NCBI RefSeq assembly: GCF_000499845.2
Contig: NC_023759.2
Coordinates: 48,706,172 to 48,770,171, forward strand
Length of the DNA: 64,000 nucleotides
DNA from: Phaseolus vulgaris
Lineage: Eukaryota > Streptophyta > Magnoliopsida > Fabales > Fabaceae
Reading direction: 5' to 3'
The notes under the pieces were generated by a model, which saw only the letters and a program-made list of their open reading frames with translations, was not told where the DNA came from and made no database searches. Of the stretch, positions 1-64,000 are shown piece by piece. Each line of letters opens with the position of its first letter. The stretch's first letter is position 1. The position numbers and the translations under genes were made by a program.

Positions 1-218
1 TTGTTTAATAGTTTCTAAATTGGTATTTAATTAGCAACCAAGGTTTTAACTACCAATTATTTAGTTTCTAATTTAGAAACTATTTAACAATAATATAAAC
101 TAATTTAGAAACCATTTTTTTTTGTTAGTTTCTAAAATGGTCTCTAATTTAGTTACTATTGGAACTAATTATTTTGATATCTAAAAATTGGTTTTTATTT
201 CATGATTTTCTTGTAATG
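1..218. mobile_element. CACTA-type palindromic MITE, truncated by window edge
   Basis: This is the right half plus centre of the same MITE family that is complete at 12156-12537. It shares the 'ctaattagcaaccaagg' core and the 'catgattttcttgta' terminus, which here ends TTGTAATG instead of TTGTAGTG. The left arm lies outside the window, so a target duplication cannot be checked. The element is non-coding. Confidence 0.75.
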
Positions 219-2667
219 AATTATTATTTTACTCTTTGAAATTATGCAATCAATGTGCATTTTAGTGATAGAATTGATAATATTATGATAAATCATTCCA
301 TATACAAATAATATTATTTGATATTAGACTACTTATTAAACATTTAACTAAAGAAACGCATAGTATTTTTTTAAGTAACGGATACTCTAATCCTTTTACA
401 AAATACTATCATGAGACTATATTGCATCTATATATTATAATAAATTATGACTCTTTCATTCTAAACATAATTAGAAGTGTCGTTCCTCATTCTCTATCTT
501 GTATGATGTATGAATCTAATAGTATATTATTTTAAAATTTGGCCAAATTTAGGAGATTGAATTTTCCATTAGCTAGCTCTGGATTGAATTTGTAAGTAGG
601 TCAATTTGCTTGGGGGTGGTGATGTCTAACTTGGAAGCTTCGAGGCTCGGTTCATCTCTCAGATTGTTTGACTTTTGGTTTACCCAAGTGATGGATGTGA
701 GATTAGTTATGCTTTACAATACATTTTGAACTTCATATTTGTTTTGCACTCCAAACATTTTTGTTCTCTTTTAGCACACGATTTTGCGAGTCTTTGGCAT
801 CTTGCAACTTATACAGAGGATAACACACAACAAATAACCTAAGATAGAGGGTTCTTTGTCCCTCTTCTTACCATTAGTTTAGAGAATTTTCTTGAAATTT
901 TACCATGCTAAAAGAAACCATTGCACACTTTCAAAATTTCATTATTACCCGAAATTATAAGATTTTCAAAATAGAGTATATTCCAGTAATAGAAAATCAT
1001 TAAATAAAAACTAATTTAGAGGAAAAAAATAATTAGTTACTATATCAACTAAATTAGATACTAACAAAATTATTGGTATTAAAATAGTTTTTATTATTAA
1101 TAAATAATTTATAAATTGATATCTAATCATCTACCAAAGTTTTAGCTATACTAACTAATTAGATTTTAAAGTTGGTAGCTAAAATTTTGTTGACATTCCA
1201 AGTTCCTCTCTCCACTTTATGTGCATAAGACTTTCATTTTTGTATGATACTTATACATGTCCTTGGCTGAGGCACCAATGTAAGTAGAAAAAGTTTGATA
1301 TTCTTACTTTATTTGTAATTCATGCAGAAGATTTTAGTTGTACATTTGCAAAATTTTCCTCCCATCAACTATTGCAGTTCTATGTATGACATTATTTCAA
1401 TGTTTCTATATTCCTCTCATTATAGTCATCTACATGGTTTTTCAAATTTTATTTCCATATTTTCTTAGACATAATATATTGAATTGATAAAAATTATTTA
1501 CTACACTGTTTGGGGACATATGATATTTACCCACTTTGTCACATAAATTACATGTCATTGTAGCTATCTTGCATTAAAAAAGAGGCGATTTATACTTTTT
1601 ATATGATTATTACATAACACACATTTATTATTAATTATCTGCGTTCGCCTTCTTAATAGATTATCTGTAGTTTCAATCCTATTCAAACCCGTTCTTCAGA
1701 AAAAAATGTTTTACATTTGGAATATAATTAGTTTTTCATATGGTTTTAAAGAACTTTTATTTTTCTCCACTTGCATTTGCACTGTGTTGCAGTACCTTAC
1801 ATGCAATTTTAATTGTATGACTCATTTTTTCTTTACTTTCAATTTCCACTTGTCCTTTCCAACTCAACTGTCGTTATTAAAAGATTTGAATTTGGGTATT
1901 TCCCAATCAAAATAATTCCTTCTCCGATGTTATTAATAATTTTTTTAATTTCTAAATAATATTTATTTTAATTAATATAAAAACTACTTATTTCTTATTT
2001 TTAAAATTTATTTCTATTTAATAATTTCTTATTAGTCTTTATTTATTTGTTTGTTTAGTATTATATACGGTTTTTCTCGTACGTAAAGATGATAAAACTT
2101 AAGATTGAGATAAGAGATTTAATTCGCATTAATGTCTAAAAAATCTTTTAAAAAAAGCCTATATATAGTAAGTTTAGTTAAATCGTATGAAGTTGGAGTC
2201 ATTGCTTTAAAAATATCATAAGCGCATTGATTTTAAAATGTCTTAAGTTGTACGAATTGAAACAGCATAAAACTACTGCCAACAAAAAAAAATTATTTAA
2301 ACTTCATTCAGATATCAATAAATATGGTTTATCCATATATTATGTTTTAGACATTATTTTTTCATCAAAAAATAAATAAATTAATTAATAAAAATATTTT
2401 AAGAATGTGGTGTACAGATGATTGTTGAAACAACTTTGAGATGTGAATCTAATTGAAATGTAATGATTCATAATAATGCATTATAATTTTTTATATAAAA
2501 AAAATAAACATAAACTCAGTTACCAAATTAATATCAAAGTCATATAAAAAAATGTACTAACGATATTAGTTAAAGCTATTGTATCACTGTCGAATTATGT
2601 ACAAAGTATTCAATTTCACCTTTTGAGATATTGATTGCTTGGATTGGTTTTGTGAAATTCAGTTATA
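219..2667. other. AT-rich intergenic DNA, no gene seen
   Basis: No open reading frame here resembles a known protein; the longest is about 69 codons of low-complexity hydrophobic residues. The only recognisable object is the half MITE at 984-1185. The rest is poly-A/T-rich sequence typical of plant intergenic DNA. Confidence 0.6.
984..1185. mobile_element. Decayed half-copy of the CACTA-type MITE
   Basis: The sequence starts with a degenerate terminus ('cagtaatagaaaatcatt', compare CACTACAAGAAAATCAT) and follows the left arm of the family into the central 'ctaccaaagttttagct' region, then stops. The right arm is missing. It has many substitutions relative to 12156-12537, so it looks like an old copy. 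Confidence 0.6.
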
Positions 2668-3054
2668 CACTAATACAAAAAAATCATTAATAAAACTATT
2701 AATAGAAACCAACTTTATAAATAAAAAATAATTAATTACTATATGTACTAAATTAAAAACCATTTTAGAGACTAAAAAAATGATTTCTAGATTAATTTTT
2801 ATTATTGATAATAGTTTCTAAATTAGTATCTACTTAGCTACCAAGGTTTTCTAGTAAATTTAGAAATTTAAATAATTGGTAGTTAAAACCTTGATAGTTA
2901 ATTAGATATCAATCTAGAAACTATTTATCAATAATATAAACTAATTTAAAAATCAATAATTTTTTTAGTCTCCGATATAGTTTCTAATTTAGTCACTATA
3001 TCAACTAATTATTTTTTATATCTAAAATGAATTTTTAGTGATTTTTTTATAGAT
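2668..3054. mobile_element. Full-length but diverged CACTA-type palindromic MITE
   Basis: The element begins CACTAATACAAAAAAATCAT and ends in a degenerate mirror terminus (TGATTTTTTTATAG). Both arms and the palindromic centre ('ctaccaaggttttc' with the mirror 'aaaccttgatagttaatt') are present, at a length close to the intact 380-382-bp copies. The terminal bases are mutated, so no clean 3-bp target duplication can be defined. Confidence 0.7.
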
Positions 3055-4752
3055 AAAAAAATATAGGATAAATCAATTATATTTGGTGGAATTGTAGATG
3101 TTAAAGAAATAATATTTTTTGTTTTTATTATTATGGGTAAATATTAGAAAGAGAAATAGATTAGTATAGGGTTGTATAATGTATGAAGAAGGCAAAGGGA
3201 AGGAATTGTGCAGAAGTTGAAATGGTACTTGTTGACCTAGAAAAGTCGAAAATGATAAGGAATATATAGGCTTTAACCATGTTATACCTAAAAGAAAGTT
3301 GATGGATAAATGATAGGAAAAAAGGTAGATATTATGATACAGAGTTCATAGTGGAGTAAGATGTTAAATAAATTACGCAACGAAATGCCGCACTAGCTAG
3401 TTAAGATTCTGAGTGCGTGTTTCCTTCTGGATTTATCTCTTCTATCAACTCATTCTTCAACACATTTTTTATTTATACAGAAGCTATCTTTTTTCACTTC
3501 TTTTCACACTGTTAGTTAAAGTGGTCGCTTTTCTAAACAATAAAAAATGGTTTCCATCATTAAGCAAAAAGATTATACCATATCAAACACTCTTGGCATG
3601 TTTTTGTTCTTACGAATATCTTCTTTTAAAGATAAGCATGGTCTAAACATAGTAAAAAATAATTATGAATATCTCTTTCAACAGATATTCAAATTTCCTA
3701 TCACATGATCAACTAAATCCTTTCTTTAAATTTAGAGGTGTCAAAAGCGTACCGGGTGAATTGGCACGTCACTTTTTCAATTTCTTTTTTTCATCTTTTT
3801 TATTTCAAATATATTTATTTGATTTTAATATTTGATATAATCTTTTAAACAATAAAAATTAAAGAAAAGCAATAAAATTAAATCAAACTTTAATATTTTA
3901 ATAAAAAAATTAATATCTAACAAAATAAAATAAATATTAACAATGCTTCAATAAATTAAATAACTTATAAATAAAATTTTATATAAAAATTTGATCATCA
4001 TCGATTTTAATTTTTAAAACATAATATTTCTCTTTAAATGTAGGCTAACCTTATTTTAAATACAACTTTCATTGCTACTTTTGCCATGTTTTATCAGTAT
4101 TATAACGTCGGATGACCTTTTCTCTTCCTAAATAGTTTTTTTGCATAAAAAATTCCCTATGTAACCTTTAAAATGTATTGATAATTTAATTTGGTTTAAA
4201 TTTATTTAATTTTTTACTTGAATATTTAAATTTGATTTTGGAAAATATAATTTGATTTTAGATTGTATATATAATAATAAAAATTTATAATTCTAGCCAT
4301 AACTTTTATGATTATTTTAAAATTCAATTAATCCCGTTTTATATTTTAATATGAAAAGTCCAAATGATTCATTCCTTAAAAAATATATATATCATATAAA
4401 AAATATAAAAGATTAGCGGGGCTAGTTAGAGCAAGACATATGACTTTATAATCTCTTATTTTTTTAAAATGCGGTAGATTTTGAAAAATACCACCATGCA
4501 TAATTATTGTTATTATTATATTTCCTTTCCTATAATTTTCTTGATATTTTCTTAGTTCTTTTGGAATTTCCTTCAATATTTTCACTATCTTTTGGAATAT
4601 TTATTGTAACGTTGCCTATGACCTAACATAATCGATTTTTTTATTTACATTAATGTACATTATGTGAATTATGTACATTAGATTTCTGGGGAAGGTATAA
4701 GTCAATTATGTCAAATGCAATTCAAAATTAATGACTCAACACGATGAAAAAA

Positions 4753-4832
4753 ATGCCATTAAGTCCAAATAATAAAGAAAAGGAGGCAAATAATGCCATT
4801 AAGTCCAAATAACAAAGAAAAAGGAATGAATA
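4753..4832. repeat. 40-bp tandem duplication
   Basis: Two adjacent copies of a 40-bp unit beginning ATGCCATTAAGTCCAAATAA (at 4753 and 4793) differ by only a few bases. It probably arose by replication slippage; no coding role is apparent. Confidence 0.8.
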
Positions 4833-6255
4833 GTGATGGTATCATAAAGAAGTCGTTAAATATGAATGTTTACATCTTTGCACACATCTCAATGAATGAA
4901 ACGTGAAATAAAAGATTTGGTAGATTTTTCAACTGTTTTACAAATGAAAAATATTTGAATACAAAAATTATATCCATCTTACAACCCATTTTAATAATAT
5001 AATAATGTATATTAAAATTTCAAATAAAAAATCTAAATAAATATTATTAATTTAACTTATTAAATGTGTGTTAAAATATGAGCATACTTTACAAATACCC
5101 TAAACAAGCCCTTTTTACAAAATAATAAAACTTAATTCTTGATTAATTAGTTCATTTTCTGCTGTAAAAGTTAAAGAAAAAAGTTTTTTTTAGGGTTATG
5201 GACCGAGTTTGTTAGGTATCTATAAAGCGAATGTTCCCAATAGCTTTTAAGCTTCATTTACTTTCGTTAGAGGCTGAGAGGTTGACATGTCAAGCCTATT
5301 AGTACTTATGGACATATCATTTCTGATCACGATATTTATAGAAGATGATGAGAAATTCATGCAATTAACAATTATGCGAGATTACAAAAATAGGAAAAAA
5401 AATCATACATAATGAATAGTGGAGACTGATGATTAAGAATACAACACTCTAAAACTATTTTGTTTATATGTTTACTCATTTTTATGAAGAAATTGCGGTG
5501 TGGCCAAATAAAGCATACCCCACCGAAAGTAGTGTTCAGGACTAATAATGCATTTTTAACTCAACTGGGTTCCACAACCCTCAACCCTCAATCTTTTATC
5601 ATTTCATGCTACGTATCTCTTCCACAAAATAATTTCAAAATATTTTATAACCCTCAATATATATTATTTTTACTCGATGTGTGCTACTAGTTTGCATCAC
5701 ATACGAGTGTGATTTTGACTTAATCGAAGGATCAAAACTTATAAAAATACTTATAAATATTATAAAGTTAAAAAGTGATTATTTTTATAAGATTAGTTTG
5801 TTTTGTATTAAAACATGTCTATATCATATAACGAGGGATTTGAGGTTGAAATGACTTTAATTTAGGCTCAAAAGTTACTAGTAAAAGTGATTCGCCAGAA
5901 GGGATTCGCTGCATGTCCTTATTCACATCACTGGTCAAAGCAGTGTGTCTATCTATGATTTATGACTAATTGCAATTTGTTACTTAAACAGAGCATAGCA
6001 AAATTTCATCACATCAATATTTTTTTGCCTGTTAGGGAATGATATGCTGAATAAATAAGCGATTGTGAGCGGCAAGAGAGTGACCCTGCTTTCTGCTTTT
6101 CCAAAAGTTGCTATTACATGTCTCTGCACTTTTTTCATGTGATTTTTTTTCTTCTTTTTTTCAAATTTCAATCTTAACCTCTGCGATAAAATCTTCCCTC
6201 TGTTAAAACTGCATCGAATCGATCAACTATAAAACAAATCCTAAACAAAAACTAT

Positions 6256-6585
6256 TTAAAACAATGTGTGAATTGTTTGATTTTTAAAACAAGTGTAAAT
6301 AGTGTAGTGTTGGAAGAAGTAGTAAATGGAAGATAAGAAACATAAGTTGAATAGGTGAGAATTTGTGTTGAGAGATAGTGAGAATGTTGTGGTTGAGTAT
6401 TTTATTTTGCGTAGGCAATGACAATCTGCAACAGTGAAGTAACCCCCACAGCTTTCATCCCAGGACGTGACTTTGATGTGACCAGATTTGTACGGAACCA
6501 AAGCATTCCTATTCTCCCACACGCTCTCCTCTTCCTCTACACACCTACTTTTACTTCTCACGAATCTTAACCAAATTATTATCAT
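6256..6585 (-). other. Unidentified 109-codon open frame, possible gene fragment
   Basis: This minus-strand frame is the longest non-transposon frame in the first 24 kb. Its first half is compositionally ordinary for a protein (acidic CVEEEESVWENR, then ALVPYKSGHIKV and SWDESCGGYFTVADCHC), unlike the low-complexity F/L/I/K frames around it. The second half is low-complexity and probably non-coding. I do not recognise a family. It could be a degraded exon or chance; no promoter, splice sites or second exon could be tied to it. Confidence 0.2.
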
Positions 6586-9500
6586 TTTAATTCAACAATG
6601 CATTTTCCACAATTTTGTATATATCTAAAATATAATTGTTCTAATCAACAATATAGAATCGGATTTGGGAGGTGATATCCGATTAATTCTTCGTTATGGT
6701 AGTCTTTGAGTGCTTGAAAATCACCGTGTGACGAGAAAGATTTCACTTGTTGACAAAATTTCAACGATCAAGTTAGTAAAAATATTAAATATTAATTTTA
6801 GTGTAATATGTATTGTACTGAATAATACTTACATTTATTTGGGTACTTAGAATTTTTATATAACACTCATAGATCCTTCTTTAGGAAATTGTAACGACAT
6901 TTTAAATTGTGAGTATCTTTGTGTCATTCAGAGGTGATGTTATATATAGTATCGTTTCTTGTTATGTTTTTGCTAAATTTGTATTGAAAAAAGTATCTAT
7001 AATTAACTGATGTGGATGTATTAAATATCAAGCATCTTCTTTGGATTTTTAGTGACACGACTCAATTTGACCCTAAAAATCCTATCCACACGATCAGGTT
7101 CCAACTTGATCGTGACCGAACAGTACAATAATAATAGAAGATTAAATTTGTAAATTTACATTTTATATATTTTAATAAAATAAAATTCATAATTATCACA
7201 TCATTCAAAAACTTCAATAACTTTTTTTCACAAATTCATAGGTTAATATGAACATTTTCTTCAAACTTTCCTTGCAAATTTTCACAAATCTACTTTTTAA
7301 ATCCTTACAAATTCAATCTCCAACAATTAAAAAAAACATAAAAAATACAAGTAAAAAAAACATAAAAAATGACAAGTAAAGTCTAAATGAAACTATTCCA
7401 ATTCCCTGCTGTTACACCAATTTCTTTGACTTTCAACTCTGAATCACCTTTTCGTTCTCTCTAGTGACCTCATTGCTCATTTGTTACTCTCTTTTTTATT
7501 AATTCAACTTTGCCCTTTAAGAAGTTTTTAATTTGAAGAAGGACAAATGACATTAAAATACTGTATTGCATCTGATAGAGAATTGCCCACCCCCGGTTTC
7601 AAATGGCCACTTTGCATCTGATTTTGGACCAATTTTTTTTTTTACATTTTCATTTTATTTGTATGTTTGTGAGAAATTAAAAAGAAGAAAAAGATTGTGT
7701 TGTCTTTACAATTGTGTCTTTGTAATGCAAAAAAAAAAAAGTAAAGAAAAAGGAGAGAGAGAAAATGCAAATAAAGAAAAAGGATAGGATGAACTAAAGT
7801 TTGAAAGATGAACAAATTATACAAAAACTAGGGGTTGGATATTATTTAAAACAGACAAACTTTAATGATAGAGGATTTATGTCCATCAACAACCTCTCAA
7901 GCACCAAGAGTTTAAACAAATATTGATGTAAACACTTTTATTTAAATGAAGTTTTATGTTAGACATTTTGTTATTATATAAAAAAAATATAATTAAACAA
8001 GAAAAAAAAATAAGTATAGAAAACTAGGCCAAAATTTATAATAAATAAGAAAGAACTATAAATTTAAACCAATCAAAATATAGATTTTTAACACCTTGTA
8101 AAAAAAATCCTAAAAACAATGACTCTTATTTCTTATTAGTAAACATTTAAAATATTTTTTAAGACTTTTAAGTTTCTTAATAGTTTTAACAACATCATAT
8201 CTATTATCACGAGGTTCTTCTATATCAACCTCATTATTCAAAAACTTAATCACAATTTTATATTTTTTTAAGAATAAAATAGTATTTAAATATATGATCG
8301 CATTAGAGGCAAAAGAAAAAACTTTTGAATGCTAAACTTTTAAATATAATACACTTTTTGTCAAATAAAATGTTTATGATGATGTGTAACATTTTTATTT
8401 ATTTTTTAATAAAATTATTGTTGTCTCCATACTTATATCTCTTCATATTTGAAGTTACTAAAAATCCTTTAGTCTATGTGATATTTTATTTTATTTTATT
8501 TTATTTTTAATTATAATTTGTTTATTGATAGTTTGTATTGAAGAGAAGACTTTGTGTACTATTTTAACAAGATATTGATAATATCATATTTTTAACTTTA
8601 TTTTCTATTTTTTTGTAAAACAATATCCAATCAATATTTGAGCAAGTATGAGTATATATGTTTCTGAATGGCGATGAAGAGGAAAGATAAATTTTATATT
8701 CTTCAAATATCAAAGATAGATGGAGATGGAGATGCATATAATTTTTTCATTCAAAGATAGAGACAATGCAATATAAAAGAATGGACACTTAGTGTTGACT
8801 AAAAGTTGATGGTAATTAGTCAATACTGTTGAATTTGTGTTGCATGAGTAGTGAACTCTAAAATTATATATGTTAATTCATTATTGTTGCCTTTTGAGAG
8901 TTGAGTCTAAACAACATCGTTAATTTATCACTAATTTTTAAATTATTTTTTTTATTAGAGTAGTTTAAAATTTGTCAAGCTTATGCTAATGCGCTTTTAT
9001 TTTAAATTTATTTTCATTTAGTATCGTTTAAGCCAACACTAAAAAAATAAAATTTTAATATTAATTTAATTTGCAATACCTTCATTTTCAACAAAAAAAA
9101 ATATTAAAAAAAATGATGAAAATGAGTGTGGACGAAAGCCATGAATGTAAATGAAAAAATTGATGTGAGTGAAGGAGATGAGTGTAGATTAAGGAAATGA
9201 GTGTGGATGAAGATGAGTATGATGATATTTATATAGAAAGTGAGAAAAAAATTATAAGTGAGTAGATTTGTCATCTTTAAATCCAAACCTTTGAATTAAA
9301 AATAATTTACGATTCCTATTCGTTCTCACAAAAATACACATATTCATAACATATAAATTAGTGTCAACTTAGTTGATGTTAACTTAAATAAATATTAAAA
9401 ATAGATTATATTAGAACCAACTTTATGAATTCTAACTTAAATAAATAATAACATAGATAAAATTATTTGATGTTAACTAAAATAAATATATACTAAAAAT

Positions 9501-10075
9501 AAATAAGGTTAACATAAAGAACAATGCTAATTTTATTTATTTTAGCTAGCTTTTGACGAAACCGAAACTAGTTTAACATTAACATAAATATTTGAATTTA
9601 TTAAGAAAAATTAAAAATAGTTAGTTTTGTCTTAGAATTAACTAAATATACTCTATTACCTATTAGCCTAATCCGACACAAACATTAATATTTATTTATT
9701 AAAAATAGTTAATATTGACTTAAAATTGATTAAACTGACTTTATCAACAATTAAATTATTTAAAAATAATTCTATATTTTTGAACTTTTTAGAATTAACT
9801 TTTTATTTTTATTTTGTGATATTTTTAGCTAACTCTTAATATTTAAGGAAACTTATCACAAAAAAAAGGATTTTACCTTTAACAAAAATATGTAGGTAAC
9901 ACTAAAAAATTTATAAGTATTATTGAGGGACTTATATTACGTCCAAATAACCTTCAAGCACTACACAATACAAACTTCATGATTATACTTATTATTAATT
10001 CTTAATATCATTATTAAAATTATAAATTCTTATAATAAAAAATATTTTTATTAAAAATATTAATATTATGCTTAG

Positions 10076-10078
<3 letters not shown>

Positions 10079-10130
<52 letters not shown>
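10079..10130. repeat. (TTA)n microsatellite
   Basis: An uninterrupted run of about 17 TTA/ATT triplets, embedded in a wider 10.0-10.4 kb and 10.8-10.9 kb region of imperfect AAT/ATT repeats. Confidence 0.95.
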
Positions 10131-10131
<1 letters not shown>

Positions 10132-10406
10132 GCCTTTTAATATTCTTAATATTATGAATATTTTTAGTAATATTAATTATATTTTATATGATTTTTTTTT
10201 AAAATATTATCAATATTATAATTATTAATATTAGTATTTATATTATTATCAATAATACTATCAATAAAAATAATAATAATAATAATACTAATATTATTAA
10301 TCATAATATAAGTAATATTGATAAAAATATTAATAATAATAATAGTATTTATTATTATTTATAATAGTAATAATATTAGGAGTGTTAATAATATTAATTA
10401 CAATAT

Positions 10407-10786
10407 CACTACTAGAAAATCATTAAATATAAATCAATTTTAAAGACAAAAAATAATTAGTTGTTATAGTGACTAAATTAGATAGTATTTAGAGACTAAA
10501 TAAATTATTGGTTTCTAAATTAATTTATATTATTGATAAATAGTTTCTAAATTAGTATTTAATTAGCTACCAAGGTTTTAACTACTCATTATTTATATTC
10601 TAAATTTGGTAGCAAAAACCTTGATAGCTAATTAAATACCAATTTATAAACTATTTATCAATAATAAAAATAATTTAGAAACCAATAATTTTCTAATCTC
10701 TAAACTCGTATATAATTTAGTTACTATAGCAACTAATTATTTTTTGTCTCTAAAATTGGTTTCTATTTGATGATTTTCCTGTAGTG
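10407..10786. mobile_element. Complete CACTA-type palindromic MITE with TAT target duplication
   Basis: 380 bp. Starts CACTACTAGAAAATCATT and ends ATGATTTTCCTGTAGTG, an inverted terminal repeat of the CACTA (En/Spm) type. It is flanked on both sides by TAT (10404-10406 and 10787-10789), the 3-bp target duplication expected for CACTA transposition. Both halves are inverted copies of each other around a centre near 10600. It has no open reading frame and would need a transposase in trans. It sits in an AAT/ATT-rich repeat. Confidence 0.9.
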
Positions 10787-11175
10787 TATTAATAATGTTA
10801 ATGATAATATTAATAATAATATTAGTAAAAATATTCATAGTATTATTAATATTAATAATATTATTTATATTATTGTTATTTTTGGTAATTAGTAGATAAT
10901 AATTCATATGTAATGTTAAATTTACTTACGAATACAGATATTTTGATAATAATCCGTATGTAATGTTGGATTTATATATGGATAGAAATCCATAAATATT
11001 AATTTGTGGACAATGTTGTATTTACTAACACATAGATATTTGTGTGTAATGATGAATTTATCTATAAATACATATCCATAACTAATAATTCGTAAATAAG
11101 GTTGAATTTAACTATTAATACAGATTTGTAGGTAATAATTCGTGATTAAATTTAATTATATTTGTAATGTAATAA

Positions 11176-11243
<68 letters not shown>

Positions 11244-12152
11244 TGTAAACAAGTTAAGCGGCCATAATATGATTAATTGTTGTAATCATAATACAAAATA
11301 TACCTTAATTTCAAGGTTAACTCGACAAGTTATCACAATTTAGGTTCAATATAGGAATAGAACTCTATAAATGTGCATCCACTAAGAGAAATCTGCATAT
11401 TTATTACTTTCTTATATCTCATACTAAATTCTAACTTAGATACATTTTACAAATACTCTACCTTCACCAATCAAAGACCAAAACCTAGACGACATCATTA
11501 ACTAAGATCATTAACTTGGAATACTTGCAAGTAAAAAGACATCATTTTATGATAAGTGTATACAATGAAATTTAGTATCTTGTACTCTTATTTTTTTTTT
11601 CTTGAACTCTCTCACACAGGTCTATTCTTTGGTCTTCTTCAACAGTTCAAGAAACCTCTACTTCTCGGGCCCTCCTCTCTCATTATTTTGGTGTTGTTGA
11701 ATAGTAGTATAGTTATTTTTCAATTTTGCATCCATTACCTCTTCTCCCAAGTGATCGTAATCTGCCCGAAATCTTATTCTTCTTGTCAACTGTCTAGTAA
11801 TAGCAGGAAAAAGTGGGTCGAAATCAAAATTAAATAAGGTGCTATAATAAACAAAATATTAAGTAGTTGTGAAGTGGAACTTAAAAGATGGGTGAAAGAA
11901 TCTTTAAATTGACAAGTCTATTAATGTGTTTGAAGTATTGTTTATCTCTATATTTAATGACTTTTTATAATTTTATTTTAAAAAAGTGTTTTCATAGATA
12001 GAAAAAAAGGGAGTTATAAGTTATCTTTAATTTAAATTCTTAAAGAATGTACGTAAGACACATTTTGGAACAAGTGTAGATGTAGATTAAGTATTATAGA
12101 TGCTTTGTATATATTGGTCATGTAGGTTTGGTTGTTAATAACATTTTACATC
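10787..12152. other. AT-rich intergenic DNA
   Basis: AAT-type imperfect repeats, then repeated variants of 'aataattcgta.gtaatgttgaattta' at about 10890-11150, the (TA)n array, and unremarkable AT-rich DNA. The 93-codon frame at 11556-11837 has hydrophobic low-complexity content and no recognised domain, so it is not annotated as a gene. Confidence 0.5.
11178..11241. repeat. (TA)n microsatellite, about 32 units
   Basis: An uninterrupted 64-bp alternating TA tract. Confidence 0.95.
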
Positions 12153-12155
12153 TAT

Positions 12156-12537
12156 CACTACAAGAAAATCATGAAATAGAAACCAATTTCTAGAAACCAA
12201 AATAATTAGTTGCAATAGTAACTAAACTAGAGACCATTTTAGAAATTAAAAAAAATTTAGTTTCTAAATTAGTTTCTATTATTGTTAAATAGTTTCTAAA
12301 TTGGTATCTAATTAGCAACCAAGGTTTTAGAGACCAAATTTAGAAACTAAATAATTGGTATCTAAAACCTTAGTTGCTAATTAGATACTAATTTAGAAAC
12401 TATTTAACAATAATAGAAACTAATTTAGAAACCAATTTTTTTTTTAGTTTCTAAAATGGTCTCTATTTTAGTTTCTATTGTAACTAATTATTTTGGTATC
12501 TAAAAATTGGTTTCTATTTCATGATTTTCTTGTAGTG
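12156..12537. mobile_element. Best-preserved CACTA-type palindromic MITE (382 bp)
   Basis: Starts CACTACAAGAAAATCATGAA and ends with its exact mirror, TTCATGATTTTCTTGTAGTG. Flanked by TAT on both sides (12153-12155 and 12538-12540), a 3-bp target duplication. The two arms (about 190 bp each) are nearly identical inverted repeats, so almost the whole element can fold into one hairpin. It has no coding capacity. CACTAC...GTAGTG termini with 3-bp duplications define the CACTA/En-Spm superfamily, so it is inferred to be a non-autonomous, MITE-like derivative mobilised in trans. It is the least diverged copy here and probably the youngest. Confidence 0.92.
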
Positions 12538-12540
12538 TAT

Positions 12541-15500
12541 GTAGATAAAATTTAAAATTGGTGAGAGAGCTAATAGTTTTTTTTTATCAATAAAAAAAAA
12601 AATATGAATAATTTCAGGGTGATCCAATCTTTATACAGAAAAATAACTATTTCAGAGTTAATATATTTATTTCTAAAAAAAGTGGTATAAAACTCCAAAA
12701 TTCTCAAACTATTATTTTCCTTTCATTAATTTTTCTGGCTCCATGGTTGAGTGAAGATATTAGGTAAGTTATTAATGGTCGTTTGTTGTAATTGGAGTGT
12801 GTTGAGAAGATTCCTGGGACCACAGGGTACGTTACTAGAGAAAAGTTAGAAGGTCTATGGTGGGGTCATGTTCTTAAAAAATGTAAATTATTCTTTTGGT
12901 ACAATGGCTTATATTTTTGCCACCTGCGAAAGATGAAAGAGGAATGCTAGCTAGTGTTTCATTCCGTGTTCTTTTGCTGTAAAAAACTTGTGAAAGCCAG
13001 AGGAAACGTCTTCATTTTTTGGCCAATTCACTTTTTCTGCCACATTTTTCTTACGTTGTTGATTGTTCCCTCCTTAACCTGGTCCCACTTGTGATTTTAC
13101 CTCCAACATCATATGCATATATGCATACACCATACTCTCTCAGAATAGAACACTAGGGAACCGCAGCAGACAAAATAATAAGACATTTTCTTAGATTCAA
13201 ATCGCAGTGCAATTTTACTGCCACTGGCAAATGGTCAAATCAACTCTCATCATCACCCATCACCCATCACCACTCTCCTATTTGGTCACCACTTAAATTA
13301 TGAATCTAAACAAATATCAGAAGAAGAAGAACCAACTACAATCATATATTGCGTTGCATGGCATCATCATCATCACCATCATCTGATATGCACTTCATGC
13401 ATGTGATCATCCGCAGTCACTTTCTAACCATAAATATCCTCTCACTTTCACACCCTCCCTCGGTTTTTCTGGTTCACACTCATAAATTCCACCCTTCAAT
13501 GACCAGAGATTTTCTTTCCACTCAATTAATTACTCCCACGACTTGTGGACACACACAGAGAGACAAAAACTATTACATGGTCTTATGGTGCTGATTAAAG
13601 TTTTGATCGATTCTTATGTGATATATATGTTAATCATGTCTTATCTATCTATAAAACTTGAACAATGTACGTAATATTTTTTTGCATGTATGAGGTGGAG
13701 GGTCCTTTACCTGAAGGACATTAACTGAACACCAGTGTATCACACTACTCAGATTCCCACAAGTTTATTAAAATCCAAGCTTTCATCTTCCCTGTGATGG
13801 GATCGATTTGATTTGTTTTGGCATGAACACGACTACCTAAAAATTCTTCACTACATAATTCACACTGAGCCTGAGCTGACTCAGAGAGACTACCCTGCTT
13901 GTACAATGGCCCAATCTTACAAATCACTTCCCATAGCCACAAACTTACATGTGGATAAACGGGTGCTTCACCCTAATCTTCACCATATCTCCCCAACAAA
14001 CACATTCAAGATACTATTTCCAACCACAAAATGTTACTCTATTATTTTGGAACTTTGTTTTCTTATGGCTACCCAGCTAATTCATACCCTACATTTCCTT
14101 ACATTGTGTCTACTATATTCATTCAAAAAGAAATTCAAGCTACCAACTTATTTCTAACCTTGCCAATTATATAAATTTAATAAAAGACATTAAATGTCTT
14201 TGTTTACATAATTATAGCAAAGTTAGCATTTGCATGCGTTTCTTATACTGCTGTCTGCATTTGGGTACTTGCTACATTCTCTCAGCATTAACTTGTTCAC
14301 AGTCATGATTAAGTGGTGCTTACCAAACTAATTTCATGATTCATACATGCAAGAGCAACATCAACGTATTTTGAACCCCATTTTCTACACACACATGCAC
14401 ATTTCTTGAATGAAGTTATAGATGGCGTGTGCATATACACATACAAGTAAAAGTAGCTAAAATAAGGGAATATGATGAGTAGGGGCCAAACATTGGAGTT
14501 TTCCACATGGAGTAAGCTAAGATGCAATGCAAATTAGGATATGATGTATTGTGTGCACAATTAATGCAGACATATATGTGTATAGTAGGTTGTTTTGCTC
14601 AGCGAAATTTCTGGGTTATGTTTGATGTGTCTTTTCACATATATAATTCTGTAGAATAAGTGCCACGCCCAATGAATTGGTAATACATTGCGTAAATAAA
14701 AACATTTTGGTAATACAGAGAAGAAATTGCATCATTTTGATGAAAAACCATTACTCAGCTTAATTTTTTTCTAAGATACCATGGTAATGTTATACATCAT
14801 AAGTTAAAGAGTTTATGGTCCAATCATACGACACTTTTCTTTTCCCCAACACAAATTCATATATATTTCGCTGTTTGCTCTACAAGGTGACACGAACGAT
14901 GTAGCTATTGTAAGTATCTCTCTATTTTAAAGATTTTTTTAAATTTTTTTTACAGCAGTTGTACTGCATAGTTATTTATTATATTTGGGGAACTTTACAC
15001 ATAAATTAATCACTTCGAATATAAACACATGACATCATTCTATTTTATAAAACTTCAAAATGAGACCAAATATAATATATAATTGATGGTAAACTTTATT
15101 ACATGATTGATTTAATGAGGTTAAACCAAACGTCAAATTGAGATTTACAGATCAATGGAAGGCACTTTGTAGAGTTAAATGAATCCACATTGTGGAGTCT
15201 CACTTGTAAAAGTGATTGATGAGTAAACAATAGATATAGAGACGAAAATGTCCAGAACAAACCAAAATGGAGAGATTGGAATTTAAAAGTTGAGTGCAGA
15301 TGTTACATATAAGGAGAAGAACAATCTCAGTATGGAAGCAGAAAAAATGTTTTGTAACAAATAAAGAGTGATGAAGGGTGGAGTATGCATTCTGGAAGAG
15401 CACTTGGGTTATTTACAGTGTCACTTTGAGTTGTGGCATGCATGTGATAGTGATGGAGAAGAGGACCATCACAGGGTGCTTTTTTCTTTCTTTCTTTCTT

Positions 15501-16109
15501 ATAGCAATAATTTTCTAAAGCAAAAAGTTGCTTGACATGACAGGCCAGTAAAAGGTTGTTTGGAGCAACGAGGATTCTTGCGTTTGCTTTAAAATGCGTG
15601 GATAATTTAAATTTCTTGACGTATAATCAAGTAGAAGATTTTGAGAAAGAAAAAACATATTAACAAAAGGTTCTTAAAGGAAGAAAAAGTAGCAGAGAAA
15701 AAGCAATATAAAACAACTTACTGATTTATTTGTAAAAATGCTGCGGGAAAGTTTAATACTCTTAATTTAGTTTTAAAATTTAAATAATTAAAACAAAATC
15801 TTTGGTAAGTAACTTTTGGTATCTTTACTTTTAACCGTCATGCAGATGGAGGTTTGTAGTTCAATATATGATAGTTTAGAACAATTTTATATTGTTGCTA
15901 ATTCACACTAAGGTAAACAACGTATTTTAAAATGATATATTAAAGTTGGTTAAATGAAAATCGATATATATAAATAAAAGTATGATAATATTTATATAAA
16001 TATTTGACACATATTACACTAATCTCTTTATTATTAAAAAAACATTGATTCAAACGGTTGGATAGAGAGGATAGAGAAATCGGTGTTATGTTACTAAAAA
16101 AAATTGAAA
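12541..16109. other. Intergenic DNA, partly less AT-rich; no gene recognised
   Basis: The 12.7-14.6 kb part is visibly richer in G and C than its flanks and contains CT/CA-rich, leader-like stretches (13230-13580), but no frame longer than about 114 codons and no recognised domain or microRNA. Two overlapping antiparallel frames at 13745-13942 and 13813-14157 have no family resemblance. It could be a non-coding transcript or a decayed gene. The remainder to 16.1 kb is AT-rich. Confidence 0.35.
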
Positions 16110-16384
16110 AACTATCTGGATATTACAAATAATATAATTAATTATTATATTAAATAAATTAAAAAATTATTGGTATGCAAATTATATTTTAATATTAATA
16201 AAAATTTATAATTACTAACTATTTTATATTTTAAGTTAGTACTCATCAAATTAAAATTTAATTTAAAATTAAAAGTAGTTAGTAATTAAAATTTTGATAA
16301 TTAATATTATAAATAGAAACTACTTTATAAATTTTTATTAATAATAAAAATTAATTTAAAGTTGTTTAATGATTTTTTGTAGAG
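16110..16384. mobile_element. Heavily decayed MITE relic
   Basis: Weak but continuous resemblance to the CACTA-type MITE right half ('tagaaactactttataaatttttattaataataaaaattaatttaaag', closing 'aatgattttttgtagag'). The left end is not definable. Confidence 0.4.
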
Positions 16385-16783
16385 GAGATGAAATGTAAAT
16401 TTTTTTGAAAAGATAAATTTTGTAAGTTGGACTAGCCTTTTATTAGTTAGAAATTCAGGGGAAATTGTGCTGATATTGAGAAACAGACCATTTCATCCAT
16501 TTTTAATGTTCACCTGCAAAATTTTGGTGGCATATAATTGATTATGTAGGATTGAAAACTATTTCTTTTGCATGCAATGCACGGGTTAGTTTTGTAGAAA
16601 TTGTAGCTTTGAATTTTATAAAAATATACAAACGTAACTTATAGACTTTGTAAAAAAAAACTAAAAACCATTTTTACTATTATTCCATTAATTTTTTCAC
16701 TCTAATTTTTTTTCTTCTTTTTTCACCCTCAGATTTCATCACTCTATTCAATAAAAGGATAAAACAGTCTTTTAGTATATTTC

Positions 16784-17010
16784 CGGGGGCAAGTGTTGGA
16801 ATATCTTTGTACTTGAGTAATAGTATGATAAGTAGATTGGGCTGATCTAAGTTTGGGCTAAGCTTTGTACTCTTTGGGTTTGCTTAGACCCCTCATCACT
16901 ATAATAATTTGGAAGGTTATTTTGCTGATTCTCCAGCAAAAGAAAGTTAGAGAAAAACAATGTGAACAAGTAAAAGGTGTTAATTTGAACACTCAAATAA
17001 TTCAAATCAA
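16784..17010 (+). mobile_element. LTR-retrotransposon 3' end fragment (polypurine tract plus LTR)
   Basis: A purine-rich CGGGGGCAAG (16784-16793) is followed directly by TGTTGGAATATC at 16794. This is the usual arrangement of the polypurine tract and the first bases of a Ty1/copia-type LTR. The following roughly 200 bp (with GATTGGGCTGATCTAAG and CTTTGTACTC) resembles an LTR in composition. No second LTR, primer-binding site or pol domain was found nearby, so it is a solitary relic and its right boundary is a guess. Confidence 0.4.
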
Positions 17011-17049
17011 TGGTATATGCCCAAAAACAACTTCTGACATTTTCATTTT

Positions 17050-20000
17050 TCACATCAGATCAAGGTGATTAGTCAATGCTACAATTTCAATAATGATGTT
17101 CTGCTATTTTCATGGAGGCATGTGATATTTGACCCATAATGAAAAAATAATGACAATAGAATTATAGAATCAACTGCTTCTGCACATTTATTGAGTGATG
17201 AAACAAAGCCACGGTGGAGACTTTAAAATAAGAAAAAGAGAGAAGACAACATAATATTCTTTCAAATGGGGATTTACAAAATCCGTTTATGATTAGGAAG
17301 AAAACATTAACTTAAAAAATGCTTTAGTCTACTTTTCCTTTAACGTAAAATTCCACCTTTGGTTTAATTTCTTAATAATCATATGTTGTTACATTCATCA
17401 ACACTTTGGGGATGAAAGTCTCTGAACATGTTAGCATTTCGGAACTAGTGAACATGGCTTCCCCAAAATAGACAATCAAACATAAAATTTAGTATTTCTC
17501 TAAATTCACTGAATTGAAGGCTTCTTATTATGCAATCCAAACATGTTTTTGATATTATTAGAATTAATCATCCTAATTTAAAGTATTGTCCATTTTAAAA
17601 TTTAAAATTCATCGAAAAATATATTTAAATTGACTTTTTATATACATAATTTTGTCCTATCATCATTATAATCATTATTAGAGCATTAATATAGACCAAA
17701 ATTTGTTTTATTTTGGTTATCCTTCTATCCCTTTTCAATTTACATTAAGGGAGCATCTTATTAACATTTTTTAGAGGCATCAGAGTCCCAACCACTACTT
17801 TTCTGATTGCTATCTATCTAGTCAGATTTTGTTCATAATGGTTGTATCAAAAGTGATTATAGAATGGTTGTGCATGCAGTATTTGGTGATGTTGAATAAA
17901 ACAATAGGACAAATTATGAATTACGGAACCTATATGGAAAATAAGACAAAAGAAATACCCACCACATGATTCGTGATGCATGAGGAATAATATATTTTGT
18001 AATCGACAGTTTTCAGTTTTTGATGTGGATTCATGGACCTAATATGTAACATTTTGATGATGGACTTGCGCAGCTGCATGCATTTGTTTATGTTTGACTG
18101 GTCAGGCACCTAATGGAAGAACAAACCTTATCAAAGTTTCCCATGAAATTTAGTGAACGAGTTCTTGTTCCCCATTTCACAAACAATGTTTTTACATGTC
18201 ATGTAACTCTCTTCCTTAATTCATAATCACATGCACGTTCCCTAGATAACAAAACATGTGTTCGGTAGCGTCACGCAAAATTTGTCCAAATCATTCTAAT
18301 GTACTATCACTCATGCTGAAAAAAAAAATGGTTACATGCTACAAAAGGAGGCTGAATGTGAAAAGATAAAAACAATATTTACCTCTTAATTTTGAATTGG
18401 TCAAGTGTGCAAGATATTTTTATTCCAAATCAAGTGTGCAAGATAATTTTGAAGGCTTTTAAGGTAGTTTAGTGTTGGGGCTATGGTTTTAGTGGTTTTT
18501 TAGTATTTATTTCCTTGTTGTTTGTTTGGCTATGTGGTTTTGTGTTATGGTGATTTTTTAGGTTTTATTATTTTTTGAAGTGACTCATATTTTTTTTCTT
18601 GTTGGTAAAAAAAAACTTTATTTCATTATTCTTGAATTTATTTATTTTTCTAATGTGATATTGAAGATTATATTAATACCTTTTTTCTCTGAAGTTAAGC
18701 ATATAGAAAGTCAGAGCATTAATAAGCAGACAATATTTTTAAATGCAATGAGTTAATGAATTCACTGCTATTTAATGCGCCAAAAAAACCTTGTGTAATT
18801 AAATGATCCAAAAATCAATGGTTCTAAATGGTTGGTATCAAATGTTTTAGTCTACAATTTTCTAGATAGCAGAAAAAATATTGGAGTTTCCTATAACCAA
18901 TTGTACACGTCTTGGTGAAAGGAGTGTTTTAAGAATGGAATCAAAATGCACAAAGGCTAGACAATATAGTTTAAATTAAGCTCTTAGGGTTTCTTCATTT
19001 GTGTTGCTGCATTCATTATGAATTTTTAGGATGAATGAACGTCATTGAACAAGCATGGCAGTAGACCCTAATGCTTCTCTGCTTTTATATATTGTGTTTC
19101 ATTAGTCATGACTCTTCAACTCACAACAGAGGCAAATTGAAAACCGATCAAATTGCTTTTTATTTTTGAAGTCATTGTTCAAAGTGTTTGTGTGTGTATA
19201 TATTTATAAATGAATTTTACAGAAAGTACTGTTAATATCAGAAATGTTCCCTACTTATAGTTTTGGTGTCCCTTGGATGGTGTAGGAAGCTATAAAAACC
19301 AGTACTATGTTGGAGAAAGAAACTAATACTTTGAATAGAAATGAAGTATTGGTGTAGTAAGGGGACAGTAGAAAATGATTTTGGCAACTGCGAAATGGTT
19401 GAAGCAGAGCACTTTGCACTGTTCTCATGAATTATTGGTCTAAGTTCGTTGCATAAACATATTTGTGGCATGTGAATTAGGAAAACAAGCTAACCTTATC
19501 GTGGAAGACAAAATTGACAACATCATCAAGCCATCAACTAACTGTAATGTTGCCAAAAGTAGCTTATGTACCCTATAGTGTGTTGCGTCTAATTTTGCTA
19601 TCTTCAAGGTTGGTTTGTCAAATCTCAGTTAATTTTCTTGAATAAAAACTGGACATAAGATTTTGGTCACAACATTTCATTAGTATTTTGATTGTTTCTA
19701 CTTATTGTGGTGTGAGTGATGGAGTAAAAGATTGTGGGACACTATATGAATAGCATTTCACCCTTAAACAATGACCAATATAAGGAAATATACTTACCAC
19801 TAACATTTTCTCTTTTTTGCTCTTGCTGTTGATAGGTCACTTGTATTTTAATCTAAATGAACATAAGTTGTTTAACATGAATTAGATCACAATGTTAAGA
19901 TATGTTGATATTCATTATTTCTTTCACATTCTTATTTTTGAAAAAAAAATTCAGTAAAAATATTTATGTTTTCGTATAAAGGAATTGAGAAAATCTTCTC

Positions 20001-23000
20001 TCAGCTGAACAATTAATTCATTTGTTTCAGTCAGTTTTTTTTTTTTTCACTCTATTAACTCTTACGTTTTGGTTTGACTTTACTTCCTTTATTCGTTTCT
20101 AGGTGTTTCGACACTCAAGTAAGTGTTTGATATTTAGTGTCATAAATATGTAATAAGACATACATTTGCCTTAATTGTTGTGCCTATTTATACAGCTATA
20201 TAAATGGATCATGTTACTATTAAATCAAGATTAATATATGTATCATGATTAATAACATATTGCATATAGTTTTTTTTAACGACTTAACCTTGTTCAACTT
20301 CCTAATAATTTAAACATATCGATTGATTGGTACTACCAAGATATCTCAAAACCATGAGTCCCAACCGATTTAATTTATAATTAAGAATCTTCAACTTTAA
20401 GCACGTAGCAAATCTCCAAATAGGCATATGTACAAAATAAACTCATGTTCACTTTGATCAATTTGGTTACACGGTAGGCATGCCCTTTTTGAATGGAAAT
20501 GAATATGGTACGATATTTAATAGAAATTCTCTTATAAAATGAAGTAACTAATGAGTCCAATGTTTGTATATTTTTAAGTCATTATTTTATGTTGATGTCT
20601 ATGGTTTTCGAGCTTCATTTAGTTTTATTCTTGAACACATGGCATGTCATTGGACAAAAAGTTCTACTAAATTATTAACTTCCCCAAATTTGTAAACAAA
20701 ATCAAGTAACCACCACATGGCGTAGCCAGTTTTTGATTTTTCAATTGACACCTCACATGGTTCGTGACTTGGTACGCATAAGCCATATTTGAAATTAATG
20801 TTTTCATTTTTTGTTATGGTAACATGCACTTTGACCAATCAAGTGACAAAAAGCAAACACGACCAAAGAAAAATGAGGTTTTATTTCATGCGTGTGTGGT
20901 GTGTGGAATTACATAAACTAATCATCATAAATATAGAAGCATAAAATTACCCCATATCTTGGTCAAACAATATCATTGTCTTTTTACATTCTTTATGCAT
21001 GTAAGATTAACAATTTCGTTATGCATGTTGTTATGATTCCAAACATTTATTTTTAATTCTTTGAAGTGGATTATTATGGTAGAGGAAAAGATTGTCCACA
21101 AATTAATTTAGTATTAGAAAATCAAATGACTGGTATTACCCGCCAAAACAGCCATGCAACAAAAGGTAGAACCAAGACAAAAACATTATAGTATCCACAA
21201 CGAAAGTCGACCGAGAAAAGGTGTCTGGGGCTTCTGTTCCACAGTTCAAGAACAATTTGCTGCTATGAATTTATTCATGGTTATAAATTTAAGATATTGT
21301 TTGGTTATAGGGAAGAAAAGGTGAAGGGTATTCCAGAACAGTAGACATGGTTGAGCTAATGATTTATTAATTTTTAAATATTTAGTTATCAAAATTTTAG
21401 TTAACTAATAAAAAATATTTTATATATTAATAATTTTTTTAATCTCAATAATAATATTTAATTTAGTTATTAATTTTTTTATTACAGTTAACTTTAAAAA
21501 ATTAATTAAAATTAAAACGATTGCTTTTGTGTTTAGTTTTTGTAGGAAACTTTCTGCCCTATATAATTTTCTCTATTCCCCATCTTCCTAATTTGAGTAT
21601 GTTCTCTTCCTTCTTCTTTTTTCATATTATCTCTTTCTTATTCTATGACAATCTATCGTTACATAATAAAAGAAGTAGAAAGAAATCTGATTATTATTTT
21701 TATCATGTCTCGGGTTTCTGTTTAATTCTTTTTTTCAATTTTTTTTTGTATGTTTATTAATTTCATACTTATTTTCTTCATGATTGAATTTCACTGCAAT
21801 GAAGATATCCAAGATGATGACTAATGGACAAAGCAAATACATTAGAGTGTTGGGTTTGTGGTAAAATATGGAAATAGGAGAGATATTATAAAAAAAAAAA
21901 AACATATGCAGGTCGAAAATGATATGAAAAAAACATAGTTTGAAGCTATCATTTTAATTTTAATTATTTTAAAAAAAAATTAACTTCTCAAAGTTTTAGT
22001 ACCAACAACAACGAAATCCCCAAAAATAAGAAGACACTAGTGGACAATGAAATTTTTTTATAAATATTTTTTTAAATTAAGAAATTATGTTGTATTTATT
22101 GGTTTCATCAGAACTTAAAACACAGGGAGGTATACTAAATATTGAATCCAAATCATTGAGATTTAGTGAGTTGAAAGAGGGCAAGTATTTGGTTATCAAG
22201 ATTTGTTGTTCCTTAATGTCTCTCTACCTCAAGCTACATCATGGATAACAATGGCCAAATAAACAGAAAAGTAACATAAACATAATTTTAAAATAAGCAT
22301 AATTGGTTTAGTGATATAAGCAGAAGCGGGTAGTTGTGAACGCTGTAGTTAAGATTCCAAATATTTTTAAATTCGTATCCTAATAGGACAAAAATAATTA
22401 TAACTGGAAAACTTAATATAGACAATTTATAAGTATTGTCATGCATGTTACTATCCCATGATCCCATATCACATTATCTGGTTAAGAGCTTGATGTTGTT
22501 GAACTTGATAAAGGTTAACTTGAAACGTTTTGCATGTTGCAGTTTTTGAAAAGTATGAGAATTCAAAGAAAAAAATATCAATGGATAATATAGTGGAATA
22601 GTGCTCGAGCAAATATTTATCAGGGTTTGTATTCTATTTAAGAAATAATTAAAGTTTCTTGCTGCTATAATTTGAGGATTCCGGTTGGTTTTGAAGTTTA
22701 CTTTTTTTATCTTTTAAATCACACTAAATTTTATAAAAAAAATGGTTAGATATGTTTTTAGTTTGTGTATTATAATATAAAATTGGTTTTCATTTTTAGT
22801 TCAAACTTTAGATCATCAAGATGTTTGTAGCATGAAAATGATTGAAATAAGTTATTTTGTAGATAGAATTAATTCAATTTGAGTATTGTACCCTTAATTA
22901 GTCTAATCTCTGTGAAAAGAGAATGTAACTCATAAGGCTTATTAATCATTAATAAAGATATTCAATAAAACTACCAGAAATCTTAGATAAAAATAAGGAA

Positions 23001-24135
23001 TATCTACTCGTGGTACTTGAAACCGATTAAGAAAAATTCAAACTTGAAGGATTAGATAATATTAGTTAAAATTTAGAGAATGACAAAACAACTAACTAGA
23101 ACTTATATAATACACATCTATGAACAAACACACCATCTTCAATGCTCAAGCTAAAAGTCCTAAGAATTAGATCCAGGTGCACCATATTGACTAAAATATC
23201 ATATTACCTTCAAATTTACCATGATAAGTCCTCAACCAACCCCAAAGAAAGAGATTTTCCAGTCTTGCATCCCATAAAGCAAGTTGTTAATGAATTAAGA
23301 AGAAAGATTGAGATGACATAACAATAAGCAAAGAAAGCTTATAGACTCCAATATGCATGAGGTGGCTTCTAGACTCTAATACGACTTATAACACACATAT
23401 CACCATGAACAATACAATGTAATTAAACTCCTTACCTTTAAAAGAAAGTATCAATAAATATAATTTTTATATTGATCTCCTTTAAAAAAAATGTCATACA
23501 AGTTATAATTAATGTCATTTTGATCCTCATATTTTATCATTTATTATGATTTTAATCTCTAAATTTATCATTGTCATTTTAGTTCCTAAACTTTATAATA
23601 TGGTATCATTTTAGAAACTAAACTTAATTACTTATTATAATTTTAATTTATGGGAGTCCTTTTTATATATTAATTGTTATATTAAAATAATAATGTGCTT
23701 AATTTTATGTTTAAAATCTCTTAAATGAATTTTTGATTTTTATATGTATGGTTGGTTGAAAAATTTATTCCTTTAAGTTATAGATCATTTAGCTAGTTGG
23801 GAAAGGTTTTTTTTTTAGTAATGCATAGTACAATACATAGCTTAAAAGGCGTGATCTGGTGGTTCGGATTGGAGTGCAAGATGTTGGTGCTACAGCCATT
23901 TTTAAAAATTTGTACAATTCAATACGCAAAATTCAGTTTGGATATTATTCTTTTTGATAGGCTGAATAGAAATTGTGTCTCTAAGAAGGTTTTTAAGGAA
24001 TTTAAACGTATTTATGGGTCTTAATATGATTGTATTTTGTATACATATCTTTTGTAGTTTGGGTTGTTTGTACTAAGGAATATATATGTTTTGTATAAGG
24101 TTTTGGACCAGCTAAGAATATCTGAAATAAAACTT
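17050..24135. other. AT-rich intergenic DNA without recognised genes
   Basis: Seven kilobases with only short frames (up to 79 codons) and no recognisable domains. There is a decayed MITE relic at about 21360-21505 and, around 23480-23640, 'cattttagttcctaaacttt'-type sequence of a kind common in plant repeats. The 75-codon frame at 23797 and the minus-strand frames at 19238 and 20647 match nothing known to me. Confidence 0.45.
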
Positions 24136-24219
24136 TTTAACAGTTTTTTGACCATGATGGGGTTATTTTTTTGTTTTTACCAAAATGGGGTCCGTTTAAA
24201 AAAAATTACAAATTTAGAC

Positions 24220-24954
24220 AAGTCGTGCCTAATTGGGACGATTTCATATGCAGAAGTTGTACCAATTAGGCACGACTTCTGTCATGTCATACAGAAGTCG
24301 TGCCAACTTGGCACGACTTCTGCCACGTTGTGTCACGTCTTCCCATAAATAATTTACTTCTAGTTCAACTTTATAGTTTTATTTTATATATTGTAATGAA
24401 TCTTACTAATTTGTTTAGTTCTAATTAATCTCTTCTCATCATTATGTGTTCTGTAAAATCATTACTTCTCATGCTATTTATTTTGCAAATTCACAATAAT
24501 AATTCTCTATTTATTTTCCAAATACAATAAATTTTCATTTATGTATTTATTTCTAAATTCAATAACAATTTTCTTCATTTTTTAATTAATCAAATAATCA
24601 AGTTATTGTATTACATTACCGTTAAACATGATCCATACACGATTATCCAATTTTTTGTTCCTTAAAACTAACACTCTTAGAAAATTATGTATGAAATTAA
24701 TTTTTAACATTACATAACTTACTACCCAATATATAAACAATAAAATTAAAAAAAAAAATTATGATGTGGCAGAAGTCGTGCCAAGTTGGCACAACTTCAA
24801 TATGACGGGGCAAAAGTCGTGCCAAGTTGGCATGACTTCAGTATGACAGGGCAAAAGTCGTGCCAACTTGGTACGACTTTAGTATGACATGGCAGAAGTC
24901 GTGCCTAATTGGTACGACTTCTACATATGAAGTCGTCCCAATTAGGTACGACTT
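24220..24954. repeat. Eight palindromic GTCGTGCC...GGCACGAC units with 41-bp period
   Basis: Units of the form AGAAGTCGTGCC-(4-6 nt)-GGCACGACTTC occur at about 24220, 24252, 24293, 24771, 24812, 24853, 24894 and 24929. Starts 24252/24293 and 24771/24812/24853/24894 are exactly 41 bp apart. Each unit is itself a roughly 26-28-bp palindrome; centres alternate among CCAACTTGG, CCAAGTTGG and CCTAATTGG. Together they form the arms of the fold-back element. Confidence 0.9.
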
Positions 24955-24988
24955 GCCTAAATTTGTAATTTTTTTTAAATGGATCCCG

Positions 24989-25109
24989 TGTTGGAGATCC
25001 CACATCGACTAGAGATTAGAGCCTTTCATTGTATATAAGTGGGTGCAAACCTCAACCTCATGAGCCGGTTTTATGGGGTTGAGTTAGGCTTAAAGTCCAC
25101 TTCGTAATA
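24989..25109 (+). repeat. 5' LTR (121 bp) of the chimeric element
   Basis: Begins TGTTGGAGATCC and ends GTAATA immediately before the primer-binding site. Its last part (CTCATGAGCCGG... to the end) is repeated at 26926-26984 as the truncated 3' LTR. 121 bp is very short for Ty1/copia and in the range of TRIM elements, which suggests a TRIM-like or partner-dependent family. Confidence 0.85.
24997..25039 (+). promoter_or_regulatory. snRNA-type promoter motif (USE + TATA) inside the LTR
   Basis: ATCCCACATCG at 24997-25007 is a perfect match to the plant snRNA upstream sequence element (consensus RTCCCACATCG). It is followed after 24 bp by TATATAAG (25032-25039). In plant U6/U3-type (Pol III) genes these two elements are about 23-26 bp apart, versus about 33-36 bp in Pol II snRNA genes. 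That the LTR is transcribed from here is inference. The truncated 3' LTR lacks both motifs. Confidence 0.6.
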
Positions 25110-25121
25110 TGGTATCAGAGC
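25110..25121 (+). other. Primer-binding site for initiator methionine tRNA
   Basis: TGGTATCAGAGC directly abuts the 5' LTR. This 12-mer is the standard plant LTR-element primer-binding site, complementary to the 3' end of tRNA-iMet. Confidence 0.9.
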
Positions 25122-25418
25122 ACAACACTTCTCATCATAAACCTGGTTGGAGTTGTTGCAGGTATCTCCTATGCCATCAACAGTGGCTACCAATCATGGG
25201 GTCCCCTCTTTGGTAAGCTCTTCTTTGCATTTTGGGTGATCATTCATCTCTATCCCTTCCTCAAAGGTCTCATGGGACGCCAGAACAGAACACCAACCAT
25301 TGTGGTGGTCTGGTCCATTCTTCTTGCCTCCATTTTCTCTCTGTTGTGGGTCAGAATCGACCCTTTTACCACCAAAGTCAGTGGTCCTGATGTTGAGCAG
25401 TGTGGAATCAACTGCTAG
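25122..25418 (+). pseudogene. Captured C-terminal fragment of cellulose synthase (CesA)
   Basis: The 98 codons from 25122 to the TAG at 25416-25418 are uninterrupted and read as the extreme C-terminus of a plant CesA catalytic subunit: [55 protein letters not shown] and the terminal [11 protein letters not shown]. In intact CesA (plasma-membrane UDP-glucose:cellulose glucosyltransferase, about 1,000 residues) this part holds the last transmembrane helices. The catalytic D/DxD/QxxRW regions are absent, so it is not an enzyme. The CesA reading starts at the first base after the primer-binding site. No start codon belongs to it, and an in-frame stop at 25080-25082 precedes it. It contains no intron. 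Capture through reverse transcription of a read-through or template-switched mRNA is inferred. Confidence 0.9.
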
Positions 25419-25506
25419 AGAAACCAAACAACTTTGTCACACACCAGTGTCAACCAACAACATAAGCCTGGTGGGAATGTTGTGACTAGGCTCATGTTGT
25501 GATTGT

Positions 25507-26938
25507 CTTCCAAATGGCCAAACTGTTTATGCCACATATTCTGGTTTAGTACGATTTTCTGATCAGTTTTATTTGTCTGAAGTGTTATACGTGCCTCATT
25601 TTCAATTAAACTTAATATTTGTTTCTAAACTCACACACCAACTTAAATGCACTTTAACTTTCACTTCAACCCACTGCATTATACAAGACAATCTCACTCA
25701 AGAGAGGATTGGTACAGTTAAAGCCACCGCTGGCTTGTACCTTGTCACTACCTTGCCTGCTTCTAGTAATTCTAAACCGCATTGTTTTGCTCCTTTTATT
25801 AATTGTAATATCACAGACAAAGCACTATGGCATTATAGACTAGGACACCCTTCACATGAAAGATTACATGTCTTAAGCAAACAATACTCTTTTATTACTG
25901 TTGATATTCATCATGTATGTGACACTTGTAGTCGTGCAAAACAGAGAAAATTTCCTTTCACTTTAAGTAATACTGTTACCTCTGCTATTTTTGATCTTGT
26001 ACACTTTGATATTTGGAGACCATGTTCCATAATTTCTATGCAAGGTTTTCGTTATTTCTTGACTATTGTTGATGATTACTCGCGTTATACTTGGGTTATT
26101 CTGCTGCATAACAAATCTGAAGTGCGTCAACACATCATTAACTTCACTGTTTTCGTTCAAAATCATTTCAAAACTAATATCAAAACGATTCGTACTGACA
26201 ATGGTGTTGAGTTTGCTATGTCAAATTTTTATGCTTCAAAGGGAATTATACATCAAAAATCTTGTGTTGAAACACCACAACAAAAATGGCATTGTAGAAC
26301 GTAAACATCAACACATACTAAATGTAACCCGGGCTTTACTTTTTCAAGCAAATCTTCCTCCTATTTTTTGGGAATTTGCTGTAAATCATGTTGTTTTCTT
26401 AATAAATGTTATTCCTACTCCATTACTTGATAACATCACTCCTCATGAAAAGTTGTTTGGAAAACCATATGACATTTCCTTTCTAAAAGTGTTTGGTTGT
26501 CTCTGTTATGCAAGTACCATTACTGCACATAGGAAAAAATTAGATGATAGATCTATCAAATGTATTTTTCTTGGCTTTCCGCAAAATACAAAAGGTTATA
26601 TTATCTTAAATTTAAAGTTTCATAGCATAGAGATATCAAGACATGTAATCTTTCATGAAAATCACTTTCCATATAAATTGGACAGTGGCTTGCCTAAGGA
26701 CCCTAACACTTTATCTCTCCCTATTTCTAATGCATATAATTCTGCTTTTGATTTTTTTTCTGATACTGCACCTCCTGTCGAGCCATGTGCCTCTACTCCT
26801 GCACCCAATATTGTTCCTCCACCAGCCTCATTATCCTATGATCTTCCAACAAATAGTGTCTCTGCTCCTGCATCCAACATTGCACCTCCATCAGAATTAT
26901 CACCGCCTGCATCTCCAGGAAGCATCTCACCTCATTGA
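25507..26938 (+). pseudogene. Ty1/copia pol remnant: pre-integrase region and integrase, frameshifted
   Basis: From about 25507 the frame reads the end of the protease/linker region (LPNGQTVYATYSG, EVLYVPHFQLNL). It continues through the GAG-pre-integrase zinc-binding segment (LWHYRLGHPSH...CDTC) and the integrase core with first Asp (LVHFDIW) and second Asp (RTDNG). Within a five-A run at 26282-26286 the reading shifts by one base relative to the downstream half. The catalytic Glu region (VERKHQHIL), the integrase C-terminal part (FLKVFGCLCYAS, KCIFLGFP) and a Pro/Ser-rich linker follow in the other frame up to TGA 26936-26938. Reverse transcriptase and RNase H are missing. The product cannot be functional; it is a marker of Ty1/copia ancestry. 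Confidence 0.9.
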
Positions 26939-26984
26939 GCTGGTTTTATGGGGTTGAGTTAGGCTTAAAGTCCACTTTGTAATA
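26926..26984 (+). repeat. Truncated 3' LTR of the chimeric element
   Basis: About 59 bp matching the 3' half of the 5' LTR (GAGC(C/T)GGTTTTATGGGG through GTAATA). The first half, with the USE and TATA box, is deleted together with the polypurine tract and the end of pol. The breakpoint lies at a CTCA/CCTCAT stretch shared by both sides. Confidence 0.85.
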
Positions 26985-27045
26985 TCCCGTTTTGGTAAAA
27001 ACCAAAAAAAATAACCTCATCATGGTAAAAAAACCTTTTTAACCG

Positions 27046-28229
27046 TTGGTTCTTCGTGAAATTATCAGTAGAGTAAAGTTTTGGAAAAACTTTTTTAATG
27101 ATCTTAATTTTGGAACACAAGAATATGTAATTCTCTTGGACCTAACCTTTTTATTGAACATTTTCTTTGTAGCAGGGTTGAAACACCCTTTATGTATTCC
27201 ATATTATTTTATTTATTTATTGTTAATGAAAAAACAATAAATCATACAATTTAAGAAATAAAATAATAGTAAATTAATGAAAAAAAACAATAATAAATGA
27301 TAACATTAAAGAATCAAAATTATAACAAATTCAATAAAAAATAATAATAGATAATAACATTCGAGAATCAAAATTACAACAAATTCTGTTAAATAAACTA
27401 ACAACAAGATTAAAGTGAGAGAAAAATTACATTTACTTTATAAACGATTTTAATGTTAATAATTTAAGAGACCTAGTTGAAAGTTAAGTGTACTTTCAAG
27501 TACTAAAACGATCATTTGGCTAAGACAAACTATCAATAATATACATAATTATAAATCTATCTTTTGGAGAACATGAAACACTTAAAAAAAATATAGATAA
27601 TAAATATTATAAACCTGAACTCTTACATATCTTTTTAAAAAATAAGAAAGTGGATGCATAGAAATAGGTTTATATATAAGATTGAATGAATGAGTATGGA
27701 TTAGAAAAAAATTGAAAGCAGAAAAGTTGAAAGGTGTGAGTAGATTAGGTTAGGTGTGGAATGCAAAAATGTACATTACCCAAGGTTAGGTTTTGGCTCC
27801 ACGCTTCAACTTACACCCCTTTCTGCGCTTTCTGTAATCTCTTCCCTGCAGGACCCCCCACCGACCATTTCACACCACGTCATTCTTTCAATCCACATTT
27901 CTCTGTAACATCACCATCCCTCAAATGTTTTCTTTTTCCACTTCCCTGCTATCAATTTATTACCTTCCATGCATCTCTTCTGATCACTACTCAGATACTT
28001 AATGTACAACTTCATAACTATCTAACACACTTTTATCACAATGTAAATGTTTCTTTTATTATTTTTTTATCAATAATAAAAATAATAAAAAAAATAAAAA
28101 CAAAATTTCCTTTCAATGTAATTCACCTCATGTACTCGTACAGAAAAATCTCTCATTTCAAGAATAATTTTCTATCAGAATAAATATAGTCTGATCAATC
28201 TAAATAAATAACTTATTTTTAATTGAATA
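27046..28229. other. AT-rich intergenic DNA
   Basis: No gene recognised. A less AT-rich island at about 27770-27990 gives a 140-codon plus-strand frame (27761-28183) whose content (GPPTDHFTPRHSFNPHF, then low complexity) resembles no family I know. It is probably chance. Confidence 0.4.
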
Positions 28230-28880
28230 CATATAAATCAAGGGATTCAGAAATCAATCAGAAAAATAAAAACAAGCAAAATGGATTTTAGAGGTTACCC
28301 AGGACTAGATCTTTAGTTGAGTCAAGGAGAAGATTTCAGAATGATCAATCACTCCACCTTTAAAGATGTGTTTATTCCTATGTCTCCAAATCTTATCACC
28401 ACAGTCCAGACTTTCCAAAATTAAATTAACAGAAGTAGGTGTTTAATGTATATTAAACTGCAGGAAATGTGAGACAAAAGTGTGATGAAGAGCTGAACTC
28501 AACCCTAACCACTCGAAGTAAAGGTTCCAAACTAGCAAAATAATTCTATAACCAAAGAACAAATGACTTGTTATTTTCTCATTTGCCCGACATAGATAAC
28601 ATAAAATACTTTCTAATTCAACCTCACATCTCTCCAAGTTGATCTTAGTAGCTAACTTATTTTCCAACACCCTCTAAGCAGTAACATGAACTGAGGGCAA
28701 AACATTTATCATCCAGAAATAATTATACAACCGCTTAACTTCCCCTTCTTCCTCTCCCCTTAAGAAATTGTAGGCAGAACTAACAAAATACTCAATAGAA
28801 TCGCTATCATTCCAAACCTCTTTATCCTTATTTTTCAGGATGAGACTCAAATCATGCACCTTTTCAAGAAGCTAATTTCT
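28230..28880 (-). mobile_element. LINE ORF2 C-terminal fragment (zf-RVT domain), inverted segment
   Basis: The minus-strand reading matches the reverse-transcriptase-associated zinc-binding region of plant non-LTR retrotransposons: SSAYNFLRGEEEGEVKRLYNYFW, LPSVHVTA, LENKLATK, a CxxC pair (CYLC) and the LVWNLYFEWLG tail. An in-frame TAG at 28674-28676 stands where the family normally has tryptophan. Further stops follow in the tail (down to about 28230, WRHRNK-type motif). It is a dead fragment. Directly to its right a LINE 3' end lies in the opposite orientation, which suggests both belong to one 5'-inverted insertion. Confidence 0.75.
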
Positions 28881-29078
28881 TTGGATATATATATCAAAAT
28901 TATAAAAAAATATAAAAAGGTTTTGCTTTAACAAAGTGGAAGCAATGATTTGTTTGTCTCTCTCTATTTGTTGGTTTGGGAGACCAGTGAATTTGTCTCA
29001 TATTTTTTAGGTATGTATAAGGGTTGAACCACCCTTAAGTGGTTCCTGTTATTCAATCCTTATTGCTGATAAAAAAAA
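28881..29078 (+). mobile_element. LINE 3' end with poly(A), plus-strand orientation
   Basis: Contains GGGTTGAACCACCC, TTAAGTGGTTCCTG and TTATTGCTGAT followed by eight A residues (29071-29078). The same terminal sequence recurs at 29504-29586 with a clear target duplication, which proves it is a mobile-element 3' terminus. It abuts the inverted ORF2 fragment at 28230-28880. Confidence 0.7.
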
Positions 29079-29484
29079 CTATATTTGAAGTTCACATTTA
29101 TTGGCCTGACAATTGAATTAGCATTACATCCATCTCTCATTAACATGTATTTATATAAAACTTATACTTTAGGCCGATAAATTGGATTAAAATAAAATCT
29201 ATGATTGACAAGTGGGATATATCCTTTTAGAGATACTATTTATTAGCATAATTGTCTAAAAAAAATTCTTGTGAGTAGTTAATTAAGTGTATGTTTAGAA
29301 CTAGTGCAAGGTGAATCCATTTCATTTTTAATTTATTGTTTTCCAAAGAAAAATTGTCTGTCTAGAAGGCTATAAACAGATATCAAAATATAACAAAAAT
29401 ATTTAATTATAATGCGCATGTACATCTCAGTTTGTCAGAATATAATTATAAATAAGAAATAACACAAATGATTAATACTATTAT

Positions 29485-29605
29485 TACTTAATATGTCATT
29501 TAAGTGGTTCCAGTTAGGTATTTATAAGGTTGAACCACCTCTTAAGTGGTTCCTGATATTCGATATTTATTGCTGATAAAAAAAAATACTGAATATGTCA
29601 TTTAA
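29485..29605 (+). mobile_element. 83-bp LINE 3' stub with 19-bp target-site duplication
   Basis: The body 29504-29586 carries the LINE 3' terminus (GGTTGAACCACCTC...TGCTGATAAAAAAAAA). It is flanked by TACTTAATATGTCATTTAA (29485-29503) and TACTGAATATGTCATTTAA (29587-29605), a 19-bp duplication with one mismatch. It is an extremely 5'-truncated product of target-primed reverse transcription and non-coding. Confidence 0.9.
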
Positions 29606-31614
29606 ATACTTGAAATACACCATAAAGGGTTAAAACTAAAACTGTTATAAGTACTTTAATTCATTATCACCTATAACTTAATCCAGAGAAATTACAGTAA
29701 AAAAAAAAGTCGATGAGGCAATTCAACTTGCTACAAAAATTAAGTTTATATGATTTAAAATAATTCTAACTCGAATCCAACTCCGGGAAATAAATCAAAC
29801 CAATGAATTGAGTTATTCTATGATCTGAAATTTGAACTGAAAACACACATTTTATACATATTTGAATTTGGACACATAAATTTTATTATTAAAGATTATT
29901 TGTAGTTTTAGAAAAACTCAAGTGGACATATTGGTAATGTGATTGAACTTGTCTTTGCAACATTGAAGGTAGCTTCATTATAGCCAAGGATGTATCAAAT
30001 CAAACTTGTTCTAAGTGGCCAAGAACTCTCCTGTCTAATTGCCTTTTATGTATTATTGTTACTACATGAATGGATAGGGTATCAAAATGACCTAGATCTC
30101 TCAATCAATGGATTCAAGTTGCATTAGGTTCAAATTGAATGTAACTCACCTATTTTTTTATTATAATTTTTTATTATTTCTAAGTATATGTAGGTTGATA
30201 TTTTGGTTTTTTAATATTAGAATGTTCTTCAATAATATTTGAATGATTTTAATGTTTAATTAATTTATTTACACAATTATATAAGTTAACATGTTATTAG
30301 ATGTTTTTTGTAAGTAACTTGTAATAGTCAATGAATTTTATTTGTTCAAGTTGAATTTAAATATATAACTTATTTTGCTTTTCTATATAACTTATTTTTA
30401 TCATATGTTATGGCTCATGAGACTTGTAAATAAAGTTTAAATTTTATTTTTACAAATTTATACATATATAACTTTTTTTTTACTAATATTACCTTGTATA
30501 TTATACTATTATATTAAAAAATAAAGTTATAAGATTTTTAAAATTAGTTTGACTTCCATTAACCCTTTGTAACTAAAATCTATATTTTTATTCAATGACC
30601 AGTTTGATTCTAACCAGCTTATTTTTAAAAACAACATCCACAATAAAAGGAAAGAGGAACTCCCTTTTATCAAATGGTAAAAGGGACCTAACATTTATAT
30701 AGTCATCTCATAATACTTATTACCTTATTTATTCTTTTATTATAAATAAAAATATAATTCAAAGGGTATAATTCTTTTTTATTTTTTAATTAGATATATT
30801 CTTTTAAAATAATCTCATTTGGAAACATATTTCATACATTACTCTCATAACTAGTAAAAAAATTATCATTCAAATATTAAACTAGTCTTCCATCTTATTT
30901 TTAAATTCAAATATATTTTTTTTTTATCTTTACCTATAAATTAGATTTTCATATTGTTAAAATAATTTAAAATGTGTAATATTTTAAATATTGTGCATCG
31001 AAAATATAATTTATATATTAAACAATTTTTATTATGAATTTTAATAATAGATTTCTTATTTCCAAAATCTTATTTGTGATCATTTTAATTATATATAATA
31101 TACATACTAAAATATAGTGATAATAACTATGGCCAAGTTGATGTATAAATTTTGTGGGCAATTTCTAAACGTGAATGTGACCTTATCTTCACCTTTCACG
31201 ATCCTTCAATTATGAGGGACCCTATAATGCACTTTTTATATGTTTTCTCAATTTTCATCATTTTCTATGGTAATTCATGCTCCTCTCATGGAATATGTTC
31301 ATGGAATGAGGAAGAATCTGAGACAGGTTTCAGAATCATAGCACCATAAAGATTGATGTAGACATATATATAGAATTTGGTCCTATATACTTATTGCCTC
31401 ATGATCGTTAAAGTATGGATAATCAATAAAATATTAAGAAAAAAAAGTCATAACTTTGTTTTATTATTATTTTGGTGAACAAAAAATCAGTATAAACATT
31501 TTTTTTTATGCAATATAAATGTAAAAAATCATATATTCAAAGTACAAAATGCTTTATAAAAAAACACGTTTTTGTGACTAGTATTTATAATGATATTAAA
31601 TCTATCACAAACTA
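29606..31614. other. AT-rich intergenic DNA
   Basis: No recognisable gene, RNA or mobile element. Only short low-complexity frames are present; the 65-codon frame at 31152-31349 has no known relatives. Confidence 0.5.
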
Positions 31615-31813
31615 AATGTAACACTATTTTTCAATATATCGTTTCTATTAATTTATAAAAATTAATAATATATATATATATATTAATTAGATCAATATTC
31701 AATAAGGTTTACAACATTGATATAAGTGTTAGGTTTTGTTAGATGCAATTATTTCATCTAACTTAATGTAACACTATTTTTCAATATATCGTTTCTATTA
31801 ATTTATAAAAATT

Positions 31814-31851
<38 letters not shown>

Positions 31852-32083
31852 TAGATCAATATTCAATAAGGTTTACAACATTGATATAAGTGTTAGGTTT
31901 TGTTAGATACAATTATTTCATCTAACTTAATGTAACACTATTTTTCAATATATCGTTTCTATTAATTTATAAAAATTAATAATATATATATATATATATA
32001 TTAATTAGATCAATATTCAATAAGGTTTACAATATTGATATAAGTGTTAGGTTTTGTTAAATGCAATTATTTCATCTAACTTA
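31615..32083. repeat. Three tandem ~150-bp repeats with an internal (TA)n tract
   Basis: Units 31615-31764, 31765-31928 and 31929-32083 share 'aatgtaacactatttttcaa', 'tattaattagatcaatattc' and 'aagtgttaggttttgtta'. They differ almost only in the length of the central TA run (shortest in unit 1, longest in unit 2) and a few substitutions, for example gatgc/gatac/aatgc near the end. Recent amplification by unequal exchange or slippage is inferred. Confidence 0.93.
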
Positions 32084-33818
32084 ATACATGAAGAAATCTT
32101 GTATTATAGTATTGTTTGATAAATTTTTATTTGGTTAGACAATACGTATAATTTATTATAATTTGTTTTATAAGTTTTCACATGGATAGACGATAAAAAT
32201 ATCTCATGTATTAATTTTGAAATTACATTTGAAGATAGAGTTTTTTAAAATACTTTGTCCAATATTACACACGTGTCTATCAAAAAGTCATTTTATAAGT
32301 AAAATGTCATATTATCTTTACTATATATTTTATTTCATACATTTTATAAGTTTTATCCACAATTATAAATATTTACATATATTCATTCATATATATTTAT
32401 TGTACTATTAATATTACAACTTGATTACATGTTTTTATAAGAAGATTAATCAAGTGGTTTATTGTATAATGGGTTCAAGTAAGTGGTGATTCCAAGAATC
32501 GTGAAAATAATTGTAATATATAGGATCCATTATTGATATAGTAGTTGTTCATTGTCTCACAATATTAGAAGTAATGAACTTGTCCCTTAAAGGGAAGTTA
32601 TCTACAAATAATTTACAAGATTTGACATTGTTTCATTTCTTTCAATTTTAACTCTAATTTTGTAATTTGATTTCAAACGAAATGAAAGTTTAGGTGGGTA
32701 GTTTGTAAAAGATGTGTATATCTGATCAAAGGATAAATCCTCTAAATAAAATATATAAAAAAATTGTAAATTACTCTTGAAAGTTCGCTAATGAAGGAGA
32801 AGAAGAAAAATATAATTAAACTTATCATTTGCATTAAACTCGTCATCATGACTAAAGGTAAACAAATCCTTCTAGTTCAAATTGTGATAAAACTAGCATA
32901 AGTTTGTCCTTCAGAGTTTGTGAGATAAGTGTGTCAAACGAAGTCTTTAGTTTGTTAAGTTTGTCAAACGAAACTTCTTAGACAAAGAGTGTCCACTAAA
33001 GCTTTGCATATTGCCTAACATGTATTATTAGCTTAAATTCAAAAGGTATATAATAAAATATTCAAATTATTTAATAATAATGTGATTTAAAACATTGTAA
33101 GATAAGATATTGCTTTATAATTTTTGAATGTTAGATATAACATAACTATTGAAATGAATATCTTTAAAACAAACAAGTGAACTTGTTTAAAGCAAGATCA
33201 TTCTAACTTAAGATCATGGTCACTTTAAGCCATCAAATTTCAAAGACACAATTGTGTTTGGGCTTAAGCTAGGCATCTTAAAGTTATTGATTTTTTTATT
33301 TTTTTTTAGAACTTTCATAAATTGTGTTTAACAAACAAATGTTTAAACAAATTAATTGTTCATAATTTTGCTTAAAAATAGTTTTATATGTGAAAGATAA
33401 GGTGTGAGTAAGCGATAAATTTATTAATTAAAGAAAAATAATAATTTTATACTTAAATTTTTGTAATATTAATTTTAGAATGTGATGTGTGATTATTATT
33501 TATTTGAATTTGTTACATGTATTAAATGTGTTAAATATTTTTTCAAAGGCGTGACTAAAACAAAATATAAAAAATATCCATAAAATGTAATTAGTTTTGA
33601 AGTTTTGATTTTAATTCATTACAAGAATATATATACAATTCAAAAAATTGTATAACAAAATTATATTGTCAATCAAAATTAAAAGAAAAAATTAGAAATA
33701 AAAACTAAATTTGAATGTTAAACATCTATAACAAAATAATAAAAAAACAAAAATAAATAACATTAGGACATAATTGTAACTAATTGATTACTGAACAAAG
33801 AAAGAAAAGAATTTTATT

Positions 33819-33865
<47 letters not shown>

Positions 33866-36800
33866 GATAAGGGAAATGGTAGTGGATATACTTTATATAA
33901 AAAGTAAGGGATGATTTGAAAAAGGTGAGTATACATTTTTTTAATATTGATGTAATAAAGACTTTCAAATAGTAATAATTATTAGTTAATTAATTAATAA
34001 TTAAAGACTAAATTAAAAGAATAATTAAATAAATGATTTCTCTTCTCTCTTTAAGAAGATTTTTTTTTAAAACTCAGCTACATAAATAGAGTATGTACAA
34101 TTTTGCACAATTTTAATGTAAGAATAATAGGTTTTTAAGATCTTCTCAATTTTTTTAATAACTGAAATTATATCGTCTTATCTATATAGGTTTTGAATGA
34201 AAAACATATTTTATTATTTTTATTTTTCTAAAATATGCATTTAAAGATTTTGTCAAATATATAACAGTGCAAACTATCTTTCTGATTTAAAAAAAAAAAA
34301 AAAAAAAGTAAGAAGCAAAGGAAGAAAAACGAAAGATAAGAAGAAGAAGCTGTGCTTAAAAGAGATTATGTCACGAGACATTTTAAAAACTGAATGAGAA
34401 AATGACAATCTCCTTTTACAGAAGGAAAAACAAGAAGAGGTTGGTTTACATGCATAACAACTTTATTTGGTGACAGTAGAAGTAAAGTGACTTCTACATC
34501 ATCTACAGTAGTTTCACCTACAGTACTCACAATGTCGCAGACTCTCTTTTATCACTATTTCTTCCTCATTGGCCATTTTTGCAAACCCAAACATTTTTTT
34601 TACCTGAATCAAAAGGAACTTTTTCAACGCTAAGGTTTCGTTTACTAAAAAACACCTTCCACACATATTTTCAATTTTATCCCGCTCAATCCCTTCCCGA
34701 ACTTCCCTCCCAAACATTTTTCTACAAATGAAATCAAATCTTACAGAGACACTATGAATATTTACAGTGCTGCTATAATTTAGGGTTTATACAAAACTTT
34801 TATGTTTAAATAGAATCATGATACAAAGTTTGATTGAAAAACATATTTTAACATGAATCTTTTGATGCTTATGGATATATTTACTAGTAGCTTTTTATAT
34901 CATTGTGACATAATAATATATGATTCGTTTACTTACCTTTACTATCTATTACTTTTAGATTATATATTTTTTTTATTAATTACATAAGTAACAACATTTA
35001 CTAATCTCTTCATGAATAACTGCTTACTAACTTATATTTTTTCTTTTATTTATTATTATTATTATTATGTTTTATGATTTTAAAACTCAATTGTATTCAT
35101 AAAATTGTATTCATAATAGTAGAAAAGATTTGGTCTCTCACCTTAATATCTAAATTACTATTCAGCTAATCATTGATCACATATCTCTCACCCCTCTTAA
35201 CATTGATGCATATGCACTCATATACAGCTTGAGATAATTAATAATGTTAATATTGAAATATGTAGTAATATGTCATCTGTGGATATTAAAATTACTATGT
35301 GATTATATTTATTGTATAAAAATATACTAAATAAGAAGTTAAATCATTTATTTTATTAACATTATACTTTTTTATTTATTAATTTTAAATAACAACGAAC
35401 ATGTGTCTAACAATTATAAATGTAAAAATTCATGTGTTTGAATTATTTTTCAGTGATTTTTCTATTCTTTTTAAATCACAAATATTGATGATCAAGAGTG
35501 GGATTAAATATTACAAAAATAACTTGATCAAAATTTACATATTTCAAAAAATTAGGAAAAAAATTATAGAATTAAAACTTAGGGGAGGAGAAATGAGGAA
35601 TTCTAGAAGAAAAATACATTTTTGAAATTTATAAGATTAATTTGTTTATTTAAATTTTTTTTTAAAAATCAAAATTTTCTGAAAAGTTAAAATATGAAAA
35701 TTTTCATAACTTCTCTTTATAATCTTTTTCAAATTATATAATAATTTAATTATAATATAAGTATCACATATACATAAATAACTAATTATCCATATGCTAT
35801 TTAACCAAATTTTCACACCTACCTACAAAATAATATAATTTATCCGACTTTCACATATATTTTTTAAAACAAACATAGATAACAAGTGTCGAAGGATAAT
35901 GTAAACAAAATGTATCACTATATACACACACGAAACATGAAATCAATGAACCCATGTATAGTTTAATCACAAGTGTCATATGATTAAATATAAAGTGTCA
36001 TTTATTTGAGATTAATACTTTGACACATGCTAAAATCTAACATATGTTTTTAGTGTCAGGGTATGCACAATATCACCTTATGTATCCCTACAACACTTAT
36101 AAAAGTCATACAAACCATGATCTTAGCTAAAACCTTAATACATATTAAACATCCAATATAGCATTACATAATCACATTTTAGTATATTTTTGTTTGAACA
36201 AGCTTTGAATCATAAATATGATACAATATTTTTATTAGTTTGATCAATTCATTTTCTTTTAAACTAAACACAATATAAATTTAACATCAATAAGTCATAA
36301 ACATTACATACTAAAGATCAAATAACTATTTCTAAGTCAAAACCTTATAAAGTAACAACTTTATAGAGCTTTTTATACGTTTTCTTAATCAATATAACAA
36401 ACCAAATTGATAGAAGTTTTTTTCTCAATTAATATTATTCAAAATTATTTATTCAATAAAAGTGAAGGTTATTTCTCTATTTCAATTGTAATATTTTACT
36501 ACTATTTCTTAATAAATGTTTGTACATTTTCTTGATCCATACTATCAATATCAATTTTTAAAGTTGTTGATTTTTATAGTGTTGAATGATTTTTTTTTGT
36601 TAATGTTGGTTAAATTGTTTACATCAATAACATTTTGTAGTAAACATAAACATTAACTAATAATGTTCAAAAAAATAACTTTAATGAATATCAATTTAAA
36701 TAATTAATTATAACCTCAATAACAAAAGGTTGTGAATAACCTCAACCAACATCAAGAACAAGATAAATCAATCATAACCTTAATTGTTAAATCTTGTTTA

Positions 36801-37086
36801 AATTAAGATAATTATCCATATTTTGCTAACCTATTTTAAAAAATTTAACAAACATAAATTCTCTATCTAAAATTATGTTAGAGTTGAGAAGTAAAGAAAT
36901 AAATAAAGAAGTAAAAAAAATTGATGATTTTGTTGTATTAATTTAGAAGAAGATGGGAGTTATTAGAGTGGTGATATATTTAAATTTATGGTGGGCCAGT
37001 GTTGGGAAAGGAAGGCCCAGGTGATACCCAGTGCCACACACATACCATCTGCTCTGCTACTTGTTTTCCCAATCTAACAAACCCCT
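32084..37086. other. AT-rich intergenic DNA upstream of the RTFL gene
   Basis: Five kilobases without a recognisable gene. It contains a (TA)n tract (33822-33862) and a poly-A run (about 34289-34308). A less AT-rich patch at 34340-34740 has a minus-strand 67-codon frame of unknown identity. The last few hundred bases are probably the RTFL promoter. Confidence 0.5.
33822..33862. repeat. (TA)n microsatellite
   Basis: An uninterrupted alternating AT tract of about 41 bp. Confidence 0.95.
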
Positions 37087-37094
37087 TATAAATA
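37087..37094 (+). promoter_or_regulatory. TATA box of the RTFL gene
   Basis: TATAAATA, about 170 bp upstream of the ATG, followed by a pyrimidine-rich leader as is typical for plant genes. It would place transcription start near 37115-37125, just before the (CACT) repeat. Confidence 0.65.
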
Positions 37095-37126
37095 TTCACC
37101 CTCTCTCCCTTCTTCTCTTCTCCCTT

Positions 37127-37170
37127 CACTCACTCACTCACTCACTCACTCACTCACTCACTCACTCACT
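37127..37170 (+). repeat. (CACT)11 microsatellite in the RTFL 5' leader
   Basis: Eleven perfect CACT units lie between the TATA box and the start codon, so they are probably transcribed as part of the 5' UTR. A CT-rich stretch follows up to the ATG. Confidence 0.9.
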
Positions 37171-37259
37171 CCTCACTCATTCAACTCTCACTAAACTCAT
37201 CTTCCCACCCACTCATTCAAGTCAACAATTTCCTTCTCTTCTCTTCTCTTCTCTCCACC

Positions 37260-37526
37260 ATGGCTTCTTCCACTTCTGCATCCCCATGTAGTGCAACCAC
37301 CACCACCACTTTGTACTTCAATACTCCTGAGAACTGTAAGGTCTCAAAGAAAGAAGGTTCTTCTACCTCCACCACTTCCCCTCTCATCAACAATTCCTCC
37401 ACTCAGAGGAAGTGTGCTTTTGCTAGAAAGTGTGCAAGGTTGGTCAAAGAACAAAGGGCTCGTTTCTACATCATGAGACGCTGTGTCATAATGCTCATAT
37501 GCTGGCATGAGTACAGTGATTCATGA
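37260..37526 (+). CDS. DVL/ROTUNDIFOLIA-like small polypeptide
   Basis: Encodes 88 residues in a single exon. Residues 1-50 are Ser/Thr-rich and poorly structured. Residues 51-88 form the RTF domain that defines the DEVIL/ROTUNDIFOLIA FOUR-LIKE family ([38 protein letters not shown]). These plant-specific peptides associate with the plasma membrane and restrict polar cell proliferation; overexpression in Arabidopsis shortens leaves and organs. The ATG follows a TATA box, a (CACT)11 leader and a CT-rich stretch ending CTCTCCACCATGG, a good plant start context. TGA follows the conserved C-terminus directly. Family and length fit well; the exact RTFL/DVL paralogue cannot be named from the conserved tail alone. 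The 3' region (37527 to about 38000) is probably UTR. Confidence 0.93.
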
Positions 37527-37719
37527 AACACCACTAAATCTGCTTTCTGCTATCACAAAAAATATCTTCTCTTCTTCTCTCTTTCTTTTCTTCTTCTCTT
37601 CTTCCTCTATCTTTCTCTCTCTCTTCTCTTTGTATGAGATCCTTTTGTTGGACATGAACTTGTTCTTGGAGTCAACTGTACATACAAATCTCCTCTCTTT
37701 TTTTGTCAGCTACAATTAA

Positions 37720-40679
37720 TAATGGGGTTTCAACCTCTTCATGCTACTGCTGCTTTCAACTTTAATTTCTTATCTACCTCAAATAGGGCACATATATGGT
37801 AAATTAGAATTCAGAAATCAACTGAACTTGGTTTTTATAAACTTAGGTTATTTGTAGGAGTTTTTGTTGTTTGGGATTGAAGAAGAACTGAGATCTAAAA
37901 CCTGAGAGTGAGAGATTTTTCTTTGAAGCATTGCAGGGTGATGAGGTGTGTGCTAGGCTTTGTGTAGATCTAATGGGTGCTTAGGATGACGCAACACCAT
38001 ACTTTCTATAATCATTTCATGTAATTTCTTATTTCTCAACATGCTTCCACCGCTCTAAATAATTAATTGCATTTTTTTTAATAAAAAATTATGTTCTAGA
38101 GAATTACGATAGAATCATTTTTTTTTTTCAACTGATATTTTTCTAATGTTTGTGTTTAATTAATTGTAATTTAGTATTAAAATTAATAGGTCTACGCCAA
38201 ATAAATATAAACATCTTTGGAAGGAGCAAAGGGGCAAGCAACAAAGATGCCGTTTCCTCGGTCAAAGGTCTGCACTAACTTTGGTGCTAAATATTATTAT
38301 TACGGTGTTTACGAGACAAATTAAAAGTCATTTTTAAAGTCTTTATTACACTGAGATCTTTTTTGTTTGAATCACAAATCTATCTTCTGAATTCGGCAAG
38401 TTAGATATTTCTCATTTTAATACTATAAAATATTGTCAAATAAACAACCTATTTTTTCCAACAAAATCAATATTCGGTGTTATCTTTTAAATCTTATAAA
38501 TACCATTTTTTTTTAATTTTATAAATATAATTACCTTTATTATTTTATATTAAACAACATCAAAATTATAAAATAGCTAAGTTTCTTAAAAAAAAAATAT
38601 TTTAGTAAAATATTACAAAATTATGCCATTCATCTTGGATATTAGATTAGAAATTTATTGAAAAATAATACACATTTATTGATAAAAGTATATTTATATT
38701 TCTTTAATTGTTTAATTAGACATTCATATCTGGTGTATTTTTGATAAATGATATTAACCTATTTTTAATAAAATAAAAGTGAACTTTTTTTTTAAATATC
38801 AATACAAAATTAAATAAAAAATTTGAAATATAAAAAATAAAGATATTTATAAAAAGTTGTTTTCTATAAAATAGATTTCATTTTATTATAGGTAATGTTG
38901 GTTATTAGAAATACAAAAATAATATATATTATTTAAAAATTTAGAAAAATGTAAGTATCATATTATTACAGTGTAAATATTTTTAAAACTAATATATATA
39001 AGTATCATTTTAGGAAAAAAAATGCAATTATATATTATTTGGTATTGAAATTATCAACTATTTTTTTTAAATATTACGAGTGGGTGGCAAAATAGATTAT
39101 TTTGGAGAAAGTCCCAATTCCCAAGGCAATTTATTTATTTTTTGTAAAATGACAAAATTGTCCAGTGAAAAAGATGCTTTTTGAACACTTTTTAACAGGT
39201 AGATGTAACAGAGAGAGTTGGACCGAGAAAGTTGTGAAGGGACATTGATGGAATTCGGTCCACTGCATGTTCTTATGGATTGATTAATTATGATATTAAG
39301 TGTAAATTTTCGGAAGAGTAATTGAAATGCAACAGAGGGGTGATATCGTCCATGAAATAATTTATTTACAGCTGGGTTTGCTGTTGTTTACACAGTGGGA
39401 GTGAAGTTGCAGAACTGCCACCAGAACCTGACTCTGCGTAGAAAAACAAAACAAAACATGTTAAATAAATAATATCTTTTTTATTTTCAAGATCGGGTAA
39501 AGATTATTTAATTTACGAAGGTGGAATTCTCCTTGGGAATCATAACTGAATTAAGCTCTTTTTTTTTTTAAGGAAAATAACCATTTACTTGGCCACTAAT
39601 AGTAAAAAAAAATTGTATGAAAAAGTAAAAAAAAAAGTAAAATAATAATATTGTTATTGTTTTGATGACTTTGGGAATGGTAGGTTGGCACAGACGCTGA
39701 CAATGGCATCGCAGGCGAGCGAGCAACACATGAACTCTCACTCACTTGGACACGAGTTAACTTGAATTATTTAAATGGAAACAAGTTCAAGAGTTACTGT
39801 TTAGGGTTTTTTTTATCAATAAATTAACTTTAAATTGTCGTTTTTTACTAACATCACGAGAAAGTGTTGCTAGAGATACAAATAGGAAGAAAATTTAGTT
39901 GTTTATTTATTAAACAGTTCTTAGAAGAACTAGAAACATCTTAAAGTGGTTAGGTTTTAGGTTAATTATAAAAAGAATTTTAGTTTTTTTATAAAACAAA
40001 TAAAAGACCTTTAATATTATTAAGATTATAATATTCATGCATATATATTATGTTAATGATAATAATAGTACTTTTTATTAATACTTTGAGATTATTTATT
40101 CATTTTTTTCTTAAAATCTTATAGTTTATTTTATTTAAATTTATTTACCTTTTATGTAATGGTGTTCTTACTGTCTCACTAAAATAATGTACAGACTTGC
40201 ACCCTTTATATCAATCTTTTTCTTGTGAAACTTAACAAGTATGATTATAAGTTGTATGTTTTTAAAATAAAAGACTCCTATCACTATGAATTTATCCTCA
40301 CATCATAAGTTGTGTGTTTATAAATAACATATATGTTACTTATTTCATGTTAAGTTTTATCTTCACACTTCTTTTTTACAAAAAAGTTAATTCAACTAAA
40401 TTTATAGTTTAGGTGATAGTTGACATGCTAAAAAAAATGCATACACGACTAAGCTTAAACAGTTATATATAAGGAGATTTTGAGACTATATAGAATGTCT
40501 TCCAGCATTGTGTCTAATAGATATATTAGGTTTACTTTTCAATTTTGAAAAACTCTAGACTCTGCAAAATACTTTGGAGACTAGACTAGAATGAGTTTTA
40601 TATATATCATTCTCAAACAGATAAGCAATCTAATTTTTAGAATATCGGTTGAGAATGTGTGTATTTGATCATCTAGGTA
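37720..40679. other. RTFL 3' flank and AT-rich intergenic DNA
   Basis: 37527 to about 38040 is probably 3' UTR or flank. Farther on there is no recognised gene. Small, less AT-rich patches at 39180-39440 and 39690-39770 contain no frame or RNA I can identify. Confidence 0.45.
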
Positions 40680-41190
40680 GTTGGAATGAAAATTTGTCTG
40701 TGCTAGAGTTCACATATGTTAGTATTTGGATGACACAACATGGAAGTTTTACATGGAGGAAGTGTAAAAATCCTTTGAGTTGGTACTAGGATGGAAAGAC
40801 AGTTTTGCTTGGACCAGAGTTACTCTAGAATATCACTAAGAAGGTGAAGCAAATTCAAGTGAGATGAAAGCTTCTGAGAGTACGAAGAGCTATCAAATTG
40901 AGAAATACATCTTCTAAGTTTATTGGACCTTATCAAATTCTAAGAAAGATAGGTCCAGTGGCTTGCAGTATCACTCTACCTCCTTAGTTAGGAAACCTAC
41001 ATAGTGTGTTTCATCTGTGTCAACTGAGAAAGTATATTCCTGATCCTAGCCATGTGTTGGAAGTGGATGATTTATAATTCAAGGAAGACTTATCCTTTGA
41101 GACAAAGTCAGTTAGGATTGAAGATCAGTAGAGTAAAAACAACTCAAAGGAAAGACCATCAGTATAGTGAAGGTGTTGTAGGATGTTATT
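40680..41190 (+). pseudogene. Ty3/gypsy integrase C-terminal fossil
   Basis: Plus-strand reading shows the region between the integrase core and the chromodomain-type end of a gypsy polyprotein: LSWYWDGKTVLLGPELL, KVKQIQ, SSKFIGPYQILRKIGPVA, GNLHSVFHLCQLRKYIPDPSH and VRIEDQ. It is broken by several in-frame stops (for example after GPELL and after TLPP). No LTRs, reverse transcriptase or catalytic integrase residues remain nearby. It is a dead fragment that marks an old insertion. Confidence 0.85.
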
Positions 41191-41354
41191 AGGTATGGTG
41201 ATTCCATGCAGAAAATGGAAGAAACCATGAGATAAACTTGTCCCTACATCTTTTTAGTAAGATAATTTTTGAAAAATTTTGTTGTTGAGAATAATGTAAG
41301 GGCCTAGAAAATAATTTTAAAACAGTAGTATAGTATAATTAAAATGGTAAGTTT

Positions 41355-41532
41355 ATTATAAATAATTGGTAGTTAAAAGATATCAATTTAGAAACTATTT
41401 ATCAATAATATAAACTAATTTAGATACCAATAATTTTTTTAGTCTCTAAAATATTATATAATTTAGTCAATGTATCTACTAATTATTTTTTGTCTCTAAA
41501 ATTAGTTTCTATTTAGTGATTTTATAATAATG
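41355..41532. mobile_element. Right half of the CACTA-type MITE
   Basis: Matches the family from the centre ('aataattggtagttaaaa') to a degraded right end ('tttagtgattttataataatg'). The left arm is missing and the terminal GTAGTG is lost. Moderate divergence. Confidence 0.65.
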
Positions 41533-43098
41533 TGATATCTGAATATCTTATTATTCAAGTGAAAAATTCATATAAATAACAAAATTACTTATTCAAGTTT
41601 CATTTTAAAATAACAACCATTCCTCTAGAAATACTTTTTGTTTTCTCCTTTGCTTTCTCTCTAAATTTTTGACTCCATTCTACATCATATGTGATTCCAT
41701 GATTAGTCTTTGTGAGTTCAAGATCCTAGAAATGTGTTACATATCATTAATCAAAATTTTGTAATGCATGTTAGGTTATCTTTGCATATTTTGGGAGCTA
41801 AAACTCCTTTATGGTAGTCACTCATCTAATAGGATAAGAGAAGTTAGAATTGAGTTGCAATAATATTCTAGATTATAAGATTTTGAATATGAAAATGACA
41901 TGGTTATCCGTTACAAGGTCAAAATTTCTCTTACAAGATTATTGTTAATTGTTTAAGATAAAGTGTTAATTTAATTAATAAGATTATTGTTAATTGTTTA
42001 AGATAAAGTGTTACTTTAATTAATAGACATAGGAATTTTTAGACTGTATAACAATTGTCACAATTAATTAATAGAGTATCTTTTCCTTTATTATCTAGTT
42101 TATGATAAAACTATATAAAACTTACTTTTCAATCTTTATGTTGATTCAATTAAAAGAACTAACACCTTTTAAACTTAATAATTAACTTTTTGTAAGAAAA
42201 TATGTTAAATTGAGTTTTTGCTTTTATGACTTAATTATAATAACTATAAAAGATTGGTCATCTAACCGATTCTTAAAAAAAGTCAAGGAAGTTTTTAAAT
42301 TTATTGTATATTTCAAATTGAAGAATTTAAAACTATCTATGAAGTATTTTCTTGAAGTGAATGAAAAAATAAATAGGAATTAGAATTTTGTGAGTTGAAG
42401 TTTATCTACACTAATTAAATATTACAAATTGTTGCCGTGTAAGATAAATATTGAATTGTAATACTAATTGTGTTGTCTATAATATATATTATCTTGGTGA
42501 TACTTTCTTTTCGTGTTAGTTTGATATAATGAGTCATTATATTTTTCTTGAAGTGGTGTTAGTTTTATAAGGGTTATATGTCATCATGCACTGTACCAAT
42601 TTGGATAATTTTATGCAGGTTTTGAATCCTTCGGATTTGTTGTTATTTTCTCTAAACATGGTCAAGCTTACAGGTTTTGTAGTCAAAGATTTTGGTTTTC
42701 CTCCAAAACCTTCTTTTGATGCAATATGTGTGCAATCAAATAAAACATACTCTGAGAATCTTAGATTAAGTTAATGATTACACAGTACAAGGAAGTGGGA
42801 AAAGAAGAGAAGGGAAATGGTTCATGCTTCAATGGTGAAAACATAATCATCCCATGTCCCAATCCACTCTTATGCTTAGATTATTTCTAAAATCTCCATC
42901 TATGCTTAGATTTGATTTGGACCACTACTTATCATTTACTTATGCAATATTAGACAACTAAAATAATAGAAAGTAATAAATAAAACTAAAAATATTATCC
43001 AAAAGGAAGGAAAATGTTATTTTATTATAAAGAAAGGAAATCAAAAGTTTTTTTAACGTAATTATGAATTTTGATCAAATTACTATAAAATTCATTAT
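41533..43098. other. AT-rich intergenic DNA
   Basis: No gene recognised. Contains a 45-bp tandem duplication at 41936-42025. A 62-codon frame at 42586-42774 (QVLNPSDLLLFSLNM, VVKDFGFPPKP) looks more protein-like than its surroundings but matches no family known to me. Confidence 0.45.
41936..42025. repeat. 45-bp tandem duplication
   Basis: Two adjacent copies starting AGATTATTGTTAATTGTTTA (41936 and 41981), nearly identical. Confidence 0.9.
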
Positions 43099-43542
43099 CT
43101 ACAATAAATTCATTAAATAAAAACTAAATTTAAAGATAAAAAATAATTAATCATTATATTAACTAAATTAATATATTATTTTAGAGACTAAAAAATTATT
43201 AGTATCTAAAGTAGTTTCTATTATTAATATAAAATTATAAAATTATTTTTAAATTGATATCTAAATTAGCTACGAAGATTTAACTACTAATATTTTAGAT
43301 CTTAAATTAATCTCAATTAGTGATTTATAGACTAATTTAGAATATAAAATATTAGTAGATAAAATCTTGGTAGTTAATAGTTAAATATCAGTCTAAAAAT
43401 TACTTTATAAATTTTTATTAGTAATAGAAATTATTTTAAAAAACAAATATCTTTTAGTTTCTAAAATATTTATAATTTAATCCAATATTAATTAATTATT
43501 TTGGTTTTATAATTAATTAAAATTTGATGATTTTTTTTAATG
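43099..43542. mobile_element. Old, enlarged CACTA-type MITE copy
   Basis: Starts CTACAATAAATTCATTAAAT (the first two bases of CACTA are lost) and ends TTTGATGATTTTTTTTAATG. TAT lies at 43096-43098 and TAT at 43543-43545, a plausible surviving target duplication. Both arms and the palindromic core are recognisable but strongly diverged, and it is longer than intact copies. Confidence 0.6.
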
Positions 43543-43545
43543 TAT

Positions 43546-45878
43546 ATGTGATGCCAGTATTTTTTATATATATCTAAATTTGAGTGTAATTTATATTTAG
43601 GGGGAAAAAATCAAACTCTATCAAGTATCATTATCTTTTGTCCCCTGTTTTAACCATCTTTGTCTAGTTTGTTGTCATATATCAAACAACATGTACCCAT
43701 CTAAATAATGGCATCTCATAACCTCGAAAAATTGATAGTTCATTCTTCATAATTGTTGAACAGTGCTGTTTCTCTCTCTCACTCTGCACTTTTTTTTACA
43801 TATTGAACCCCTGTAATTATCAATCAATAATTGTTTTTCGTTATTTGTTTGTGAAACCCTTTTACAAGGATTTTTGTTTCTCATAGACAATCTATTTTAT
43901 TTTCTACAAATACTCAATTTATCCATCCGATTTTCTCTCACTATCTTAAAGTGAAATTGATTATTTAAAAAAAATTATATTTAAACTATCTCTTTCTTTT
44001 AAAACAATTTCTTTAAATTTTATTTTCTTTTAAACTAAATATTATTTGAACGATATGTAATTGCTTAAGCGAAGAGTTAATCCTTTAAGTGATGAGACGT
44101 ATAGTTTCAGCGTTGGCCTATAACTTAAACGAGAGAAAAGTTAAGACAATTTTTTTTCTTTTAGAAAATATCACTTAAATATTATACATGATACTTTATC
44201 ACAAATTATTTTTTATTAATTAGATATTAGTTTCTCCGGTATTTATCTGTTGAGAAAATGAATATGTGATTCAAATTAAAGTCATTGAATAAGTAGTTGG
44301 TAAATTAAAATTAGAATTAACACAATTTGCAAAATTAAAAGGACACTATATTTTAAAGTTATAAAATTAAATATAGTGAAAGTAAATATCATATTTGAAC
44401 ATTTTAACTATGAATCATAACCTTAGTACTATAGAATAAAATTTCATTCATGACCATAACCTTAGCACTATATATATTTTTTTATTTTTTTATTTTTTTA
44501 TATTTTTTTTTTTTTGAAGAAATTTGTAAGAAAAAGATGAAACCAGACGCATCCTAGCAATCAAAATAGTTACTCAAGATCCAAAGTGAGAAGGATAAAG
44601 GTAAGGAAAAAAAAGAAAGAAGGAGGGAAAGAAATAAAGAAAAAAATGTAAAAATGAAATATAAGAAGTAAAAGACAAACAAATATTATACAAGTTACTG
44701 AGATAATGATGAAGAAAATGTTAAAAGGGATAAAAAATATATTTTAAAAATTCAGAAATTGAATTAAAAATTAGATAAAATAGATAATTGTTGATAGTTT
44801 TTTATTGACTATTGGAAGGTTTAAAACCTATATATATAGAGAGAGTGTAAGTATTGCTTGTTCATTTAAATTTTGAATATTTAAAGTCATCCTTATACTA
44901 TTTTTAAATTACATTACATTAAATTTAAATACTAAAATGGGTTTAATTAGATAAGAAAATATCGAGAATCTAATATACTATTTAAATTACATTACATCAA
45001 CTCTAAATACTAAAATGGATTTAATTAGAGAACTAAAGAAATGTAAGATATGGAAGATTTGCTTTTAAATTTGTTTACTAAAACAATATTTTTAAATTTA
45101 TAGGATCAACAATTTTTTTTTAAAATAAGCCATTTTACCTAAAAACTAGGAAAACAATTTTTCATGTCATTTAATTAATTACTTTTATTGTTTAATTTTA
45201 GGAAAAAATTATTAAATAATAACTAATTTTAGAGAGAAAAAATTTATTAATTAAAAATTATGTACTATTTTATAAATTAAAAAAATTATTAATATATAAA
45301 TTAGTTTATATTATTAATAAAAAATTATAATATACGGATTGGTATTTTTAATGAAATTTTCTATTTTTAAGTAGTAGTTAATTGTTTAGTGTGCTTCCTT
45401 GATAAATATACGGATTGGTATTTTTAATTAAATTTTATATTTTTACTTTAATTTAGTACAAAAGTAAAACAAAATCATTCTGATCTAGAGTAATTCATAA
45501 TTTTTTTTTTTAATTTGGTTATTTATGGAAAATATTGGGTCACAGTTTTGTCCTTAAAAAATATTATCATAAATTAAGGAAAAAGATGTATATAAACTCA
45601 CATTGATCTCAACTCCTAAGCATGGTGGATAATTTTATTTTTAAAAGGTATCTAGGTAGATGTATATAATCTGACATTGACATTTAACTATATTAGATGA
45701 TTTTATCTTTAAAGATATATCGCTAGATTAAGAAAATAAGATATATATAAATTAACATTGATCTCGACTTTTAGGTGATATAAAATATTAGACATATCGA
45801 AACAAAGAAAAAAATAGAGAAAAATTTAGAATAAGATATAACAAATTATAAATCTTAGTGTTCTTATGTGTATAACTC

Positions 45879-45926
<48 letters not shown>

Positions 45927-48557
45927 GTATCCTTTTATAAACATTGGGTATTATTGTGAATCCTTATAATTATTATTATTGGGAATATTCAACAATTTTA
46001 ATAGACTAAATATAATATTTTATATTTCTAATTTCTCGTGTGGACGCATTGATGCCCCTTATTATTATTTTTACGATAAAATTGGTGTTGTTCGTGTTAA
46101 TATATAAACAATTTCTATTTTAGCCCTACCTATTTTATTCTTTCTTTTTTCTATATTTCTTTTTAATATTTTGATTAGCCTTTGTAAAATTTATAAGTTC
46201 AATCCTATTGATAAGTTGTTATTTGACTCAGAGATAGAGAAAATAAAATAATAATAATAATAATAACACTTGGAGAATTATAGTAGAGAACCAAAAATTT
46301 CTTCAAAAATTCTAAGATGATTTAAGATGCTACATTAGGAGGATCAACGATGTTGAAGAACCCTAAAGAAGCAACCATAATAATTGAGGATACCTTCTCC
46401 TCTACATATCATTAGCCCCCAACAAGATAGAATAGGAAATAAGTGTTGAGAATTAACAATTATAATATTATTCTTTTATAATATAATTTTTTATGAGGTT
46501 TTCCTGCAACTAAATAGATTTATCAACTCTTATGAATAATGTGACATAAGAAACGAGTAAGAACACACTTTGAAGGGATTTAAGATCAAGTGAAATATTG
46601 ATTCACCACTTGAAGAATTTTTTAAAAAGAAAATAATCTAAATTAAAGGTATAAACTATCATTACACTTATTTTTTTTATCATTTTTTCAATTATGCTAT
46701 ACTTTATAAGTTGGAAAGCAACCATAGAAGACTTTTTCGTCTTTCTTTTTATTTTTGAGACGTAATCTTTATTGGTTATTTTTCATGGATATATTCCTTT
46801 TGACATATATGTATGTTTATGTGTGTGACTTTCATTAAGCTATATATTTGATCTATTTATTGTCTTAATATTTGTTATTTTTCTGAAAACTATGACTTGA
46901 TTTTATAGTTGAAAGATCATAGGAGTATTTATGGTCAGATTGGGTATGATAGGATTTGAACAAATCTAACCTACTAAAAAATATTATATTGAATTGGGTT
47001 GAGTTAGATTTGATTTTTACATTTTTTATATTAAATTAATCCAATTCAATCGACTCTTAAGCATATTGGATTGAATTGCGTTAATTAGATCAAAATTTTA
47101 AAAAACATTCTTTTTTTTGTTAAAAGTAGTTCTCAAATATCAATTTAATTAAAAAAAAAGACAACCTTTACATAAATTAATTAAAAGCTTTCAAATTAGT
47201 CAAATCTTGTTTGTCCAAACTAATTTAAAACATATAAAAAAATAGCATAATTATCCATAACACAATTTTATAAGAATGAATGTGACTCATACTAAATACA
47301 TCACTCAACCAAATATAATTGAATTGGATTAGATTGATTTGAGTTACAAATAATCAACTCAATAAATATCCATAAAGATCGATTAAAAAATACATCTATA
47401 ATCTAAATTTAGCAGAGATTAACCAATCAGTTATATTATAAAAAGTGAAGTTTGAATTATTAGTTATTATATTAATTTCCAAATTAATGATAACTTATGA
47501 ATAAATGGTTATTAATTCATTTGAACGATATAGAGAATAAGAATAGTTATGTGTATTCTTGAAAAAGGATAACAGGTACACGTGAATTGTTGAAATTTGA
47601 TCCAAAAATTATTTTCTCATTAATAGTTCGTTTATTGTATATCATTTTATTCTACGAACCTTCAATATCATTGTAAATTCTTTAATTTATTAACGTGAAT
47701 ATTTAGTAATTTGAATACGATAAACACAATATCTTATATGATGCAGTGATCTGTAAACACAAAAATACTCTCTTGTGATTATTTTGCAACAATGGTCACA
47801 TCAACGTAAATAAATCCAGATCTTAGAACCTTGAATGCATTTAATTGCATTCAATATTTTTCTTACAAAGTATTAAGTGACCGAAAGAGAATTTTGATGG
47901 TTGGTGATAATTGTAGTTAATTAAAGTAAAATTGTGTAGAGAAAAAAAATGATTGAATATAAAAAGTAATAGGGTTTGCAAGGGAAGGAAGAAAAGTGAA
48001 GAAAAAGGGCCGAAGGAAAGGGGGAGTGGCCCTGATGGGTGGGCTCAGATGGGTAAAATCCAAGAAAGGTGGGACCAAAAGCGAAGCATGTGTAGAAAGG
48101 GTGTTTGAGAAGTTGAGGCAAGAAAAACCCGTGGGTAAAGGAAAGGACTAGTTAGTGGGTGGGCCGGGCCCAAGGACATGGTCAACGGTCACATCACCAA
48201 AGGGATGGCACGTGTTGCTTTGGGATTGGAGCGTTGGGGAAAGAGAAGAAAGAAAAAAGAGTATGATGTGAGTGCGAAGCAGAGACACTCAGACACCGCG
48301 CACGCACACTGACACATCAACTGCTTCCTGTTCTCACCCACTCTCTGTCCTTTTCTTTTCTCACCCACTCATAATATTACTACTAATGTACCAATTATTT
48401 TTAATTATCTTTAATACTAACACCTAATCCATGCAAATCTAAACACACAAAAAATAGTTATAATTTTCTCTATTTTCTTTATTTAATTTAAAATAAAATT
48501 TCCCTAAATTCATGAGAGTAAGTTAAATAACAATTAGTTAAAAAATAATGGTATGTT
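43546..48557. other. AT-rich intergenic DNA with scattered repeats
   Basis: No gene recognised. Contains a partial MITE relic at about 45199-45330, short imperfect direct repeats (about 44897-45028 and 45331-45445), a (TA)n array, an (AAT)n tract at about 46244-46267, and a degenerate TTGAATTGGGTTGAGTT-type repeat region at 46920-47400. A compositionally distinct, G-rich patch at 47950-48330 is treated under findings. Confidence 0.45.
45882..45923. repeat. (TA)n microsatellite
   Basis: An uninterrupted alternating AT tract of about 42 bp. Confidence 0.95.
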
Positions 48558-48936
48558 CACTAAGAAAATTATTAAACATTATTAAACAGAAATTAAATTT
48601 AAAAAATAATAATTAATTATTATAATGACTAAATTAGATATTATTTTAAAAACTAAAAAAAATTGATTTCTAAATTAGTTTATATTATTATTCAATGATT
48701 TTTAAATGGTATCTAATTAGCTACCAAAAAATTAATTACAAATTATTTAGATTCTAAATTTGGTAACAAAAATTTTAATAGCTAATTAGATACCAATTTA
48801 TAAACCATTTAACAATAATATAAACTAATTTAAAAATCAATTTTTTTAGTTTTTAAAATAGTCTTTAATTTAGGCATTATATCAATTAATTATTTTTTTC
48901 TCTAAAATTAATTTTTATTTCATATTTTTTTTAACG
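48558..48936. mobile_element. Full-length, diverged CACTA-type MITE
   Basis: Begins CACTAAGAAAATTATTAAAC and ends with a degenerate mirror (TTTCATATTTTTTTTAACG). It keeps the palindromic centre ('tctaattagctaccaaaa' mirrored by 'ttttaatagctaattaga'). Its length of about 379 bp equals that of intact copies. Terminal mutations hide any target duplication. Confidence 0.75.
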
Positions 48937-51155
48937 AATTAATAAATAATTAACTTATATTTGACTTGTGATCAAATATTTGTTCAAAAAATTAATAATT
49001 AAAAATTTGATATGAAAAGAAAACCTAATAATTAAATCAAGAGATCATAGTGAAAATAACCAATGAAGTTTTTAAGCCAATCCAACTAAGTTATCCGATT
49101 CATCACCTACAAAGTCACATATTCTACACTAATAATAAGATAATAAAATAACATAATTTATTGTAAGATTTAACATTATTGTTCATGAGCAATTAACCTA
49201 AAAATATAACACATTATTAGAAGGAAAATTTTCCGTTCAAATTTATCCATCTAATCTCACAGTTTGTTTTACTGTAATTATTTTATTATATTAAAAAAAT
49301 TTATATGGAACAAGTTTCAAAAAAATTATTGGAATTAGAACATGACTCAAAAACATTTGTGAGAATATTTGTGGATTATTTATCACAAATCTGTATATGA
49401 ATAGTAAAATCCAAACTTATTATTTGGGATGATGTTTATCGATTTCCCCCTCCAAAATTATTACAGTTTTAGTTTTTTTCTTAAAATAAATTGATTAATA
49501 TTTTTAGTTTCCATGAATATTAATAATTTTATTCCTAACTAGCCCTAAACAGAAATATTTTACTGTATATATTTATAACAGCTAACAAATAATATATTTA
49601 TTAAAAAATAAAATTATTTTAAGAAGTGAAACATTTATTATTATTATTATTATGAAACAAAAATAGTATATTTATCTTTATTCGCACAGGTGTACAAATG
49701 GAAAGGAAAAAGGGATGTTATCGATTTGCTATAGAAGGAAAAAAAAATTGGAGTCAAGAAAAAAAAATGTGTAAGTCACTTTATACACAAATATAAAATA
49801 AAATTAGTGAAAAATTAAAATAGTCTATTATTTTTACCTTTTATCATATATATTACTTGAAAAACATCTATTATGAAGGTGATAAAATTGATTATTATTT
49901 TGTGAGTGTAATAATAATAATAATAATAACATAATAAAAATAATTTTCTTTTATTTTTTAAGAAAAATAGCTTTAATTTTACTATTTTTTAATTTTCTTC
50001 AGTGTCTGATTTTTCGTTATAACATGGCAGCAAAGAGTAATTACTGTCGCCGACCTCCAATAGTGAGCTGAACATTCTCTCGTCATGTCAGTTATAAACT
50101 TGGCTCTACAACCACCAACGTTGTGTTACTTGCATCACATTTTTTCTTTGTTTTTCTCTTGATTTTTCTAATTTTTCCTACCCCTATTTTATTGTGAAAT
50201 GTGAGAATTTTGTCTGCCTAACAATTTTTGTTGGGGATGTCAAATAAATATAATCAAAAAAATATTTCATCTTTTATTGTAAAAGTAGTTTAGGTTAGAT
50301 AATAGTTATCTTATGAGTTTAGAAATTCAACCATCATTTAGCATTTGTAATTATACATAGAGTATTTTTTTTATATGCATGATTGCCTAAAACCCAAAGT
50401 AACTCTATCCTGATTTTTTTTAAAAGCCTTCACACAAGTTTCACATATCATCCAGTTTATTAATTTTAGAAGAATGATCTGAATATTTTATTATTAAAAT
50501 GAAAAAAATATATAAATAAAAAAATAGTTATTTAAGTTTTATATTTTTATAATTTTTTTTTTTTTTTAATCTTCTCTTTAAAATTCAGTCTTCCTCACTC
50601 ATCTATCATTTGACTCCAGTTAAGTTTTTGCATGTGATGCTTTTAGCTTTAGAATTAGTCTATATTAACTCAGAGGTCCTAGTAATATATTTAGATTAGT
50701 CTTTGTGATGTAGTTGTTTAGAGTTCTTTGTGAGCACCTACTCAAACTCAGGTAAGAAAAACTAATTTAAATTTTCAATAGAATCCTAAATTAAAAAGAC
50801 TTGGATGTGGGGATGGTGTAGTCATGAGTTCCAAAATTTGTTTGGAGGATTGATTGTTTATGAGTAAAATAGTGTTATTTGAAATTAGATGTTGGAATGA
50901 TTGAATGAGTGATATAATGTATTTTATTTGAGGTTGTAAAATGTTAGATTTTATGTTGTTTGTGATGTGAATATAGTAATTGAATGTGTATTAATTGATA
51001 TTGGAAGTGTTTAAATGATAGTATAAATGAGTTGAATTATTTTATGATATAGTTGACGTTAAGAAACTATGAGCATTGATTATTGATTTTGAACTAGGGA
51101 TGTTGAATATATGGATGGTGTAACCGAGAAACATTAACTTTATTAGAATTATTAT
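48937..51155. other. AT-rich intergenic DNA
   Basis: No gene recognised; short TTA and AAT runs (for example about 49636-49652 and 49910-49928) only. Confidence 0.5.
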
Positions 51156-51352
51156 CATAAAAACATGAAATAGAGACCAAAATAATTAGTTGCAATAGTA
51201 ATTAAATTACATATCATTTTAGAAACTAAACAAAATGATTTATAAATTAGTTTTTATTATTGTTAAATAGTTTTTAAATTGATATTTAATTAATAACCAA
51301 GGTTTTAACTAACAATTATTTAATTTTTAAATTGATATCTAATTAGTAACCA
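51156..51352. mobile_element. Left half of the CACTA-type MITE
   Basis: Follows the family from a deleted left terminus ('tatcataaaaacatgaaatag') through the arm to the core 'aaccaaggttttaacta'. A second short copy of the core motif ('tctaattagtaaccaaggttt') follows instead of the right arm, so the element was internally rearranged. Confidence 0.65.
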
Positions 51353-51999
51353 AGGTTTCTATTACCTCAAATAACAATAATCAGTTGTAAAAAACCAATA
51401 ACCTCTAATACCATATTGTGATACTCAATCTTGCATTTTGTTAGGCTTAATTGCTTTCCAAAAATCTTTTATATATTAATCCTTCTGCTAAAACACGTTT
51501 TTCTTCACTATAACAATAAGTATGTAATAGGTTTTTCATGTGATGACAAATGATTATTATTACTTGAGGTGTCATCCTAGTTGAGATGTCAAGTAACAAT
51601 GTCTAACATGAAAACTTTTTATATATATTATAACCATTTTCATGAAAGTTATAAAGTATTTGAAAATAGATTTGAGGTAGTAAATAAATTAAATTTATGT
51701 AAAAGTATTTTACAAATTTTGGCACATATATTTTATATAAATAAAAAATTTAAATTGTTAAATTTTAAATAAATATAAATATAAATTATAAATTATTTAA
51801 ATAAAAATATAAAATAAATATTTGTTTAAATTATTAATATTATATTTAAAAAATTTAAAAATAAATAAAATTACTAAATTATTTAAAATTCTAAATAAAT
51901 TACTGTTAGGTATATTCATGGTTATTTGATGATGAAAATATGCTCATTCACTAAGACAACTACACTTAATATTTAACTCCCCCATTCTCTTTCTTGAAT

Positions 52000-52260
52000 G
52001 TGTAAAACACGCGCAAGGCAATTTGACAAGCAGTGTAAACCACGCTTGGTTTGCGCGTGGGTATGATTGTGCTGTGGCATTTATTCTTAAAACCTCTGAA
52101 GGAGAAGAGTTTCTTCAAACGCATGGCCACTCCAAATTCGGCGCTTTCATCAACTACACCGTTCACTAGCTTCGTTCTTCCGTTCACCTAAAAAAGGGTT
52201 AGTTTCTCTCGATTCATTTCGTTCCACTCTTTCGTTGCTTCCGAATCAATTTGTGAGGGT
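52000..52260 (+). promoter_or_regulatory. Probable FKBP20-1 promoter and 5' leader
   Basis: A less AT-rich, CT-rich block follows a long AT-rich stretch. It contains inverted arms CACGCGCAA (about 52008) and TTGCGCGTG (about 52051), and a pyrimidine-rich leader with TTCCGTTCACC and CTCTCGATTC. The coding start is in the next exon, so a 5' UTR intron ending at the acceptor AG 53258-53259 is inferred; its donor was not located. A 22-codon upstream frame (52123-52191, MATPNSALSSTT...) may lie in the leader. Confidence 0.45.
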
Positions 52261-53269
52261 TTTTGGAAAAATTCAAAATCTTTTTAAGTGTATGCATAAT
52301 GGGTCTTGTGAAAACTTGGCAAAAGATTGCAGATTTGAAGGTTCTGAAAATGGAGAACTTGAATTTTTGTTATCCTTGTTGTTTTATTGAGAATTGGACT
52401 GTTGTTTTTCTAATGGTATTGTGTTGGGAATAGATTGCTGAAAAATGAAATGGAATCTAAATTTCGTGATTTGATTTAATTTATCATGGTAAATGTTGTT
52501 GATTGTTTTTTTGTGTGACTGATGTTTAGTGAGTACTTTGTTTTATAGTTTAAATTTTCATTTCATATTATTATTTTGCATGTACTTCTGTACTGAGAAT
52601 ATATTGAACCTTTTTATAGACTGTTTATCTTACCAGGGAGGGTATAAGGAAATTTTGGGCCCTTTTCCAACATTTCCCCCCAATTTCCCTAATCCCCATA
52701 CAAAAATAGTTACAGCAATGCATCATAAACTTGGTAATTTAGCATCTATACTGCAATGGCAATTACATTCAGACAACTGAAGATAGTAATTGAATACTGT
52801 CCTTGAGCTTTGGATCTAGACTGGTTCATCTGAGCTCTACTATTTAGTTTTCACAATTTCACGATGCGGCTAAAAGATATTTCATGATCAATTGTTTTAT
52901 GCATGTTCTTTTGCGCAGTTATGAAATTGATTGACTTTCCTTCCAATAACATTTGGACATACAGAAAGTTTTGTAATTGTAATGACTGTTACATTTTCAA
53001 AGATTGAGAGGGATCACCACTAGTTTAGTTCTTCTTAAGATATAAAGTTAACTGATAACTGATCAAAAACTTGGTGACTTTGGTCATTAAATTTTAAATT
53101 TTTTGGTCATGCTTGTGTTTTCTGATCAGGTTGTTTGAATTTAATTCTATTTGTTCTGAGAAGTTTGATGGCTTGATTTTTAATACAACCTTGTGAGGTG
53201 CATGGCATTGTTCCATTTATCCATGTTTACGTTTCTTAGCTTTTTTGTCTTATTAACAGAGTGCAAACA

Positions 53270-56200
53270 ATGGGTGATGCAATTGATTTGACCAGTGATG
53301 GAGGAGTCATTAAGACCATTTTGAGAAAAAGCAAAGCTGACGCTGTTGGTCCAACAGAAAATTTTCCTCTTGTTGATGGTATGTTTGTACTGGCATGGGG
53401 AATATTTTGGAACTTGTCTAGTAGTGGACTACAGGACATTGTAGTCTCAAAGCAAGATGCAATATACTCAACACCTTTAGAGTTTTCCTACACAATCAGT
53501 CATACTTTTGTAATTTTTATCTAGTAAAGTGACTCGTGGCTTTTAAGGTGCTGAAGAAGTCATTCCAATCATTAATTATATATAGACCTTCTTATTAGAA
53601 TAAAAAGGAACATCTCTTGTCTGTTATGCATTAACCAATCATATAATGCTATTTTCAAAAGCTTATTATATTGTCTTCATGCATGGTCTCAATTCTAAAA
53701 TACATGAGAACACATACATTACACTTGCTATAATTTACTTGGATGTTAAAATTTCCCCTTAAATGTGAAACTGTAATTATCTTCATGAGTATCTTTGAGT
53801 CCAGGTCCATCTATTTGAGACTATTATGGAAAGATCATGTTGGACTATTACACAGTGGATCGGAATTGTAGGATATTAGGATACTTACAAGGAAAAGTTT
53901 AGATATTAAGGCCCAATTTGGATTTGTCTCTAGCTTATGGTAAGTTTTCCATTTAGATATAAAGTGTTTCTCTATTATTGTGAATGGTGTGTATAATCAC
54001 ACTAGTAAATCCTATACTTATAATCATTCAAAGTATAATATAGGGAAACCTTAAAATGACTAACTATGTAGAATATCTCTAATTATTGGTTGTACTTGTA
54101 CATATTTCCCTAATTTCAAAGATCAAAGTTTACATTCCCCCTCAAGCTGGAGCATACATGTCATGGGTTTGTTAAAAATGTGGTCAATATGAGAGCTCTT
54201 TAGGAATTTAGTGAGCATGTCTGCAAATTGATTACGAATAGGCTCAAGGTTTGATGGAAGTTCGACAAGAGCAAGTATCTTGAAAAATTGACTGCGTTAT
54301 TTGTAGAATGTTTGTACAAAAGAAGTGAAGGACATGAGAGTATAATATTTTGCTCTCAAATGATCAAGCTTTCCAAGATATGTCTGCATGTTCATGTTCT
54401 CTAACTTGATGTTCAAGTCAGGAAGTACACTATAGAGAAACAATGGACATTGTTTTGAATAAACTTTCTTGGCCTTCATCCATACATCATAGCAGGCCGT
54501 AAAGGCTTAGTACTATGCCTGAAGATTGGGCCAAAAGAGAACCACATGAAGCTACATAAAGAGGCATCAATTTGCTTCCAACAAGATTACTCAGCACTGA
54601 GATTTATAGTAGTCAAATATCTGGATAGCAGTGGGATCAGTGGTACATAGGTGAAAGTCACATCACATGGTACCAAGTCAGAAGAAGCCATGGAGTCAAA
54701 TAGTTTCAAAAGCCTAAAAGTGGTTTGCCAAAGGAGATACATTACAGGGAGGTGCTATAATACCATGAAAAATTGACTGTTTTGATCTGAGGGTGGCACA
54801 TGAGATGGACGCGTCAGAGAGAGGCAGCGTATGCTGCACTGTTAGGCAACAATTCTTGCACAGTGGTGATCGTTTGAGAGAGGTGACTTTGATGGACAGT
54901 GATGTGTGGAGGGTTGCAATGGTTCATGTGAACAGTGACTGAATCCAAAAAGGAAGGGAAAAAAAAGAAAAAAGTAGCTATGATACCATAAAAAGTTTCT
55001 CTGTTGTGAATTGTGTGTATAATCACACGTAAGTTCTTTATTTATAATCATTCAAAGTATAATATAAGAAAACTTAACAATGGAGAATATTCCTAATTAT
55101 CAGTTGGACATGTTTGATTTCTAACTTACGAAACAAGTTACAAGTTGATATGTACTTATGGATATTGGAGAATATAAAGGAGCGTGTTTTTTAAAAAGCT
55201 TATGTGTACAAGTTAATTTTAATTGTGCAAGAAGATTGATTCATTTTTCACCTTGTTTCGTTCTAATTTTTTGGCCTATGAGAAGTTTATCTAAACTAAC
55301 TATAAGTTTTGATTCTCTATGTTAGAGTGTTTAAAGTTTATTTTCATGAAATGCTTGATTTTTCTGGTTCTCATTTCAATGTTGTTTGTGTTGATCAGTT
55401 CATTATGAAGGCACACTTGCTGATACCGGTGAAGTTTTTGACACAACACATGAAGATAACACTATCTTCTCTTTTGAGCTTGGAAAGGGCAATGTTATCA
55501 AGGCTTGGGAAATTGCAGTCAAAACCATGAAGGTCTAATAAAGCATACTTTTGATGAAAATGTATTTAGATAATGGTTTTATCTGATATTTATCTGCTAA
55601 TCTTGCTAGGTCGGAGAAGTTGCAAAAATAACCTGCAAACCAGAATATGCATATGGCAGTGCGGGATCTCCTCCAGATATCCCTCCAGAGTACTATTCCC
55701 ATGCCACAATTATTGTTAGGAAACATAATTGTTTAACAAAAAAGTTTAAAAATGAAAGATGTTCCTTAGAAAAATGAGAAAGCTGAGAACATGCATTTGT
55801 CAATACATTTTTACTCTTTAAAAGGTATAAACCGAAAAACAACCTGGGATACAATTCTATCAGTGTTCCAAGTGTTTTCAATTATTGAATTATCATGTCA
55901 TGAAATCAGCCTTTGTAATGCATTTGGTAGGTGAGAAATTAGGGGTGGAGGGTGAACGGAAATAAAGTTAGAGTGTTTAAAAGAAGAGAAATAAGATGGA
56001 AATAAATTAAAAATGTTAAGATCTACCGAGCTATTTATCATTTATTTCTACTCATTTCTCTATTTCTCTTACCATCTATTATCTATTTCTCTTCAACTAA
56101 ACATTTTTAATTTTCATTTTATATCTAAATTATTTCATTTTATTTTTTTTTATTTCTATTCACTCTATTTCTCTCCTCGCAAGGCTTCCTTCTCTTGCGT

Positions 56201-56766
56201 GGTGGGTCGATCGAACACTTACCTAGTCCCATCTGTAGTGAGAGTTTTGTAGCACCAAATTATCTTTATATAACTATTAGATGAAATCATGCTGTAACTC
56301 TTTGAAGCTTTGCCTTGCTCCCCATTCTACTAATCCACTTTCACTTTAGCCACAAGAACATGCGTTTACCAGTGACTTCAAATTTAGAATTTTTCATTTA
56401 CCTTGCAGAGCAACACTTGTTTTTGAAGTTGAGTTAGTTGCCTGTCGGCCAAGGAAGGGCTCCAGTTTGGGAAGTGTTTCAGAGGAGAGGGCCAGGCTTG
56501 AGTAAGTAACTTTTTTTAACATTTTACCAAATACATATGCTTCAGTTTGTTTTGGATGTCTCCTTTCACTAGAAATTACCAACAATATGATATCTTGTGA
56601 TGAAAAAAAAAACAGCGAGCTGAAGAAGCAGAGAGAGCTAGCTGCTGCTGTCAAAGAGGAAGAGAAGAAGAAGAGAGAAGAAGCAAAAGCAGCTGCTGCT
56701 GCACGTGTGCAAGCCAAGTTAGGAGCGAAAAAAGGTCAGGGAAAGGGTAAAGGTAAAGCAAAGTAG
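53270..56766 (+). CDS. FKBP20-1: FKBP-type peptidyl-prolyl isomerase FKBP20-1
   Basis: Coding exons 53270-53378, 55399-55532, 55610-55689, 56409-56501 and 56616-56766 join in frame with GT-AG introns to 188 residues (about 190 in Arabidopsis FKBP20-1). Residues about 30-125 form the FKBP domain, which catalyses cis-trans isomerisation of prolyl bonds. FKBP12-type pocket residues are visible: Tyr39 (VHYEG), Phe50-Asp51 (VFDTT), Phe62, Trp73 (IKAWE) and Tyr96 (EYAYG). The tail 139-188 is Lys/Glu/Ala-rich ([20 protein letters not shown], then GKGKGKAK), probably a basic helix consistent with nuclear function. The ATG was chosen because [12 protein letters not shown] matches the family N-terminus and lies just after an acceptor site. 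Intron 1 (2 kb) contains an antisense LTR element. It converges with SDIR1, 2.9 kb downstream. Orthology rests on remembered Arabidopsis sequence. Confidence 0.93.
53958..55125 (-). mobile_element. Internally deleted Ty1/copia-like element, antisense in FKBP20-1 intron 1
   Basis: Two direct repeats, 53958-54134 and 54989 to about 55125, share TTTCTCT, GTGTGTATAATCACAC and ATAATCATTCAAAGTATAATAT, and act as LTRs. On the minus strand the order is LTR, primer-binding site TGGTATCATAGC (complement of 54977-54988), a gag-like start near 54690, then a pol/RNase H tail ending in a polypurine tract (complement of 54135-54146) directly before the second LTR. The tail reads [11 protein letters not shown] and LEGEC, typical of copia 3' ends. 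The internal region is only about 0.85 kb, so reverse transcriptase and integrase are absent. Its orientation is opposite to the host gene. No target duplication could be read. Confidence 0.8.
55925..56180. repeat. Inverted-repeat insertion in FKBP20-1 intron 4
   Basis: A purine-rich arm (GTTTAAAAGAAGAGAAATAAG, about 55975) is mirrored by a pyrimidine-rich arm (CTATTTCTCTTCAACTAAAC, about 56083), with further GAGAAATA/TATTTCTC pairs outward. The structure resembles a diverged MITE. Boundaries are approximate and no family is assigned. Confidence 0.35.
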
Positions 56767-59641
56767 GGTCTCATAAACATCTACACAACTTTGATATATT
56801 TTGGTGACAATCAAATCAAATAGTTATGTATTATCTACTATTCAGCATCTCACTTACCCTTTGGCCAATCCTAAACGATGTATAAATAATTGGTTTTGTC
56901 CATCCAGACAACATAAATATGATGTTTGGTAAGATGCTAGGTAATCAGCAGCTAGCAACAACATAGACACCCTATTTCATTCCTTCTGAATACAGGCTAC
57001 AGCCATGGTTGAGTTACTTGCAACGAAGGGTGGTTGAAGGTAGAGACGTAGCTAAGTTGGGCAGTGAGGAGAACTTAGAATATAGAGATATTAAGAAGTG
57101 TTCGTGAGTTAAAATTATTGAAAACTTTAAAACCATGATATAGAAACATTAAACAAGATATGGAAACTACACATTTTTTGTGATTTTAAATAATTTTAAC
57201 CAATAAAAAGAAGTGTGTTCATAAGAGTAGTTGCGTTCTTAGCATTTTTTATAGATAGATATTTAGCAACACTAGAAATTCTTTAGCAGATACTTAACAC
57301 TTAATTCTTTAATAATTCTCTCAGAGTTCTCTGCCTTAATTGGCGTTGGATACCTAATTTTTTCTGTGATGTGATATGTTGTGGCTTGTGTGTCATCTTG
57401 TATCTGCACCTTTGGTTTAATTTATTTTTAAAATATATTTTGCATATGCATCTAAAGAGAATTTTGGCAAAGAATAATTGTTTTTCCTTTTAACAAAGAA
57501 AAACTAATGCAACCTATACGAAAAAAAAATCTGTGAAAGATCATTTTATAACAAATTTAACACTCTTCCGAAAAGATCATTTTAGAAACAATTTTACTCC
57601 ATCCTACAATTATCATATCGTAATTGATAAAGGCCATATTATTTTTTTCCGAAAGGTTATTTTGGAAATAATTTATTATCATTTTGAAAATATTATTCTC
57701 AAATGGGTTTCTAGAAAATATATAATTAAAGCCGGAAGGTTATTTCTGGAAAGCTCTTTTCAATGTTCTTTCGATTTATGCACGTACGACATGCATAGAC
57801 CATTCTAAAAGGAATTTAACACCTTTTCTTGAAAATCTATTTCAAAATGTAAACGATTTCCAAAAAGTCATTATATGACGATAAATCTCATAATGAGATG
57901 TTACAAAATGGTCTTTCTAAAAGAGTGTTATCCTTTTTTTTAATTAGTTTTTCTAGAAGACTGTTAAATTTATGCAACAAAATATTTAAAATATTTACCA
58001 CGTGTTTGGATAGGAATATATATAGTTTTCCTAGAATTCAAATCTACTAAATTTTATTTGTTTTTCATTTCGAATTGATTCATTTTATAAAGTATTTCAT
58101 TTGAATAAAATAATTCAAATTTATTATATTTTAATTTTTTATTTAATTTATTACAGAATATAAAAAAATTAATAATGGATAAAAATAGGTCACAATTTTT
58201 CCAACATAATTAGTCAATCTTTTTACTTACCTTTTAACCGTATAAACAAGTTCTTAATTAATATTGACTAAAATAACCCTTGTCAAAGTTTGTTGAAACT
58301 GTCCATTAAACATTATAAAAATAAACTTTACCAACTTTGGAGAAAAATTTACATTAACAATATCAACCAAGAAACCCCACAAATATCAACCAAAAAATAA
58401 CAACTAAAGACGACAATTAAAAAAATCTAACATCCATCAAACAAGAATTCTGGCAACATTGACCTAAAAAACTCTTACCATTGTTGATAGAGAAATAACC
58501 TTAGTTCACATAAATGGAAAAATAATCTCAACAAAATCAACGGAAAAAAACTCTTATCAACGTAATTGAAAAATAAATGACTTATATTGGATAAAAAATA
58601 AGTATAATTATCGATACAACTCTAACATTATATGATAAAACTCTTACTAAAGTCAATGGAGAAATAATACGTTAATTAATAACTTTGAACAACCTCCAAT
58701 AAAATATTTTTTTTTGTCTGATACCGATAAAAATATAATCACAATTTTAATTTAAAAGAAATGACCAACATTAGTCAAAAAAATTAGTCTCTTCCAAACC
58801 GATAATTTTCCCCTCTAAACAAAGTCATGGACACAACAATGAAACAAAAAAACTCATGAAGAATTTCAAATTCAGATTATTTTAAATAATCAAATTCCTA
58901 AAATTTCATTTGTTTACAGTTTTTCTTAAAGCATTTCAAAATCCTTATAAAATTAATCACCCTCTAAAAGTTCATTGAAATCGTCATTTCATATTCATAT
59001 GGTTATTTTAGGGGTCCCTGGAGAGGTTCCTCGTGTAGGAAGGAAGAAATAACCTTGAACTAGGCATGGCTGGCTGAACAGATGACTTGGTAAGGTAACA
59101 AGTACAAGTAAACATCATGAGTTATTTATTATTAATCTTAAATAATATTTATACTCCCGCTGTCACTTTATATTTCATTAATTTTTATAATAAATTTATT
59201 GTGATATAAAAAGAAAATAAAAAATCTAATAAATATTTTATGTTTTAGTTTATACATAAAAACCTTATAAGATCCTGTTCATTATAAATTAGAGAAATAG
59301 GATGAATAAAATAAATTACCTTGTTTGTCCCTTATAACGCAGTATCAGTATCCTGGTTGAATTGATATTTAAGCACTGCGAGACACAAAAATGGGAGGGG
59401 AAGAGAGGTATGGTAGCAGTAAAGAAAAAATTGTGCAGATGGCGCTGGGTTAAGCACAGACGCCGAAGAAATATAAGTAGAATAGTTGTTACACGGTATT
59501 CTGCCGTTCTTCTGATCCCTACACGTCAGGGGGTAATTACACCAATACTAGTTAAAAACTACTACTTTTGATACATCACGACACTAAGTTACTGCTGTAG
59601 ATTTTAATCACACGTCCATAAATAAAAATTAGACGATGTAT
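56767..59641. other. Convergent intergenic region between FKBP20-1 and SDIR1
   Basis: It holds the FKBP20-1 3' UTR (from 56767), a candidate fold-back repeat at about 57495-57985, AT-rich filler, and the SDIR1 3' UTR (leftward from 59641). A less AT-rich patch at 59360-59580 gives a basic 69-codon frame (RWRWVKHRRRRN) of unknown meaning, which may just be 3' UTR of the minus-strand gene. Confidence 0.45.
57495..57985. repeat. Candidate fold-back repeat
   Basis: Left motifs AAGAAAAACTAATGCAAC and TTTAACACTCTTCCGAAAAG are mirrored on the right by CTTTCTAAAAGAGTGTTA and TTAATTAGTTTTTCTAGAAG, with repeated GATCATTTTA/AAAATGGTC motifs inside. Arms are diverged. It may be an old MITE; no target duplication was seen. 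Confidence 0.4.
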
Positions 59642-62600
59642 TCAAACCATGTCTGCGATATCATTATGTCCATTGTCACTCCACCCAGATCCAGCTCGAA
59701 ATTTACATACAGGGCATGTACCTTGTTGGCGCAGCCATGGATCGATGCAACTAGCGTGAAACTTCAAAACATAAAAACATAAACAAGGTCTCAGAATCAT
59801 TAAAACGAGATTAATACAGAATATCAACTATCATTTCAGTGCATGTAGAATTCTTTGTCAAGAGAATAGTCAACAAATGTCCCTAAATAAATAACACAAA
59901 TGTTTATCAAACATGCTCGTACTGATATTTACTTTCCTAAAATTGCAGATGTTTTGCTTCACTACTACCAAAAGATAATGTTTAAAACATGTTACACTTC
60001 TTTAAATGTGTTCAGATTTTAAATTGGAGAAAACTATCACTGGCATGATATAATTGTATCAAAGCATATATTACATAAAATGTATTGCAGGTGCTTCTCC
60101 CATGGATACACAACGTTAAATGCTCAAATTCATAACGGAAATCCACATCAACGGAAGTTTTCACAATATAAGCAACAACCTACAAATCCAAGTCAATAGC
60201 TGAAATTGACAGGATTTCAACCACATTTTACTTAGAAAATGGTGTTAATTTAGATATAAGAAAAACCTTTCTTTCTTCTCATAAATTCAAAATGACTCTA
60301 ACCTTTTTTACTTCTATATATAAGAGAATCAGATGACAATAGCAGATATGAAATGACACAATGAATCATCAAACAACATGAAAAGCTACTAGACCAAAAG
60401 TTACAGATTACTAAGTTATGAAACAAACCTGATGCAAGCAAGGTAAGCTACGCAGTACTTCACCAACATTAACTTGCTCCAAGCATACACTGCAAGTGAG
60501 CTCATCGTCAGAGGCTTTCATGCTCCCAACAGCACCTGAATTATCTTGCTTCTTCTGCCACAAATGAAAAAGAATGAAACATGTAGATCAACACACTAGC
60601 AGCTCATAAAACAAAAATTCTACAATTTGACCGAAAGGAAAAGATAACAATGTAGAACAACAATGATAACCATGTCTTTGCCCTCAAGTGAGATGGGCTA
60701 CAACGACCAAAAAATGCCATAATGTTTTACAGTGAATCATGTCTGTACTCTACAGACAAAACAAAGACTTACAATGTAGACGTTGCATATTCATATGATC
60801 CTTTAGTCATTTAAATCACCAAAAAGAATTGCAATGAATAGACAAATAATAATGATGTAAAGTGATACAATGCTATCCACAGAATAACACATCAGCATGA
60901 GCAGTGACAGCACTTTCCCATACTGTCAAGAATATCATAGGAAAATTACAAGAAAAACAAGTAGAAAATGCACCCAAGGAATCAATGAAGTTATCATGAG
61001 AAACTTTGAAATTCACTTGTTTAGGCCACATGGATGGAGGAAAAAGTAAGGCCCAAATGTAGACAATACCTCAACAGAAGTGGAGGATGATGCTTGTTGC
61101 ATTGAGGAACCACCACTGTAAGCAAAAGCAGCTTCTTGTCAAATAATCAAATACTAAATTTATTTACTTTGCATATATACGCTATCTCTAAATGAGGATG
61201 TAAATTCCCATTTCAATTAGAATTTCAAGTTAATACTAATAACTGGCAGACAAAATTGTACTGGACAGGACATTTTCACATGTCAACAGCTAATAAAGAA
61301 AATATGGTTTAAGGTTGTCTTCAATAATCATATAAAATATGGTAATACACAATAATCATAAGCATCCCAAATAGCATGGCACTGAAATACCAGTGCTTCC
61401 TTGTCATCATTCAGAATATATTATTCATAATCAGAGCTATCATAATTTCAACATGGCCTTTTTTTATATTATCATTACACTCTTACCCTCAAATGTATCC
61501 ACATATTTGAAATATTTGATTAATAACATGCAATAGAGAGCAGTATTTTTTGCCGCATCACACAGACAAGAGCTGTTAGTATAAAATATTAATATCCATT
61601 TGAAGGGAGAACATAATAACAGATCTGATTGATTAATTACCTCTGGGGACCGGCAACCTTATATTTGTGGACTGGAAGAGCATTTATCTCTTCCTCGGTC
61701 ATGGAAGGTGCAGTAGAAACATTATCTGAATCCAAAGCTCTCAAAGTTTCATAATCTGAGATTGGAAAGAAAAATCTGTATTCAATATACTATATGAAAC
61801 ATCTGAAGAGATTAAAAAACAAAAATTTACTATACTAGAGATCATTTTCAGAAAGTTCTAAAAAATTTATGAGTAGCAAAGTAGCAATTTATATCACAAA
61901 CGACTGAAAATAACAACAAACCAAGATCATCAAACTCCCGGTCAAGAAGTGCAAGCTGAAGTCTGAGACCCTGCAGACGCCCTCGACTTGCAAGTGCTAT
62001 TGATGGTGGCATATGCAACCTCAGTTCCGTGTGGCCAAGAATGCCACTGGCTGCTGCTGCATGAGCTTGGCCCTGTGCTTGAAGCTGTTGACATGTTGCA
62101 TACATCCTCAACATTGTTGCCATCAAGAAAACACCAAGCACCAGCCAAAGCTACAAGTAGAGATAAGAACTTATAAACCAAATGGATAAATTAATGTCAT
62201 TTTTTTCATTGAAAAACTTGCATGCCTACTTTACATACTACAGGACCTTACCAGAAAATTTGGGGACATCTGGTGAGAGTTCAGTATCATGAATAACAGA
62301 AGAACTGAAACATATAAACAATAAGACATAAATGGGACATTGAAGGAAAATCTATTGGGAAAAATAAAATATTAAAAGAGAAAGTGATGAAGAAAACATA
62401 ATGTAACAACAAACCTGTCACGAGAAAAGTGAGTGAATTGGAATTACTAGGACGTGCTGCATGGACACGCTGGATAAAATATTGGAATCAGTATGAAGTT
62501 TTAGACTTTCAGTTGATGTTTTATTCATAGAACAAGAAAACACAGAAACAATAAAGCATCGCACGTGTTAGCTCCATCAAAAAATTTATACAGGTGCAGA

Positions 62601-62692
62601 TAATGAGTACATACCAATGCTCGCCTCTCCGGTATAAATCCTGGAAACCCATTTTCAAGATCTGCTCTCGTTCCTCGAAAAACAAAACTCAT
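59642..62692 (-). CDS. SDIR1: SDIR1, ER-membrane RING-H2 E3 ubiquitin ligase
   Basis: Eight coding exons (high to low): 62692-62615, 62469-62415, 62304-62252, 62150-61922, 61755-61641, 61115-61070, 60554-60429 and 59761-59642. All introns are GT-AG and the frame is continuous for 273 residues, the Arabidopsis SDIR1 length. The N-terminus (MSFVFRGTRADLENGF) precedes two hydrophobic segments (about 39-53, LTFLVTVLLLFMIL; about 61-77, FLLWLVLGVFLMATML) that anchor it in the ER membrane. A conserved middle (HTELRLHMPPSIALASRGRL, EEEINALPVHKYKV) leads to the C-terminal RING-H2: C213, C216, C231, H233, H236, C239, C250, C253. In Arabidopsis SDIR1 promotes abscisic acid signalling in salt and drought responses by ubiquitinating SDIRIP1. 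A 5' UTR exon (63797 to about 63960) with its own GT donor and an acceptor just before 62696 is inferred. Confidence 0.96.
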
Positions 62693-63796
62693 GGCTCTAT
62701 ATGTTTGAAAACTTGAATTAAAACTTCACAGGTTTGCTAGAGTTGACAAAAAACAGCAACTAAAACCTTTGAATATTCTGAAATATCAAATAAAACCATG
62801 GTCAGTAGACAATAAATCAATTAATAGATAAATGCTAAAGAATAAAGTTCGATAGGAACAGAAAGGAGGGGAAGAATGAAAATTTACCATGAATACCATA
62901 TAATTTTATCAAGTATCAGATAAATCAAAAGAGGCAGACAGACAGACAGAAGGTATCTAACATACCACATCCTGACCCTAACAGGATCATCCCTAAAATT
63001 GGCCAATGCTATAAAATATTATCACTTATCGGAAATATTCATCATAAAAACAACATTACTACAAAGGAATAATAAAGGACCAAGTTTGGATCTTGCTTAA
63101 CAATAAATAACTATCTAAAGCACAATAACTCATATTTCAATTTTCAAAGTAATCCGTGAACATTTTAAATGTTTCCACTCTCACAGAGAACATGATCCTA
63201 AAATATGCTTCCGTTATTCAGTTTATTTAGTGTATGGAGCATTTGTGAAAAATTAAGAATCATCCCAAATACGTCATGAAAGAAAATTTGCCAGTTTTAA
63301 ACTTAACAGAACATGATTCATTCATTCCAATATATGTCATACCATCCACCGGCTCCAATCAAGGATAACATAAATCGACAGAACCAGTCACTAGGCTTCC
63401 ACTACTAACTCAAAATCCATTTTCCACAGGAAAACACAAAACACCAGAGCCGCGGAGCCAAATCATTTCCAAGCATTACATACAATTACACAATTTTCAA
63501 GATTCCAATCCAATGGAGATAAACAAATCAAGGATATAACGTCGATCAAGAATCCACACAACCGTTCGCTACGCCGTGGTCATTTAACGGCATCAATGAA
63601 ACCAACAGCAAATCCTCCAACAACGTCAAATAAAAACCCTAGCTCAATCTCGAGATAACATTGAATCGAGTAGTAACAAGAAAGAAACGCTCATTCATAA
63701 TAATAATAATAACAACAACAACAAAATCGGCAAAACATTTCAGGTGATGAAAATTTGAAAACGGAATCGCGTGGACAATGAGAGGTAGAGGGTTAC

Positions 63797-63960
63797 CGAA
63801 ATTGGCGAGGAACGACAGCTGAATGTGATTGGGGGTTGTGATCGGAAACAGCGTTAATCCGCTTTCGATCACAAGACAGTCGGAATTGGATCTTTCACCT
63901 CCCGATTCGATTCTTTGCCGAAGATCACGAGAAACGGTGATATAGTTTTCTCTTTTTCTT
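63797..63960 (-). other. SDIR1: Putative SDIR1 5' UTR exon
   Basis: A less AT-rich block reads on the minus strand toward CCAATTTCG followed by GTAACC, a consensus donor at 63795-63796. The coding exon has the acceptor-like CAAACATATAG just before AGCCATG (62693-62696 are the last leader bases). A leader intron of about 1.1 kb is inferred. The frame open here (118 codons, 63639-63995) has no family match and is treated as chance. The promoter is at or beyond the window edge. Confidence 0.5.
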
Positions 63961-64000
63961 TTCTTTTTGGATCTTTTTGTATTATGGTTAAACAATGGTC

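Follow-up and report, generated by a model that had tools for sequence, protein, structure and literature searches.

A Ty1/copia-derived LTR element in Phaseolus vulgaris carries the 3′ end of a cellulose synthase gene directly behind its primer-binding site

Capture of host genes by LTR elements is already known. The maize element Bs1 contains transduced pieces of cellular genes (PMC13317346, PMC5408686), which derive from three genes and form a chimeric gene that is both transcribed and translated (PMC13317346). On a genome scale, 672 LTR-captured genes have been counted in rice and 1,343 in sorghum (PMC3726574), and 30 terminal-repeat elements of the short TRIM type, belonging to seven subfamilies, carry gene fragments in soybean and Medicago (PMC4717578); to call such capture uncommon, as was done in the original prediction for the locus described here, is therefore too strong. 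Two other systems concern the LTRs themselves. For tobacco Tnt1 there is experimental evidence that minus-strand strong-stop DNA is transferred between co-packaged RNAs and that chimeric LTRs arise (PMC2923131). For HIV-1 proviruses with an intact 5′ LTR and a deleted 3′ LTR, it has been proposed that the deletion takes place in minus-strand synthesis and that the 5′ end comes from the plus-strand strong-stop DNA of the other RNA (PMC9278108).

We analysed 64,000 nucleotides of P. vulgaris DNA (the window, C1:48706172-48770171), in which an inserted LTR element holds a fragment of the cellulose synthase gene CesA whose donor lies on C5, that is, a host-gene capture of the Bs1 kind. It is a young and well-preserved further example of the process; unusual in it are the joint exactly at the primer-binding site (PBS) and the mismatched, truncated 3′ LTR. 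Whereas Bs1 joins pieces of three genes into an expressed chimera (PMC13317346), the bean element is a broken copy with one near-unchanged piece of 393 bp. Like the gene-carrying TRIMs of soybean and Medicago, it is found in a legume, is flanked by 5-bp duplications and has host exon and untranslated sequence between its LTRs; unlike what the survey describes for those elements, it retains part of pol, its 3′ LTR is truncated and mismatched, and a single copy was found (PMC4717578). The LTR and PBS module of the window element also occurs in TRIM-sized copies in the bean genome. Our literature search, itself a weak test of absence, returned no earlier report of an LTR-CesA chimera. The features of the locus, numbered by position in the window, are as follows.

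24180 to 24994 and on from 26990, no strand: older inverted-repeat element (arms 24180-24324 and 24850-24994), with the retroelement in its right arm
24984 to 24988, + strand: target-site duplication TCCCG, left copy, identical to 26985-26989
24989 to 25109, + strand: complete 5′ LTR, 121 bp, A-type, TCAACCTCATGAGCC, at 100% identity with the L011 LTR on C11
25110 to 25121, + strand: primer-binding site, 12 nt, the same 12 nt following the LTR in relatives with differing interiors
25121 to 25513, + strand: captured CesA 3′ end (98 codons, stop at 25416-25418, 95 nt of 3′ flank), 392/393 to the donor L002/L009
25505 to 26934, + strand: Ty1/copia pol remnant (gag-pre-integrase, integrase core, SH3-like) with a frameshift near 26282, identified by Pfam and by relatives
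26926 to 26984, + strand: truncated 3′ LTR, last 59 bp, B-type, CTCACCTCATTGAGC, 58/59 to the B-type LTR of L060
26985 to 26989, + strand: target-site duplication TCCCG, right copy, identical to 24984-24988

The 98 codons are the translation of 25122-25415 and, as originally predicted, represent the C-terminus of a plant cellulose synthase that ends with its stop codon. The frame matches the Pfam family Cellulose_synt (PF03552, E 5e-44) at positions 629-720 of the 722 in the profile, and also six distinct solved chains, of which the best is the CesA chain 8vht_A (E 1.3e-60), with an alignment that reaches the last residue. A protein database search with the frame gave 100 of 106 candidates at E ≤ 0.001, and all of these carry PF03552. 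The search for a donor in the same genome (537.7 Mb, 467 contigs), which the original prediction had called for, led to a CesA gene on C5 (L002/L009) that is identical to window positions 25121-25513 at 392 of 393 bases, without gaps; the match takes in all 98 codons, their stop codon and a further 95 bases 3′ of it. The second-best paralogue, on C11, shows 90.9% identity over 298 bases. The donor-matching bases past the stop are probably 3′ UTR. A 3′ UTR had been placed at 25419-25500, and this segment does match the 3′ flank of the donor, but the end of the match lies further on, at 25504-25513; the last 9 nt of the CesA piece, 25505-25513, are also common to some relatives of the element.

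Within the donor, the captured piece lies in sense orientation in the last exon and the 3′ flank. It begins 287 bp into that exon, the last intron ending 287 bp upstream (intron end read by eye from the AG), and its coding part is wholly single-exon. Intron loss would be the mark of an mRNA template in LTR-mediated retroposition. The bean fragment could not have held an intron, and the lack of one, which had been offered as evidence for capture, is for that reason uninformative on RNA versus DNA. A six-frame search of the genome for CesA matches, in which all 33 candidates were scored, yielded 22 matches, namely the window and 21 others. Each of the 21 lies in an open frame of at least 201 aa, as CesA and CesA-like genes would. 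Among the 22 matches, where repeat counts are lower bounds, there was no second CesA-bearing copy of the element; the chimera is thus represented by a single copy, with no sign of spread by retrotransposition.

The host unit is a Ty1/copia derivative of 1,996 bp (24989-26984), and its 121-bp 5′ LTR, 12-nt PBS and 5-bp duplication TCCCG are all as first described. We assign the PBS at 25110-25121 to initiator tRNA-Met, whose 3′ end it would match. The 5′ LTR has TATATAA at its position 44 and is 98-99% identical to other top-scored copies (best 40 of 2461 candidates scored). In these respects the unit has the features of an LTR retrotransposon, with a 3′ LTR that is partial. The LTR is TRIM-like in its length of 121 bp, but a TRIM combines short terminal repeats with the absence of any coding domain, and pol domains are there. 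In the pol remnant, PF13976, PF00665 and PF25597 score above the Pfam cut-off and Pol_BBD below it; no reverse transcriptase (RT) or RNase H domain was found in it with the Pfam profiles. Rfam and tRNA scans of the window gave no matches, and among viral contigs 26 pattern matches gave no confirmed relative.

The landing site is the older inverted-repeat element, the long arms of which hold short repeats around GTCGTGCC. These arms are 145 nt long and 90% complementary, and the right arm resumes past the insertion. When the flanks are joined with one copy of TCCCG, they align without gaps to the opposite arm. The restored arm is gapless, and therefore both ends of the element came from a single insertion event. 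With this and with the donor on C5, the proposal that an LTR element had captured a host gene holds.

We then compared the joints base by base with the donor and with four relatives that share pol with the element. At the CesA/pol joint, the 9 nt GTCTTCCAA (25505-25513) are common to the donor and to three of the four relatives (L041, L042 and L045); L077, whose pol is the most similar of the four, departs from this 9-mer by a single base. For pairs of positions drawn at random, one from the donor locus and one from the body of the element, the chance of at least 9 shared nt is 8.15e-5 (2,000,000 trials), a figure that applies to the CesA/pol joint. At the pol/3′ LTR joint, the 9 nt CTCACCTCA (26926-26934) are common to the B-type LTR of L060 and to pol in two of the four relatives, L041 and L045, with one mismatch in L042 and two in L077. 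The overlaps are thus real for some relatives; their true length would vary with the actual parent and would be shorter for one resembling L077. The PBS/CesA joint has an overlap of 1 nt only. It coincides precisely with the PBS end, the point at which TRIM interiors and several copia interiors start elsewhere. Short shared sequence at the switch points between element and mRNA is likewise described for LTR-mediated retroposition by template switching (PMC5408686, PMC9674220).

The two LTR ends differ in kind. Normal reverse transcription produces identical LTRs, and here one insertion has a complete A-type LTR at its 5′ end and a B-type tail at its 3′ end. Typing was based on a motif in 119 full copies (87 distinct), comprising 70 A-type copies, 27 B-type copies and 22 of neither type. 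Among these 119, the best match to the 3′ remnant is the B-type copy in L060, at 58 of 59 positions; A-type copies score at most 50 versus 57 for the best B-type copy, and the means are 51.7 for B-type and 47.0 for A-type, in a comparison that spans 59 bp and a sample of 119 copies from a much larger family. Since the LTR ends of a single insertion are of differing subfamilies, they point to a transfer between co-packaged RNAs; the 3′ LTR could also have been trimmed by a later deletion and its type altered by gene conversion. The breakpoint in the 3′ LTR may lie anywhere across LTR positions 63-71. We discarded a reading that placed the beginning of the remnant precisely at the transcription start (R) and left one base over, as the second LTR subfamily explains that base.

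The donor, the junctions, the overlaps with some relatives, the mismatched LTR ends and the single insertion are observed, and the account that we favour, at a probability of about 0.7, is that one aberrant reverse transcription with several co-packaged RNAs, including the CesA mRNA from C5, gave rise to the chimera, which was then inserted. We infer the packaging, the order of the switches and the source of the 5′ end as follows. Element RNAs of at least two LTR subfamilies, and with them the CesA mRNA, would have entered the virus-like particle of a Ty1/copia element whose LTRs are 121 bp long. Minus-strand synthesis would have passed from a B-type LTR end to pol, skipping RT, RNase H, the polypurine tract and U3, after which the growing strand would have switched from pol to the CesA 3′ UTR and copied ca. 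390 nt of the CesA mRNA towards its 5′ end. The CesA cDNA would then have been joined, at the PBS boundary, to an A-type U3-R-U5-PBS end, probably plus-strand strong-stop DNA made off another template. Since such a product would keep U3 intact at one terminus and U5 at the other, as integrase requires, it could have been inserted by that enzyme, with formation of the 5-bp duplication. An mRNA template is not proven, because the fragment crosses no intron and has no poly(A).

A fuller version, in which one accident drew on at least three RNA templates (from strong-stop R-U5 to pol to CesA mRNA, with the plus-strand strong-stop DNA of the other subfamily joined at the PBS end), is tentative, and we would sooner expect it to fail in some part than to hold throughout. 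If it is true, the entry of host sequences at the PBS end of plant LTR elements would be predictable. The HIV-1 proviruses with asymmetric LTRs share with the bean element the intact 5′ LTR and the deleted 3′ LTR; there, however, strong-stop DNA anneals to the PBS of the other copy, whereas in bean it would have to join the CesA cDNA, and the cited portion of the HIV-1 account makes no mention of a piece of host mRNA such as the CesA carried here (PMC9278108). Of the two routes first put forward, template switching or read-through, switching is the likeliest and read-through (3′ transduction) is rejected: CesA is internal, between the PBS and pol, and the home locus of the donor is on another chromosome.

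Short-overlap joints are also typical of microhomology-guided repair of DNA. The strongest competitor is post-insertion repair, by which a normal element would have suffered breaks, one of them filled by microhomology-guided copying of CesA from C5, while a separate deletion removed the part from RT to U3. That no intron is crossed, that no poly(A) is seen, that the element is a degenerate single copy and that one joint overlaps by 1 nt only would all suit this explanation, as would the short overlaps at the other joints. However, the CesA filler, the 3′ deletion and the altered LTR subfamily at one end would each call for an event of their own, and repair would have to put the CesA joint precisely where the PBS ends, with a filler in sense orientation from within the 3′ end of a gene. 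We regard it as unlikely, though a serious contender. Considerably less probable is an RNA-level capture in an earlier, fuller parent element, of which the window copy would be a later, deleted daughter. The 3′ truncation could indeed be a step of its own, and in the part of the TRIM survey that covers elements with gene fragments all had at least two copies except GmaRetroS1 and GmaRetroS28 (PMC4717578); against such a parent, each of the 21 further genomic matches falls in an open frame as noted above, with every one of the 33 candidates scored, and a single change over 393 bp allows little time. An assembly artefact, a CesA read misjoined to an LTR element, would fit the single copy, but it is hardly credible: false joints would be needed at both CesA ends, the copy differs from the donor by one base, and there is no N anywhere in the window.

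The family that shares the LTR-PBS module is very large, with 2461 first-look candidates (40 of them scored). In the fetched loci, which are biased to the best matches, a loose pattern picked out 67 distinct LTR ends followed by a PBS-like stretch: 51 continue into a TRIM interior (≤5 errors), 6 into a copia leader, 1 into CesA (the window) and 9 into other sequence, some of the last (for example L030 and L051) being LTR ends that run into flank with no true PBS. Over window positions 25505-26934, and with pol compared among the fetched loci only, identity is 98.3% to L077, 97.2% to L041, 97.1% to L042 and 96.7% to L045; the direct parent may be none of them. The distance in L041 between the PBS end and the point where this homology starts is 716 bp, and CesA occupies that place in the window. 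The pol frameshift near 26282 is in the window and not in L041, L042 or L045; it is private to the window copy and therefore cannot order the capture against the loss of pol. The earlier suggestion that the capture might be younger than that loss, drawn from the intact CesA frame, falls accordingly; frameshift and capture could stem from one replication cycle.

Several of the fetched loci have structures of their own. L045 (C4:47717600-47725900) looks like a composite copia element in which 121-bp LTRs of the TRIM type enclose a longer LTR, and L041 (C11:45488100-45496500) like a composite in permuted order, with the longer LTR outside and the 121-bp LTRs inside; the same copia leader is found behind the longer LTR in L030. 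These structures suggest that LTR-PBS modules have been exchanged at the PBS in this genome, which would fit the proposed route. At 1393-1500 of L025, a 108-bp piece of pol, 99% identical to the window pol, stands directly 5′ of a 121-bp LTR. L031 contains at 1501-1812 (C5:34252408 on) a TRIM copy with the duplication GGAAG and a 3′ LTR of about the last 50 bp; it had seemed to favour the discarded placement of the remnant at R, but its joint is ambiguous by eye.

The sole difference from the donor, at 25381, is derived in the window copy, as the donor and the C11 paralogue agree in the alternative base; it replaces Thr by Ser. At rates of 1.3e-8 and 8.46e-9 substitutions per site and year, a single change over 393 bp translates into an age of about 0.20-0.30 Myr, with limits of 5 kyr and 1.7 Myr, and gene conversion with the donor would make the captured piece appear too young. 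The only in-frame ATG, at 25272, would give a longest product of 48 aa. With transcription starting near LTR position 72, five ATGs come before it, and a protein from the CesA piece is thus unlikely. From its sequence, the piece is expected to be inert.

In old captures the joints are blurred. Here a comparison at single-base level can take in the donor, several relatives and both joints, which makes the locus a clear test case for the pick-up of host mRNA by plant LTR elements. It suggests that host sequence be looked for immediately after the PBS, and likewise 3′ LTRs whose subfamily is not that of the 5′ LTR. In Plutella, partial copies of PxyMasc that are thought to be LTR-captured give small RNAs against their parent (PMC9674220); by analogy, small RNAs against CesA might in principle arise from the near-perfect 393-bp copy of its end that this repeat contains.

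Elsewhere in the window, an open frame at 37092-37526 (+ strand) ends in a small peptide of the DVL family (PF08137, E 1e-10), and a zf-RVT-like fragment (reverse transcriptase zinc-binding region, PF13966, E 1.7e-4, below the curated cut-off) is present at 28443-28673 (− strand). At 31518-32149, a 164-nt unit is repeated four times in tandem, with 62-99% identity to the reference copy.
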